Origin: Mayamaea pseudoterrestris
Lineage: Eukaryota > Bacillariophyta > Bacillariophyceae > Sellaphorales > Sellaphoraceae
Length of the DNA: 64,000 nt
NCBI GenBank assembly: GCA_027923505.1
Contig: BROI01000010.1
Span: forward strand, 744,001 to 808,000
Direction of reading: 5' to 3'
How positions within the stretch are numbered: position 1 is the first letter of the stretch; each line of letters starts with the position of its first letter. A program made the position numbers and the translations under genes. Shown here piece by piece: positions 1 to 64,000 of this stretch. The notes under the pieces are model-generated. The model had not been told where the DNA came from. It ran no database searches and saw only the letters and a program-made list of their open reading frames with translations.

Positions 1-317
1 TGATGCTGCTGGGTGAGAGTAATGAATGCGACGGATGGCGCAACCTGCTTGAAGGTTTGAATGGTCCAATCTTCGTCAGCCGAAAGCGGTTTTATCGCTG
101 ACACCCCAAAGGGTGTACGGGATCGGAGTGAATGCGATTCATTGAGACGTGCAACAAGATCACTCTTCTCGAGGCAGTCGCGAAAGTCGACTCCTCGTTC
201 CGAAAGCAATTGCTTGAGCTCAGTAACACTCAATGATGAAAGGCTGGATGAGGAAGCAAAAGCAACAACACTTTGTGCAAGAATCGTGATCTGCAGGACC
301 AAGTAAACTACCTTCAT
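1..317 (-). CDS. Plastid-targeted Deg/HtrA-type serine protease, N-terminal part (gene continues off the left edge)
   Basis: Reading the minus strand from ATG at 317 gives an uninterrupted frame to the window edge (105 residues). It starts with an ER-type signal peptide (hydrophobic residues 4-18) followed by the sequence VVAFASSSS, an AFA-type plastid-import context of complex plastids. Residues about 30-62 (VTELKQLLSERGVDFRDC, then EKSDLVARL) form a short SAP/MANF-like helix-extended-helix module. It is followed by DEDWTIQTFKQVAPSVAFIT, which resembles the opening strand of the trypsin-like domain of Deg/HtrA proteases (typically T-x-x-L/F-F ... PSVVFI). The catalytic triad lies outside the window, so activity cannot be judged. 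The expected role is protein quality control in the plastid or thylakoid lumen. Deg assignment is inference from one motif; plastid targeting is better supported. Confidence 0.62.
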   Translation of the reverse strand, partial: MKVVYLVLQITILAQSVVAFASSSSLSSLSVTELKQLLSERGVDFRDCLEKSDLVARLNESHSLRSRTPFGVSAIKPLSADEDWTIQTFKQVAPSVAFITLTQQH

Positions 318-892
318 GGCTAACAGAAAAGACGCGAAGCAAGAATTGAACGAAACAAGTGTGAAGTGTGACACGATCATGCGTTTGGGCTGCGCGTTCG
401 AAGCAAAATTGTGACGCAGTCGTACCGGTATAAGCGCGAACAATGCAACAATTACTATTGCCAGTCACGAAGTGTCATTATATACTATTGCCTAGTCAAG
501 ATTTCATGAAGTCAAATACCATTACTATTGCCTGTGAACGTTTTCAAAAGTAGTACAGTTGTACTTAGTATTGCCTGGCAAGAACTTCTTTATTGGTGCG
601 ACTTTTTCTGATAGCTTGAGCTTCCGCGTGATGTCTTGCACCATGGTCGTGGTGCCTCCACTTTCCATTCACTCGTCGATCATCATCATCCAGTTGCTAC
701 AATACTTACAACATCAACCGTTTCCATAGTTACCAAAATTCGAATTGAAGTCGGCCCTTTGGCTGTCGAAGTAAAATTGAAATCTGTTTGTTGCGTCGCG
801 GCAGAAGTTTACACACTATATTCTCTACTCATACTTGTACGATTGTTTTTCGGTGTACCATTTGGCAACAGTCTCTGCGCAGACTTTTCAAC
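318..892. other. Intergenic spacer between the Deg-like gene and the Sec6-like gene
   Basis: A divergent 5' region of about 575 bp. It holds a GTGACGCAG site at 411-419, the palindrome TACCGGTA at 423-430, and four TATTGCC motifs at 456, 486, 526 and 569. I see no gene in it; the overlapping open frame from 636 has no recognisable protein. Confidence 0.6.
411..575. repeat. Degenerate TATTGCC/TGACG tandem motif block
   Basis: GTGACGCAG at 411 is followed by TATTGCC at 456-462, 486-492, 526-532 and 569-575 (spacings 30, 40 and 43 bp). The same two elements, in the same orientation, build the regular 42-bp array at 21335-21708. This block looks like a decayed or independent relative of that array, placed upstream of the Deg-like gene. 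Confidence 0.5.
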
Positions 893-2377
893 ATGCCCAA
901 ATTGGCGATCTTTCGAGCAACGAAAGAAGGTTTAGAGCAGGGCCTACGTGAGAAGGACCACTCCCAAACAACCACGGAAGCATATCTGTTCCGTTTCCAA
1001 GAGTACTCAACCGAGTGCTTGTGCCATGCATATGCAAGTGGCGCTGCTGTTCTTCGTGTGGACTCTACGGGCGCATTAAGTTCTTCTCTAACAGAAGATG
1101 TCGTATCACTCTGTTATTTGCAATGGACTGCACTCCGTGACTATAGCAGTACGAACAGATCCTGCAACGAGCAATCGCTAGTGCTCTCCGGTATGCTTCA
1201 CGTTGTCCGGACGATGCGAGTCATGCACCAAAGTAAACTTTCTTTGCATTGGACAACGTTGATGGACTGCTGTCGCGCTGCTAATGACTTCATTCGCATG
1301 GCTGATAAACTGGAAGTATTGTGGTGTAAGTTATGCGTTCAGCATCCATACCTTCAAGCACCATCGGCGCGGAAGCTCCTACAGGACACTGGCATTGACG
1401 CAGACACTGCCAATACAACACTTTTCGATGAATGGAATAATTTCATTTGCATCTTGTCGTGCGACGCAGTGGCGTGTGCCGAGCGAGCACAAGTGTTCAT
1501 GTTACGACACCTGGCCAATCAAACAACGATTGGAACCGATTTTTTCTCGTCGTCCTGGGAGAAAGACTTGACGGACAATCAAGTTATGATAAGATTGATT
1601 AAAGTCATTGATGCTTATTTGGCTGATTTGAAACACTTTCTTGCCAGTGAACACTTGTGGTGTAAGGCTTTGCTGACCACGTGCAAGGCGGTTGTGTGTC
1701 TATATGTGCGCTGCCTCGTGGAAAGGGCGGATGTTGTGACGGGACGTCGGCGCAACCACAACCGTCGGGCTGGAACTAAAAGCGACCGCAAACCGTTCTC
1801 TCACGCGGATCGTGCACTCCGACGCATGCGCGACGATGTTTCCATGCTGCGTGACTTTTTTCTCGTCGAGGCAAACGGCAATCCGGCATTGTCGCGAATA
1901 TTGTCCGATGAGTTACGCATATTGGAAGTGATTCATGAATGCTTGAATGCTGATGATGCCAGTTCTATTGAGTCATTTGTCGTTGTTATTCACAAGCGAA
2001 CTGGCGTGGATATACTGGTGACACGATGTTTTCTTTCGGACTTGTGGATGCTGGTCGCGCATCGACCAGGCAAGCAGGACATTGAAAGAGTGCTTGCCTC
2101 GTTAGAGACCGATCTACAGCTCGTTTCGACTCGTGTGCAGGAGCAGTGCACGTTGGACAAGAAGTCTGCTCGAAATGACATGTCGTTTGTGCGACTGGAC
2201 GATATGCTTCGCGTCATGTATGAGGATCGCATTGTACAGGGAATGCTGCCCGCTTGTTGGACATGTGTTCCCAAGATGGAGACAGAAGACAGCAAGGTAG
2301 CAATTCATGGCATTCGTCATTTGATGCGAAAGCTAGACGAGTTTCGATGGAACAAGGCATCGGCGTGGGCTAGGTAG
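893..2377 (+). CDS. Exocyst subunit Sec6/EXOC3-like protein (tentative)
   Basis: A single open frame of 494 residues from ATG 893; the frame stays open upstream to about 788 but without an ATG. The protein is almost entirely helical, without signal peptide or membrane segment. The middle part (around LWCKALLTTCKAVVCLYVRC and then ALRRMRDDVSMLRDFFL) resembles the C-terminal helical rod of Sec6, where a conserved segment reads roughly R-x-x-x-D-x-x-x-L-x-x-F-F. Sec6 is a core subunit of the exocyst, which tethers secretory vesicles to the plasma membrane. Typical Sec6 proteins are about 750 residues, so this one lacks about 250 N-terminal residues; a missed upstream exon or real shortening are both possible. 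The assignment rests on pattern resemblance only. Confidence 0.45.
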   Translation: MPKLAIFRATKEGLEQGLREKDHSQTTTEAYLFRFQEYSTECLCHAYASGAAVLRVDSTGALSSSLTEDVVSLCYLQWTALRDYSSTNRSCNEQSLVLSGMLHVVRTMRVMHQSKLSLHWTTLMDCCRAANDFIRMADKLEVLWCKLCVQHPYLQAPSARKLLQDTGIDADTANTTLFDEWNNFICILSCDAVACAERAQVFMLRHLANQTTIGTDFFSSSWEKDLTDNQVMIRLIKVIDAYLADLKHFLASEHLWCKALLTTCKAVVCLYVRCLVERADVVTGRRRNHNRRAGTKSDRKPFSHADRALRRMRDDVSMLRDFFLVEANGNPALSRILSDELRILEVIHECLNADDASSIESFVVVIHKRTGVDILVTRCFLSDLWMLVAHRPGKQDIERVLASLETDLQLVSTRVQEQCTLDKKSARNDMSFVRLDDMLRVMYEDRIVQGMLPACWTCVPKMETEDSKVAIHGIRHLMRKLDEFRWNKASAWAR

Positions 2378-2524
2378 TTTTTCAGTAGTTCGATGGGTGC
2401 AAACAACCTTTACATAGTACTTGTTAAATATGGCGACTAGCAGTAACTTGCGGCTATACCACCATTGATTGGAAAGAACTTTTATTTATAGAAACAGTTG
2501 TCAAGTTTAGAGACAAAAAATCAT

Positions 2525-2608
2525 TGTCTCAGACCGGAGTCGAACCGATGCCCAACGAATTGGACTAGCACCTGAAGCTAGCGCCTTAGACCACTCGGCC
2601 ACTGAGAC
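2525..2608 (-). tRNA. tRNA-Leu(CAG)
   Basis: 84 nt on the minus strand. The acceptor stem GTCTCAG pairs with CTGAGAC, with discriminator A. A-box-like GTGGCCGAGTGG and B-box GGTTCGACTCC are present. The anticodon stem CTAGC/GCTAG encloses the loop TTCAGGT, giving anticodon CAG. A long variable arm, as in class II leucine tRNAs, is present and there is no intron. It sits in the spacer between the Sec6-like gene and the ABC transporter. Confidence 0.96.
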
Positions 2609-2805
2609 ACAACCTATTGAACGACATTGACAAATTTTCATGTGCGATATTTCTTGAATCGTCACTATCAAAGATCGATGAATACTCCTATCATATTGGC
2701 GAGATCCCGTTGGACGGGCAGCACGTCAGCATAGTATTACATTTGGAAACCGAAAAAAAGCAAGATCTACCGTAGGAACTGCAACATCAGAGGAGTGGCG
2801 CCAGC

Positions 2806-5800
2806 ATGAAGGATGGCGAGGAGAAGACGTCCGCTCCGCAAGCGAGCGTTCGCGATGTCTTTTCGTTTGCCAAAACCCGTCGTATTCGTCTCTGCATTGC
2901 TGGATCTTTTACAGCAGCCTGTGTATCAGGTGCATGTCTTCCAGCGATTGCCTTTTACTTTGCCAAAGCTTTTATGGATTTGGCACGATCAACGTCGAGC
3001 GATGTATTTTTGAGCTCGGTCCGAAGCATTGCCTTCGTCTTTATGAGTTTGGGTGTCATCCTCATGACGTCCATGACGATTCAAGCGACCCTTCAAGAAA
3101 CGGCGGCGGCGGAAATGACAAAGGCTTTCAAGAAGAGCTGGTTTCGAGCACTCTTACGACAGGACATGGCTTACTATGACATAGAGGATGTTGCTGGGCA
3201 AGCAACCACGATTTCTTCCAATGGAAACAAATTCAAGAGTAGGTTAACCTTGCACTTGACTGCTCTGCATTCATTCATGCACCCAATCATCTTACGTTTT
3301 GTTCTATATCCTATGTCCTTTTTCTTAGAGGGCGTTGGACGCAAATTGAGCGAAGCAGTCCAGTTTACAATTACATTTTTTGGAGCCTTGGGATACGCTT
3401 TTTATGCAACTTGGCAACTTTCTCTAGCCGTTTTGGCTGCATCTCCACTATTGGCATACAGTATCTACACGGCGATTAATCTCATACCGACGGAAAAGTC
3501 ACGAGCAAATGCCTTGTACGCCAAGGCCGGAGCTGTTGTCACGCGAACCGTTTCCAATATTCGAACCATTCTTTCCTTTAACGCCGTCCAGCGGATGGTG
3601 GATGACTACGAGCAGGCTACAAAACAAGCCATGAAGGGTGCGATTTCAAACTCGTGGCTGGTCGGTTTGGCGACGGGTGCCATTTACGCCACTTCCAACA
3701 TTGCTTACATTATCGTGACTCTTCTTGGAGCATGGCTACTGTACTCTCAGGTGGAAATTGATGGGTGTGATCCGTCTGGAACAGTGGAAGGCGTCGCAGC
3801 GTGTAATCCACAGGGTATGGACATGATGGGAGCACTCATGGGAGTATCATTTGCCGCTGGAGTCTTTCCGCAAGTTTCAGTTGCCATTGAAAGCATGTCT
3901 GGAGCACGAGCTGCATGCTATCCGGCATTACTGGCTATGCGCCGAAAGCTGGCAATAGACAAATGCGAAAGTTGCCCAGACAAGGATGTGGAGAGCCAAG
4001 ACGAGGAAAGTGGCGGTGCGCACGCGAAGGGTGAAAAGATTGGAAGTAATGAATTGGACGCGAATAAAACCAACCTTGCGCATGGAAGGTTGCCGAAATA
4101 TGTAATTGATTCTTCGTCGGAAGAAGGAATCAAGTTGACGAACGTCAAGGGCGATATTCAGTTTCGGAATGTTACTTTTGCCTTTCCAACGCGCAAGGAG
4201 AGCACCGTACTGTCTGACTTTAATCTACGAGCGGAATCTGGAATGACGATAGCTATATGCGGGCAAAGCGGCTGTGGAAAGAGCAGTGCATTGTCCTTAA
4301 TCGAGCGGTTCTATGATCCCAGCAATGGGACAATGACGCTCGATGGTGTTGACCTGAGACAGTTAAATGTGCGCTGGCTGCGAGAACAAATTGGCCTCGT
4401 TCTACAGGAACCCAAGCTTTTTGCGAAATCAGTAAAAGAGAACATTGCGATAGGGTGTCCGTCGGCAACAATGCAAGAGATTGAAGAAGCTGCGCGCATG
4501 GCAAATGCTTACGACTTCATCATGTCGTTCCCAAAAGGTTTTGACACTCAAGTCGGAGACGTGGGCGCTCAACTTTCTGGGGGACAGCGACACAAGTTGG
4601 CTATTGCCAGGGTGCTTTTAAAGAAGCCGAAGGTGCTTTTGCTGGACGAAGGTACTTCCAATTTGGACTCTGCGTCTGAAGCTGCGGTGCAAGAAGCTTT
4701 GGACAAGGTGATGCGCCTGAAGAAAGTCACAACATTTGTTGTCGCCCATCGTTTATCAACGATCCGCAACGCTGAGATGATCGTAGTTATGGATCAGGGC
4801 AAGATCATTGAAACGGGCACACATGATAGTTTGCTTGCGAATGCGGGGACGTACTACAATCTTGTGCAGGCTCAGAAGACCCGACAGAATTTGGAGTCTG
4901 ATATCTTGGCCGAAGCAGTTAACCAAGCTAGCAATCCCCCCAATGTGAGCTTGATTGATACTAGTACAACAATTGACAGCGAACTCGGACGGCGCGTGGC
5001 GATTCGTTTTTCCGATGTTACGTTTAGGTATCCTGCTCGTCCCGAGGCGGAGGTGTTGCGTAACTTAAATCTGACTGTATACGAAGGCGAAACCCTTGCT
5101 TTAGTTGGAGCCAGTGGTTCAGGTAAATCTTCTATTATGCAGCTCATTGAAGGTTTCTACCGGCCGACCGCCGGCATTGTCGAGTTTTATGGTGAAGATG
5201 TGAAGAATGTCAACATGCAATGGCTTCGTGACGAGATTGGATTTGTGAGTCAAGAACCAGCATTGTTCGAAGGAACTATTGCGGACAATATCAAGTTTGG
5301 ATTTCCAAAAGCCACTGATATGGAAGTCGTCGAAGCGGCCAAACAGGCGAATTGTCACGAGTTTGTAACTGAATTTCCTCACGGGTACGAGACAATGGTA
5401 CGAGATAGTGGGACGCTATCTGTTGGACAAAAACAACGCATTGCGATCGCGCGCGCTTTGATTAAACAGCCGAAGGTCCTTCTGCTTGACGAATTCACAT
5501 CAGCACTCGACTCTCTTAGCGAAAAGGTAGTACAAGCGGCGTTAGAGAAGATCATGGCGCGCAAGGACCAAACATGCATCGTGATTGCACATCGCCTCTC
5601 AACCGTAAGGGACGCCGATCGAATTGGTGTTATTGACAATGGCACAGTCGTCGAGATTGGGACGCATGATGAGCTCATGTCGAAGCCTGAGGGTAGGTAT
5701 CGACAGCTGCAGGCCATGCAAGATCTCACTATGGGTACCTTGACTCCTTCGAGTAATACTGATAATTATGCAAAAATTCTGTCTCCTGAAGGAGCCAAGT

Positions 5801-5886
5801 TGCTGCCCAACGTGGCAAACGAAAAGTACAAATTAAAAGTGGAAACATCTGGAACGGAGGCAGCAGTAAATGGCGAGCGAGCCTAG
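2806..5886 (+). CDS. ABCB-type transporter with order TMD-NBD-NBD
   Basis: ATG 2806 opens a frame of 1026 codons. I predict an in-frame 90-nt GT-AG intron at 3239-3328 (donor GTAGGT, acceptor TTCTTAG); its removal restores the family reading NKFKKGVGRKLSEAVQ and gives 996 residues. The order is one six-helix ABC transmembrane domain (about residues 30-370, with the stramenopile-like stretch GMDMMGALMGVSFAAGVFPQ), then NBD1 (Walker A GQSGCGKSS, signature LSGGQ, Walker B LLLDEGTSNLD, H-loop AHRLST), then directly NBD2 (Walker A GASGSGKSS, altered signature LSVGQ, Walker B LLLDEFTSALD, H-loop AHRLST). Full ABCB proteins have a second TMD between the two NBDs. Here that TMD lies after the stop codon (5890-7141). 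Family substrates are lipids, peptides or xenobiotics; this one cannot be assigned. Confidence 0.85.
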   Translation: MKDGEEKTSAPQASVRDVFSFAKTRRIRLCIAGSFTAACVSGACLPAIAFYFAKAFMDLARSTSSDVFLSSVRSIAFVFMSLGVILMTSMTIQATLQETAAAEMTKAFKKSWFRALLRQDMAYYDIEDVAGQATTISSNGNKFKSRLTLHLTALHSFMHPIILRFVLYPMSFFLEGVGRKLSEAVQFTITFFGALGYAFYATWQLSLAVLAASPLLAYSIYTAINLIPTEKSRANALYAKAGAVVTRTVSNIRTILSFNAVQRMVDDYEQATKQAMKGAISNSWLVGLATGAIYATSNIAYIIVTLLGAWLLYSQVEIDGCDPSGTVEGVAACNPQGMDMMGALMGVSFAAGVFPQVSVAIESMSGARAACYPALLAMRRKLAIDKCESCPDKDVESQDEESGGAHAKGEKIGSNELDANKTNLAHGRLPKYVIDSSSEEGIKLTNVKGDIQFRNVTFAFPTRKESTVLSDFNLRAESGMTIAICGQSGCGKSSALSLIERFYDPSNGTMTLDGVDLRQLNVRWLREQIGLVLQEPKLFAKSVKENIAIGCPSATMQEIEEAARMANAYDFIMSFPKGFDTQVGDVGAQLSGGQRHKLAIARVLLKKPKVLLLDEGTSNLDSASEAAVQEALDKVMRLKKVTTFVVAHRLSTIRNAEMIVVMDQGKIIETGTHDSLLANAGTYYNLVQAQKTRQNLESDILAEAVNQASNPPNVSLIDTSTTIDSELGRRVAIRFSDVTFRYPARPEAEVLRNLNLTVYEGETLALVGASGSGKSSIMQLIEGFYRPTAGIVEFYGEDVKNVNMQWLRDEIGFVSQEPALFEGTIADNIKFGFPKATDMEVVEAAKQANCHEFVTEFPHGYETMVRDSGTLSVGQKQRIAIARALIKQPKVLLLDEFTSALDSLSEKVVQAALEKIMARKDQTCIVIAHRLSTVRDADRIGVIDNGTVVEIGTHDELMSKPEGRYRQLQAMQDLTMGTLTPSSNTDNYAKILSPEGAKLLPNVANEKYKLKVETSGTEAAVNGERA

Positions 5887-5889
5887 CTT

Positions 5890-7141
5890 ATGGGTGTTGT
5901 GGACTGGCCTTATCTAGCAATCGGTACAGCAGGAGCACTGGTTGCCGGTCTTCAGTTTCCTGCCATGGGTTGGGTTTGGGCGTACATGATTGAACTGCTT
6001 TATCGACCGGTAGTAACTTGCCAAGTAGCAGCGGATTTACTTGGATTCAAAGACTGTAATGCGTACCATGACGACGTCGCGAACGATATGAAGCACCTGT
6101 CATATCTTCTTACGTACGGCTTTATCGGACTCACTGTCGCTTCCTTAGCTGGCCTTTGCGTCACGTATTGGGGATTTGGATCAGCGGCGGAAAGAATGAG
6201 TAAGCGAGTTCGAGATGCTGCATTTGTCAGCATTGTTCGCCAGGAGGTGGCGTGGCACGATTTGCAATCGCCTGGCGAACTATCGTCTCAGTTGGCGGAC
6301 GACACCTCCATGTTGCAAGCCTTTGCAGGTAAGTACGTTATGAGCGGCCACTATGCACGTGCCAACGATCATAGCTAATCTCCCAAGTTGCTAAAGGCGA
6401 GCCGATCCGAAGTTTGGTTATTAGTGTATCAAGCGTTGTGGTCGGTCTCATCATTTCTTTTGTGTATATGTGGCCGTTTGCCTTGTTGATCCTTTTTATT
6501 TTGCCATTCTTGGTAAGTTGCTGTGGCCATCGGACTTCTTTTGGATATTGCCACCTGCTTGTCATAAATATCACGCTTGCCATTATACCATTTAGGCGAT
6601 TGGTGCCATGATTGAGATGAAAAGCTACATTGCTGATGATGCTAATGTGGAAGTGCCCAAAAATGAGAGTTCTCCTGGCGGCATTGTCATTGAGACGCTT
6701 GCCAATATCCGGACAGTGGCATCATTGACACTGGAAGACCATCAAGCTCTCGAGTATGATCGAGCGCTCGAACGTGAAGATCCGTGCCCATTGTGGTCGA
6801 ACTTCGTGAAGGGTGCCGCAACTCCACTGCGCTAATGTTTTGGTGGGGAGGGTTTTTAATGTCGCGGTATTCCGGATCATTCACGTATCGGGGATACGTA
6901 AGTTGTGCTCTTGTGCGTTTCGAATGTTGTCGCTTGTTCATTCTCCAGCTCACCTTCGCTTCGTCACTTACAGCTAATTGCTATGTTCGCGTTATTCATG
7001 TCAGTGCAAGGGTTGGCACTTGTTGGTCAAGGAACTGTCGACAAGGTGAAGGCAAAGGCGGCAGCTGCTCGCATATTTGCTGTTATGGACCGCCAGAGCC
7101 TTATCGACCCGCTTAGTACGGACGGCAAAGTGTTGTATTAG
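5890..7141 (+). pseudogene. Orphan second transmembrane domain of the ABC transporter, decayed
   Basis: Downstream of the TAG at 5884-5886 lies sequence typical of the second TMD of ABCB proteins: WPYLAIGTAGALVAGLQFP, then AERMSKRVRDAAFVSIVRQE, then IVIETLANIRTVASLTLED, then AARIFAVMDRQSLIDPLS. Splice sites are still readable: introns 6329-6387 (GTAAGT), 6513-6595 (GTAAGT) and 6898-6973 (GTAAGT) join coherent frames. However, the frame shifts between the exon ending near 6830 (VKGAATPLR, then stop) and the continuation ALMFWWGGFLMSRYSGSF in another frame. The copy ends at a TAG at 7139-7141 without a following NBD. It reads as the displaced half of the upstream transporter, now losing its frame. 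Function as a separate protein is unlikely. Confidence 0.7.
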
Positions 7142-7199
7142 ACACATTTTTTCATCGTTCTTAATGTAGTAACTATCTATTTACAACTATGCACTCATA

Positions 7200-8834
7200 T
7201 TATGAACTTGCTTCGTTTTCCACCATGCGATCAAGTGGCAAAACAAACGGCGGTTCATCAATCATCGTCATTCCAATATCATCCGTCCATTCATTTTCCA
7301 AAATGCCCACGTCTCGAAAATCCTTCCAATTTGGACACGCACACAAGTGGCGTTCAGATTGTTCGTTCACATTAACGACGATGTTTTTCAAAGCCGTCGT
7401 AATCGTGTAGTTGGCCAACATGGGAACGCGTAAGGTTGCTTCCGCATCAACGTACAAAACGAGCTTGCCCCGATAATACTCCGCGACCAAACCAAGTGCA
7501 TCCCATTTATCGGGCGCCAGGTGCGCAACAATGAGCAAATCGGAAATAGCCATGGGTGCAGCGACCATGGGAGGAATGTCATACGTCCCAACAAAGGCGC
7601 CATTGTGCGTAAAGCTGCCCATACCGTGGTCGAGCGCGAGCGCAAACTTGTTGGGATTTGAGACAGACACCAAAATTTCAAAATCCGCCGTGGCCTTCAA
7701 GGCGGTAAGGCTGTTAATGAGACTTGACCATGCGACAGCATCGTTGCATACATTGTAGCTCGGGATCTTGGGATAGTACAAGATGGCACCAATTCCGCAA
7801 CCCAGAATAGTCATGAGCGTGAGAACGTAGAAAAGGCGACAATAATTAAACATGCGCTGCATGTGGCGCGGCACAAAGTGTCGATGGCGCTGCATGAGCA
7901 ATGGAGTGGTCCATTGGTGGTGGTGGTTGTTGTTGTTGCCGTCGGCAACGTTGACTTCATTGTCAACGGCGTACTCCTCCTCCTCGTGATCGCTGTCCTG
8001 ACCCAATTGAACGTACTGCGTCGCACCTTCCTCAACAGCATTCTCGGCTGTCGCGACTGGAGTAGAGGGAAGACTCGCCACTGGTGACTGGTGGAGGAGA
8101 GGACGTCTCAATGCAGCGTCACGTAATGGATGAGTATCATCGCGAGCATCGTCATAGACAGCTACCAAATCATCGTAGGCTCCCTTGACGCCCGACGAAA
8201 AGCAAAAGCAAAGACTTGCGCAGCAAACACACGACAAAATTAACCCCATTAGAACCATGAGAGGCAAGAAACTGATCTGCGAAAGACTCATTGCGACTTG
8301 ATCTATGAATGAATGCGTTGCGTTCTTTGGTATCAATGATTCTGGTTCTCGGCGCATGCATCTCTCGTTCGAATAGCAGTCTACACCAGCCACACATCCA
8401 TAGACGCTGCCAATGGCGTGACAGGCATTATCATGAGCGCACCAATGACACTTGAAGCTGCTGCAGGATGCGCAAGAGTCCAAGGCGGCGCATGAATCGT
8501 TGGAAGGCGGCGGAGGTGGCGGAGGCGGCAAACAGTCTGATCCGCGCATGCAGCCATGAATCGAACCAATCGCGTGACAAGCGTTGTCGAATTCGCACCA
8601 GTGACACCAATTGGCGTCATTGCAGGAGTTACAGGAGTTATAAGAATAACAGGAGTGCGAATCAGACTCATTCTTGGTATTTGCAGGTGTCGTATTGTTG
8701 CCTGATGGGTGCCACCATGAGAAATTGGCGTTGAGAATTGAAACGTCGTCTCGGCCTGCTTCCTGCTCCCCCGAAGAGAAACCAGCAGTCAGTGCCGCAA
8801 TAACAATGAGTCGAACGAGAACCTTTATAATCAT
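7200..8834 (-). CDS. Membrane protein with two PSI-like cysteine modules and an LEA2-like domain
   Basis: 544 residues, single exon, tail-to-tail with the ABC relic (58 bp spacer). Residues 1-22 are a signal peptide. Two near-duplicate cysteine modules follow at about 60-105 and 110-155; both carry CHWC then DNACHAIGS and end GC..G.DC, the pattern of PSI/plexin-type disulfide modules. They are separated by a proline run (PPPPPPPP). A membrane helix (about 190-215) leads to a low-complexity acidic and His/Asn-rich cytosolic stretch, and a second helix (about 340-360, LTLMTILGCGIGAILYY) leads to an LEA2-type beta-sandwich (ATADFEILVSVSNPNKFALA, then LRVPMLANYTITTALKN). LEA2 domains often occur in membrane-anchored stress or lipid-associated proteins. 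The function is not known. Confidence 0.75.
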   Translation of the reverse strand: MIIKVLVRLIVIAALTAGFSSGEQEAGRDDVSILNANFSWWHPSGNNTTPANTKNESDSHSCYSYNSCNSCNDANWCHWCEFDNACHAIGSIHGCMRGSDCLPPPPPPPPSNDSCAALDSCASCSSFKCHWCAHDNACHAIGSVYGCVAGVDCYSNERCMRREPESLIPKNATHSFIDQVAMSLSQISFLPLMVLMGLILSCVCCASLCFCFSSGVKGAYDDLVAVYDDARDDTHPLRDAALRRPLLHQSPVASLPSTPVATAENAVEEGATQYVQLGQDSDHEEEEYAVDNEVNVADGNNNNHHHQWTTPLLMQRHRHFVPRHMQRMFNYCRLFYVLTLMTILGCGIGAILYYPKIPSYNVCNDAVAWSSLINSLTALKATADFEILVSVSNPNKFALALDHGMGSFTHNGAFVGTYDIPPMVAAPMAISDLLIVAHLAPDKWDALGLVAEYYRGKLVLYVDAEATLRVPMLANYTITTALKNIVVNVNEQSERHLCACPNWKDFRDVGILENEWTDDIGMTMIDEPPFVLPLDRMVENEASS

Positions 8835-9201
8835 GGCTATTTATAAGATACGTAGATTGACAGTAAAGGTGTAAGTGGTGATTTCTCGGATTTGACTCGG
8901 AACGGGCATCGCATCATCGCATCATACGAGTAGTGGTGACATCGTCGCAGCGTTTCATCGAAGCCGAAAGATCGGAACTCGTACCGGGACTCACAGTATC
9001 GCGCACGATATTGAGAGAGTTAAGAAATGTTTATATTCATACTGCTATAGGTACTGTATGTACAAGTACGCAGTCACATTGACAGATTGGTCGCCAGCAG
9101 AAGTCGCTCAAATGTAGTATTTACAACATTGCTGAACATGTTATGTCAAGACCAGGGCAGTGGCGCGGCCGCTGGTTCAATAGTCAGTGCACGATCTTTG
9201 C
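8835..9201. other. Intergenic spacer
   Basis: 367 bp upstream of the PSI/LEA2 gene and downstream of the lipase gene. It contains GTACAAGTAC at 9060-9069 next to TACTGTATG. No coding or RNA feature recognised. Confidence 0.6.
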
Positions 9202-11451
9202 TCACGATTGTTCGACCGTCCACTGTACGTAGTCTAAGAGCAACGCCTGAAATTTTTTGTTGGCCAAAATTTCACGATGCTCAGCTCCTTCAATTTCGTT
9301 CACCTGCACGTTACAGGTCGGACTGGCCCAACTTCGCACATGCTGCAAGCTCCAGTAGGGCACCGTTCCATCCCCGGATCGACGGATCGTGGTTGATCCG
9401 TCCATGCAAAACGGGGTGGTTTTAGTTTCGAATATTATCCCATTCATCACTCTATGTGACGCCCTTGGCACAAGTCGGGCTGACGCATCGAGAACGTGCA
9501 ACGATGTGAGGTGATTGTTTATTAGCATGCGCGTGGCTGGTTTGTAGACTGCGCCGACTTCTGTGTCCAAATTTACGCCGTAAATGGCCTTCACGCGGCG
9601 GACGGGAGGAGCTTCCATGGAACTGACAGTTCGCGGCCCGAGCTCGTCGTTGCTGTACAAGTATCGGCATAAGGCCAACACTTGATCTAATCCTTCCGCC
9701 ATTAACAGCTCGTCACCACGTAGCGCTCGATAGTGCGACTTGCCGTCCTTGCAATATAAATCGAGGTTTTGTGCTGTTTGCAGCGAGTAATTCGCAACTG
9801 GCTGTATTAACGGTGAATATGCCGCAATGCGATCGACACTTAAATGTGGCATCCATTGTCCAGACATTGTTGTCGATGCTGTCCGCAACTCACCAAAGGA
9901 ACTGCAGGAGGCGCGTCGCTGGTATGGTTGAATATGTACGAGCACCACTTCAGCAACTGCTGCCGCATTAGTCTCAGTACTGCTGAAGAGCTTGTGTAGC
10001 GCCATCGGCGGGCTCGAGGCGAGCGTTGCGTACCCGCCAGCCGCTTCGACCGTCCGATCGGCCGTCCAGACGGTCACCTCTCTGACAGTTCCAAGTATGT
10101 CGCGGAAAATGGTGCATGGCAGGAGCAACGTGTATTGAATAAAGCAACAAATCAGCTTCAATAAAGCGCGCATTGGACAGAAACCAACGGAATAGAGTAC
10201 TCCAGCACGTAATTCTTTTTCGTTTTTGGGTAGTCCTCGTTCCTGCAAATGCAGCGCAATGATTGCAGCAGGCATACCCCCATTCTCGCCGAGTGGAACT
10301 GCAAACTGAAAGCTATCAGGAAACTCAAGAAGAAGCCCACGAGATGGTAGCATAGTGAAAGCTGCCGATAGGACCTTTTTCTTCTTCGTCTCGTTGATCG
10401 TCACTTCAATGGTCAGCCGAAATCGTGACGACGACAAGTCTCCTTCTCGTGCTTGAAGCAATACTTGACAGTCAATGGGAGACACTTTCAATTGTAATAT
10501 TCCCATTGGCCTCAAAAAGGCATTCGCTGGCGCACCTGCTGGTAGATGCCCAGGAAATAGCCAGGCTCCACTTCCAAAGGACCGACCCAGCACCAAGCCT
10601 TCCTCGTCGCTTAAAAATGCATCTAGTCCCATTTTGTCTCCTGACACCATGGCACGTAGTGCCTTTGGGGCTCCCAAGTGCGGGGCGCCGACCGGCATAT
10701 AAGTGTGAATGTATCTGTCAATCCAAGCTTGACCTCGGTGGTGCAAGCAGAAGTTGAGAAAGTAGTGTGCCGTCCTACATCCAAGAGAGTGACAAAGGAG
10801 AACAACCGGTATCTCATTATTCCTCTTGTATAGCTGTTCAACTTTGTTCATAGTGTTGGTGAAGTATCCATCGCGTCGCTCCAATTCGCTCGGAGGAAGC
10901 CGCCAATCATAAGGTGCAGCATCAATGTTGATGGATTCCTTGTAACCAATACTTTGTAGCGACGAAATAACGGGCCCGAAAACGTAGCTTAATAGGTTTG
11001 TGAAAGGTCCCGGCGTCAAGTAGTCGACCGCTTTGAGTCCCTGTAGCGGTCGAACTTTGATGCCCTCTCGCTCTGTTTGAAGGTCGCTTGAAAGGCTGAC
11101 GTGATGCACCCACCGACTCTTGCAGGCAAGTTGCGTTTGATACTCTGCATGCAATTTCTGTGAAAACCCGGTTTGAAACGATTCATTTGTAATTTCCAAC
11201 AATTGTTCATTCTGCACTAGCGCCGATCCTCCATGCAGACTCTGAAATCCGAGGGCCGAAAGGTTGATCCAGACACGCTTTCCAATCCATGAGGGATGAG
11301 CTTTCGATTCTTGAACCTCAAGAGCCGAAGACATGAAGCCTGGAATGATGAGAATCGGTAATAGCAGCTTTGTTTGTGACTGATTGAACTTATTTTGCGC
11401 TTCGATTGAATCCAAATCATCACTGAGTTTGTCGTCGTTCGTCGTCGTCAT
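9202..11451 (-). CDS. LCAT/PDAT-family lipase or acyltransferase with a large internal insertion
   Basis: 749 residues from ATG 11451. The LCAT core is clear: LLLPILIIPGFMSSALEV near residue 30 (oxyanion region), INIDAAPYDWRLPPSELERR near 175-192, the nucleophile elbow LLCHSLGCRTAHYF with Ser222, VGAPHLGAPKALRAM, the acid in RRSGDGTVPYWSLQHV and the histidine in EGAEHREIL. Family members transfer or hydrolyse acyl chains of phospholipids (PDAT makes triacylglycerol from phospholipid and diacylglycerol). Between the Ser and Asp motifs is an unusual insertion of roughly 250-300 residues containing a beta-rich stretch (about 330-420, C2-like in look) and a hydrophobic segment LLKLICCFIQYTLLLPCTIF. 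There is no signal peptide or N-terminal membrane anchor, unlike plant PDAT. The exact reaction is not assigned. Confidence 0.82.
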   Translation of the reverse strand: MTTTNDDKLSDDLDSIEAQNKFNQSQTKLLLPILIIPGFMSSALEVQESKAHPSWIGKRVWINLSALGFQSLHGGSALVQNEQLLEITNESFQTGFSQKLHAEYQTQLACKSRWVHHVSLSSDLQTEREGIKVRPLQGLKAVDYLTPGPFTNLLSYVFGPVISSLQSIGYKESINIDAAPYDWRLPPSELERRDGYFTNTMNKVEQLYKRNNEIPVVLLCHSLGCRTAHYFLNFCLHHRGQAWIDRYIHTYMPVGAPHLGAPKALRAMVSGDKMGLDAFLSDEEGLVLGRSFGSGAWLFPGHLPAGAPANAFLRPMGILQLKVSPIDCQVLLQAREGDLSSSRFRLTIEVTINETKKKKVLSAAFTMLPSRGLLLEFPDSFQFAVPLGENGGMPAAIIALHLQERGLPKNEKELRAGVLYSVGFCPMRALLKLICCFIQYTLLLPCTIFRDILGTVREVTVWTADRTVEAAGGYATLASSPPMALHKLFSSTETNAAAVAEVVLVHIQPYQRRASCSSFGELRTASTTMSGQWMPHLSVDRIAAYSPLIQPVANYSLQTAQNLDLYCKDGKSHYRALRGDELLMAEGLDQVLALCRYLYSNDELGPRTVSSMEAPPVRRVKAIYGVNLDTEVGAVYKPATRMLINNHLTSLHVLDASARLVPRASHRVMNGIIFETKTTPFCMDGSTTIRRSGDGTVPYWSLQHVRSWASPTCNVQVNEIEGAEHREILANKKFQALLLDYVQWTVEQS

Positions 11452-11761
11452 CGTTCATCGCCAGCTTCACGTTTTTGAGAAATAAATAATGTCCCAGAAT
11501 CAGCTCTACAGTCAACAAGTATCCATTAACTACTACAAGCAAGATGGTTGAAAATGGTTGGCAGGGCCTTAAGAGCTTACGAGTAGAATACCATCGACAT
11601 CGACAACAATTTTGTCTTGTGCTCACATTCGATCTTTCGCGTCCGCAGCGACAAGAACCGCTGTGACTAAGACCGGTATTCGGTCGGACCAACTACGGTA
11701 GTCGTCACTCGTCGACCATGGGAAAGAGCGACAGACGAATCCATGTATCAGAGTCTCATGA
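11452..11761. other. Divergent promoter spacer
   Basis: 310 bp between the starts of the lipase gene (minus) and the PPR-like gene (plus). No gene or RNA recognised. Confidence 0.55.
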
Positions 11762-14700
11762 ATGACAAGCCAAAGCATGTGGAAGGAAGTCAGTCGACGT
11801 GGCGCTACTAGAGCAGCAGTATCGAGTCGGTTCTCTCAGCAACGACCTCAACATCTTCGTGGAAGCTTTCGAAACTTGGCGTCTGCGTCGCGCGGAAACG
11901 ACAAGAAACGACTGCACAGCAACGATTATCAGCAGCAAAATACCTCTACCTTCGAGAAAGCAGCAACAGTAATTGCCAAGGAGCGTGCTGCTACCTCCGT
12001 TATGCTGAATGATACACCAGCAGCTGCAAGCACATTTCACCCGGTCAAGGCTCGCGTCGTCTTGAACCAGTTCATGGAGTCGCTGCATGAGATACAGCAG
12101 CATCTACACCATCAATGCAAACCCTTGCCACCCGTTTGGACAGACACGACGCAGGACGATCACAAGGCTTGTCTGGAAAGCAGGAACTCGGCGCGCCAAA
12201 AAGTTAAGCGAGTCGTCCAGCAGCTTTGCGACTACACGAAAACAAAGCCTTCCGTCATTTTAAACCACTCTCACGAATTAACGACATTGCTGGGCCGCGT
12301 CCTTCAACTCTACGCACAGTCATACACGTCAGACGGTTTGTCGTACAAGGACGCTCTGCGCATTTTGCAGCTCATGACAGACTGGAACTTGGACTTGCAG
12401 CAAAGTCACTGCGATCATGCCATGGAAATTGCAGCCCGCTCCGGTCGATGGAAGGAAGCCGGAACCATTTTTTGGCACTACATTGACCCTGATCATGCCG
12501 GCTATCGGCCCTTTAACGTTAGTGTAACCCATCCAGTGGGACTGTATGAGGTGGCGCGGGCAGCACAGGAATTGAACAAGGAGCCAGTCGAAGCTATCAT
12601 GGATGCGGTCTTGAAAATGACAATGGTATCTCCATGTGACCAGGAGAAATGTACGTGAAAGTAAAACTATCCATTCGGACGTACCCACATGACTAATTCC
12701 ACATCTTGCTTTTTCGCAGATATCATGGCCGCAGGAGCTGCACTTGGTTTAGCCGGAGAGTGGAAAGCATTGGTACATTATCTGCAGGCGAGCTATAGTG
12801 AAGGTCAAATGGGCCAAGTAGGTAATACGGGCGACGCCGGGGAATATATTGATGGACTGCGACACATCCTTACATGCCCTTGTTATACCGAACGACACAG
12901 AGCCTTGTTGCTGCCGCAATGAGTGCATGCTTGCAATGCAATCGTCCTGAAGAGGCAATACGTGTGTTTGATGACTTTGTCGGGAGCGACCTGGCAATTG
13001 CCGACGAGTGGCAATGGCGCGGAGGCCAGGTTCATCGTGATCCTCGTTGCAGAAAGCTGGCAATTCAAGCCCTATCCTGTTTAGGAGGCATTGGGGCTTC
13101 CGAAGCGGCTTACAAGCTGTTTGAGCAGGCAAATGAATGTGGAGATGGAGTCGATATGGACACCCTTATCCACATTTTCAAAGCTTTTGAAAACCAAGGC
13201 CGTTGGAAGGATGCGGTATTTCTATTTTTTAACATGCTCGATACGCAACAAGCCGAGCTCCTATCTAAGGATGAAGCCGACTACCATCATACCCATCTGC
13301 TCCCTGTTCTCGAATCAGTAATAAGATGCTGCAACGGTGCTAATCAGTTCGGCTCGGCGATTTTGGCGATGCGGATACACCAGCTGGCCACGAGCCTACC
13401 ATCTCACCAGGACGATCAAGAAAATGGCACCGTCGTGCATGCCTTTGCAGAATCGATTTGCCTCGCTCCAAACAGAAGCAGCTTACTAAAAGCGGCCTTG
13501 ATGTCTCTCGCCGGACTCGGGTTGTTTGGGGAGGCTTTGAAGCTGCTTGATGTTGTCATAGGTCAATCGGCTGAAGCAGCGTCTGACGAGATTGCTGATT
13601 TTAGGAAGTTTTTGATGCAGAAATTATTGACTACCAGAGGCAATCTTTATTCTCTTTCTCCTTGGAATGGGTTATACCGCGAAATACTTTGCGTTACAGC
13701 TGGTGGACATGAACGAAAGTTCGCGGAAAACACTTTTAGAAACCCACACTTATTTTCGGTGGCGCTGGGAAACGCCATATATGCATGCAACTTGGCCTCG
13801 CAACCTGAAATGGGATTGATGCTGATTCATTGGATGCGACTTCCCATTCTTGGGCTGGCGAAGAATGAAACTTTAGTGAAGCGACTACCTGATTTAAACG
13901 AATCTTTTGTGGTTACGGATCGCTTTCTCGCCTCGCTTATGAATGCACACACGCTCATTGGTAGCGTTCATTGTGCGAATGCCCTGTACGAATCAAATGT
14001 GAAGAATGGGCGTTTTGTATTATCTGATTGGCTATCAAGTTCGACAGCTGAGATCCATGCATTGTTTGCGTTGGATCTCCAAAATGAGGCCATGGCACTC
14101 TTTCATAAAACTTTGACCGACTGCCGAAATCCCGACTTGTGTAGTATAACTGCAAGAGGACTTCTTGAGGCCAATCTGCACCAACAAGTGTATGATGTGT
14201 TTCGACTTGCTTTGACTTTTAACTGTCTTTCGGAGGACCTTGTCGTCACCTCCATGCAAGCGGTAGATGCGATATCCGGCGATCAGACAAATTTGCAATT
14301 GCAACTCATGGTCAATGAAGTGAGCCAACTTAACGGTGTTTCGGCGAAGACGTGGCTGGAATCTCATTATTGGGCACTCAAGCGGCTATTGAAACGATCC
14401 AGTTTGAACTTTCTCATGTGTTGGCGCTCAGAGACCTGGCACCTCGATGAGCTCGATTATGCGTTGACCATGCTTGAAACGAGTTCCTTCAATGGCCTTA
14501 CTCCGAACGATGAGGTGTTACGACTCATTATCAAACGAGCGCAATTATTCCATCCTGGTTATGTTTCCAAAGACAGAACTTGGATTGCTCGCGTGCCCCG
14601 AGACAGGGAAGGCTGGATTACTTTAGTTGACAGAGTCCTCCAAGAGGCGCAAAACACAGAATTAATTTCAAACGATAATTTTATAAGCGACGTATCTCGT

Positions 14701-14871
14701 GCTTACGAGGCGTTGCGTTGCGAAAAAGAGTCCGATTTGCTTGTAAGATTTGCATACATAAAAGATGTATCGGCTAACACTGATACGCGAATGCTTGTCA
14801 ACCCCGACAGTGCTGGAGTAGGTGGCGCAACTACCGGCAGGTCGGAGAACATTATAATAGATGACCCATAG
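11762..14871 (+). CDS. PPR-like helical-repeat protein, probably mitochondrial
   Basis: Three exons: 11762-12650, 12720-12817, 12901-14871. The introns are 69 and 83 nt with donors GTACGT and GTAGGT and acceptors TTTTCGCAG and GACACAG; the splice phases agree and give about 985 residues. The N-terminus (MTSQSMWKEVSRRGATRAAV, then SSRFSQQRPQHLRGSF) is rich in Arg, Ser and Ala without acids, typical of a mitochondrial presequence. The body is a chain of helix pairs of PPR type, for example AAMSACLQCNRPEEAIRVFD, then TLIHIFKAFENQGRWKDAVF, then LKAALMSLAGLGLFGEALKL. PPR proteins bind organellar RNA and act in processing, stability or translation. The RNA target cannot be read because the repeats are divergent. 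Confidence 0.75.
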
Positions 14872-16573
14872 AAGATATGGCGCCGTCAAAAATTTATCAA
14901 GCAAATAATATGTAACTGAAATATCTGGCTACGCGCAACTGCAAATCGCATTTCAAACTAGATCAATATCCATCGTCGATCTGTACACCAAAGTATTCAT
15001 CGAGCATCCTGTCTATATTGCCGTTTTTGCGACGGCCATATAACGTATTTACACTTTGCGAACGCAACGTCCTTGTCTTGCAACACTCCAAGTCGCACTA
15101 GATTGATCATCTCTTTCTTTTGAAATATTTGGATCGTCAGAAGGAATGCACGAAGTCATCCTATCAACAAAATCAAAAGATTTCAAATGCACTTCCAAGT
15201 ACTAGACCGCCTTCGTTGCCTCATAAGTCTCAAGGGAATGCTGTTCCGGTACATGGTGACCACGTGGGCTGCTGGAATAATTGATAGAGTGTCGGCAGCT
15301 CTTGATTGCAGCAACATCTGCTACCAATGTTATGACGAAACTCAAGGACTGCAGTGCTGTCCTAACCCTTAGAACGGACGGATACATGTGCAGGTATGAG
15401 AGCATTTCAACTTGTTTGCAGTTAATCGCCTCATCATCCATGCAGCCTTAATTCCGCACCGACTCGTTCATAATTCTGTGATGATCCAATGCTAGCGGCC
15501 AGGCAGAAACAGCAGGCTGAAAACATGTCGACGATGTGACGGTTTTTCCTTGTGTGATATCGTCATCGCCGTGTCGTCAAATGCATGATCGCTTCCGTTG
15601 CATCATGACCGGCACGCCTCACACGTTTCATGCCGTACACCTTCCGTTCGAATGTCGCATAGACCATGATCTGGGTCTGCCTTTGAACACAGTCTCCGTA
15701 GCGGACCGCGACCTTTTGTCAATCAGGACGCGTCTGCAGCAATTGCCAAAATGCAACGCCTTCTTCGTTCCGTCTTAGTGGCGGCCAGTGCGACGACGCC
15801 CAAACTGGCTTCAGAGCAGGAGTAGCGACGTCTTTGTCGTCCACAAATCGTGCGTTTCAATGTACCTAGCATTGTCGACCCGAGTTTAGAACTGAGGCGT
15901 CCGAGTTGCAATTGCGATGCACGATCCGACCCTCAATCAGCGTCCTCAAGATGCCAGGAAACTTCTTATAAGTGACGAAATACATTATATAGATAAATGG
16001 CTGAGTATTCATTTCGCGTCAATCATTGATGAACATTCCCATGCCACTATTCCCATCTTTGCGTCTCACATCGCAGCCAAATTTGTCCCAACGATTTTCC
16101 AAAAGAAAGTAGACCATACTTTCGAATCACTAGAATGTGCAATAATTTGAAACGTTTATGGCATAGTGATGCGCATGTCTGCCCTTTTTGTTCAATGAAA
16201 GGGTTGTTCTACTTGCATCGGCCCTCGCAATCGCAACTACGGCTGCCATCTGCCATCTGCCATGAGCCACGGCAAGTCAGAGGTGAGAGGAAATAGGAAA
16301 CCCAATATCCCAATCGATTCAAGATTGCGCAAAATGCGATGTGTTCTGCCATGTAACATGGCTACCGGTAGTACCATGATAAGGCTGCCATTTTGCGGTG
16401 GGTCGCTTATCGTGAGATGTGGTGCCTGCGGCGCCAATTTCGTCAGAAATTGGAAATTGAAAACACGAGCCAAATGCCTGTCAAAAACGTCAACGTTAAG
16501 TCACGAAACGCACCTCAGTTCAGCTGGTAAACTTGTTCGGGTCTTTTAGTTAGTCCTGGTCCGACATCGATTG
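14872..16573. other. Long intergenic region without a recognised gene
   Basis: 1.7 kb, the longest gene-free stretch here. I looked on both strands for splice-joined frames, tRNA boxes and repeats. I found only the palindrome TACCGGTA at 16363-16370 and a short GCCATCT duplication near 16240-16262. The open frame 16262-16549 (95 residues) has no family signal. Confidence 0.5.
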
Positions 16574-18918
16574 ATGGTTCCGTTTCGTTCGAGTACGGAC
16601 GAAATAATCTCTCATCGCCGACCCACTCCGGCAGAGGAGCAACAAGTTTCGCATGCAGTCACCATACGAAGTCCATCAACCATGAGCACTATCCATCAAT
16701 TTCTGCAGAACCATAAGGCAACTCGCGTCCGCGGACGTTCCGGAAAGGTTGAGATTGCAGACGAAGCGGCGCATCCAAGCAAGCGCAAGATCACGTCGTC
16801 CATTGTACTTCAAGGGAGGCAGGACTTTGACATTTTTGATTTGAATGCTCGTGCGATTGTTTTGTACGAGAAAGGAGATTTCAAGCTCGCTTTTAATGCA
16901 TTTCAGCAGGCTGTTGCGATGCGTAATAATAACTTTATAGCCGATTTGACTACGGCAGCAGCGGAATTGGCATGCATGTCTCCTCCACCGACAACCTCCT
17001 ACATTTACCAGCGCGTTGACTTTGATGAAGGCATGAAAGTTTACGAAAAGACACAACCTATTCAACGAGATGATCATCTGACTGCAATGGAGGCAACTCT
17101 TTTATTCAATGCAGGCCAGGCGAAGCGGCGATTGGAGGATTTTGCGCAAGCTTGGCACTACTATAGACTTGCGATTGGAATATTGCTTCCACTGACTGTT
17201 AAGCAAGGTAATTATATTTATCTCCCTCCAACTGTGCGGACGATTCATGCGATTGTCATTCCTTTATTGCATAATTTAGGACAGCTTGCGTATCGTGAAG
17301 GCAATCTTACGCAGGCGATGGAACTTTATGAGTCGGCGCTGGTTCATGCGAAGGCAATAGAGGGCAACAAGGATTTTTCTGTTGGTACTACGCTTAATTG
17401 TATCGGTGTTTTATACTATCATCAATCATCTAACGAATCGCTCCGAGCTAAGGCTTGCTTTAAGGACGCTTTGGAAATTCTGAAAGCAACTTGCGGTGAA
17501 GAGTCTAAAGCAGTAGCTACGACGCTCAACAACTTTGGTCGTGTCATGGTGCAGCAAGAGGACTTCGACACGGCATTGAAGCACTATGAGCATGCACTAG
17601 ACATTCGCCGCCGAACGCTTGGCGTAGACGACATTGATTACGCCGCCACGGCATTTAACGCTGGTCAAAGCTTGCACCAACGAGGCATGTTCGATAACGC
17701 TCTAGTGCTTTATCGAGAGTTTTTGCGCGTCGCACTTGACAAACTTTCCAAGGATCATCGCGATATTGCCGTCGTTCTGAGCGCGATTGCACAGATCTTG
17801 CAGGAGAAGAAAGAATACGTTGAAGCTTTGGAGCTTTATCGCGAGAGCTTGCGTGTCGGTCGGGCTGCCCTTGGTAGCGAGCACGCCGAAGTTGCTATGC
17901 TTTTGAATCGTCTTGGAAATTTCTACTTTGAACGCGAAGAATTCGGCAGTGCCTTGGAAGCGTACAAGGAAGGATTAGTCATTGAACGGAAGGTGGTACG
18001 TCTATACCAGGCTATTTAGGTGAAAGGTGCGTGTGCTTTCTATTGTCACCAACCACTTTGCCCTTTTCATCATCACAGCTGGACAGCGGCCATCCAAATG
18101 TTATCGTCACGTTGTCAAACATTGCAGAGATACAACGACAGAAGGGAAAGTACGCCAAGGCCATTCGCTATTATCGCGAAGCTATGGATTTGATGACGGA
18201 ACGATACGGACCTTCGAGCAGCGAAGTTGCTGGCGCTCTCAACGTGATTGGCTTGATCCATGATCAAATGGGACTGCCTGTACATGCTTTAAGGTATATG
18301 CAAGAAGCGCTGGTGATGCGCCGCAGCGTTTTGGGGGACAATCATTTAGAAGTCGGCAATACTCTTACTGGTTTGGGAACCATATTTTACCGTCGCTCCA
18401 TGATTTCCACGGCCCTGCAGCTCTTTACCGAGTCTTACCGCATTCGCTTTACACATTTGGGGCCAGACGACCGAGACACTTCCTTTACGTTGTACAATGT
18501 TGGACTCTGTCATCAGCTAACTGGTAATACCACGTCAGCGATTGCATGCTTTTGTGAAACGCTTCGTGTTGAGAAGCTGGTGCTTGGTCATAAGCACAAG
18601 GACATTTCTTTGACTTTGTACAAACTCGGAGAGGTCTACAATGCGGATGGGGATTTGGACAAAGCGTTGTCCTGCTTTAAAGACGCGTTAGAGATAGAAC
18701 GCAATTTGCTCAGCAAGGAGGACCCGGCAAATGTTGCACGAACGATGAACGAGATTGGAAATATTCACTTGGCACGAAACGAAATCATTGAGATGATGGA
18801 AGCCTTTACGGAATCGGCTCGCCTTTTCCGTGAAGCAGGTATGTCAATTCACACTGTTACTGTCACTGGGCTAAGAATACATGCCGCTGAATTCACACCT
18901 GCTGCGGCTTCCGCCTAA
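16574..18918 (+). CDS. TPR-repeat protein, kinesin-light-chain-like
   Basis: Two exons, 16574-17995 and 18079-18918, joined across an 83-nt intron (donor GTACGT, acceptor CATCACAG) in phase 0 to give about 753 residues. After a basic N-terminal 90 residues the protein is a run of about ten 42-residue tetratricopeptide repeats of the kinesin-light-chain type (for example ALKHYEHALDIRRRTLG, AIRYYREAMDLMTERYG, ALSCFKDALEIERNLL). The C-terminus ends in a short hydrophobic Ala-rich tail. The repeats make a protein-binding superhelix; there is no kinesin or enzymatic domain. Such TPR proteins are numerous in diatoms and mostly uncharacterised, so the partner is unknown. Confidence 0.8.
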
Positions 18919-19020
18919 TTTTGAAATTCTGCAATTGCTAATCAGCTATGTACACACTAATGAGTCGGTCATTCCATGCTTGTCTTCTAGTTAACTTGTA
19001 TACTACGAGTATATCTCGTG

Positions 19021-21186
19021 CTAATCAATGATAAATTGGCGCAGTGAGACACCTTCACACAACCTGGTGCGAAGAACACGAAACAGCGATGTAGCAACTT
19101 TCCTATCCCGAACGATGTCCTTCAAAGGGTCGATGGTCTCGTCATCTGGCGACATACTAAGGAAGATATAGCGTCGATGACTATTTAGTGCCGTGGCAGC
19201 CAACTGACGCGAAGTGTCGGGCTTGGCTAAATAACATTTCCGACCCATCGTGTCAACAAAAATGACGCGGTGCCAAGAAACACTATGTAAGACAGTTAGC
19301 TGCTTGGTTTGCCGACAGGCTTGCGAGGAGTCCCGCCTTTGCAACCACCCTTCGCCGTCGCCACGAGTCTGGTTGACAACATGTCCGCATTCATCGATGG
19401 AATAGCTCACATCCGCCGCTTTCAATGCGTCAAATGTCGTCAAAACTACCCCATACTTCGTCAACTTGGTGGCAGTCGAAATGCTTTTGCGTTGCCTGAC
19501 CGGTAATGTGAGAAAATCTAGCACTGAGAATGGTGAACCTTCGCGAAAAGTTGAGCTCCATGCGGCAACTGTCGCCTTATCTCGTACAACAACAAGCGTC
19601 TGCCCCTGTAATGACATCGTGGTCATAGAACACTGCGATTCTGAGCGGCTTTGGGAGGGAAGCATTGGCAGACTTAGCAGCAACAGCTTTAAAGCCACAT
19701 CCGGGACATGTTTTTCCATTACAGAAATGACAACAGCTCGGGCAACTTCGTCAACATTCAAATCGCGGCGATGAAGCTTCTCAAAGACGTTGTCAAGGCG
19801 CCGGCCATGGCTGCCCTCAAAAACAGCAAGCGGATCGGGGAATGTGCGCGGAGCCGCTGATCTGTTTGTGGTCGTTTCCAGTGCCTTATAGTGATAGATG
19901 ACTCCAGTCTTGAGTATCACATCGTGTAGGGACGATTCGTTTAAAAGGTGCCTATCTTTCCGCGACGAGTCCCAGCACGTCTCTTTCAGTGTTTCGTGTG
20001 CCGAGGCTTCGGAAGTGCTGCTGTTGGTGTCTGACTGATGGTCGCAGCTATCATGGAGAGGCACCATGGGCACATCACTGTCCGAGTAATTGGCACCCGA
20101 AAGCGTGCCTCTGGGGCTGATTGGGGACAGCGATGCTGCAAAAATGTTGCCTTTTATTGGAGACATTTTTCGCAAAGGGCTTCCATAAGAAAGATCATCA
20201 CTTGGTGAAGTGCCGTGGGAATCGCCGCCAGTTCTTATCCTACTCTGGTCAGCGCCACGCTTCCCACTCATGGATGCCATACGTTTTCGGTGAACAGCGG
20301 CTGGCAAATTCTGAACTAGTTGAGCCCTTGTTTCTTCGACGGATGTTGTCGAGGAGTATAAAGAGTCTGATCGCTCGACGAAACTGCCGGAGAACCGGAC
20401 GTAAGACGCTGGGGTTTTTGGGGATGCGATTTGAAGTTTGACTGGCGGCGAGAATAAGATCATCGACCGGTCGTGTACATTTTCGAGCCTCGTTTCGTCA
20501 GCGTTCATTCCAACACCTTGTTCACTGTCACTGTTCAATTGAGCCGCATCTCCTGACTGACTCGTAAAAGCCTTTTCGCTATTACTGCTGTCATCGTCGT
20601 TGACGTTCATAACCATTCCACGAGGACCCAAGCGAGATAATAGGTTCATGACGCGTTGCTGCTCCATTAGTTTCACCGATGTTGACTGTGAGCGATAGTC
20701 ATTAAAATGGTCTGGATATCTAGCTCGGCCTTGGTCGATCCATTGCGTGTGTTTCGATGCATACTTTTGACGGTAAAACGCTTCATTTGGCCCCATTGCC
20801 CGATTTCGAGCTTGTTCACCCAAAGGGCGGCACGGAAGAGAGTCCTCTGTAATCGATCGAGTAAGCTGAAGGGTTTGCGGCACCGTTACGCTGCAATTGT
20901 CTTCATTGCCATCGAAAGCTGTTTCGCTCGTCGACTTATCCATTATCACGCTATTGCTTCGTCCAACTGTTTTCATACTGCCTTTCTGTTCAATACTCAT
21001 AGCTTGAAGTGCTTCTTCCAGCATTGTCCCCGACAATGTTGTATCATTCATAAAATCAGTGGGATCTTCGCCGCATGCATGACTCATTATGGTGTTGTTG
21101 AATTGTTGCTGTTGCTGTCCGCTAAGGGTTGTGTCGCGAGCCTTCATGAATGACTCGCCTGATTCGACATTAATCAATGTCGGCAT
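19021..21186 (-). CDS. Degenerate SNF2-like protein lacking ATPase motifs
   Basis: ATG 21186, 721 residues. The N-terminal 430 residues are low-complexity, rich in Ser, Asp, Asn and Gln, with Ser-Pro sites (SPLRKMSPIKG), as in nuclear regulatory proteins. The C-terminal part (about 510-715) follows SNF2 helicase strand order: TLVVVRDKATVAAWSSTF (motif Ia-like), LTKYGVVLTTFDALKAAD, then VSWHRVIFVDTMGR where the active enzyme has ...RVILDEAH, then LNSHRRYIFLSM where SNF2 proteins have RR..LTGTP. No Walker A is visible, the DExH box is replaced by VDTM, and no second RecA lobe follows. It could be a regulatory pseudo-ATPase or a truncated remodeler. The 5' flank carries the tandem TGACG array. 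Confidence 0.6.
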   Translation of the reverse strand: MPTLINVESGESFMKARDTTLSGQQQQQFNNTIMSHACGEDPTDFMNDTTLSGTMLEEALQAMSIEQKGSMKTVGRSNSVIMDKSTSETAFDGNEDNCSVTVPQTLQLTRSITEDSLPCRPLGEQARNRAMGPNEAFYRQKYASKHTQWIDQGRARYPDHFNDYRSQSTSVKLMEQQRVMNLLSRLGPRGMVMNVNDDDSSNSEKAFTSQSGDAAQLNSDSEQGVGMNADETRLENVHDRSMILFSPPVKLQIASPKTPASYVRFSGSFVERSDSLYSSTTSVEETRAQLVQNLPAAVHRKRMASMSGKRGADQSRIRTGGDSHGTSPSDDLSYGSPLRKMSPIKGNIFAASLSPISPRGTLSGANYSDSDVPMVPLHDSCDHQSDTNSSTSEASAHETLKETCWDSSRKDRHLLNESSLHDVILKTGVIYHYKALETTTNRSAAPRTFPDPLAVFEGSHGRRLDNVFEKLHRRDLNVDEVARAVVISVMEKHVPDVALKLLLLSLPMLPSQSRSESQCSMTTMSLQGQTLVVVRDKATVAAWSSTFREGSPFSVLDFLTLPVRQRKSISTATKLTKYGVVLTTFDALKAADVSYSIDECGHVVNQTRGDGEGWLQRRDSSQACRQTKQLTVLHSVSWHRVIFVDTMGRKCYLAKPDTSRQLAATALNSHRRYIFLSMSPDDETIDPLKDIVRDRKVATSLFRVLRTRLCEGVSLRQFIID

Positions 21187-21334
21187 GTTTTTAGAGCTGT
21201 AAAGTATCAATAGAAGTGCGAGCCCGAACAGTACAAAACTCAATTGTATTTATAAGTGATCGTTGGAATGAAGATGGTCCATGGTCAGTGTCGCCGGCGT
21301 CGGGTTTATTCCCCATGCGTTCTGGTACGATTTC

Positions 21335-21708
21335 GTGACGCAGTTTTCACTGGTACTTTGTTTCACAATATTGCCTTGTGACGCAGTTTTCACTAGCACT
21401 CGTTTCACGATACTGCCTCATGACGTAATTGACACTGGCACTCGTTTCACAGAATTGCCTTGTGACGTAGTTTTCATCGGCTTTTGTTTCACAGTATTGC
21501 CTTGTGACGTAGTTTTCACTGGCACTCGTTTCACAAGCCTGTGTCGAAGTTTTCACTGGCAGTCGTTTTACAGTATTGCCTAGTGACGTAGTTTTCACTG
21601 GCACTCGTTTTTCAATATTGCCTCGTCGCGCAGTTTTCACTGGCACTTGTTTCGCAATATTGCCTCATGACGCAGTTTTCACTGGCACTTGTTTCACAGT
21701 ATTGCCTT
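21335..21708. repeat. 42-43-bp tandem array with a TGACGT/TGACGC site per unit
   Basis: Nine units. Each runs TGACGYAGTTTTCACTGGCA, then CTYGTTTCACARTATTGCCT with a short joint. The TGACGY position recurs at 21336, 21379, 21421, 21463, 21505, 21542 (degenerate), 21584, 21626 (degenerate) and 21668, so spacings are 43, 42, 42, 42, 37, 42, 42 and 42 bp. Seven of nine units keep an exact TGACGT or TGACGC. The array fills the divergent spacer between the SNF2-like gene (start 21186) and the small gene starting at 21859. Open frames across it are by-products of the repeat. Confidence 0.9.
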
Positions 21709-21858
21709 ACTGTTTCCTTTTGCTGCTGTCAGTCCGTTACTCGCGTTTATCTTCTTGCGTCTGTCGCCTGCCATTTGAGACGCTTCCATTCCTTGTGCGG
21801 TTGCTCCTTCGCCTTCACTGTCAGTCAGAATCTGTCAATTTTTGGGTAATTGTTTCAA

Positions 21859-22216
21859 ATGGGACTATCTGCAATGCTACTTGGCGGGACAGTTGGCTGG
21901 GGTGCTCAACTGTTCAGCAATTCCATCAAGAAGGTTCCGAAATCGCGACGTACGTATTTGACAATCAGTTACAATTACATTGAGCATAGTCTCTCCTTAT
22001 TCACTCACACATCTAAAACCTGCAAATCATGCCTATACAGAGCCTTGGATGCACGTTGGAATGTTTATTTTGGGAGCGTATGTTGGACAACGATATGTTG
22101 ACCTGGAGGATCGACTGGTGGAGGAAATAAACGTCAGTCGGGCTTCCCGAGGCATGCCGCCATTGATAGGGACAGCTGCCTGGATTCGTTACGCCGAGCC
22201 TGCTGTTGAAAAATAG
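21859..22216 (+). CDS. Small two-exon membrane protein, possibly complex I NDUFC2-like
   Basis: Exons 21859-21949 and 22041-22216, joined across a 91-nt intron (donor GTACGT, acceptor CTATACAG) to give 88 residues. Segment 1 (MGLSAMLLGGTVGWGAQLFS) and segment 2 (HVGMFILGAYVGQRYV) are two membrane helices separated by a short basic loop KKVPKSRQPW. An acidic-then-basic tail follows (DLEDRLVEEINVSRASRGMP, then PLIGTAAWIRY). Two short helices with a charged C-terminal tail is the layout of mitochondrial complex I subunit NDUFC2, and the second helix plus tail is compatible with it, but similarity is too short to be sure. It is transcribed away from the TGACG array. Confidence 0.6.
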
Positions 22217-22747
22217 GTTGTTGCGCAAGTGGCCGGTTGCAATTATGATTGAAGAATTGTCGGGTGTCAGGTGCGGACGTACAATGATCTAGATATACAA
22301 AGGATCTTAAAATTCCGACATTTTAGAACCCTATCATCTCTATGATACCGGTACTATGTAGGAGTGCTCATTATCTAAGAGGGGCGTACGGTTAGAGTCG
22401 AGCAATGAGGAAGTTGCAAGTTTCACTGCCCGTCTTTCTACCACATGAAGCTTTCCCGTATATTTTCTTGTCACTAATTAAACGTGATATAACATTTTGT
22501 TGTTTAGCAAATGATCATGTTGCATGTATGGCTATGGGTGCCCATATTTCCAAACGATCCCTCGGCTAGCGCCTTTCGTTACCTAACCATAGCTGCAGGG
22601 TTTTGTCTTTCCGGTTCTTGATGAGTCGGAACGAGTGGTGGACGGTCGGTTGCAGCACACGCTCCGCAACCACGAACTTAAAATCAGGCCACAACAATAC
22701 AACACATCGACGATAACGACAGTAGCACCGACCTAATTACCTTCGTC
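22217..22747. other. Intergenic spacer
   Basis: About 530 bp upstream of the CID-domain gene. It holds TACCGGTA at 22346-22353. No gene or RNA recognised. Confidence 0.55.
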
Positions 22748-23974
22748 ATGGCATGGGCTAGCAAGCTGGAAAGAAAACTCTTATCGTTAACAGAAGCATC
22801 GAGCCCCGAATCAATTGCCACCGTCGCAAAATGGATTTGCTTCAATCGAAAACAAGCGGCAAGCTTTTGTCAAGTTCTTAGCGGGACGCTTGCTGCATCA
22901 GATCGTCAAGTTCTCCTCCTTGAATTGATTAGTTTAGTCTTGCTGAACGACAAGGAAAGTAGTGCATGGGATCGAGGCGCAGATCTTCGTCGCGTCATGG
23001 GAGAGACCGTCCTCCTACCAAACATTGACAAGCTGAACGCTTCTTCGCGCGATAAGCTCCTCGGATTGACCGAAATTTGGGACGAGGCAAATGTCTTTGG
23101 AGGCCCTACAATTATTCATCAGATTCGCAAGCTCCAGCAATCAGGATCTTTGTCTGTTTTAGAGACGGGTGCCAGGGAACTTGACACCGAGACGAAACCT
23201 GCGGCTGCAGAATCTGCACATGATTTGCCCAAAAAACGACCATCGACTCCTACAAAGCTTTCCCGTGACGATGAGTATGATGCATTTATAACTCAAGAAG
23301 ACGATTTTGATTTGGCTCCACTGATGAAGAAACCTCGTGCGACGGCGTCGGCTTTAATGACTGCTGCCATAGACACTGTTCCCTACGATTTTGAATCCAC
23401 CGGCATTTCTTTTGTCAAAACGGAGCCATATCAATTACTAGAATCTTGCGGACAAGTTGCCAACCTTCAAATTGCTCGCGACATCCGAAATGACAGCGCC
23501 ATACAGCTTAATAGCCTCTTTACGGCTCTCCCTGAGGATGTGCGACGGTCCTGCGCCGAAGCTGCGGAAACTGACGGCGCATATGCGTTGGCGGACAATG
23601 ACACGGCTCGGGATTACAGCATTCGAATGAATCAGTCTCTGATTGATATGGACATGAATGAGCAACTTTTGAATTTATATCAGCTTCGAAAACTTATTGA
23701 GCAGCAGCAAGAAGCGAGGCAAAACGCGCGCAAACTTTTGCTGCAGTCACGCTGCCAGTTTGGGTCGGACGAAGCCGCCGCTGCCTTTTACACTGCTAAT
23801 CGAGGACAAGGCGAACTCGCGAGTCGGCGTCAAATTATGTTGGATGCCATGGAGTTAGAAGGTTGTGGTCTGGAGGAAAACGAACAGGCCGATGTCCAGT
23901 TAGATACCGCTAACCAAGACGATCTGGAACCACTGATTTGGTACAAGCCCGATGCATTTGTGGACGCAAGTTGA
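22748..23974 (+). CDS. CID (RPR) domain protein, RNA polymerase II CTD-associated
   Basis: 408 residues in one exon from ATG 22748. Residues about 1-135 form a CTD-interaction domain: LERKLLSLTEASSPESIATV, then AKWICFNRKQAASFCQVL, then LIDK-like helices ending LGLTEIWDEANVFGGPTIIH, the typical last helix of RPRD1/Rtt103-type CIDs. These domains bind the phosphorylated C-terminal repeat of RNA polymerase II and act in termination or dephosphorylation. A disordered acidic stretch with KKRPSTPTK follows, then a helical region (about 290-365, coiled-coil-like with EQLLNLYQLRKLIEQQQEAR) as in RPRD proteins. The protein is presumably nuclear. Confidence 0.78.
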   Translation: MAWASKLERKLLSLTEASSPESIATVAKWICFNRKQAASFCQVLSGTLAASDRQVLLLELISLVLLNDKESSAWDRGADLRRVMGETVLLPNIDKLNASSRDKLLGLTEIWDEANVFGGPTIIHQIRKLQQSGSLSVLETGARELDTETKPAAAESAHDLPKKRPSTPTKLSRDDEYDAFITQEDDFDLAPLMKKPRATASALMTAAIDTVPYDFESTGISFVKTEPYQLLESCGQVANLQIARDIRNDSAIQLNSLFTALPEDVRRSCAEAAETDGAYALADNDTARDYSIRMNQSLIDMDMNEQLLNLYQLRKLIEQQQEARQNARKLLLQSRCQFGSDEAAAAFYTANRGQGELASRRQIMLDAMELEGCGLEENEQADVQLDTANQDDLEPLIWYKPDAFVDAS

Positions 23975-24670
23975 AGTTGGTGGCAGATTAGTCGGTACGT
24001 ACAAAAAAGTCCACGCCAATATTCCTGATGACGAACTTAGCTTTATAATCACAATCATTCATGCGTGTCAACTGACTGCTGGTGCAGCTTGATCTCAACA
24101 AAGCGAACTGAGGAATATTTGTTGTTCTTTAGAGATGCTGAGAAGTGAATCTTCATAATCTCAAATGTATTGTTGTTCTACATTGATTCAGTGCACGAAC
24201 TGTTCTACAGTTCCACTAATTGCTCCGCCCTGCGTTGCCATCAGGTCAGTAATATTTACAATAAACGTGCTAGTGAGAGAGCCGTTGATGACGAAACATC
24301 ATAGACCTGTTCTTAACGCCACGGGGCACCGAAAGGTGTCCACCGGCCATGTGTCGACAAAATGATGCACCACCAGCTGAGGCTTTTGCATCGATGTTTG
24401 CTGTCTATGCCTTTTTGCGAAAGAGACTTACACTATGAGTTTTATTTGTTTTCAAAGCTCCCAATCGCAAGTTCCGCCTCTAGCCAACACCACAGCGCGC
24501 TCTATGGGCGAACTCTGGATAATGTTTGCGACAGAGTCGTTTACATCTAACGTTTTATATATTATTTATTAGCGAGAACATAATTATTGATCGTTTTCGT
24601 CAGACTCTGCAACAGCATTAGCGCCGTAAACTTTAGTCCAGCATTGCGACAGATGCGCGATATAGGTGGG
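23975..24670. other. Intergenic spacer (tail-to-tail)
   Basis: About 700 bp between the 3' ends of the CID gene and the LRR gene. It should hold both polyadenylation regions. I see no gene, tRNA or repeat. Confidence 0.55.
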
Positions 24671-26575
24671 TCAATTATAAGCACCTGCGCCTGAATCCCA
24701 TTCAGCGTCATTCACGATGTCAAGGTTGATCGGCATATCCCAACTCGCGTCGAACTCAACTGTATCCGTTTCGCGCGACTGACCAGCTGCTTCCGCTTTT
24801 GCTGCTGCTCCGCGCATAGCATCACGTGCGTCCATGTGACGCTCGGCCATTTCCACGAGTTGGTCATTGTGTTCTTGTCGACCCTCGAGAGCTGCAATCA
24901 TATCATCTTCCAAAATCATATTCATACAAAGGTCCAGCTTGAGGTCGATATCATGCTCCCTTGCAGCAATCATCATGGCCGCTAACGCATCGGCCGCTCC
25001 ATGATCAAGCGAGCAATGACGAAGACCAAGCTGAATACTTAGTTCCCTTGTCGTGTGTCCGTGCTTGTCGAGTTCATCGAGAAATGCATTTGCCAATGCC
25101 TTGGCACCACATCGCCACGTGGGACTTGCTAAACCACCTGCAACTCTCATGGCGTCTTCCTCTTCATCATCGCTCTCACCGGACACTACTCCTAAGGCAG
25201 TGTCCATTCCAACTTCCTTGAAACCTTTCTTAAGAAAGCCCATCCCTTGCGACATGTACGACACAGCCGTTGCGCTAGCGTGGCTCTTGAGCCGACCGGC
25301 TGAATACTTTCCGCCATCTTTCTTAGACTTTCCAAGCAAAATGCCAATTGGATTGCCACTCAGATCAATTTCTAGGCGTCCACTATTGACGCACATCGCC
25401 TTGCCAATGGCCGCGGCTCCATCGGCTTGCACGTGACAACTTCGTAGTTCCAGATATCGCAGTTTACCAGTCGAAATCGCCTCCGCCAATCCGATTGCGC
25501 CTCTATCCCCAATTTTACCGTTTCCACTCAATATCAGCTTGCCTATACAGGGGCAGCTTGACTGCGCAATAACTCTTCCCAATGTCACGGCGCCGTTATC
25601 GGAAATTGCATTGGCGCCGAAATCTAATTCCTCGACGCAAAGTCGATTGTTCGCCTTCTCCATGGCCATGGCGAAAGCATCAACTCCAATGTCTTTCAAA
25701 CTGCAGCCACATAGATCAAGTCGTTGAAAAATAGGGTACTGCATTTTGTTCACTGTGTCCTTGGTGACGAGAATAGTTCGAATTGCAGCAGCCAAAGCTG
25801 ATAAGCCTGCGTCACCAACCTTCGAATTTCCCGAAAGGGAGAGCGAAAGTGGCTGAAACTGCAGCTCAGTCTTAGTCACGCCATCAAGTGATTCTTCGGT
25901 GTCATGTTTTGGATTTATATCGCAAAAGCTGTCGTTATTTGGACTGCTGACGCGATGCATTAGACCCTTGGCAATGGCGCGACAGACGGACGGTCCAATT
26001 CCTGACCTATCTAGTCGCAGTACCTTCGGACAAACTTCCACATTCCTTATGAGTAATTCGAGTGCCTGACAAAAGGCTTGCGATCCTGGTGCGTCATGTC
26101 CAAGGCGATTCCAGCCAATGTCAAGGACGTCAACCTTCTGGCGCCGGCGATGGATCCTGTTTGGACGTTCGGCTCCACCGTCATCATCGTTTTTGCTGCG
26201 TTTGCTCCTAGCGGATTGCGTAAGAATTTGATCTATCAGTTGGCTGACGCCTTGGGCTGTAAGCCGATTACAACGAGCCACGAGGTGGATGGGACCTGCG
26301 GCCATTGTAGCGTCATCCATCAAGTTTGTCAAATTATTGTCGCGCAGTGACGAAGAACTCACGTCAATCTCGACGATATGACTTGATTCATCTACACTCT
26401 GATCTTGTATAAGCTTATGAATTGTTTCGATAAGAACGTTCTCGCGCAAATGACTTGTGTAGGAAAGATCTATTTGTGTAGAGCTTGGCGGTGCGAATTG
26501 TTCTGTCTTGTAGTAAAATGCTGAAGCACCAACGGGCGACAAACAGATAAACACCAATGGCCGAACAAACTGCAT
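24671..26575 (-). CDS. Plastid-targeted leucine-rich-repeat (RNI-type) protein
   Basis: 634 residues in one exon, ATG 26575. Residues 1-19 are a signal peptide ending in GASAF, directly matching the ASAF-type cleavage context for import into complex plastids. The body holds about nine ribonuclease-inhibitor-type LRRs of about 28 residues, as in NLRC3-like proteins: LRLDRSGIGPSVCRAIAKGL, LSLSGNSKVGDAGLSALAAA, RLDLCGCSLKDIGVDAFAMA, KLILSGNGKIGDRGAIGLAE, then LRHCSLDHGAADALAAM. A linker (about 440-490) is Gly/Lys-rich and acidic, and the C-terminus is acidic and helical. There is no NACHT or kinase domain. LRRs bind proteins; a plastid LRR adaptor or assembly factor is a reasonable guess, not shown. 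Confidence 0.78.
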   Translation of the reverse strand: MQFVRPLVFICLSPVGASAFYYKTEQFAPPSSTQIDLSYTSHLRENVLIETIHKLIQDQSVDESSHIVEIDVSSSSLRDNNLTNLMDDATMAAGPIHLVARCNRLTAQGVSQLIDQILTQSARSKRSKNDDDGGAERPNRIHRRRQKVDVLDIGWNRLGHDAPGSQAFCQALELLIRNVEVCPKVLRLDRSGIGPSVCRAIAKGLMHRVSSPNNDSFCDINPKHDTEESLDGVTKTELQFQPLSLSLSGNSKVGDAGLSALAAAIRTILVTKDTVNKMQYPIFQRLDLCGCSLKDIGVDAFAMAMEKANNRLCVEELDFGANAISDNGAVTLGRVIAQSSCPCIGKLILSGNGKIGDRGAIGLAEAISTGKLRYLELRSCHVQADGAAAIGKAMCVNSGRLEIDLSGNPIGILLGKSKKDGGKYSAGRLKSHASATAVSYMSQGMGFLKKGFKEVGMDTALGVVSGESDDEEEDAMRVAGGLASPTWRCGAKALANAFLDELDKHGHTTRELSIQLGLRHCSLDHGAADALAAMMIAAREHDIDLKLDLCMNMILEDDMIAALEGRQEHNDQLVEMAERHMDARDAMRGAAAKAEAAGQSRETDTVEFDASWDMPINLDIVNDAEWDSGAGAYN

Positions 26576-27270
26576 TCGATTTTGACTGTATGTGATGTGT
26601 GATTGATCAAGTTAAACAATGGTCGTCGCAGTGTAGGCAGTAGGCGTGGGTGGGAGGGGAAGGGTTAACGGGTAATGAAAAGGCAACAACTCGAATTTCC
26701 AAGCCCCTTGCTTTTTCAATCACACAGTCGTATTGAATTGAATTTGATTCGCTATAAATTATATCAATGACCAACGCCTCGATTGGAATGACTACAGCAC
26801 AATGACCTATCCTTTCTTTCGCTCGACTATGCGAATCCGGGCATGTAGTTCAACTTCTTATACCGTCAACGGTATGTGAAGTAACGGTTTGCAGAGCCTT
26901 ATATCATCCCGCAGTCGGGCGCAAACTGTATCGTGACTTCCAGTTCCAATTTCCAATGCCGAGGCTAAACTCCTTGCTTTTCACGACGAGCGACTACAAT
27001 TACCAACCGTAGCCTTGTCATCGATCATGACGCCTTCAGCAAGACTATAATTATAGTTGGAGGCGCTTACAGTCGATAGATGTCCCTTGTTATTGGTGAC
27101 TGCAGCCTCGCTTGCTGCTTTATCGCACTGTTTTCAACAAAGAACATGTGTTGCGTCTGTAGGCAAATTACGCATCGCGATGCCTTCGAGACGAAAACTT
27201 GAGCACTATAATCTATATTACAAGGAAAGTAGAAATGATGCTTGTATCCACAACACTATCAGACAGCCCC
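26576..27270. other. Intergenic spacer
   Basis: About 695 bp: the 5' flank of the LRR gene and the 3' flank of the HA-domain gene. No gene, tRNA or repeat recognised. Confidence 0.55.
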
Positions 27271-30009
27271 TTACACTTCCTCCGTATCGATTTCGCACAC
27301 GCTATCATCGTCATGGTAATCGTTGTCATTGAGCCGTTCATGAACGCTCCATTTGAGGCCAAGCTCGTTGAGCTTGTCCACGTATTCCTGCTTAAGCTTC
27401 TTTTTCGCATACGCAGACCGCTGACGGTTAATCCATCGCCCAAGTGCTCGTGGTGGGTCGTCCGTCGTGCGATAATGCGTGCTAACGTTGCCATCCCATG
27501 GGTTCCCGTCTTTTGTGCATTCCGCAACAAACTGCTGCAGTGATTCAAACATTGATTCCCATGAAACAATCAGAAGCATGCTCCATCGTAAGCCAATTTG
27601 CTCAAGCTTCACTTGCCGGTCCTTTTTAAGTCGGCCGGCTTGATACAAACTACGTTGCCGGTTCACCCAACGACCCAGCAGCAGATCCTCGCCTTCCTTC
27701 ACCTTTTTATTGGTCCGTTTGATTTGGTAGGACGCAGGAACATTGCCGTTCCATTTGCTATTCTGTGCTTTTTGCTCAGCAATGTAAATGCGCAGTTCTT
27801 CAAACATTTCGTCCCACTGGTTAGACGTAACGACACTCCACTTTAAACCAGCCGCAACGAGACGATCTTCACGATCCTCCTTCAAAGTGCCCTTTGCTTT
27901 AGACGACCGCTGGTTGTTAACCCACCGACCAAGTGCCTTCTCACCTCTCTTGTAGTTGGTTGGAACATGACCGTCCCAAACCCATGATGCGGCTTGCTCT
28001 GGTGTCAAGTTACATATTCCTTCCGTCCGACGCTCCTCTGCAAACTCCAACAAGCAATTGTACATTTCGTCCCACTTAAGGTCCGCTGCTGAACCGTTCT
28101 TAGCAGAGCTTCCTTTTTGGTTATTCGTCGATGCCACATCATTGGTAGAATGAACCGCTATGGGAAGCATGTCTTCCTCCTCGTCGTACTGGTTCCGTTT
28201 GTTTCTATTGGAAATCTTTGGGGTGGCATGACAAAGACTCACCGAAAGTGGAGCTACATCCGGCAAGGAAGTTTTGCGCCGACCTCGTTTCTTAAGTGGC
28301 TGGGCTGATGGATCGTGAGCAGGGTTTGAGCTGGCATGTAGATTGGCGCGTGTTCGCTCACGAATATCATCAATCTCTCGCTCGCTCAAAGAAGCCCCCT
28401 GCATAAAATTTTGCACGGAAGTCGATTGTTGAACAGCACTCTCCGCCCGACTGCGCTTTAACGGAAGCTTCCGCTGCGTATTGCGTATCCGCGAGCGTTC
28501 CGTACTGTGCCGAGACTGTACACTCATAGCGGCTGCATCTGCTTGCGCAATCGAGGCTGACGATGAAATGTCCGCCAAGTTTATGCCCGCAGACGCTGCT
28601 TGTGCAGCATCAACTGCAGCCTGAACGGCATCCAAATCCACGGATATCATGCCTGATCCAGTGCTCCAGCTGCGTAGTCGACCCCGCCGATGCGCGTCAG
28701 ACGTTGCTCCAATCATCATTAAATTACTCACGACGCTACTTGATTCCGTTGCAGCTTCGTCATCTTCGTGTTCTGCCCGATGATTAATCGCAACATTCAT
28801 ATCTTCATTTTCGCTGTCAGGCCCAGCCGCTGATTCAACAGCACCCGCTAGTTCTGCCAATTGGTCGCCCATACTTGCCACTGCCGCCGCAACGTAAGCC
28901 TGTAGCTCTGCGCCACTGACAGCAAATTCTCCGTCTGTAAACAAAGGAATATTAAAAGCGGATACTTCGGAAAGTGAGGCAATAGAGAACTCTCGATCGC
29001 GTGTTAATGCAATGCGTGAAGGAATGGATCCAGCGCTGGTGGCAGCTGCCTCTGGATGTTGCGTGTCGTGTTCCTCGTCCAATGTCAAGGCAAAGCCGCC
29101 TCGATCCGATGGGTGATTAATTGCTGAGTAGTGTGGTCGATGCTGTGCATGCGAGGATGTTGATCCGGTCTGATGATGGCTAAGATGTTGTTGATTATGA
29201 AGCATAGCGGAATCCGCATGGGGCATGGAAATATCGCTCATGCCGCCCCAAGATTCGAGTCTATCTCGCCGGGCCGACATGTAATGCGATGATAATCGAT
29301 GGTCATTGCCGCACTGGCTATCCGACTGCGAGGCCATCATTATGGCTTCCAGCAGCAATCGCTGTCCACTACTCGCAATGGTGGCTGAGCTGGAATTGTC
29401 GTCGACCGAGTCTTTTCGTTTCGTAGAATTTGCAATTGCTGCATGATTTCCTGTTGCAGCTGCAGCAGTCGGAGGTAATTCTGGGTTCACTTCCACTTCT
29501 TTAGCGGAAGCAGCAGCCGCAGCGGGTTCAAGAGCATCCAAATGATCAAGAGCCGAAGTTGGCAGCGACGGCAAGTGGTGCGCATTGCTTCCTCCCCCTC
29601 CATGGTACGAAACGTCTTGATTCTTGGGCGAATGAAAGAGTTCCTCCAATGTTTTCAGACCGGAGCTTGTATCCGATAATTTCCGTGAAGAAGCGATACT
29701 GGTATCCAAAAGAAATGTGGAATCAACGGACTCCTTATGAGGAAGTCGTTGCAGTAAAAGACTCGAAGCGTCATGATCAGTCGCCGACGAAGCTGCCAAT
29801 GTAGGAATACCCGCTACAGCAAACTTGGCAGAATAATCATGTGATCCTTTGCGTTTTTTGGAAGGAAGTCTAGACATGTCTCGCGTTGTTGTTGTTGCAT
29901 TGCTTCCAACGGTGCCTCCTTCGCGGTGTGTCGTTGTTGTACTGCTAGCATTGGACGCCTTGCGTTTTTTGGCGGGGAGAGATGACATGTGATTAACCGC
30001 CGAGGCCAT
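27271..30009 (-). CDS. Nuclear protein with three helicase-associated (HA) domains
   Basis: 912 residues, ATG 30009. The N-terminus carries two copies of a nuclear-localisation-like motif (LPAKKRKAS and LPSKKRKGS), then 600 residues of low complexity rich in Ser, Ala, His and Asp. The C-terminal 250 residues hold three tandem HA domains (PF03457 type) of about 70 residues: WDEMYNCLLEFAEER ... RWVNNQRSSKAKGTL ... GLKWS; WDEMFEELRIYIAEQ ... RWVNRQRSLYQAGRL ... GLRWS; WESMFESLQQFVAEC ... RWINRQRSAYAKKKL ... GLKWS. HA domains are small three-helix folds thought to bind nucleic acid, and free-standing arrays are abundant in diatoms and other algae. No helicase core is present. A DNA-binding regulator is the likeliest role. 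Confidence 0.8.
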   Translation of the reverse strand: MASAVNHMSSLPAKKRKASNASSTTTTHREGGTVGSNATTTTRDMSRLPSKKRKGSHDYSAKFAVAGIPTLAASSATDHDASSLLLQRLPHKESVDSTFLLDTSIASSRKLSDTSSGLKTLEELFHSPKNQDVSYHGGGGSNAHHLPSLPTSALDHLDALEPAAAAASAKEVEVNPELPPTAAAATGNHAAIANSTKRKDSVDDNSSSATIASSGQRLLLEAIMMASQSDSQCGNDHRLSSHYMSARRDRLESWGGMSDISMPHADSAMLHNQQHLSHHQTGSTSSHAQHRPHYSAINHPSDRGGFALTLDEEHDTQHPEAAATSAGSIPSRIALTRDREFSIASLSEVSAFNIPLFTDGEFAVSGAELQAYVAAAVASMGDQLAELAGAVESAAGPDSENEDMNVAINHRAEHEDDEAATESSSVVSNLMMIGATSDAHRRGRLRSWSTGSGMISVDLDAVQAAVDAAQAASAGINLADISSSASIAQADAAAMSVQSRHSTERSRIRNTQRKLPLKRSRAESAVQQSTSVQNFMQGASLSEREIDDIRERTRANLHASSNPAHDPSAQPLKKRGRRKTSLPDVAPLSVSLCHATPKISNRNKRNQYDEEEDMLPIAVHSTNDVASTNNQKGSSAKNGSAADLKWDEMYNCLLEFAEERRTEGICNLTPEQAASWVWDGHVPTNYKRGEKALGRWVNNQRSSKAKGTLKEDREDRLVAAGLKWSVVTSNQWDEMFEELRIYIAEQKAQNSKWNGNVPASYQIKRTNKKVKEGEDLLLGRWVNRQRSLYQAGRLKKDRQVKLEQIGLRWSMLLIVSWESMFESLQQFVAECTKDGNPWDGNVSTHYRTTDDPPRALGRWINRQRSAYAKKKLKQEYVDKLNELGLKWSVHERLNDNDYHDDDSVCEIDTEEV

Positions 30010-30691
30010 GTTTTCCTACTGGTAGTTATTGAATAGGATAGCCGAACTGATTAACTTTATCTGTAACAAAAGATGCGAATATGGTTGCTAATCTCAACGA
30101 TGCAATCGGCGGCAGGCATTATTTTTTGTCCTCATGGTCGACGTCCCGATGGTTCTTTCATTCTCACTTTTCCTGCGGATCGACTGGCACGCGAATAGGT
30201 CATGAGGGTCACTAGTATTGTAGCCATGAAGTATAGAAGATTGCACCCTTCGATAACAGCGTAAAAGCTCGTGTAGCTCAGTTGGTTAGAGCGTGGGTCT
30301 AATAAACCCAAGGTCGCCGGTTCGATCCCGGTCTCGAGTACAATATTTTTGGATCATTGACATGAGAACGTTTACGTTCATCACAACTGCTCTTATAGCG
30401 TGTTTTTTGTGTTTTGGATGTAAAGCTACTGTAAAGATCAATGAGTTGCTGGAATGGATGCATTTCCATTGTCACATTGCAACTTTAGTCGTTGGTGCGC
30501 TGAAAGGAGAGGCATTGGCGGAACGAGCTATGCTACAGTGCTTTTGCTTCTTTTAACAGAGTATAACATTCATAGTATGCCTACATTTGAGCCTAGCTTA
30601 AGTTTACAAGCCGGTACATACGATTGCTTGACGTACCCTTGCTGCCAAAAGTCAGAATAAAGCACGGTTTATTTTGCAAGTCTTCGTCTGC
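30010..30691. other. Intergenic region containing tRNA-Ile
   Basis: About 680 bp upstream of the HA-domain gene and downstream of the gene ending at 30692. Apart from the tRNA at 30267-30340 nothing is recognised. Confidence 0.6.
30267..30340 (+). tRNA. tRNA-Ile(AAU)
   Basis: 74 nt on the plus strand. A-box TAGCTCAGTTGG and B-box GGTTCGATCCC are intact. The anticodon stem TGGGT/ACCCA encloses CTAATAA, giving anticodon AAU (read as IAU after editing). The acceptor stem pairs with one U-U mismatch at position 6-67 and a terminal G-U. No intron. Confidence 0.94.
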
Positions 30692-31339
30692 TCAAACAGC
30701 ATATGCCTGAACCACAATGAGATCCTCCTCCTTGGGAGTATGCACCTCCTTGTTAATTTGATCAATCCCTCCTCTCGCGTCTGCTCCGATCGACTTCAAT
30801 TTAGGGAGCACCTTGCGCAGATCATGCGCTTCAATCGTATCCTTGCCCCGACAAACCTTGACCAAGTCTTGCTCTGTTGTGTCTTCAAAGCATGCGGCTA
30901 TACCAATGGTTTCGAACAAGTGACGGACAATATTATCAGCTTTGGCTTGCGCAAACGCCAATCCACCAAGTGTTTTTGGTAGAGTGCACACTTCAATCGC
31001 TTTTTGGCACATTAGAAATGCAACTGCGGTTCCGGCGCTTTCGACAAGTTCAATATCAGCTGGTGCAAGGAAATGATAGACTTCCAAACCTTCTTCTTCT
31101 TCTTGCTTTTCGCGAATTGCTTTCTTGGTCAACATAAGATTTGCATAGAGTGTTGGTAAATCAGATGCTGCTCGAAGTTGCTCCAAGTAATGGAATAGCG
31201 CAGGATCACTGGTTATGACAGCTGCTGTTCGTTTCGCCTCGTCATCATCTTCGGTGCTGTTGGAATGCTGACCTCGCCTCTTCTTTTTATTCGAGACCGC
31301 AACGTCCCGTTCGCGCTGGTTGCGGCGGGCGGAAGACAT
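30692..31339 (-). CDS. Unrecognised small nuclear-type protein
   Basis: 215 residues in one exon, ATG 31339. I do not recognise the family. The first 35 residues are basic and Ser-rich with a bipartite nuclear signal look (RRNQRERDVAVSNKKKRRG). The remainder is predicted helical: LFHYLEQLRAASDLPTLYAN, then an acidic KQEEEEGLEVYHFLAPADIE, then AQAKADNIVRHLFETIGIAA. There is no signal peptide, membrane segment or cysteine motif. It is divergent from the gene starting at 31770 with a 430-bp spacer. Confidence 0.65.
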   Translation of the reverse strand: MSSARRNQRERDVAVSNKKKRRGQHSNSTEDDDEAKRTAAVITSDPALFHYLEQLRAASDLPTLYANLMLTKKAIREKQEEEEGLEVYHFLAPADIELVESAGTAVAFLMCQKAIEVCTLPKTLGGLAFAQAKADNIVRHLFETIGIAACFEDTTEQDLVKVCRGKDTIEAHDLRKVLPKLKSIGADARGGIDQINKEVHTPKEEDLIVVQAYAV

Positions 31340-31769
31340 GTTGCGAGTAAGGAGAAGCTGGATGGACCAAGCGTCGAACGATGAAACGCGGAATTGTGTT
31401 GGGTCCTTCTGCCATCAAATTTTAAGTATGAGCTTTAAAGTAGGCTTCATCCGTGCGAAAAATTCGGTTTCACTTAACCCATGAATGAATTTCTCTGCCA
31501 GTCTACGTTATAGAGTACTTTCAATACTTAGCCCTTGCGGAAGCGCCGTGCAGTGTTGGCTAGAAAGTAAATTTTCAGATGCAAGTCACGCAAGCCGGGC
31601 CTGCGACATCTATGGCGCTTCCGTCCACCAAGACGGGTCGATCGAAGTGCCCGACGTCGTTCGTTCTACGTCCTGTACAGTAAATAGAGTCGTTACCATT
31701 CAAAAGGATGACTTCCACGTCAATGTAATGTATCTGCCGTCAAAATAGCTTGCTATTGAAATAACATTC
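31340..31769. other. Divergent promoter spacer
   Basis: 430 bp between two divergent genes (starts 31339 and 31770). No RNA gene or repeat recognised. Confidence 0.55.
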
Positions 31770-33470
31770 ATGTGGTGGCGGAAAGAAGACACGACCCAGA
31801 CTTCCGAATCCGCAGCTGCGGTTCCTGGCAGCAGTTCGAAACGATCAGCCGTTTCCATGCTGTTGAGCAACAGTCGGTCCGCTCAAATGCGCAAGCAACT
31901 TATTCAGAAGCCAAACGCTGCTGTTGCTGCATTAACTACCGATACGCAAGCGGAGGAACCTGTCATGCATGTTTCTGAGACTGGTTCTGGCATTGAAGTC
32001 TCCTTTTCAGACGATCTCATTTCGTTACCCGAGCAATTGGCTGATGCGACCTCGCCGGCGAAACAAAACCCTGACAAGCGGAACAAAATAGTAGCAGCAG
32101 GTATAGTGAATCCAGGCCGTGGACGACAGCAGAGACTAGAGCAGGAGGGTGTAGTGTCGCTTCAAAGTCAATTATGGCATTGTCAAGCGGTTCATCAGGC
32201 GCAATTCAGCTATTCAACGCCGACAACCACAACAACGACAACTGCATCTATCAATACTGCGTATACGGGTATAGCATCATTACGAACAGAAGCAAATATG
32301 GAACATGTCCCTGATTATTTTACGTCGCGAGAGCATCGGGTTGGCTTGTTTGGAAGCGAGACTCAGCAATCGTCGTTCAAATTTGATGATGTGCTGTTCT
32401 TGCTGCGATCACATGAAATAATTGATGAAGCTACCTGTGTAGACGAGGAGCTGTCCCGGCTTGCCTCTGAGATTGATGCATTGCTGCAGGATCGAGCGGA
32501 TCTTCAAGCCAAGACCAGGGCGCTGCGTTTGGTGGGCGTTCATGATGAGGATGCAGATGCACAGATGCAGCAACCAACTACACCAGCGACCCCCACCTTG
32601 TTCGACGTGTACCGACTATTGGCGCACAGTTCAAGCAACCTCTCCCACACGGAGCGGACGCGTCTTCAGACACTGCGTGGGCTCCATCTGACTTTGTCGC
32701 TTCATAACCAACTAGCCCGTGATGCTTTTCTCTCCAAGTGCGGCGCTACGAGTTCAGTCTTTAAGCAGAATAAGAAGAAGTATCAAAACATTGTGGAGAT
32801 TTCACCAGACAATTGTCGCGACGGAGGAGCCGGAGCAACTATTCAGCACGTATCTTTGTTAAAATCATCCTTGACTGACGTAGCTTCCTTTTTTGTGAGC
32901 AAGGACAAGGGCAAAGCTTTTAGTTTCGGACACTTGCCGGAAAAGCTTTTTGACCGCTTAAAAAAGGCTGGTCATGATCCGAGCGACATCTTATACCTGG
33001 CGACTGGTCCGCTGGGAACCTACTATGCCGAATACAGAAGTGGCGAAAGCTGGTGGGGTTCACTAAGCGAGGATGAGCAATTTCATGCCATATGCAGCAA
33101 TCCAGCCTGGAATATCCATCGTGTTGCGTTTGGACCACTTTTCGCAATATACGACAAGATGGGCGGTAAGCGCTATTTCACATCGTGGATTATACTTGGC
33201 CGCGATGGCCGCGCTGCCTGGAGAAATATTCCAACGAGACTGCAACATCTTTTGGAGCATCGACTAGCGAATGCCCCTGCGTGCTGCGAAGTGACCCTGG
33301 GGTGCGGTGGAGCATACTTTGTTCGGTTCTTGGATGGAAAGACTGACTACTGCTTACCAGCTGCCGCTGCAGGGGCATGTCGTACGTTGGAGATGCGAGG
33401 GGCATCCATCATGTCTATAACGCTGCATCCGGAGCTCGCCCATGACTTTGTCATTAGGAGTAATGGCTAA
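31770..33470 (+). CDS. Unrecognised protein with Gly/Trp-rich beta repeats
   Basis: 566 residues, ATG 31770, no assigned family. The first 330 residues are disordered with helical patches (a possible coiled coil near EELSRLASEIDALLQDRADL). The last 230 residues show three or four repeats of about 50 residues with a G-x-x-G-x-Y-x-x-x-x-x-x-G signature: ATGPLGTYYAEYRSGESWWG, then FGPLFAIYDKMGGKRYFTSW, then LGCGGAYFVRFLDGKTDY. The repeats alternate beta strands and end in aromatics, so a small beta-propeller or beta-roll is plausible. No signal peptide or membrane segment. Confidence 0.65.
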   Translation: MWWRKEDTTQTSESAAAVPGSSSKRSAVSMLLSNSRSAQMRKQLIQKPNAAVAALTTDTQAEEPVMHVSETGSGIEVSFSDDLISLPEQLADATSPAKQNPDKRNKIVAAGIVNPGRGRQQRLEQEGVVSLQSQLWHCQAVHQAQFSYSTPTTTTTTTASINTAYTGIASLRTEANMEHVPDYFTSREHRVGLFGSETQQSSFKFDDVLFLLRSHEIIDEATCVDEELSRLASEIDALLQDRADLQAKTRALRLVGVHDEDADAQMQQPTTPATPTLFDVYRLLAHSSSNLSHTERTRLQTLRGLHLTLSLHNQLARDAFLSKCGATSSVFKQNKKKYQNIVEISPDNCRDGGAGATIQHVSLLKSSLTDVASFFVSKDKGKAFSFGHLPEKLFDRLKKAGHDPSDILYLATGPLGTYYAEYRSGESWWGSLSEDEQFHAICSNPAWNIHRVAFGPLFAIYDKMGGKRYFTSWIILGRDGRAAWRNIPTRLQHLLEHRLANAPACCEVTLGCGGAYFVRFLDGKTDYCLPAAAAGACRTLEMRGASIMSITLHPELAHDFVIRSNG

Positions 33471-33539
33471 GAGGCTTTGTAATTAATGCTACGAGTAATT
33501 TAAAACATCCTGTGTTACTGTAAAGAATGAATTTGACAA

Positions 33540-35702
33540 TTATTTGTTGTGCTTTGCCTTTAGGCTTTGGACAATCGCACTCAGGGCCTTGGCCCCAGAA
33601 GCATGCTTTACCAATTCGCAGGCAACATCAGGCGCCGCAGATTTTGACACAGACGGACGCCCCCGTTGCTTCTTGCGACGGCGAGATTGCTCCTTCAAGA
33701 TCTTCAGCATGCCTGCCGTCTTTTTAAAGTTGCTGTCTGTCTGATCAATTCCAAACTTATCATCCGCTCCATCTAAGACAGCCTGGAACCGACTATCACT
33801 AACATCAACGTCGAAAGCGGTGCCTACAACAGCATCGGCGCGTTCCATCTCCTTCCGTTTGCGAGACCCTTTTAAAGTTTTTCCTGCGTTCTTTTCTAGG
33901 CGCTGCAGCTCACGCATACTGAAGTCCGTTTGCGAGTCGTCGTTTTCCTCGCCTGCAACGAGCAACTCGAGAGCCGCTCGGTTATTCTCCGCGCCACTTT
34001 CTCGGCCATTATCATCACTGGCGCTGCCATCCGACGTCACGACGGTTCGTTTACCTCTTGATGTCAGCCGGCGCTCCTGGCGCTTCTTCTTCCTCTTCTC
34101 CTTATATTTCTCCCAAGGTGTCAGCTCTCCAGACACTTTTGAAGCAGCCAACTTCTCGTGTATCATCTCGGTCAAATCCCCTTTCGTAGTACCAGGAATA
34201 AACTTGACTTCCTTCTCGTATTGCACCGATTCGTGAAAACCTCCATCGTCATTTTTAGTTAAACCATAGTTTTCTCTTACACTGCAATCATTCGGATCCT
34301 CCAAATCGTCGCTGTCGCTATCCAGTCCAAGATTTTTGCGCAGTTGCATAGCCTTGTCACCATCTTCCTCCTCGTCACTAGATGCATCTGATGCCAAGTA
34401 GGCTTTTAAGTCTTCACTCTCGGCAATGGCACGCCAATGTTCGCCCGAGTTATACTTTGTTAAGGTTCGCTCACGATCTGGATCAGGCAAATCCCAGGTG
34501 CAAGTAACATTCGTCTGCTGTAGAGCCGCAACAATAAAGTCTGGAGGCGAATAATTGCTTGGAAGAGACGACGCTTCGTCTCGTAATAGACGGTCTGTAA
34601 TGATAGATTCCAAGTCAACTTCCGGAATTGCTCGTAGGTCAATTTCAGCCGATGAATGCTCAAACTCCATCCCATCGACTTCGCGATACGCCTTCTCGGC
34701 TGACTCGACGCTCGCAAATTCAGCAATCGCAAAGTAATATCGCAGTTTAGATGCCTCATAATTCCGAAGCTTCTCTCGGTCAAAATCAGACTCGACCTTT
34801 GCGGCCGCCGTAGGCCGAATGTCGTCGTATCCGTCGCTGCTTAAATCATCGTCGTCAGCAGCAGATTCGATCTCGTACCCAGCCCCTTCGTTCTCATTTT
34901 CTTCACTGGCTGCAGAAGTACTATTTTTCCAAACACCGGAAGGTCCAAATCGCTCCAGATCGGCAAGCTTCTCTTGACCAAAATCTGATACAAAAACGCT
35001 CACTTGACGTACACTGCCAGCTGGACAAAACGAGGAAAGGAGCGCGTATATATCGAGGGCGCGAACACTAGTCCAGTCCATATTTGTAACCGCAAGATAT
35101 CTCGTCGATTCCTCCGTGATTTCAATCTCCTGCTCATCATCGTTGCTCCTATCGAATACGCCGCCAGCATCCGCTTCGATCTGATCGGAGCCGCCATTAG
35201 AGCCATCATCGTCGCTCGAGGACGAGTCTGAATCTCCCGAGCTGTCATCATCGGACGATGACGACGATACATCAAGTTGTCCACGTGAAAGCGCCTTCAA
35301 ATATGCAATGCGGGAGGCAGATCCAGGCTTATCATCGTCGTCGGTCGATGCATCGTCTTCATTCTGATTTCGGCTGTATTTCTTGACTGTTTGTGTTTTC
35401 CTGTCTCTTAGATTGTCAAGATTATCTTGATCCACAACGGTATAAAAAGCACTGAGTTCTTCCTTTGCAGAATTGTTCTTTTTGTTCGCTTTGCGCCCAT
35501 ACTTGTCTTGGACCTGCAACTGGAAGCGGTCGTCCGTCAGCACCGAGGCGAAGCGCTCATCGAGAACCACCTTTGAGGATGCCTTGGCGGGAGCTCGAAA
35601 TTGCGGACCGGACGTGTCAAACCGTTTACTATCGACACTACTGGAGTCTTCATTATTGTCATTGCTGGACGGCGGCTTTGTTGTATTGGGTCGTTGCGCC
35701 AT
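33540..35702 (-). CDS. ESF1: Pre-rRNA processing protein ESF1
   Basis: 720 residues in one exon, ATG 35702. The central ESF1 core is clear: STRYLAVTNMDWTSVRALDI, YALLSSFCPAGSVRQVSVFV, then EKLRNYEASKLRYYFAIAEF and AYREVDGMEFEHSSAEIDLR (an RRM-like fold), then DFIVAALQQTNVTCTWDLPD. The C-terminal NUC153-type motif DSRFQAVLDGADDKFGIDQT, then DSNFKKTAGM, is present. Long acidic Asp/Ser tracts surround the core, as in yeast and animal homologues. ESF1 is a nucleolar factor needed for early 18S rRNA cleavages in 40S subunit assembly. Length and layout match the family. Tail-to-tail with the gene ending at 33470 (69-bp spacer). Confidence 0.92.
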   Translation of the reverse strand: MAQRPNTTKPPSSNDNNEDSSSVDSKRFDTSGPQFRAPAKASSKVVLDERFASVLTDDRFQLQVQDKYGRKANKKNNSAKEELSAFYTVVDQDNLDNLRDRKTQTVKKYSRNQNEDDASTDDDDKPGSASRIAYLKALSRGQLDVSSSSSDDDSSGDSDSSSSDDDGSNGGSDQIEADAGGVFDRSNDDEQEIEITEESTRYLAVTNMDWTSVRALDIYALLSSFCPAGSVRQVSVFVSDFGQEKLADLERFGPSGVWKNSTSAASEENENEGAGYEIESAADDDDLSSDGYDDIRPTAAAKVESDFDREKLRNYEASKLRYYFAIAEFASVESAEKAYREVDGMEFEHSSAEIDLRAIPEVDLESIITDRLLRDEASSLPSNYSPPDFIVAALQQTNVTCTWDLPDPDRERTLTKYNSGEHWRAIAESEDLKAYLASDASSDEEEDGDKAMQLRKNLGLDSDSDDLEDPNDCSVRENYGLTKNDDGGFHESVQYEKEVKFIPGTTKGDLTEMIHEKLAASKVSGELTPWEKYKEKRKKKRQERRLTSRGKRTVVTSDGSASDDNGRESGAENNRAALELLVAGEENDDSQTDFSMRELQRLEKNAGKTLKGSRKRKEMERADAVVGTAFDVDVSDSRFQAVLDGADDKFGIDQTDSNFKKTAGMLKILKEQSRRRKKQRGRPSVSKSAAPDVACELVKHASGAKALSAIVQSLKAKHNK

Positions 35703-35998
35703 AGTCGAGCTGTTGCGCCTATTGTATGGAAAGAAAATGTGAGCAATTCCGGTGGCTGCAATCGTGTCGCGGTGAGACAGCTATGTACTGTGCATCCGAC
35801 TACAGTACGGTATAGTTTACTCATCAGCAATGTACAAGTACACCGGTAGACTTGCAAAAGTAAGTCATTGCGAAGCACAATCCTTCCTCCACCGGCATTG
35901 TAAATTCGTTGAGACTCTCTCTACGTTGCTATCGCCAAGCAAGAAAACATTCGACAAGTATAAACGGCCGCAACGTATTGACTACATCGAAAGTCAAT
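35703..35998. other. Intergenic spacer
   Basis: 296 bp upstream of ESF1. It contains GTACAAGTAC (35832-35841) directly followed by ACCGGTA (35842-35848), about 130-140 bp from the ESF1 start codon. No gene recognised. Confidence 0.6.
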
Positions 35999-37117
35999 TT
36001 ACCCAAGGGCTTCATCGCATCTTCCAGCTACCAAACCCATGGGAGAGTGGTCACCGACTGAGCAGAAATTCTTTCCAAACGTTGATGTTGGTAGACTGGC
36101 TACAACGATGCAGTAGTGCCGCATGATGAGCATCCACTCCTCCACCTCATCCAAAAACTCGCATCGATTCGCGTGCTGCCGCTGTGTTGGCGTCAAGACC
36201 GTCTCAAAGGCGACCCACATGTCGCAACCTGCCGCGCAAGAAATGCCACTCTGAACAAGGTTGTCAATGTGTTGACTCAAAGTTCTAGTTTGCACCAATG
36301 TGGATGCGTCACTGACGACGCCAGCTCGCGTAAGATTCGTCTCCATGACTTGTCCAAATTGATCCGTCCCAAGTATTGGTTCATACAAGAAGATGCATGC
36401 GTCAGTGCAGACCGTCGCGATTTCTTCGAGCAGTCGACGGGTTGCCACTTCGGGCAGGTACATCAAGCAGCATTCCAGAATGACTAGCGTCGGTGCCGAT
36501 GCGTCAAAGCTACACGCCGTCAAACCGGCAATCAGTGTACCGATATCGCCTCGTAAATCATGTGCAACTAGATGATATCGGCCCTTCCATGGAACTTCCT
36601 CTCCTTCCTCACTGTCAATGAAGTCCATGGTGACGCCACCTTGATTGTTTGTGTGCGCAGCTAGTGTTCGAAAGAGTCGTTCTGACCGTTTGATCGTCTC
36701 CAACTTGGCCGAGATGACAGCTTGATAGTCAACATCAAACCAGTGACAGTCTCTCTGCGTTAACACTCCGCTAATGAGTCCGGCTTGCAGGCGAAAAAAC
36801 GTTGTATCGTTTCCAGCGCCAAGCACTACCACTTGCGGCGGCTTGGTCGTTTCATGCTTGCTAAAAAGGTTTAAGAAACTGACAAGCGCACGTTCAACAC
36901 ATGCAACCCGAGCAAAGCTTCCTCGCTTGATAATGGGCTGGACAGTTGGTGGAGCATCATGGTTGTTGTTGCGATTGGATGCTGCTGCGAAAGCTGCCAC
37001 GAATGGATCCTTGTAGTAGCCAGCCTTGACAGCAGCGGCCTTGGCGCGAACAGCATCATGCGCCGTCGACTGGATCCTACTGTCCATGCTTATACTACTA
37101 CGTGTTTCACTTGTCAT
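35999..37117 (-). CDS. LCMT1: Leucine carboxyl methyltransferase (PP2A methyltransferase, LCMT1-like)
   Basis: 372 residues, ATG 37117. Family landmarks: VKAGYYKDPFVAAFA near residue 35 (LCMT: GY..D.....F), IIKRGSFARVACVERALVSF near 65 (RG...R), the SAM-binding loop QVVVLGAGNDTTFFRL near 98, CHWFDVDYQAVISAKLETIK, then ECCLMYLPEVATRRLLEEIA near 215 (VLEC.L.Y), and WMLIMRHYCIVVAS near the C-terminus. The enzyme methylates the C-terminal leucine carboxylate of the PP2A catalytic subunit with S-adenosylmethionine in the cytosol, steering B-subunit choice. The length is close to human LCMT1 (334). Confidence 0.9.
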   Translation of the reverse strand: MTSETRSSISMDSRIQSTAHDAVRAKAAAVKAGYYKDPFVAAFAAASNRNNNHDAPPTVQPIIKRGSFARVACVERALVSFLNLFSKHETTKPPQVVVLGAGNDTTFFRLQAGLISGVLTQRDCHWFDVDYQAVISAKLETIKRSERLFRTLAAHTNNQGGVTMDFIDSEEGEEVPWKGRYHLVAHDLRGDIGTLIAGLTACSFDASAPTLVILECCLMYLPEVATRRLLEEIATVCTDACIFLYEPILGTDQFGQVMETNLTRAGVVSDASTLVQTRTLSQHIDNLVQSGISCAAGCDMWVAFETVLTPTQRQHANRCEFLDEVEEWMLIMRHYCIVVASLPTSTFGKNFCSVGDHSPMGLVAGRCDEALG

Positions 37118-37496
37118 AGTATCGAGGTATATGTGAAACTTGGATGGTTAGATGAGGTGTTGATATATGGAATCGGATTCGAATGATGGCGCGCCACATT
37201 TCTTTTACCTGGTACCGGTGCGATGTGCCGGTAAGACATCGCAAAGTGCCTACGGTAGTAGTGCAGTTCAAGTACAAGTACTGCACCTTACATCGACCAA
37301 TACTACTCAACACCGTGCTTGTACATAGTAGCATTGATGTACCGGTAGCTAATTCGACGCAGCACTGGATAGCTCTGACCAAAAGCCATCAAGGGAAGCT
37401 ACAAATCGTTTTCGCAAAAAGTATCTTATCAGTGGAGTGGCCGAAATGATTTCTGCTTATATTCATACATATAAAAACATGTTACACATTCTGGTG
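37118..37496. other. Intergenic spacer rich in GTAC palindromes
   Basis: 379 bp 5' of the LCMT gene and 3' of the UFD1-like gene. It holds GTACAAGTAC (37272-37281), TACCGGTA (37340-37347) and an imperfect copy near 37209. No gene or RNA recognised. Confidence 0.55.
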
Positions 37497-39044
37497 TTAA
37501 GCTACCGATAGTCGCTCAATCATAAAAAGCTCCTGGCCGCTTGATATTCCCGTCTCGATTAAGGTTTGACCTGCATTCTCTGCAGACAACGACAAGACTC
37601 TCCTAGGATACCGTGTCACCAACTGGAAGCAAGGTTCATTTGTAATGGTGCATGCAAATGCAAATAAATCAGATAATGTGGATGTCGTCAGGTCGAAACG
37701 CCGTCGTCCATTAATGCCTTCAGCTCCTCGAATTTGAACATGACAAACATTTGCAGCATCCGCAGGTGGTTCCGGTAACAACTGCACGTTGTAATCATTA
37801 TGAGCGGTACCATACGCGATAGTCGCAGCAGATTGTGCATTGTCATGTCGACTCGCGTCATTCAATGTTCTGCCCCCTGCTCCTGCCCCAGCCGCAGCAT
37901 CCGCAGACAATCCACCCCGCTGCTCATCGTTCGTATCATCGCTGTTGCTACTGCTACCAGTAGAACCAAATTCAACTTCCAAGTCCGTGTTAAGCGAAAG
38001 CACTGCCCGATATGTCGATGGCCGTACCGCCGAGACATTTAGCTCGAACTTTAATCCTCGATGCCAGCCTGCAACGGTGTCGCCAACAGTCAGCGTCGCG
38101 CGCGTCCGCACTAGCGACTGCTCCAAGACGAGCTTTACATCGTCTAAATGATAGAATCCGTTTCGAATGGCTTTGTGTGTTGGAACCAACATGACGCCCC
38201 GTCCCTTGGGAAGTTTAACAAGTGTAATCTCAATGGGCATGTTCGGCAAGTCAAATGCTCCCCACGCGAGGTGACCAGGAGTCTTTTCGTCCCCGTCAAT
38301 AGCATCCTCCAAGCCAGTATCTATCAATTGTTGCTGTACTTCTGCCTTGTCGAGAGTGGCAGCGGCCGAGTCGACGGTTCGAAACGTTGGAATGGAGGGA
38401 CGATTTTGTCGTTGTTCTTGTTGTTGCGTGTGATTAGCCATTTTGAGTAGCGCAATAGCAATTGGCTCCGGTAAACCCACGCGGCCTTCCTCCTGTGTGA
38501 ATTCAACCACTGTTGCATGCGTGTAAGCCAAATACTTGTAGTCCAGTTCATCCAAGAATGCAAATGCTGCTTCGCTCATCTCATCGTCGTCCGAATCGTC
38601 ATCAAGATGACCATCATCATCGAGCATTTTCAAAGCCTTCATAGCTGGTGACGCCGGAAAAGTGTAGTTTGGATCGCAAATGCCGACGCGGAAGGTCCAA
38701 GGCGTAGAATCGGATGACGACGCAGATGATGAATTATCAGCCATTGTCAGCTGCTCCAAAACGCTGGGCGGCATGGCAATCTTGTCTCCGTGCCCGTAAA
38801 TTGATGTTGGAGTCAACGAACTCAAGTACCTGGAACCCAATTTCATCTCGTTCCGTAAAACGTATTTACGCATATACTCAGCTTGCCGCTTGTCTTGCTC
38901 GCGTTGAGCAGTCATGGCGGTTTGCTGATTTCGACGACTTTCGGCCTCGCGCTTTGCTTGGGCTGACAATTCAACTGGACGCCGACTGCGATTTTGATTG
39001 CTCTGATCGCGTGCGAGACGCTTGGCGGCAATGGTAAAGTCCAT
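37497..39044 (-). CDS. UFD1-domain protein fused to a C-terminal UBX domain
   Basis: 515 residues, ATG 39044, single exon. The Ufd1 double-psi barrel runs from about 60 to 330: LGSRYLSSLTPTSIYGHGDK, IAMPPSVLEQLT, VVEFTQEEGRVGLPEPIAIA, then MPIEITLVKLPKGRGVMLVP, FYHLDDVKLVLEQSLVRTRA and LTVGDTVAGWHRGLKFELNV. After a Ser/Asp/Gly-rich linker the last 105 residues match a UBX domain: CHVQIRGAEGINGRRRFDLT, LSDLFAFACTITNEPCFQLV, RYPRRVLSLSAENAGQTLIE. UFD1 with NPL4 and UBX proteins both guide ubiquitinated substrates to the AAA ATPase p97/CDC48. There is no plastid or ER presequence, so a cytosolic adaptor is expected rather than the SELMA plastid-import paralogue. Confidence 0.85.
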   Translation of the reverse strand: MDFTIAAKRLARDQSNQNRSRRPVELSAQAKREAESRRNQQTAMTAQREQDKRQAEYMRKYVLRNEMKLGSRYLSSLTPTSIYGHGDKIAMPPSVLEQLTMADNSSSASSSDSTPWTFRVGICDPNYTFPASPAMKALKMLDDDGHLDDDSDDDEMSEAAFAFLDELDYKYLAYTHATVVEFTQEEGRVGLPEPIAIALLKMANHTQQQEQRQNRPSIPTFRTVDSAAATLDKAEVQQQLIDTGLEDAIDGDEKTPGHLAWGAFDLPNMPIEITLVKLPKGRGVMLVPTHKAIRNGFYHLDDVKLVLEQSLVRTRATLTVGDTVAGWHRGLKFELNVSAVRPSTYRAVLSLNTDLEVEFGSTGSSSNSDDTNDEQRGGLSADAAAGAGAGGRTLNDASRHDNAQSAATIAYGTAHNDYNVQLLPEPPADAANVCHVQIRGAEGINGRRRFDLTTSTLSDLFAFACTITNEPCFQLVTRYPRRVLSLSAENAGQTLIETGISSGQELFMIERLSVA

Positions 39045-40016
39045 GTTAAAAAAGGTGTAGTGTGAAATCGAATCACTTTATGAGAAAACAGGAGCAACCT
39101 TGCTTGTTCGATGGCATTCGACCGACGCCGCGACGTGCGGCTTAACCGGTGTGACGCCCGAACCCGGCTCAGTCAAAGATATCAATGGCGTCATCATCCT
39201 TTGTCGCGGACCCATTAAAAACAGCTACAAGTACAAGCACTCGTAACATCATGCAGACACAGGAGGTTACCATGGAATCAGCTTCCGTTACATTACACAT
39301 GTATGTATCGTATTAGATGCACTTCAGTTCTTCCCAAACTTGAAGTTAAAGCCAAAAGTATGCAAAACGACATGAGCAGGATTCGAACCTACGAGGGAAA
39401 ATCCCAACAGATTTCGAGTCTGTCGCCTTAACCGCTCGGCCACCATGTCGTGAAACAAATGCCAAGCTATTAGCTATAAGAATCCACCAGGGAATTAATA
39501 ACGCGAGTGACTCGGGGTAGCCGAGAATGATTGCCGGCCTTCAAGGTGGTACAACATGTTCATCGGACTGTTCCAAAAGCACTGATGACGGCGCTGCGGG
39601 AGCGACTATAGCGCCGCATATGCTGCTGTGTTGATAGCTAACTTAGTTTATGCTTGGCTTGCGAGACTTTACAGTTATTGCATTTTGTAACTTGGAACGA
39701 GTAGTAGACTGCGGGCAGGAAATATTGCACAGGACATTGGCTATCATATTTATATTAGCCATATGATTCATGGCCTGGATGATACATGTGCTATTACTGT
39801 ACCAAAAAACCTCGTCACTTGCAGCTGTCGCAAAAGTAGTCGCACCGGTTCTAACTTCGCGTGGTTTCGGATGTTGCGTGGATCTCACTTCCACACGCGC
39901 CGACCTGCATGTACCTTCTTCCTTTCTCGAGGTACAAGTAGCTCGACTCGCTAGCCATCTATCCTCTCTTGCCTGCAGCTGTCAACTATACTGCTCAAGA
40001 TCTCTGTGATCTGATC
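39045..40016. other. Intergenic region containing tRNA-Ser
   Basis: About 970 bp between the divergent UFD1-UBX and Mrs2 genes. It contains the tRNA at 39368-39449 and a partial GTACAAGTAC-like motif near 39226-39235. Nothing else is recognised. Confidence 0.6.
39368..39449 (-). tRNA. tRNA-Ser(CGA)
   Basis: 82 nt on the minus strand. The acceptor GACATGG pairs with TCATGTC, followed by discriminator G as expected for serine. A-box TGGCCGAGCGG and B-box GGTTCGAATCC are present. The anticodon stem ACAGA/TCTGT encloses CTCGAAA, giving anticodon CGA. The class II variable arm TGGGATTTTCCC is clear. No intron. Confidence 0.96.
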
Positions 40017-41950
40017 ATGTCATCCAACAGATTCCTGGCTCCCACCATGGCCGGCCAGTCCAGCCGAAACTTTTCGCTTGCCAATACTGGACGACGGGTC
40101 TCCAGCTGGGAGCTGAAAGGAAACGAGTTCGCGTCGCGCGTCAATGATCAAAAGACACCAAGTGCTCTGCAGGGACGACTCGAAGAGAATTTGGTGTTTG
40201 AGCTCGACGAATTCGGGTGAGTACTGCTGTAATCTGTGATTCCTATAGCTCCTGAAGAAGAATGTGTGACGCTATTGTTCTTGACCCTCTGCGTGTCCTG
40301 ATTGATTCACCTTTTTACTGTGTGCACCTACAGACAGACGCAGTATCATCATATGAGCGTTAGGGCCCTTTACAAGTATGTCTTGGCGGCAATCACCAAA
40401 CCCCTTCATCCGCCAAAGGAGACTCAACTCCTGTCGCTACGTGTCAGCGGCAGCGGCGGCGACGACAAGGACGCCAAAAACATGACTGCAACAAGTACAG
40501 TCTCAGTTGGCGAACAAGAGAAGCAAGTATCATTTGATCCATTTGCTGTTGACGATCGCAGAGCGGCTATTCTACAAGCCGAAGCCGCAGCGGCCGCTCG
40601 ATTGATTGAGCACGAGGGCGACATTTCATATCGCGAGCGGCTGGGTGGCTGGCTCCATCCACGCGACATGCGTCGGTTGGTGACTCCCTTCTCGGCTTCT
40701 AATGAGCCAGGCATTATTGTACGAAGACACGTCATGCTACTGAACTTTGATCCGCTGCGCGCCATTATTCTGCGCAACTGCCTGCTCGTATTGTAAGCTC
40801 ATCTTTGTATTTTGGTACGATCGTTGCTCCAGCGAGTCAAACACTCTAACGGTCACTTTTGTTCTACAGGGTGCCAGAAGGTGCGGACTCGATTCTGATT
40901 CAATTGGAGCGGCGAATTCGGGGTGGGTCCATGGAGGTGGAAAATTCCATCTTTGGCAGCGAGTGTGGTGATGGGTCAGGGGAGGATGAGCTCGCATCCG
41001 CCGAAGGATCATCGTCGTACAAGGCACTGCTAGAGAAGGAGAAGGATAAGAAACCCGGGGGTATGGACAATGTTGCGTCGAAAGGTAGCCCTCATGGTTC
41101 CTCGCGCTCCAGCAACTTGGACGAAAGCACACAAGGCAAAAAGACGACGAAACGTAATGGCTCGACGCGACATGACACTGATGCGGCCACGTCTGTTGCT
41201 GAGAGCGACACCAACTCGGAATGGGACGAGATGCAAGCCAACGATTGGACAGATTTGCCATTTGAGCTACAGGCCGCCGACTCTGTCCTCTACGTTGTAT
41301 GTTCTATTCTTTCTCAAGACGCCTATCAGCTACAGGAAGACACGCTTGGATATATTCACGAAATTTTGAATAGTCATTCGGGTCTACAGGACGATCCATT
41401 GAATAGCATTCGGCACATTAAGGATTCGGTTCGCGAGATGAGTTCGAGAATCAAAGGCTTTGTCCAGTCGATGAATAGAGTTTTGGATGATGATGAGGAC
41501 ATGGCGCTTATGAATTTGTCCAGACTGCGAACACACCCGCATCGCTTTCTCAAGCCAGTGACAAAGGAGATACTGGATGAGGAAGCAGATGAGCCTGAGT
41601 TGATAATGGAAGCGCATTTACAGATTGGTTTGACATTACAGAATGCTCTCGATCTGATTCAGGGACAAATCGACACTGCGTCCGAGCTTGTCGATCAAAA
41701 GCTTGATGCTTCCCGCAATCGCCTGCTATTTACGAACATGGTGTTGAACTTGCTGACCCTTTGTGTAACAATGGGCACTTTTATTGTCGGTGCGTTTGGG
41801 ATGAATCTGACTAATTTTTATGAAAACTCGCCCTTTGCATTTGGACAGATTGTGTGGGGCACAACAGGCGGAATGATGTTGTGTTTGGTGCTCATGCTTG
41901 GGGGCCTTGTTTGGTTGGGGATTGTGCCGCGAGCTATCTTTCACGTTTAG
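40017..41950 (+). CDS. Mrs2/CorA-family magnesium transporter
   Basis: Three exons: 40017-40216, 40334-40792, 40870-41950; introns 117 and 77 nt (donors GTGAGT and GTAAGC, acceptors ACCTACAG and TTCTACAG). The joined frame gives 579 residues. The hallmark GMN motif lies in GAFGMNLTNFYENSPFAFG at about residue 530, after membrane helix 1 (LLFTNMVLNLLTLCVTMGTF) and before helix 2 (GGMMLCLVLMLGGLVWLGIV). The large cytosolic or matrix part has the family regions RRHVMLLNFDPLRAIILRNC, LPFELQAADSVLYVVCSIL and IKGFVQSMNRVLDDDEDMAL. An acidic Lys/Ser-rich insertion (about 255-340) interrupts the N-terminal domain. Mrs2/CorA pentamers carry magnesium across the inner mitochondrial, plastid or vacuolar membrane. 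No clear presequence is visible, so the compartment is uncertain. Confidence 0.88.
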
Positions 41951-42472
41951 TGTAATGGCGTGTGAGCTTGGAAATGAGGGTATCAACTCAGGTAGTACGG
42001 CTGCATTTTCCAGATAAGATAACTGTATAAATGAAATACTATCGTAATGTGCCTAGGAGTCAGCAAGGCATATACAAGCCTTACAGGCATCAACCCATGA
42101 AGCCCACCGTCAAACGACTCAGTTCGTTGGCTCCTTCCAATTTGACCGACGACGTGACGACGCGGTAATTCCGCCTCCGAACCAATTCACACGCGGCTTT
42201 TAACCTGAACAATTTCATAAGAAAGCAAGCGCCGGGCATGAGTCTTACGCGCCAAGGCCACTGTAATTCACTGCGTGACGTGTATTCCTATATCGCGCAT
42301 CGCACTTACAAAAAGTCGTTTCGCAGCTGGCATCGCTCCAACGCGAGTCCTTGACCAGCCCACAATGTGGCCGGCGCTTGAAGTTTCAGAACAAAAGCCG
42401 TTGAAGATGAATCTCGAGAGACGCTCCCATCCCATGCGAATCCGTTAATGACAAAGAGCTTGACCAGTTGGG
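41951..42472. other. Intergenic spacer (tail-to-tail)
   Basis: About 520 bp between the 3' ends of the Mrs2-like gene and the lumen-protein gene. No gene, RNA or repeat recognised. Confidence 0.55.
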
Positions 42473-43508
42473 TCAGCGCATCGAGAAGCTGGTCTGCGTA
42501 AAAATATTCAACGAGAGTTGAGACTCGTTAACCATAAAAATGTCTTGTTTTTCACTAGGTGATTTCTTACCTACATCGGCATCTCCTTTTATAGCATTGT
42601 TCCACTGTGGCAACGAAATAGGAGTATTTCCGTAGACTTCCTCGAAACGATCAATGATGCTGGCCCCGACGATTTGTGCATGTTTGCTCGCGAGCAAGTC
42701 GTTGGTAATAACCGGATTACGCTTGACAAGTTCATCAGAGAACTGTTGCAAACCATTCTCGTCGCCTCCTTGCGTTTGAATCGGTTGCTTCTCAATAAAG
42801 ACGGAAGGAGGATCCTTTGTGATTTCTCGGTTGATGGTTTGGTATTGTGCAAACGAAATGAAATCAAAGTAATATGGGTCGGTCAAGTCCCCTTGCTGGA
42901 CGATGCCTGGACCGAGTGCGTTGACATATGGTTCGTACTCGGCTGTGTAAAGAAGAGGGAATGGTGAGTTTAAGCGTCAGTCTTGCGTCTTGGATCTTGG
43001 ACACTGTGACAACTGCAATCGCTAATGGACGCCTTGCTCCGTAGATATTACAACAAGTACACGTACCTTGACGAATAAGAAAGAAATCACGTTGGAACTG
43101 ATCCATGGCGACACAATCTATTTCATCGAGGGCATTATAGCTTGATCGCATAAGTAAAACGGCAAAGTCTAGCTGTAGCTTGGGTCGTAGCGCCCGGATC
43201 GGCTTGGGGCGAGCTGCTCGCAATAACCTCGCGGACGCACTATGGGTTTCAGCTTGAGTGATTGGAGCAGCCGCTCGGGATGATTGAGTGAGTGACAAGA
43301 ATGGTGTCATAAATCCAACGTTTTGAATGAGTTTCCTTCGTGTAAAATGTATGGTAGAATCGTCAACCGATGAGTATGTTAAAAGTTCCTCTGTATGAGG
43401 TATAATTGCAAGTGAATGCACACTTGCACAAAGGATTGCCAAGATCAGTACTCTTTTCTTGCGCCGCATCCTTTTCCCCCATTGTTCTTTGAGCATGTTT
43501 GCTGCCAT
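42473..43508 (-). CDS. Predicted thylakoid-lumen protein of unknown function
   Basis: Two exons, 43067-43508 and 42473-42942, joined across a 124-nt intron (donor GTACGT, acceptor TTTACACAG) to give 303 residues. The N-terminus shows a three-part address: a basic start and signal peptide (RVLILAILCASVHSLA), a Ser/Thr-rich stretch, then a twin-arginine segment (FTRRKLIQNVGFMTPFLSL) followed by an Ala-rich cleavage zone (SSRAAAPITQA), as in Tat-exported lumen proteins. The mature part is helical: LDFAVLLMRSSYNALDEIDC and FQRDFFLIRQAEYEPYVNAL, then DPYYFDFISFAQYQTINREI. I do not recognise the family. It is divergent from the pseudouridine synthase (148-bp spacer containing TACCGGTA at 43627-43634). 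Confidence 0.72.
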
Positions 43509-43656
43509 TACTCTTGTCCGACTTGTCCAATCTCCATGGTTTGGGTGGGGCGCGACGCAATGAAGATTTAGTCACGGTCCGACAAATTATTATTTTTGCG
43601 CCGGCACGGTTACATCATTATCATCCTACCGGTACTTACATTCGCTCTGGCGCACC

Positions 43657-45372
43657 ATGGTAGAACTGCATTTCACATTTCACACATTAATCACACTATT
43701 TACTATTCCAAAACGCTTCACAGTCGAACACCAAGTGATGACAGACCACCAAGAGACGCATATAGACTCAAGAGTAATAGAGTCAGTCCAGCAGCGACGT
43801 TTTCGGCAGCGAAAACGGCCTCTGTCTCTTCACCATTCCAACGACAGTCTCGTCGTCACTGCAAAGGTTGTTCCGCTAGTGTTTCCTGACAACAATGATG
43901 ATGAATCCTCTGCTTGTCCACGCAGTTTGGTTCGCGTCGTTGAGCCATACCCATGGTCTTTTTCGACGCACGCCAAGCAGCGATGGATCGGCCGTCCACT
44001 TGTCCATGTATACTCGACCGACTTTGGCGCCTATCCTGCCTCATACTACGAAATGGCAATACTTCAGGGACGCATTCTTGTCAACGATACCAAAGTTGAT
44101 CCAAACTACTTGGTAAAGGATCGAGACGTTCTTTCGCACTGCGTCCACCGACATGAACCAGCCGTTGGCGTTTACAATGAAGACACCCTCGTTAATGTTG
44201 TACAGGAAACGGATCTGCTTCTTGTCGTCGACAAGCCACCAAACATGCCCATCCATCCTTGTGGAGCATATCACAAGAACACTCTTGTTGATATCTTGGA
44301 TACAACTCGAAACACTAAGCATTATACCATACATCGACTCGATCGACTTACCTCGGGATTGGTGCTTGTTGGCAAGACGAGCGAGGCAGCAAGAAAGTAT
44401 GTGTCAGTCATGCAGGAGCATCAAAGTCAACGAATCGATGAGAATGTAGTATCTTCGTGCGAAAAAATTTACTTGGCAAGAGTGAAAGGGCGGTTCGCGG
44501 CGAGCCTTCCCGATGGTCTGCCTCGCATTCGCCATGAGCAGCTACCAATCCGGGGAGAGTGGATGGGCAAGCAAGGGCGTGACCGCAACGCATATGGGTA
44601 CTGGCTATCCAATTTTGATGATGAGTTATGTACTCTATCGGTGCAACAGTTCGGTCAACAGGAGGGCTCGGTGGATGACTGGCTGAGATGTCTTGGAAGA
44701 AGATTCACTTCGGTCAGCAAAGAAATTACACCAGATGCCGGTTCACGTTATTGGTTCCATGTGGCATGTCCGATGCGAGTCGAGCAGCACAAGAATGGCG
44801 TCTGCGTATGCGGTTGTTTTCAATCACTCGATAATGATTCTTACAAGCGCACCGTCAAGTCAGCATCAACGTCCTTTGCATTGATTCACTACGACGGAGC
44901 TACCGACTCGACTCTCGTGCTATGCCGTCCGACGACGGGAAGGACCCATCAAATACGACTGCACTTGCAGCTTCTTGGCAATCCTATTGTTAACGACCCA
45001 AACTATGGCGGAAACATGTGGTGGAACAATCCGCGCGGCGAGAGTGGTGGCCGGCAAGCTCAGATTTTGCTTGAAGCGATGAATCGTGCCTCCACGTCGG
45101 TGCCGAGTGCATCGCACCATACACCAGCGACGCAGCAGGAGGTGGAGGAGCTCAATGTGCATTTACAATCGAGCGACGAGCCTTTAGATGACTTCATCCG
45201 GAGAACATGTGTTTGGTGCAAGCGGGGTCAAGGTAGCAACACTGATCGATCAGTAATGGAGTACATGTCGCGAAGCCCCATGATATACTTGCATGCGCTC
45301 CAGTACTCGATGCGGAATGCCGACGAAGTTGCAAGTTTTCGGACGGATTTTCCTGCATGGGCTAGATTCTAA
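43657..45372 (+). CDS. RluA-family RNA pseudouridine synthase (RPUSD2/PUS9-like)
   Basis: 571 residues in one exon, ATG 43657. An S4-like RNA-binding segment (YYEMAILQGRILVNDTKVDP, about 130-165) precedes the RluA catalytic domain: LLVVDKPPNMPIHPCGAYHK, the catalytic motif IHRLDRLTSGLVLVGKT with its Asp, ARVKGRFAASLP, then RPTTGRTHQIRLHLQLLGNP and IVNDPNYGGNMWW. This set with the N-terminal S4 resembles RPUSD2/Pus9/Rib2-type enzymes, which convert uridine to pseudouridine in tRNA (position 32 in yeast Pus8/Pus9). There is no deaminase domain. An insertion of about 110 residues separates the catalytic motif region from the RTHQ motif. There is no clear presequence; cytosol or mitochondrion is possible. 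Confidence 0.88.
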   Translation: MVELHFTFHTLITLFTIPKRFTVEHQVMTDHQETHIDSRVIESVQQRRFRQRKRPLSLHHSNDSLVVTAKVVPLVFPDNNDDESSACPRSLVRVVEPYPWSFSTHAKQRWIGRPLVHVYSTDFGAYPASYYEMAILQGRILVNDTKVDPNYLVKDRDVLSHCVHRHEPAVGVYNEDTLVNVVQETDLLLVVDKPPNMPIHPCGAYHKNTLVDILDTTRNTKHYTIHRLDRLTSGLVLVGKTSEAARKYVSVMQEHQSQRIDENVVSSCEKIYLARVKGRFAASLPDGLPRIRHEQLPIRGEWMGKQGRDRNAYGYWLSNFDDELCTLSVQQFGQQEGSVDDWLRCLGRRFTSVSKEITPDAGSRYWFHVACPMRVEQHKNGVCVCGCFQSLDNDSYKRTVKSASTSFALIHYDGATDSTLVLCRPTTGRTHQIRLHLQLLGNPIVNDPNYGGNMWWNNPRGESGGRQAQILLEAMNRASTSVPSASHHTPATQQEVEELNVHLQSSDEPLDDFIRRTCVWCKRGQGSNTDRSVMEYMSRSPMIYLHALQYSMRNADEVASFRTDFPAWARF

Positions 45373-45465
45373 AAGTTGCTCATGTATGGTTTTTTAATAA
45401 AGACAATATAACTAAATCGAAAATTTGTCTCATGTAACCAAATGAATTCGAAAACCAGTCGTTAA

Positions 45466-48400
45466 TTAAAGGTCGGTAAGATCGTCTTGGTCAGTCAACT
45501 GGCGCATCATGTCCCCAACACTATACTTGATGTTCGAAAAAAGACGGCGGAAGTGCACTTCAAGTGCCGCGTACTTGCCGTGGGGCTGCTGAATGTTATT
45601 GTGAGCAATCTGACAAATGTAACCGAGCCGAATAATACGATTCTTCAATTCATTACGCTCTTCGCGGCTCTGCTCATCAGTGAAACCTTTTTGCTTGGAC
45701 ACCAACATTTCATAGACACTTCTATCGAGCGCTGGCCCAGCATCGCCCTCACTGGCACCAGGAGGCAACACTAAATGCATCTTGTCTTTCTCTTCTTGAA
45801 GAATATCCAACTTCTCAATCGTATCCCTCGCTTCGCGAAGCGCCGCTTCAGTCTCCAGCCACATGCTTTTGGCATCCTCGCTGAGCGAACGTCCGTCAGG
45901 AGCAGGCGAGACGCGTAGCACCTGCTGTAGCGACTCTTCTCCTTCCTTGGCGGCAACACGGTCAACGACGTGAAGAAGAACAGAAATGAATTCGTTCTGC
46001 GTCGAATCACTCTCCTTATAACTTTTCGTTTTATTGAAACAAAACCGAATGTACAACTGCTCGAGCGCAGCGCAGAGGTGAACCGATTCTGGTAAGAAGT
46101 CGTGCATTTCCCACACCATGGACAGCACATTGTGATCCATCGCCAACGACAAGTCGTCGTGAACGTAACCTAGACCTGTCAGCACCTTGACGGACGTGTC
46201 CATGTAGTCCGACGAAACACCGTTGCAGAAGTCCTCCAAAGTAGTGTTGCACATCCACTGCATTTGATTCTCCGACACTGTAGGAAAGCAGTGCTGAAAC
46301 TTCTGGATTCGCTTAAGGGCGACAGCAAATTCATTCTCGTGCGCAAAATGTCTTGTGTCGTCAGGATCGTTTGAAGCGGCGAGCGCCTGCTGCAGAACCA
46401 TGGTGGGGTAGCGAGGCTCCTTTCCTGTCACATGGCTTATAGAACCAAGCATCAAGTTTTCGATATAAGGCCAGTCCATGCCCAAGTAAATGACGTTGCC
46501 TTGAACGTCAAGCCCTCTGCGGCCTGCTCGACCCTGCATCTGCTGCGCAATCAACGGCGTCAGCGCATCGCCCATGTCCCCGCAAAAAACACATGAACGG
46601 AACGGCATGTTGACACCGTATGCAAGAGCGTCGTCAGAAAAAACGACAGCCAAACGGCCCTTCTGCGCCAACATCTGGACCTGGCGTCGGTAACAAGAGA
46701 AGCCAACTTCGTTTGTGTAAATGGCGATACCACGACGAAGACCACGAATCAGTGCATGCCCAATGGAAACATTCTCGCCCGACTTCTTCATGTCGCTAAT
46801 TATATCCTCAACTTCATTGTAATTCAAGCGCTTGCCGGCAGCAGAAAGAACATACTTGTCGTGAGGCTTGGTCGTGTCTTCCTGCACCAAAGACTCGTCA
46901 GCGAAACCCGACTTGGCGTCTTCCTCCGCTTCGGCAGCGTTCTCACGACTTGCTCGTCCGGCAGCAACCTTACGCATCTGGGCCTTTTCGCGCGCCACTT
47001 TTATCAAGTCCTTGCGATAGGTTGGAAACTCTGTCATCTGCTCGCTCTCGAGGCGACTAAGGAGCGCTTTGAACATGCCAAATGCGCCATATGTATCAAG
47101 CTGGAAAGCAACCGCTGGAAGCAGATCCGACTCTTTCAGCTGCCAAACGGCATCGTAAATCCAATCGCCAACATCCGTCGTTGCCTGCAACGGAGGTGGA
47201 ACTTGCGCCTTGCGGAGTCTTTCGTATAAATCCGAATGCGAAATCGAAAGTTCCGCAAGACGTTTCTTCAAATGCTTCTCGTATTCTCTCGTCTGGTCCA
47301 ATGTAACTCGTTTGCTCTCGCCGCAGGCCAACGCGAAAAACTTTTCTGGATCGTCGAGGTCAAGCAAGACAGTCCCTGGAAAGATGGCTCTCATGCGTTT
47401 CCACAGATCCATCAAATCGCTTGGCGTCATGGAGAGTGCATCAATCAGCTCCGTCTGGTCCCGGAGCCTCTCAGCCGTCATGGCAGCGACCGGATGTAGC
47501 TTGCTAAGCTTCATCTTCTTTCGTCCGTCCTTCCCTTCAACCTCCGTCGTAACATAGCGCTGCAAGTTTATAAATCGGGCACTATGCTCCTTAAGTAAGA
47601 CCTCCTCGGGCTTTTCGGGAACGTCAACAACTGTTGCTTCAACGTGCTCGCGACGCACGTCAGCAAACCAATCCCTCAACTGTGAAGCGTTTCCAATCGT
47701 AGCACTTAGCGCAAGAAACGGGCAGTTACAAGCCTTTATAATACGCTGTAGTGCATCTCCTTCTGGGCCATCCAGTGTGTGAACTTCATCAAGCACCAAA
47801 TAATCAAATTGATGGAACCCGCCATCCAAAACCATAAACTCGCGCTCACCCTTCGTCATCTCCTCTCCGGCTGCACCGCGTACTTTGCTAATGCTGCGCT
47901 CTAAAGCCCTAGGCGTACCGATATAAACTTGCGCATCACCAGAGACTTCCTGAAAAGTAATTTGATCAGTACAAACGGTAACATTACCCTTGAAGAATTG
48001 GTAGTAGGTAGACGCAACCTGCCAGACCAGCACCTCGCTCGGCAAGACAAAAAGCACCGTCCCTTTGGCATTCTTACAAGTGTACGTGCTAAGAAGAGTC
48101 TTTCCTGAAGACGTTGGAGCACAGACCACCGCCGACTGACGTTGATCGATAGATTGAAGAATCGCGCACTGCCATTCCTCAAGTTGGAAGACGCGATTGT
48201 AGCGTGAAAGTGGCGGCAACCGATCCGGCATGTCCGTGAGCTGAAACGAAATCAAATTTTTTTTGCTGGACATGATCTTGCGAGCATACTTTAGCGAGTC
48301 TTTGTAACTTCCGCGTGAGTCGCCACCGTCCTTGTAAAGTGTCTTGAGCGCACTTGCATCAGCGCTAAGGACAACCTTTTCCTCTTTGGCGTCCTTGTCC

Positions 48401-49301
48401 TTCTTAGTCGCCTTTTTATCCTTCAAAACGTCCTTCTTCTTAACATCTTTGCTCTTGTCAGTCTTATCTTTCGTGGACTCCTTCTTGGCTGCCTTTTCCG
48501 ATGACAATTCGCCGTCCGCGATTTTAAATGGTTCCATGTCTTCCAGTGCCCAAAGAATGTCAAGAACTTCGGCCTCGCTCGAGTTAACAGATCCCTGTCG
48601 AAGATCTGAAACTGCCAAATGAAGCATCTTGATCATGCGATGAATCTTGCCAACGCTCGTCGCACAAGTCGTCTCCTGCAAAGATTTGAGCGTCTTGAGA
48701 TTAGACAGTTTTTGCAAGTCTCGGTCAAGATCTTTCTTTAGTTTTTCAACTTGATTCGTCTCCTTAATGGAATCAGCGGCAGACTTCTTCTTCTCAGCGC
48801 CTTTCTTGCCTCCCTTTTTGATCTTTTCCTTCTCAGCCGCTTCCAAGGCAGCGGCAGCAGAATCAGCCAAGCGACGGCGCTCTCGTTCCTCGTCCCATTT
48901 CTTGGCTGGATCAAAAATGGATCCTTCCGGCGGCGCCATATCGCGGAGAATAATGGGAATGGATGATCGCTGCTTAACGTAGATGAAGGCCTTGCGGGTT
49001 TCCTTGTCAAATGTCTGTCATATAACCAAGAATATGAATTAGGTGAGCGACATAACATTGCTGCGCAAATCAAAATTAACGCGGAGACATTTCGTACCTT
49101 GGTGATCCCATCCTTGTACATCAATGCCTTTTTCTCGATCCAAAATACATCATAAGATCGTGTCTTGAAGGTCAGTTCCCATTCCGAAGCGCCTTCCGGC
49201 GTCGGAGTAGTGGAGGTAGGCGCAGCAGAGGCGACAGCATTATTATTGCTATTGGCGCTTGAGGAGGCACCGGCCTGCTGTGGAGCAGGAACAAACGACA
49301 T
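45466..49301 (-). CDS. DDX60/Ski2-like DExH RNA helicase
   Basis: Two exons, 49098-49301 and 45466-49014, joined across an 83-nt intron (donor GTACGA, acceptor ATATGACAG) to give 1250 residues. Helicase motifs: Q-like FQLEEWQCAILQSID, Walker A VVCAPTSSGKTLLS (near 372), DExH box LVLDEVHTLDGPEGD, motif III ALSATIG, motif V VVFSDDALAYGVNMPFRSCV and motif VI QQMQGRAGRRGLDVQGNVI. The C-terminal third is a helical DDX60-type region. The N-terminal part is Lys/Glu-rich (about 115-300) and holds SYDVFWIEKKALMYKDG. Animal DDX60 acts in RNA surveillance and antiviral signalling; algal members are uncharacterised. At 1250 residues it is shorter than animal DDX60 (about 1700) and lacks the large N-terminal region. 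Tail-to-tail with the pseudouridine synthase (93-bp spacer). Confidence 0.88.
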
Positions 49302-49623
49302 ACACTAAGCGGCTAGACTTTTTGACTCCTGTTTGTACCTCAGAGTATAAATCAAACGATGACACTTGACAAACGTTTGACAATGGCAGACTTCCTTGAT
49401 TGATTCGTCCGCGTCGATGGTGCTCCGCGACTTGCTCGCGTCGGAGCAATGCGAATGTGTGGCGGTCACCGAATGTCCTTGCGTCGCATCGTTACTCAAG
49501 CTACCCAGCTGCGGCGAAGTGTACGTAGTTGATTACGACGTAGGTCGAAGACGAGACCACAGGTTTAGAGACAAGGATGCAAATACATCTAACTATTCGC
49601 TGCTGCATCAATTTTGCATTTGA
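49302..49623. other. Intergenic spacer
   Basis: 322 bp between the helicase start and the stop of the first P4H-ankyrin gene. An ATG-initiated frame at 49417-49623 (68 residues, Cys-rich) exists but shows no family. No RNA gene recognised. Confidence 0.5.
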
Positions 49624-51299
49624 CTAGAGCTCTGCCGTTGTCTCGTCTCCAGTAAAGTCTCTCCCACCGCGACTCACTAGTAATCCCACGATCGCGTGAT
49701 CCTCCCCTAGCAACTCCTTGGCCAATTTCACCATGGAAGGGCCGCTCTGGTCTTGAAGGACCTGGGCATTCACTTCAGATCCACGATTCAGAAGCAGCTC
49801 AACAACCTCTATCTTGCCTGAACGTATGCCTTCCGCCAACGGCGTCCATCCATTCTTGTCGCGATGCTCCACAACCTCAGGGTGCTCGTCCAAGTACCGC
49901 GATAGGGATGCAAGGTCTCCGAACTGCGCTAACTCGTGCGCCTCCGTTGATCCCGTCGTAAATTGTCGCTGACCAAAAAGGACATGGCCGTTCGGGTTGC
50001 TGGTTCGCCATCTTGGCTCTTCCTCACTGCCAGGAATGAGGTAAGGTGGCAAGTCACCATCGACAAGAACGGCACCGTCAATGGGGCCAATGGGCTGCGT
50101 TATTGAGCGTTTATCCGTTTGCGTGCACTGAGAAACGATAATGATACAACATAACAAAATATCACAATGCCACATTGACATACATACCTCAAAGTGAATG
50201 AATATATTCGCCATAAAGCGCCCCTTGAGCGGAAACTGGCGTCCATGAATGATAGAATGACTTTCGTACAAGACCAAATCTCCAGGCTCCATGGTTATGT
50301 TGTAGGCGATACCGTCATGTCCAATCACTTCCAACGGCCATGGTTCGTCAACGTCCTGATCGACATTAATGATTGCAGAACTGACTAAAGGATTCCTATC
50401 TACGTGTGGAGCCAACATGGCGCTTTCAGTCTGCAAAATAGATTGAAGGAAGGATGTATGAGCAACTTGCACAAATCGACATGCGTACGCCGCTGAAACA
50501 TCTATATACAGCAGACATACAAACACGTACATATATTCGAATGCCATACAAAGAACATTCAGCAAGCTTGTGTCCTGTCCACTCTTGAATAGTATCTCGT
50601 GCCGCGTTCCAAACATGCTGCTTCAAGACATAGCCGCCACCTTCCAAATCTGTATCCTCGACCGAAACCATGTATGACGGCGACAACCAATGGTTTGTGT
50701 AAATGTTTCCGGTCGTCCAACGTTCCGGCTTTTTCTTGTGTTTGTTCTTGTCCCAGAATGTTTTGAGCAACTGGAAGACATGGTCAGGTGCGCGCATCTT
50801 CATAAAGCCAGTCTTTGTATAATTGTACATGCACTTTGGCTGCCTCAGTGTCATGGTAAGGCGATCATTTTCCGTGTCCCAGCAACGCTGACCCTTGCCT
50901 CGCGTCTTGTCGTAGTAGTCTACGCAGCTTTGCATGAAGTCTTCATAGTCCTTTTGTTTGTTTCCAAGTGGTTGAATCGGCATGCCCTTGTACTCGTCGG
51001 GGACTGGCAGAGTAGGGTCAAGATTGTGAGGAAGCCATGGATAATTAGTACTGACACGTCCGTAATGCATTGGCCATGACTAGAAATAGAAAGACGATAC
51101 AGAGATGAGTCATCAATTCATGTTTAATGTACTACACGAGATGGGCATTTGACAATGACCGATGGAAGATTGACATCTCGAGATTGGCACATACAGTATC
51201 CACTCCATATTTCACTGGAATAGCCGTCGTATTACTAGCGAGGCATTGTACTAATAGTGTGATGCTCAAACATGCAACAAGTAGTCGTCGATGCGTCAT
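49624..51299 (-). CDS. Prolyl 4-hydroxylase (2OG/Fe(II) dioxygenase) with C-terminal ankyrin repeats, paralogue 1
   Basis: Four exons: 51195-51299, 50531-51079, 50188-50430, 49624-50094. The introns are 115, 100 and 93 nt (donors GTATGT, GTACGT, GTATGT), all phase 0, giving 455 residues. I chose ATG 51299 because it opens a signal peptide (RRLLVACLSITLLVQCLAS); an in-frame ATG at 51387-51389 would add 30 residues. The P4H domain follows, with iron ligands His227 and Asp229 in APHVDR, His280 in IIHGRQFPLKGRF, and the 2OG-binding Lys287. Two or three ankyrin repeats end the protein (NGWTPLAEGIRSGKIEVVEL). P4H hydroxylates proline in the secretory pathway using 2-oxoglutarate and oxygen. The paralogue lies at 55792-57379. 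It is divergent from riboflavin kinase (253-bp spacer). Confidence 0.87.
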
Positions 51300-51552
51300 G
51301 TCAATTGCGTTGGTTCGCGCGAAAGCGAAGGATGGATTGTCATGGTCGCTAGCGAAGTCGAAGGACGTCCCTCCGCGATGACTCGCCATTTAATGCCGCT
51401 TTCTGCCATTCAATGCCGCTTCGTCTATCGCAATCATGCGATCTTTTCCGTGGCGCAGCTGGGCGATCGATTGATCGTGCGAGATCACGCATGCGAAAGT
51501 CAATAGTACATTATATTCGAGTGGTCTCTCATCTCTTTCTGCGAATTGCATC

Positions 51553-52203
51553 ATGGACGTCAATAAACAAGATGAAGCGCTACTTGGGAGTGCAGTAGTA
51601 GCTCCGGCAATTGTCCCAATCCGATTCACATCAGTCACGACCAAAGGTTTCGGTCGAGAATCCTCCGAGCTGGGAATTCCTACGGCTAATTTGGATAGAG
51701 TGCTGACAGAAACACATCCCAAAATTCAGTTTGAAGACTTGCCATGTGGAATCTATTGGGGTTTCTGTCGCATTCTCAGCAGAAAGCGAAGTGGCGCAGA
51801 GCAAGTGCAGGATGACGACGACGACGACGATGACGAAGCAGAGAGTAGTAATTGCAACTCCGATTCGAAAATTGCCTTCACCACTTGCACGGCTGCCATA
51901 TCCATCGGTTACAACCCTACCTATGGCAATGAATTTAAAACAGTGGAGCCGCACATTATTGCACCACCCATGCATCAGCAAAGACATGCATCCTCGTGCG
52001 GAGAAACAATTTTTTCGCAAGACCTTTACGACCGACCGATTCGATTGTCGGTCGTTGGCTATCTGCGACCAGAACTGCCGTTCGAAGGCATAGACAAGTT
52101 GATTGATGCTATCAAGCAAGATATTGTACATTCCGAACGACTTGCAGAGTCACTGGATGAAGACGTCTTGATGGAAAGAGCATGGGTAGACGTAAACGAT
52201 TGA
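51553..52203 (+). CDS. Riboflavin kinase
   Basis: 216 residues, ATG 51553, one exon. The flavokinase fold is recognisable: FTSVTTKGFGRESSELGIPT, then ANLD (the conserved G.GR...L.IPTAN), LPCGIYWGFCRI, AISIGYNPTYGNEFKTVEPH (SIG.NP...N..K..E.H), then LYDRPIRLSVVGYLRPELPF and a C-terminal helix IDKLIDAIKQDIVHS. An acidic Asp/Glu run (about 93-105) is inserted in the first loop. The enzyme phosphorylates riboflavin to FMN with ATP and is usually cytosolic or mitochondrial; no presequence is seen. It is the stand-alone eukaryotic form, not fused to FAD synthetase or an HAD phosphatase. Confidence 0.9.
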   Translation: MDVNKQDEALLGSAVVAPAIVPIRFTSVTTKGFGRESSELGIPTANLDRVLTETHPKIQFEDLPCGIYWGFCRILSRKRSGAEQVQDDDDDDDDEAESSNCNSDSKIAFTTCTAAISIGYNPTYGNEFKTVEPHIIAPPMHQQRHASSCGETIFSQDLYDRPIRLSVVGYLRPELPFEGIDKLIDAIKQDIVHSERLAESLDEDVLMERAWVDVND

Positions 52204-53770
52204 TGGCTCACAAGAAAAGCCATTTACTCGTAAAAGCATTGAACTTAAGAAAGGTTTGTTATCAACTTGCCTGTATAAATCGCATTTGACACGAAATTGA
52301 CATACATAGTTGATTTTGCGAGGTCGAAACGGCCGTCCCGGTGCTCTAACTGTAAGTGCGGAATGCTGCATGTTGCCTGCCATTTATTTGTACTAGCTTT
52401 GACTTGGCCGCATAGGTTTGCAGCAAGCGCGATTCCATTCGCATAACATGCATCCTTGTCAAAGAAGGCGATCATGACAGATTGCGAGCAGTGAGCAAAC
52501 GTCAGGTACTTTTACCACTCACCGAAGACCGCCGTCGTATGTGCTGCAAGGCTCCCATTAAAACAAATCAATGCCATGCTAAAAGCATGATACGTTGTTT
52601 GTGTTTGTTTTGGCGTACGTGATCATTTCATTGCTGCTCGCCATGCGAAAAGCCAGTCAGCCTTCACGTGCATCCACTAGTTGAGCAATGGATGAATGAT
52701 CTTAGTCCGCGTCAAACTTTTGAATTCATATTGTCGACTCGGTTTTCAATTGCTGAACGTCTTGGAAAGTAAAACAGTGCTTCGGTGAAGGGTTCGCCGC
52801 AAGGCAATCCCCAATGTTTGCGTCGTCTTGTAGACCAGCACACGTGCAACGTTCTCCTCCAGTTAGCTTGCATTGAACCGCTGCCATCTTCCGAACAAGA
52901 GACTTGTGTCAATGCAAATATGTTTCAAAACGAAAGGCAAGTGATGTTAATCGCATCCGTAGGGGGAATGGAAAATCTACCACATGAACCATGCATGTTG
53001 ATTGTTTCAGCAGCAACGCCGACGTTAGATTGGTGAAGCGCCAAACAGCGTGACACTAATGCAGCGTTCGTTGGCAAGTCGCAATAATGCAAGAGGGGAT
53101 TGAGGTGAATGGAGTGTTCAATGTTCAATTCCGTCATTTCATAGTCGCACATTCCTGCACACAAAATGGCTCTAGATTCTAAATCAGATAGGAATCATGA
53201 ATTTCTCAAATGCGGTAACATGGCCGAGTCACTTACCAATCATAGAAGCGTACTTTGTCCAACTATTGGAGAGGGCGCGGGGCGCAAGCTGCAACAATTG
53301 TTACTCCGTCGGCGGAATGGTATGGATACCAGTACGCATCCTTTGCTACCGATTGTCAATCTAAGGACTTAAAATAAATCTCCGCTTGCATTGTATTAGC
53401 AGTTTTTGCAAACGTCTCCGAGGAGTACTTGTACTCGTAGCAACAACAATCCTGTGATGAGATGAATTTTGCGCATCGTCATGGTCGACGGAATGAGTGA
53501 CAAACGCGTGTCGTACCGTGTGAGGCATAAATATTCAATTTTCGTGAAAGCAAATCTGCCTTGATATGCCCCTTGACCAAACCCGGAAACCGTGACGCGC
53601 CGTTGGATCGCGGAACCACGTCGTCGCCGATGCGTGCTGATTGATGCATGGTGCTTGACAAGAATGCTTTTGGACCGAGGAGGAAGACGGAGAAAACGAA
53701 GGAAGAAACAGCAGCAGCAGCAGACAGCAAGTGAGTTTGAGTAGAGATCAGGAGTAAAGCAAACGCATTT
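52204..53770. other. Long intergenic region without a recognised gene
   Basis: About 1.57 kb between riboflavin kinase and the START-like gene. It holds GTACTTGTAC at 53425-53434 and a short CAG run near 53707-53730. I found no splice-joinable frames, tRNA boxes or element ends. Confidence 0.5.
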
Positions 53771-55474
53771 ATGCGAGGAAATAAACAGACACCGTCGTCC
53801 AAGGACGACAATTATTATTGCGATAGCAATAGCAGAAGTGATCATAGTGGAACAAGTATCATGGATGCACACGGAGGAATGATTCGTCTCGGCCGCTTCC
53901 GGATTCGCCTTCCTTCCAAGCAGCGCAAAACGTTACGAGCAGAGGATGCTAGTGTTCCGTCGACGGCATCCATGACGAGTTGGTCGTCGCAGCAGACGTG
54001 TAGTCATGCTGAATTTTGTCACAAGCGGCCCTCTATTGTGGTTCAGACGAAGCAGCAGCAGCATTTAGAAAACATTGACGAAACGGATTCATACTCACCG
54101 TTGAATCGAAGCATGACTCTCTATCGCGACGCACCAGAGTCACTGTCAGAGGCGCTTGGCGACTGGCTATCCGCTTCAGAGACTTTGCTAAGATCGGAGG
54201 AATTGCATCAATTTGTCGTGGCGACTTGTCACGTGATTGGAGGCATGGGAGACTTGGCCTTTCGAACAGCTTTGCTTCCAATTACTTTGCCAATACATGT
54301 TGCTTGCTCAACCACCAATTTGGTCGTTGGAGGGACGGTGCATGTACTTTCAACGGCAGGATCTGTGATTGGATCAACCATTTGGAGTTTGACAACCACG
54401 AAGCAATCGTTAAACGAAGAAGATTCGCCTTCACGACGAAAGTCTTTTACTTGCGTCAAGCAACAAGAGTATGATGTCAACAAGATACATTACCTCGAGC
54501 GACTTCGACTTGATTACACGCCGCAAGAGTCCCAATATGAACCAAGCACCACACGTATTAAGCACATCAAGACGGTTGTTCCAAAGAGCGACTTTCTCCT
54601 TCGCGTAGCTGATTTAAAAGTTTCTACTTTAGATGACAAGGGTCAAAAAGTCGTGGTCCAATATGTTGATCTCAGCTGCTGCAATTCGTCATCGCCAGAC
54701 CTGGTACAAACGGCGCTCGATCGACTTTACTATACTGGCCTTTCATTGCTCGCCAAGCATCCCACGGTCAGACTCAACAAGCCCTACATTTCATCAGATC
54801 ATTTGATTGACTGGAAGGCCGAGTCGGCGACTGCAAAGCTGCTGCGCGAAATGACCAAGCTGTCGAGCATAGAGCGACTTCATCTGCTGCAAAAACAAGT
54901 TCTTGTTTGGTCAGGCAAATTTTGCAATGAACGCAACCGCAACGCACTGCCAGCATTTTTGGCGAGAGGCATTGTGGAAAAGAGTCCTCGCGAGTTTATG
55001 GAGCTGCTATGGGACAACTCGAGGACGGGCAAATACAATCAATATTGTGTTTCGCGAACCAATGCTCTCGTGTTGAGCGACAAGGTGCTCGAAGGCGCGG
55101 CAAATGGGACAAAGGTGGTGCAGTCGGAAACACGGGTACCGTTCACGAGTCTTACAGTCAAGGCCAAGTGCTTGATGCATGTTCGGCCACTGGAGGCGCC
55201 TGATGTCGGTTTTGTCATTCTCAGTAGGAGTCTTGACTCTGGTGACGCTGGATTGCACATTGATGCAGCGCATGTGCACGCGGGAAGCAAAAATGAGATT
55301 TTGTGGGGGATTAATGTGTTTCGCGCCGTCCCAAGCCATCCGCATTTGACCGACTTGACGAGCCTTAGCCAAGTGAGTTCGTCTCTTGTGCCGACTTTTA
55401 TGGCGAACCGGATCGGACTCATGGGTGTTGAGGACTTCTTTAAGAATGTGCGGACGCGCAAGCGTCAACTTTAA
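53771..55474 (+). CDS. START-domain-like lipid-binding protein
   Basis: 567 residues from ATG 53771; a second in-frame ATG in MDAHGGMIRLGRFRIRLPSK is an alternative start. The N-terminal 110 residues are basic and disordered. A hydrophobic Gly/Thr-rich segment (about 165-205, LPITLPIHVACSTTNLVVGG) could contact a membrane. The C-terminal 215 residues follow START order: ARGIVEKSPREFMELLWDNS, NQYCVSRTNALVLSDKVLEG, KVVQSETRVPFTSLTVKAKC, then DVGFVILSRSLD, ILWGINVFRAVP and the closing helix LVPTFMANRIGLMGVEDFFK. START domains bind lipids or sterols. Proteins of this layout are numerous in diatoms and oomycetes; the ligand is unknown. Confidence 0.68.
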   Translation: MRGNKQTPSSKDDNYYCDSNSRSDHSGTSIMDAHGGMIRLGRFRIRLPSKQRKTLRAEDASVPSTASMTSWSSQQTCSHAEFCHKRPSIVVQTKQQQHLENIDETDSYSPLNRSMTLYRDAPESLSEALGDWLSASETLLRSEELHQFVVATCHVIGGMGDLAFRTALLPITLPIHVACSTTNLVVGGTVHVLSTAGSVIGSTIWSLTTTKQSLNEEDSPSRRKSFTCVKQQEYDVNKIHYLERLRLDYTPQESQYEPSTTRIKHIKTVVPKSDFLLRVADLKVSTLDDKGQKVVVQYVDLSCCNSSSPDLVQTALDRLYYTGLSLLAKHPTVRLNKPYISSDHLIDWKAESATAKLLREMTKLSSIERLHLLQKQVLVWSGKFCNERNRNALPAFLARGIVEKSPREFMELLWDNSRTGKYNQYCVSRTNALVLSDKVLEGAANGTKVVQSETRVPFTSLTVKAKCLMHVRPLEAPDVGFVILSRSLDSGDAGLHIDAAHVHAGSKNEILWGINVFRAVPSHPHLTDLTSLSQVSSSLVPTFMANRIGLMGVEDFFKNVRTRKRQL

Positions 55475-55791
55475 ATGTGCGTGTGACTTTCATCGTTGCA
55501 AGCGCAATGTGCGCCTTGACGAAGTATTACATGTGTTCATGTCTCTCTGCATGCTTCTCCTTTAGTAGGAGACGAAAGTAGATAATTAATTAATATCAAT
55601 GCAGTTACTAATTCTTTCGAACCTGTATTTTTGCTCTCGAGTAACTGATTGGTGGCGGGTCAGCGACCCACCTACCGGTACATCCAACTAATCGACCTAC
55701 CTTAATGGGCACGAACATTATGTACTTGTCATCAGCAGCCAGCCTAAACCTTACATCAGTGACTACTAATCATATGCGCTGCATATTCCAT
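55475..55791. other. Intergenic spacer (tail-to-tail)
   Basis: 317 bp between the stops of the START-like and second P4H genes. It contains TACCGGTA at 55673-55680. No gene recognised. Confidence 0.55.
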
Positions 55792-57379
55792 TTACAACTC
55801 TGGACCAGCTTCCAGTGCACCTAGGCTTTCCAAAAACTCAATGACGGGATGGTCCTCCTCATGGGTCTGCTTGGCCCACCACAAGGCCGTCGCTCCACTC
55901 CCATAGCTCGTGACATTGACATCAGCACCGTTTTCCACCAACAGCTTTACCGCCTCCAAATGGCCACCGCGCACACTTTCAATTAGCGGCGTCCATCCAT
56001 TGGCATCGCGTGCGTTCACTGCATCCTTATTTTGTGCAATGTATGCCGCCAAATCCTTGACGCGACCAAGCGCTGCGTGGCGATGCGCGGGTGTTGATCC
56101 CGTTGTGAATGATTCCTCCTGCTCGTCTTCTTCCTCATCGTGGTTCGTCTTGTCTGGGTGCTGCGCGCGCCAGTGAGATTCCTCTGGGCTGTTTGGAAGA
56201 ATGTAAGACGGAAGGCCTTTGTGTTCATGCTCGTGACCAGCCTGTGAATTTGCCAATGACCTTCTATACTTCTGATCGACCGTCAAGTCGGCTTCGTCTG
56301 TCATGCCCGCATTGTGCCGAATAGTATGTCCCAAAGGTTCAAAGTGAACAAAAATGTTTGCCATAAATCTACCCTTGAGCGGAAAGGGGCGTCCATGCAG
56401 CACCGAATGACTCTCATACAGGACCATGTCTCCAGGTTCCATGGTGACATTGTACGCCTTGCCGTCATGTCCAATAACTTCAAGTGGCCACGGCTCATCA
56501 AGATCTTGATCAATATTGATAATGGCCGAGCTAACGAGAGGCAATCGATCCACATGCGTTGCCAGAATGGCGCCCTCGTGATAGACGCGAATCCCATACA
56601 GCGAGCACTGCGTCAGTTCCTGACCCGTCCATTCGCTAATAACATCATGCGCCTCGTGCCAAAGCTTTTGTTTCAAACCGTACCCTCCGCCGCGAAGCTT
56701 GGCGTCTTCGACTGAAACAAAGGTCGATTCCGATACCCAATTATTTGCTGTTAGGAAGAAAAGACACAGGGACGCAAATAACGACAATGAGCCATGTAAT
56801 TAGGTTGGACAGACTTACACTCGCCTTTTCTCTCTGTTACTCACTATACGTATTTCCGACGCCCCATTTCTCTAGAGTTGCTTTATCCTTGTTGGCAATC
56901 CAAAAGGGTTCCAGAAGATTCCACAGTTTCGCTGGCGTCTTAATCTTTTTAAAGCCCAGCGTCGTGTAATTCTGCATGCTCTGCGGCTGCCTCAAGCTCA
57001 TTTCAATCCGATCCTGCTCAGTTTGAAGGCAGGCTTTACCGCGCTTGCCAAACTTCTTGACACACCCATTGATAAAGTCATCGTATCGCTCCTGCACGCC
57101 TGGGAGCGGCGTTACTGGCATGTCTCGATACTCATCGGGAACTGGAATGGATGAATCAACATTATGCGGAAGCCAAGCATAATTGTTGGAAATGGTCGCA
57201 TGATGGATTGGAAAGCTCACATCGACTCCATAGGGAATTGTGCTTGTGATTGCTGCTTCCGATTTGTCTCCATCGGTTGCAAGCACTTCTGCTCCTCCTT
57301 GACTGCTCCAGAGCGCAACTGCTGGAGAGACTGCAACCACAGCAAAAGACGCTAGTAGTGCGAAAGACGTCCTTTTCAT
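55792..57379 (-). CDS. Prolyl 4-hydroxylase with C-terminal ankyrin repeats, paralogue 2
   Basis: Two exons, 56845-57379 and 55792-56747, joined across a 97-nt intron (donor GTGAGT, acceptor CCTAACAG) to give 496 residues; the spliced reading GNTYTNNWVSESTF matches GNIYTNHWLSPSYM of paralogue 1. ATG 57379 opens a signal peptide (TSFALLASFAVVAVSPAVA). Iron ligands are His243 and Asp245 (ATHVDR) and His296, with 2OG-binding Lys303 (VLHGRPFPLKGRF). An acidic His/Glu linker (about 385-405) leads to two or three ankyrin repeats (NGWTPLIESVRGGHLEAVKL, then LVENGADVNVTSYGSGATAL). Same reaction and compartment as expected for paralogue 1. No intron position is shared with paralogue 1, although the proteins align almost without gaps over the catalytic domain. 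Confidence 0.88.
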
Positions 57380-57743
57380 GGTGCCAAATAGTGTAATGTT
57401 GTAAAGAAGGCGACGCCTTGACCTGGTCTCGTCGCAAACGCAATGGGCAGGGCCGTGGCGTCTCGCCTGCTTCGCCCTCCAGCGAGGCACGCGCGTGTTC
57501 ATGAAAACGGATGACGAGGAAGAGTCATTATGACCTTCACCTTTCACTATATTGCCCTTTAGCTATGTAGGAGTAAGTAATTACTTCACGCTTGTGCCCA
57601 GTTTCCTATGCAAAACAGATTATGTGCGATTACCGGACGCTTTCTGACACACAACATAAAGATGATTGCAAGAGTCGAACATGCTACGTCAAAAAACGTT
57701 CAAGCGATATTTAGCAGGTTTACTTGGGCACATTATTTCGTGA
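57380..57743. other. Intergenic spacer
   Basis: 364 bp between the P4H paralogue 2 start and the HCF136 stop. The P4H reading frame continues open upstream to 57547 but without an ATG. No RNA gene recognised. Confidence 0.55.
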
Positions 57744-58973
57744 TTATCCAGTGTAGCGAAGCAAGAGTCCGTTGCTGCCTAGCGCCCAACCCATGTTGCC
57801 ATACTCGGGGAAGAACTTGACGTTGTACAAGTTGCCTGGAATATCATTGGCGCTGGAATCAAATTTGAACTTTTTGCCTCCGTCAAAGCTTACGAACATG
57901 ACATTGGATCCACCAACGGCCCACACCTCATTATCCGCTCGCCAAGCAAGGTCAGTAATACCGTATCCACCCGTTTTAATGTCGGCTTCCACAAAGTCGA
58001 ACGCATCCTGCGTCAAATCAGGCGTTTCCTTGCTTATAAACACCTTACCGCCGTTCAAAGTCATCCAGAGCCCCTTGTTGATCTTGCCTTCGACGAAACC
58101 CATATTTTGGATCCGACGAGGAGTGCCACGATTGTGTGGAATCCAGAAATCCTGGCCTGGTTCCCACGTAAGGAAAAAGTTGCCGCGACTTGATACGGCC
58201 AGGTACGCACCCTTGTCATCGCGCACTTGGTTGATGATGCTTCCGGTAAAGTATGAAGCTCCACTGACACCACTACTACTGATACGATTGAGTGTAGCGT
58301 CAATAGTTTCCTTTACTTGTGCCTTCCAGTTGCGTCCCGCATTTTCGGTCACGTATACAGCTCCGCTGCTAGTGGTCATTTCCGCCTTGCTTGGACCAAG
58401 TGCGAAGATGGAGGATGGCTCACCTGGAAGCTTGGGTGAAAGGGGAATGCGCTCCCATGACTTGCCGCCATCAGCCGTGTGCAGCATGAGTGTTGGCTTG
58501 CCGAGCACCCATCCTTCATTGCCGGTGAAGGAAACAATCTGGAATCTATAAGTGATCTCTTCCTCCGCGTCAAGGTTAGAAAATGAACGAGCTTCCCATG
58601 TCTTTCCTCCGTCCGTTGTCTCGGCAAATGAGCCACGAGCACCAACAATGTATCCATGCGTGGGGCTGTTAAAATCAATGTCGTAAACAGTGTCTTCAAA
58701 CGGCAATGAAACTTGCGTCCATCGCTTCTCTGGCGCAGCTTCAACTGAAGCTGGAAGACCTCCTGTCGCTGTCGCAATGGATACTGCCGCTGCAGCAGTT
58801 GCTGAGTTGCCAATGAAGGCTCTCCTGTCTTCGACTCCGTCGTTTCTTGACATGAGGAGTTTTGACGGCAAAATGCATGTTGATGTCTTGGATGCCGATG
58901 GAATAAGGTGTCTTGGCGCAAAGGCAGTCACGCTGCCGACTGCAAGAACAAAACAAGCGCTCCTCAGATTCAT
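57744..58973 (-). CDS. HCF136: Photosystem II assembly factor HCF136/Ycf48, plastid lumen
   Basis: 409 residues, one exon, ATG 58973. The presequence has three parts: a signal peptide (RSACFVLAVGSVTAFAPRH) with the AFAP cleavage motif of complex plastids, a transit region, and a twin-arginine signal (EDRRAFIGNSATAAAAVSIA) for Tat export into the thylakoid lumen. The mature part is a seven-bladed propeller of BNR/Asp-box repeats: DGGKTWEARSFSNLD, ADGGKSWERIPLSPK, YVTENAGRNWKAQ, FDGGKKFKFDSSAND. HCF136/Ycf48 binds newly made D1 and is required for assembling the photosystem II reaction centre. The length matches Arabidopsis (403). This gene is the clearest evidence that the organism is photosynthetic. 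Confidence 0.95.
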   Translation of the reverse strand: MNLRSACFVLAVGSVTAFAPRHLIPSASKTSTCILPSKLLMSRNDGVEDRRAFIGNSATAAAAVSIATATGGLPASVEAAPEKRWTQVSLPFEDTVYDIDFNSPTHGYIVGARGSFAETTDGGKTWEARSFSNLDAEEEITYRFQIVSFTGNEGWVLGKPTLMLHTADGGKSWERIPLSPKLPGEPSSIFALGPSKAEMTTSSGAVYVTENAGRNWKAQVKETIDATLNRISSSGVSGASYFTGSIINQVRDDKGAYLAVSSRGNFFLTWEPGQDFWIPHNRGTPRRIQNMGFVEGKINKGLWMTLNGGKVFISKETPDLTQDAFDFVEADIKTGGYGITDLAWRADNEVWAVGGSNVMFVSFDGGKKFKFDSSANDIPGNLYNVKFFPEYGNMGWALGSNGLLLRYTG

Positions 58974-59286
58974 CTTGCTAGCTTTGATTAACGTACAGTA
59001 TTGTATGTAGATGCAACCAGGGCCAAAATAATGTATGTAATGATGATTCACATCACCATCGTCAGGTCCAAATCCTTGCTCTCAAAGATCGCCCACACCG
59101 ACATGGCATACACTCTGACTCACAGTCGTACGTCAGTGCGTCAGAACCGCTACGACGACTTGGAAACCACCGCGACATAATTGCCGTGCATTAATCCATC
59201 ACCATGGAAGCGTGACAATCAGCCTACTACTCCTACCGGTAACAATCATTCAATAATATCATCTGTTACGCTTGTTTTTTGAACGA
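58974..59286. other. Divergent promoter spacer
   Basis: 313 bp between the HCF136 and Dus starts. TACCGGTA lies at 59234-59241, 53 bp before the Dus ATG. No gene recognised. Confidence 0.55.
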
Positions 59287-60900
59287 ATGAGGCATGCATT
59301 GCATTCGACAAGCAAATATTTGAAGTTTGACATTGTTGGAAGAAAGCGATTACAGCGCATACTACCTTGGCCTTGGTTCACGACGGTGTCTCGCATACTA
59401 ATGCTTCAACTACTAGTTACTGTCAAGGCTTTTGCTGGACGACGGACATGCGCCGCTTCCGTGCACAGAATGTCGTTGTCGTCGATAAATCTATCGTATA
59501 CCGGTGATACTGATTTGAATATCGCTCCGAGCACTGCATACCAACGTCGAATGCGACTGCTCCAAGATTCATCGAAACTTTCACTTGCGCCCATGATGGA
59601 CTACACGGATCGACATTTCCGCTATTTAGTACGTCTCATCAGTCAAAGGACTCTTGTCTACACTGAAATGGTTGCTGCCAATGCAATTGCACACGAGCGA
59701 AGGGAAGCCATGGAAAAGAAACGGTTTGAACACCCCAATCGTCCCGAAAGTCGTAGTTCCTACGACGACCAATTTCTTCAACGATACCTTTCACAGGCAC
59801 CTTTTGGAGAAGGACCATCGGTTTTGCAGCTCGGCGGATCAAGTCCAGTACAGCTCTTTGAGTCGGCGCAAGCAGTCATGGACATGGAAGATCGAGGTTA
59901 CTGCAACTATACAGCCATAAATTTGAATTGCGGTTGTCCAAGTCCAAAAGTGGCTGGCAAGGGATCCTTTGGGGCATCTCTTATGGATGATGCCAACCTT
60001 GTGGCGCAGCTGACAAGCGCCATGTATCAGGGCTGCGACGGCCGCATGCCAATCACCGTCAAGTGCCGGATTGGGACGGAGACGCAGTCTCCCTACACGC
60101 ACCTTTCGTACGTTCAAACAGATCCAGAACAAGAGTACCGCAAGCTTGCCAACTTTATCAGAACAGTGGCACGCAACGGCGTCGTTACGGACTTTCAGGT
60201 TCATGCGCGCATTGCCGTTCTTTCAAAATCCTTCTCGCCGGCCGACAATCGGAAAGTGCCGCCACTGAAATACGATTTGGTGAGACGGCTGGTACAAGAT
60301 TTCCCAGAATTGACATTTAGCTTGAATGGCGGTATTGACAGTATCTCACAGGCGCTGAATGAGTTTCAACGTTGCCCTGGCTTGATGGGTGTCATGGTGG
60401 GGCGTGCCTTTGCTGCATCGCCCTGGAATTTTGCCATGGCCGATCAGCTGATGTATGGAGACAATGGTGCGAGCGACGAGCAACATCGACCAATGAATCG
60501 TTTGCAGATACTCGAGGCGTATGGGAAGCACGCCGACTATGAAGAGTCGATATGGGATCCTGTCAAAATTCGTCGGTTCATTGTCAAGGCTATCACGCCC
60601 TTGTTCGCGGGTGAACCAAATGCAAAGAAATACCGCATTGCTTTGGAAAGGGTAGCTGGCTCTGCCAAGGCGCTACACTTGCAAGGCAAGACTACAAACT
60701 CTCAGCCGCCACTGTCGGAACTCATATTGACGACAGCCATGGAACACTTGACGGACGAGACCTTGTTACGATCGCCTCAGGAGTCGTATGAGCGGTTGCT
60801 CTTTGAGGATGGCAAGCAACTAACGGGTATCGCCAGCTCGATGCATGCCACATCGGAGTGGCAAGACGAAAGAAAAAATATATGCAACAACTCTGATTAA
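59287..60900 (+). CDS. tRNA-dihydrouridine synthase, bacterial DusA type
   Basis: 537 residues from ATG 59287; a downstream ATG at 59401 opens MLQLLVTVKAFAGRR, a weak signal-peptide-like alternative. The DusA core is strong: LSLAPMMDYTDRHFRYLVRL, LVYTEMVAANAI, QLGGSSPVQLFESAQAV, INLNCGCPSPKVAGKGSFGA with the catalytic Cys, ITVKCRIGT, then FQVHARIAVLSKSFSPADNR, LTFSLNGGIDSISQALN and GVMVGRAF. DusA reduces U20/U20a in tRNA D-loops with FMN and NADPH. The closest pattern is the bacterial/organellar DusA rather than eukaryotic Dus1-4, suggesting action in the plastid or mitochondrion; the basic hydrophobic N-terminal extension fits. Tail-to-tail with the thioredoxin reductase. Confidence 0.9.
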   Translation: MRHALHSTSKYLKFDIVGRKRLQRILPWPWFTTVSRILMLQLLVTVKAFAGRRTCAASVHRMSLSSINLSYTGDTDLNIAPSTAYQRRMRLLQDSSKLSLAPMMDYTDRHFRYLVRLISQRTLVYTEMVAANAIAHERREAMEKKRFEHPNRPESRSSYDDQFLQRYLSQAPFGEGPSVLQLGGSSPVQLFESAQAVMDMEDRGYCNYTAINLNCGCPSPKVAGKGSFGASLMDDANLVAQLTSAMYQGCDGRMPITVKCRIGTETQSPYTHLSYVQTDPEQEYRKLANFIRTVARNGVVTDFQVHARIAVLSKSFSPADNRKVPPLKYDLVRRLVQDFPELTFSLNGGIDSISQALNEFQRCPGLMGVMVGRAFAASPWNFAMADQLMYGDNGASDEQHRPMNRLQILEAYGKHADYEESIWDPVKIRRFIVKAITPLFAGEPNAKKYRIALERVAGSAKALHLQGKTTNSQPPLSELILTTAMEHLTDETLLRSPQESYERLLFEDGKQLTGIASSMHATSEWQDERKNICNNSD

Positions 60901-61036
60901 ATGCTACAATTGAGTCTAACAAAGATGGAGATCGGTCATAATATTTATCGAACATCAGGCTTAGTTCCCACGAAACTTTACCGTCATTCTCGACAAAACC
61001 ACGTCATCTTGCTTCAATTTATCAATATGACAAGAG

Positions 61037-61096
61037 AGCCCTTCGAGGTCCAAACGTGCTTCCTAAAGGATGCAGCGCTTTGCGCCTCGAAGGGCT
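61037..61096 (-). promoter_or_regulatory. Perfect 12-bp hairpin at the end of the selenoprotein ORF
   Basis: AGCCCTTCGAGG at 61037-61048 is the exact reverse complement of CCTCGAAGGGCT at 61085-61096. In the transcript (minus strand) the stem starts at the last base of the UAA and encloses 36 nt that can form an inner TGCATCC...GGAAGCA hairpin. Position suggests a role in UGA decoding or 3' UTR structure. The canonical SECIS AUGA quartet is not inside it. It may be only a stable 3' UTR hairpin. Confidence 0.55.
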
Positions 61097-63306
61097 TAGC
61101 CTCAGCATCCTCCGGCGGCAGCGTCTTCGCCCCCGCTTTTTGTGATCGCCAGAGTAACAATCTCCTCGGCGCTGGTTGGATGAATACCGACAGTATCTAC
61201 TAACGTTTTGTAAGATAAACCATTTTTCATTGCTGCACCAAAGCCTTGCATAACTTCTCCAGCGTTTGGGCCAACATAATGAATACCTAGAACCTTTTCA
61301 TCTGGTGTCTTGTCAACAACAGCCTTACAAAACGCCGTATTATGACTCCGGCTCGCGGAAAGAGACCACTCAAGAGGCTGAAACTCGCGATGGTATACTT
61401 CAATATTTGATTCGCCGAACTGTGCAATGGCATCTTCCTCTGAGATACCCACACAAGCGTACTCGATCGGAGTAAAGACCGTCGTGCAGATATTCACATA
61501 ATCCATCGGTTCCTTGGATCCGCCAAAGAGACGTCGTGCCAAAGCAACGCCTGCTTGAATCGCAACAGGAGTTAGCTCCGGTGTATTCTGTGTTAATGAT
61601 AGGTAAGGTGAGAATTGGACGGTTGACAGCACTGAATGCGGACGCTCCACGTACATCAAGCACATCGCCCACGGCGTATATGTTTGGACAGGATGATTGT
61701 TCAAGCTTGCCAACAACTTTTCTGTTTTTCGGATTCGTTACAACGCCAGTGTTTTCAAGCCCCAACTTGGCAGTGTCGGCAGTACGGCCAACGGCTACCA
61801 ACACGGTATTGTACGTGTCGATAGAACCATCCGACAAGGTTGCTTTAATTAGGCCGTCCGCCTCCTTTTCCAACTTTAAAACAGTAACCTCTCGCTTGAA
61901 CTTGACGCCATGATTGCTCATGTACGTATCGATACGGTCGGCGCATTCTCTATCAAACCCACGCAATAAAATACTTCGAACGGCCACAGTGACATCCAGT
62001 CCAAGACCAGCCAAGAATCCAGCACACTCCAGACTGATGTAAGAGGCACCGACGCATAGAGTCTTTCCAGGGCTCTCTTCTAAAGAAAAAACATCGTCAG
62101 ACGAAATAGCAAGCTCGCCGCCTTCACATTCCAAAGGGGATGGGCGGCCACCAGTCGCAATCAAAAAGCGCGATGATGTGATAGTAGTCGTCTGCCCCTT
62201 GCGATCCGTCGCTTCAATGGTATGCGGATCAATGAATTTCGCAAGCTTGTTTAGATAAGTAACATTCTTTTCTCGCAGCCGCACTCTATATTTAAAGTTA
62301 AGTCCACGTATGTAGTTTTGTATATTTTCGCGTACAATTGACCACGCCACGCGCGTCTTGATTTCATTGTTTCCGTCATGGTCGCCACCTGTCTCGGCTC
62401 CAAACATGATCCCATACCCGGGCATGTCGGCATGTATTGATTCTCTGAGAAGTGCGCCGGCATGAAGAAGCTTCTTTGGGATGCACCCTGCAGGAGGAAA
62501 ACAAAATGTGAGTGGTAGTTGTGCAGTGTCAAGCAGCAACACCTCCAACGTACCAACATTAACGCAGGTACCACCCAAGCCCCAAGTGGTCCCATGTGGA
62601 CTGGGTCGCACAAAGTCCAAGCAAGCCACCTTGGCGCCTAGCGCAGCCGCCTCCTTTGACGCTGCCATGCCACCCGAGCCGCCTCCTATGACGACGAAGT
62701 CATAGTCGTAATTATGGTTTGGCGCGTGTCCATCGTCGACCATTGTAGCCGTCACTTCTTTTTCCTTGTCGGATGGAGCAAGAAAGGTTCGACACCAGTC
62801 GCTGTAAAGTGCAAGTGAAAAGTAGCCAGAGAGCCAATCAGTCAGTCAGCAGTCAGATGCCATGCGACGGACCGGTTCATCCTACTAAACTTACAGAGTA
62901 TCATCATGCCCACCAAGGAAGGAGTGAATCTCGTCCTTGACAAGGCCGTCGCTCTCCGACTTTGTAAACCAGCACATTGGTGATGTTGAATGTGTCTGCG
63001 CCAACGGATCGGTAAAGCATGTCCGAAAGCCATCATCACCAAGCAGCCAGGCTCGATACGTCGCTCGATCCTCAAAGGTATGCGGAATCACCTTGATACG
63101 ATGCGGAAATAAGATGGCAACGGATCGAAGAACGCTCACGGCCCTTGTGAAGAACCCACCTGCGACTCAGCGAAACGTGGATGAGTAAAAGGTCGAGCGT
63201 TTTGGTAAGAAGGCAAGTAGCCTTGACGCTCCGTTGCATTCAAATTTTAAATCTACTTACAGCTGTCATAGCCTGCTACATGGAGAACCTTTCGAGGGCC
63301 CGCCAT
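61096..63306 (-). CDS. Selenocysteine thioredoxin reductase with an N-terminal thioredoxin-fold domain
   Basis: Five exons: 63261-63306, 62895-63159, 62554-62801, 61655-62487, 61096-61587; introns 101, 93, 66 and 67 nt (donors GTAAGT, GTAAGT, GTACGT, GTACGT). All phases agree and give 627 residues if the TGA at 61102-61104 is read as selenocysteine. The end reads GGA TGC TGA GGC TAA, i.e. Gly-Cys-Sec-Gly-stop, the C-terminal redox centre of animal-type thioredoxin reductases. The N-terminal 110 residues are thioredoxin/glutaredoxin-like with a CGFF site (GYDSCGFFTRAVSVLRSVA), as in thioredoxin-glutathione reductases. The reductase core has FAD motif VVIGGGSGGMAASKEAA, disulfide CVNVGC, NADPH region and PELTPVAIQAGVALARRLFG, then the interface domain. 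It reduces thioredoxin (and perhaps glutathione) with NADPH, in the cytosol since no presequence is seen. Confidence 0.93.
61102..61104 (-). other. UGA selenocysteine codon
   Basis: In-frame TGA between TGC and GGC, two codons before a TAA. The context Gly-Cys-Sec-Gly at the extreme C-terminus of a thioredoxin reductase is the classical place for Sec. If read as stop, the protein would end in Gly-Cys and lose the selenenylsulfide centre. Confidence 0.9.
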
Positions 63307-63918
63307 GGTGATTCGCGTCGGTCGCCTCAACTCGTCTCGTCTCGCCTCACCTTCGCTGTCAATGGTCCGTGGACGCGAATGCGACGGACGTCCTTCATGG
63401 CGCGCCTCGAGGGACATACCGGTCCGATATGTACACAAAACGCCACAGTTCACTTGAACCAAGAAATAAATGCAATACTCGTACAATAATAGACGATTTT
63501 CCCTGCCAGGGATAATCTTTGTATTCTTTGCCTCATTGGCAAATGTGCCATGCCATGTTGATCTTTCGTTCCAGGCAATAACTACAAACTCTACCTAGGT
63601 TTCTCGTTTTGACAGCTCGGAGTTTTCATTGACATGAACAGAGCTCAAACGCGGCGGATTGGATGGACGGATGAAATAGCACAGGAATTTACAGGCTGCG
63701 GGCAATGATATGACTGTAGCAAGCGTCTGGAAGAGTTGTCGAGGATCTGCCAGAAGCTTGTGCGAACGGATCGACCGAGTCTTTTGTTCTTCCCGCTCTA
63801 CTCACTGCCAAACATATGGATAGCTATCGTACGAGCACACATTCATGTATCAACACGATATAATATATATATTAATCAACTGTATCATCTCTCCCGTATG
63901 AATCGCCACAGAGTCATT
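63307..63918. other. Intergenic spacer
   Basis: About 610 bp upstream of the thioredoxin reductase ATG and downstream of the right-edge gene. No promoter palindrome, RNA gene or repeat recognised. Confidence 0.5.
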
Positions 63919-64000
63919 TCAAAAGAATTCATCCTTGTCAATGCGTGGACGCAACTTTTCGTATTGGTCCTTTGTCGGCGGCCCATATTTGGGCGGATGA
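63919..64000 (-). CDS. C-terminal end of an unrecognised gene (continues off the right edge)
   Basis: On the minus strand a frame reads HPPKYGPPTKDQYEKLRPRI, then DKDEFF and TGA at 63919-63921. Composition (charged, Pro-rich, no rare runs) looks like a real C-terminus, but only 27 residues are visible, so the family and even the coding status are uncertain. Confidence 0.4.
   Translation of the reverse strand, partial: HPPKYGPPTKDQYEKLRPRIDKDEFF

Follow-up and report, generated by a model that had tools for sequence, protein, structure and literature searches.

An in-frame UGA in the C-terminal codons of a high-Mr thioredoxin reductase gene of the diatom Mayamaea pseudoterrestris, and candidate signals for its recoding as selenocysteine

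Thioredoxin reductases (TrxR) that contain selenocysteine (Sec) have been described in several photosynthetic protists, including Chlamydomonas, whose enzyme ends GCUG (PMC9404770), Emiliania huxleyi, where EhSEP1 is a Sec-TrxR (PMC6254913), and the diatom Thalassiosira pseudonana, whose TR was one of 16 predicted selenoproteins found through a SECIS search in 2007 (PMC2375036). According to the cited survey, TXNRD in algae occurs mainly in the Sec form and is among the most widely distributed selenoproteins (PMC7539508). Since a Sec-TrxR has been in print for a diatom since 2007, going by the text of that report, the enzyme type is already known. For comparison with the features described below, thioredoxin-glutathione reductase (TGR) carries a recognisable glutaredoxin (Grx) domain with CxxC or CxxS (PMC3316567), and the selenocysteine redefinition element (SRE) of SELENON is described as a stem-loop adjacent 3' of the UGA (PMC8704476).

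The gene reported here lies in a 64,000-nt stretch of the M. pseudoterrestris genome (GCA_027923505.1, contig BROI01000010.1), hereafter the window. With the algal enzymes named above it shares its origin in a photosynthetic protist and, in our reading, a Sec residue. At a probability of about 0.9, we read it as a nuclear gene for a high-Mr TrxR whose UGA is decoded by tRNA-Sec(UCA) as Sec under the direction of a divergent SECIS, perhaps with help from a hairpin. The unusual parts are the recoding signals and an unclassified front domain, set on a known enzyme type; no description of such a hairpin, or of a SECIS without apical AA, in a diatom TrxR was recognised in the literature searched. 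The reductase itself is possibly already in a database for its species.

The reductase gene and its C-terminus

On the minus strand, five exons between 63306 and 61096 join in phase to 1884 nt in a single frame of 628 codons, as the sequence-only reading of this DNA had proposed. The product has 627 residues (~68 kDa from length). The terminal codons are GGA TGC TGA GGC TAA, and the TGA at 61102-61104, located exactly where it had been claimed, is codon 626 and the only in-frame internal stop; the genome search likewise reads the last exon with one TGA inside.

63306-63261, minus: exon 1, from the start codon (63306-63304) through DS of GYDSC; ACCATGG start context, GT donor at 63260
63159-62895, minus: exon 2, most of the unclassified N-terminal domain (C16-G-F-F, ..TSP.., ..FLGGHDDT..)
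62801-62554, minus: exon 3, linker, FAD-binding GGGSGG and start of the CVNVGC redox centre
62487-61655, minus: exon 4, remainder of CVNVGC and NADPH domain
61587-61096, minus: exon 5, dimerisation domain, C-terminal GCUG and UAA stop
61104-61102, minus: UGA read as Sec 626, between TGC and GGC TAA

Introns 1-4 measure 101, 93, 66 and 67 nt, and all four chosen are GT-AG. Several alternative ends can be drawn for intron 4; 61654-61588 (GTACGT..CACAG) is preferred because the joined exons then give DVLDNTPELTPVAIQAG, which can be aligned with TrxR chains. The exon joins are predictions based on splice sites and homology. The N-terminus as drawn, at the first ATG (63306, in ACCATGG), is a putative start, because an in-frame ATG exists further upstream (MSLEARHEG...). 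GGATGCTGAGGCTAA has a single occurrence in the 30.6-Mb genome assembly (41 contigs), and the GC content is 47-50% in each of 16 window segments.

The reductase part, a high-Mr thioredoxin reductase with the ending Gly-Cys-UGA-Gly-stop, comprises residues 135-627. It spans TIGR01438 completely (485 positions; 629.6 bits, cut-off 475.85), and Pfam recognises an FAD/NADPH pyridine-nucleotide disulfide reductase (PF07992, 3e-55) with its dimerisation domain (PF02852, 1e-26). The best match in the PDB is rat TrxR1 (1h6v; E 8.7e-158), with CVNVGC aligned; as anticipated for TXNRD-type proteins, the alignment includes the final four residues, Cys being entered at the position of the Sec. Because TIGR01438 is fully covered and the 1h6v alignment reaches the last four residues, the reductase reading is not a chance one. 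Two displayed PDB TrxR chains end GCCG, where we take the Cys to be a stand-in for Sec, and some other TrxR rows end at residue 619-620. The protein thus resembles mammalian TXNRD1 in its 56% identity to 1h6v, CVNVGC, a C-terminal GC[U/C]G and a penultimate (predicted) Sec, whereas it differs in an extra N-terminal domain of ~130 residues and in that no canonical SECIS was found.

By analogy with the family, electrons would pass from NADPH through FAD to the CVNVGC disulfide, then to the C-terminal Cys-Sec pair (GCUG), and finally to thioredoxin and other substrates. A gene caller that treats the UGA as a stop truncates the reductase, and the second active site is lost.

The unclassified N-terminal domain

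Residues 1-134 form an extra domain ahead of the reductase part, and as sequence this domain is real. It had been proposed as a fused redox domain that makes the enzyme TGR-like; the extra domain of ~130 residues stands, and its redox nature found no Pfam or PDB match and only a weak alignment with glutaredoxins. For residues 1-134, Pfam gave nothing above cut-off (two chance matches, E 0.19 and 0.2), and at E <= 10 no Pfam redox family was matched on the domain, in a search whose HMMER filters drop most weak matches. The PDB sequences offered nothing convincing (one match, E 0.37), and in a six-frame protein search of the genome (17 rows) the region was found nowhere else at E 0.1. When the domain was aligned by hhalign with six glutaredoxin stretches of the same genome, C16 fell on the catalytic Cys, at the weak probability of 3.8%; the score was reached by 3 of 200 shuffles, and by 137 of 200 in global mode. 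An AlphaFold2 model of exon 2 alone (87 residues) had a mean pLDDT of 44 and was not used. By eye, the pattern is what we take to be that of glutaredoxin, namely a strand, a helix with C16-G-F-F, TSP before a strand, and FLGGHDDT before the last helix; we also presume a resemblance to the N-terminus of animal MDH1B. A glutaredoxin-like fold is therefore only suggested, and the domain is possibly glutaredoxin-like.

The likeness to TGR consists in a TrxR with an extra N-terminal domain and a GCUG-type end, and in the presence of TGR chains among the PDB matches. In contrast to TGR, there is no Grx match, the candidate site reads CGFF, and the first ~100 residues of PDB TGR are unaligned. Alignment of the PDB TGR chains starts no earlier than their residue ~103 (2x8c_A 103-598 with reductase 132-627), which leaves their Grx part unmatched. 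The TGR name of TIGR01438 does not argue for a Grx domain, since the model matched residues 135-627 only. The label 'TGR-like', as applied to this predicted protein, is unproven.

The full protein gave no matches in the viral and genome contig collections. A search with alignment A1 returned 26 loci from viral contigs and the best 80 of 577 from genome contigs. Among the 106 matches listed, none of the seven C-termini read had a GC[U/C]G ending, and few of the matches extend into the N-terminal region; among the remaining 99, some viral-collection rows reach residue 626 in the alignment, with 27-28% identity.

Selenocysteine machinery and other genes with an in-frame UGA

The machinery search covered tRNA-Sec, SepSecS and SelD/SPS. 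Two tRNA-Sec genes score above the Rfam cut-off (67.8 and 62.7 bits), which was passed in 5 of 14 control genomes, and ARAGORN assigns the anticodon TCA to both. SelD/SPS (206.2 bits; cut-off 125) and SepSecS (2 rows) were found as well, so two of the components named beforehand, tRNA-Sec and SelD, are in the genome together with SepSecS. A tRNA-Sec(UCA) of this kind would read the UGA of the reductase mRNA as Sec. Within the window, the tRNA-Ser(CGA) at 39367-39450 (minus) is a third, sub-threshold match to the tRNA-Sec model (over 39369-39449); further tRNA genes lie at 2524-2609 and 30267-30341.

On other contigs, six more genes contain an in-frame UGA (L017, L018, L020, L021, L022 and L027). 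They encode SelT (CMG-U; UGA in one of five Rdx rows), two glutathione peroxidases, GPxA and GPxB (NVASK-U-GKT and NAACL-U-GKT; UGA in two of three rows), SPS (LKG-U-ACK), a SelU-like protein (RRCG-U), whose paralogue in L023 has Cys there, and an AhpC-TSA_2 protein (LRSLG-U); the UGA forms of the last two make up 2 of 7 rows. These UGA sites, which were also read against relatives, we take to be the Sec positions of their families. MsrA is represented by 10 rows, and L034, the one examined, is a Cys form. Judged from score and spacing, two loci 11 kb apart (C1:1882953-1883603 and C1:1894367-1895017) look like duplicates; each holds a tandem pair of Rdx (SelW/SelT-like) stretches, none with a UGA.

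Candidate recoding signals downstream of the UGA

Three features follow the UGA on the reductase strand.

61096-61037, minus: stem-loop, candidate SRE-like element (from fold energy and inverted repeat)
60995-60946, minus: candidate SECIS, helix I UGUCGAG/UUCGAUA, stem II GGU..AGUUUC/GGAACU..GCC, small loop without AA
60989-60983, minus: GAATGAC in the reductase 3' UTR, the 7-mer common to seven genes

The expectation of a SECIS in the 3' UTR was answered in part: a stem with a GAATGAC core was found at 60995-60946, and neither Rfam SECIS_1 nor a canonical pattern was matched. SECIS_1 gave no match at the reductase gene, at the six other genes or genome-wide (133 candidates scored). In a canonical scan of 61110-58600 (NTGA, 9-14 nt stem, AA/CC, NGA), the best candidate (23.0, at 58744) lies in the neighbouring HCF136-like gene and was rejected; the best in the first 1500 nt scored 17.0, and 30 shuffles of 1500 nt gave a mean best of 20.7 and a maximum of 28.5. 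Three matches to Rfam families in 60000-62000 (E <= 10) were rejected as well, all being far below gathering scores; the one to mir-2059 is merely the post-UGA hairpin.

Because Rfam SECIS_1 and the canonical scan gave nothing, the 3' UTRs of the seven selenoprotein genes were compared by counting all 7-mers in the first 260 nt past the stop codon. GAATGAC, which includes AUGA, the SECIS 5' core, is the sole 7-mer common to all seven, and it is still the sole one in 6/6 when the reductase gene is omitted; in 200 shuffled sets no 7-mer occurred in more than four of seven. Within the same 260 nt, the motif was present in 0/28 other genes of the genome, for which the stop was taken as the next in-frame one after the match (possibly intronic) and which include a few near-duplicates, and in 0/5 window genes. 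It was also absent within 600 nt in four of four Cys-type genes. The background frequency is ~1 per 9.5 kb (both strands, overlapping loci counted in). Counted from the first stop base, the motif starts at 46-53 in five genes, at 109 in the reductase and at 206 in AhpC-TSA_2.

Decoding of the UGA at 61102-61104 as Sec, the central proposal of the sequence-only reading, is well supported by the TrxR-type C-terminus, tRNA-Sec, SelD and SepSecS, the six other UGA genes and the shared SECIS-core motif, and the second-last residue is almost certainly selenocysteine. If the UGA were a true stop, the protein would end ...GGC and be a degenerate reductase lacking the second redox residue. In favour of this, UGA is a stop by default, SECIS_1 is absent and the proposed SECIS folds with modest energy. 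Against it, precisely one Gly codon and then a stop come after this UGA, which matches animal TrxR; in each of the six other genes a UGA occupies the Sec position, and the shared motif occurs in the reductase 3' UTR. Together these make a true stop very improbable.

The candidate SECIS at 60995-60946 would direct the recoding. Its putative quartet, AUGAC (60987-60983) opposite UGAU (60957-60954), lies between the two helices; the quartet was imposed as a constraint, and the unconstrained fold gives the same helices. With this constraint, a quartet with opposing GA can be drawn in 7/7 selenoprotein genes. The distance from AUGA to GA is 30 nt in the reductase and in SelU, 45 in SelT, 52 in SPS and 55 in GPxA. 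The fold energy of the reductase element was matched by 8 of 200 mononucleotide shuffles and is thus modestly better than shuffles; none of 200 was as good for SelT, GPxA and SPS, and the weaker folds of SelU, AhpC-TSA_2 and GPxB were equalled by 20, 26 and 35, respectively. On the crude energy of the SECIS-like fold, two of the window's 15 GAATGAC sites, those at 4241 (+) and 55220 (-), surpass the reductase site, which comes third.

The AAR motif is named as a conserved SECIS feature in the cited review (PMC8704476). No apical AA/CC was found in the reductase element, whose best-fold loop is GUG, with AA only in an internal loop. As read from the folds, four elements (SelT, GPxA, SPS and AhpC-TSA_2) have AA in or beside the loop, and the other three (reductase, SelU and GPxB) do not. 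The genome pattern GAATGACGG-N14..34-GCCYGA occurs at 4 places, against 1 for a reversed-pattern control; two of them are the reductase and SelU, and no selenoprotein frame was recognised at the other two. Because the pattern was designed from the reductase and SelU, it is not independent evidence, and when the two 3' UTRs were compared without gaps, the result was equalled by 37 of 300 shuffles. The reductase candidate is accordingly non-canonical: the quartet and helices can be drawn, without apical AA/CC and without an Rfam match.

The lack of AA and the short span (30 nt from AUGA to GA) of this element would also fit a recoded UGA served by another SECIS. Such a SECIS could lie further downstream or overlap the convergent gene, or it could arise when the 3' UTR is spliced; an intron GTAAAG..TTAG that would split the 60995-60946 element can be drawn by eye. 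We consider this decidedly unlikely, given that the SelU element has equal dimensions, that the shared GAATGAC falls in 60995-60946, and that ~2.5 kb scanned downstream held no site above the shuffle range. The element at 60995-60946 probably acts as the SECIS.

The hairpin at 61096-61037 lies close behind the Sec UGA; its first paired base, the final A of UAA, is base 6 past the UGA. Twelve unbroken pairs form its base, and the 18-nt arms are 89% complementary. The fold energy of the first 70 nt past the UGA is -36.8 kcal/mol (z -5.0), and 0/300 dinucleotide shuffles were as stable. In the five other selenoprotein genes folded (all except SPS), no comparable hairpin followed the UGA (z -1.42 to +1.42). 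Known SREs begin ~6 nt after the UGA, and a stable stem-loop at this place fits a candidate SRE that, abutting UGA and UAA, perhaps assists recoding. It is like the SELENON SRE in lying directly 3' of the UGA and unlike it in lying past the true stop codon except for one base. The gene is convergent with a neighbour, a tRNA-dihydrouridine-synthase-like gene (59272-60900, plus; named from reading the sequence). The two stop codons are 195 nt apart, and the transcripts may therefore overlap in antisense at their 3' UTRs. Given this arrangement, and with no such hairpin in the five other genes, there is somewhat less than an even chance that the structure serves the end or stability of an mRNA between convergent genes, although the first pair 6 nt past the UGA, near the known start of SREs, and the location on the sense strand of the reductase mRNA speak against it; that role would concern the hairpin only and is compatible with Sec decoding.

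The seven genes share a SECIS core that the Rfam model misses. If some of them work without apical AA, as the folds of the reductase, SelU and GPxB suggest, the minimal definition of a SECIS would need revising, and so would automatic selenoprotein counts in such algae. A wider proposal, which we rate as rather unlikely, combines a divergent, compact SECIS class used by this lineage (GAAUGAC core, some members without apical AA) and missed by standard models, a strong stop-fused hairpin that offsets a weak reductase SECIS, and a one-chain reductase that evolved independently, its diverged CxxF glutaredoxin-like module marking a second origin of the TGR-like design.

Beyond the convergent gene, at 57744-59051 (minus), lies a gene for an HCF136/Ycf48-like photosystem II assembly factor precursor, with TAFAP after a signal-peptide-like start; the gene is named from reading the sequence, and we take this motif to point to a complex plastid.
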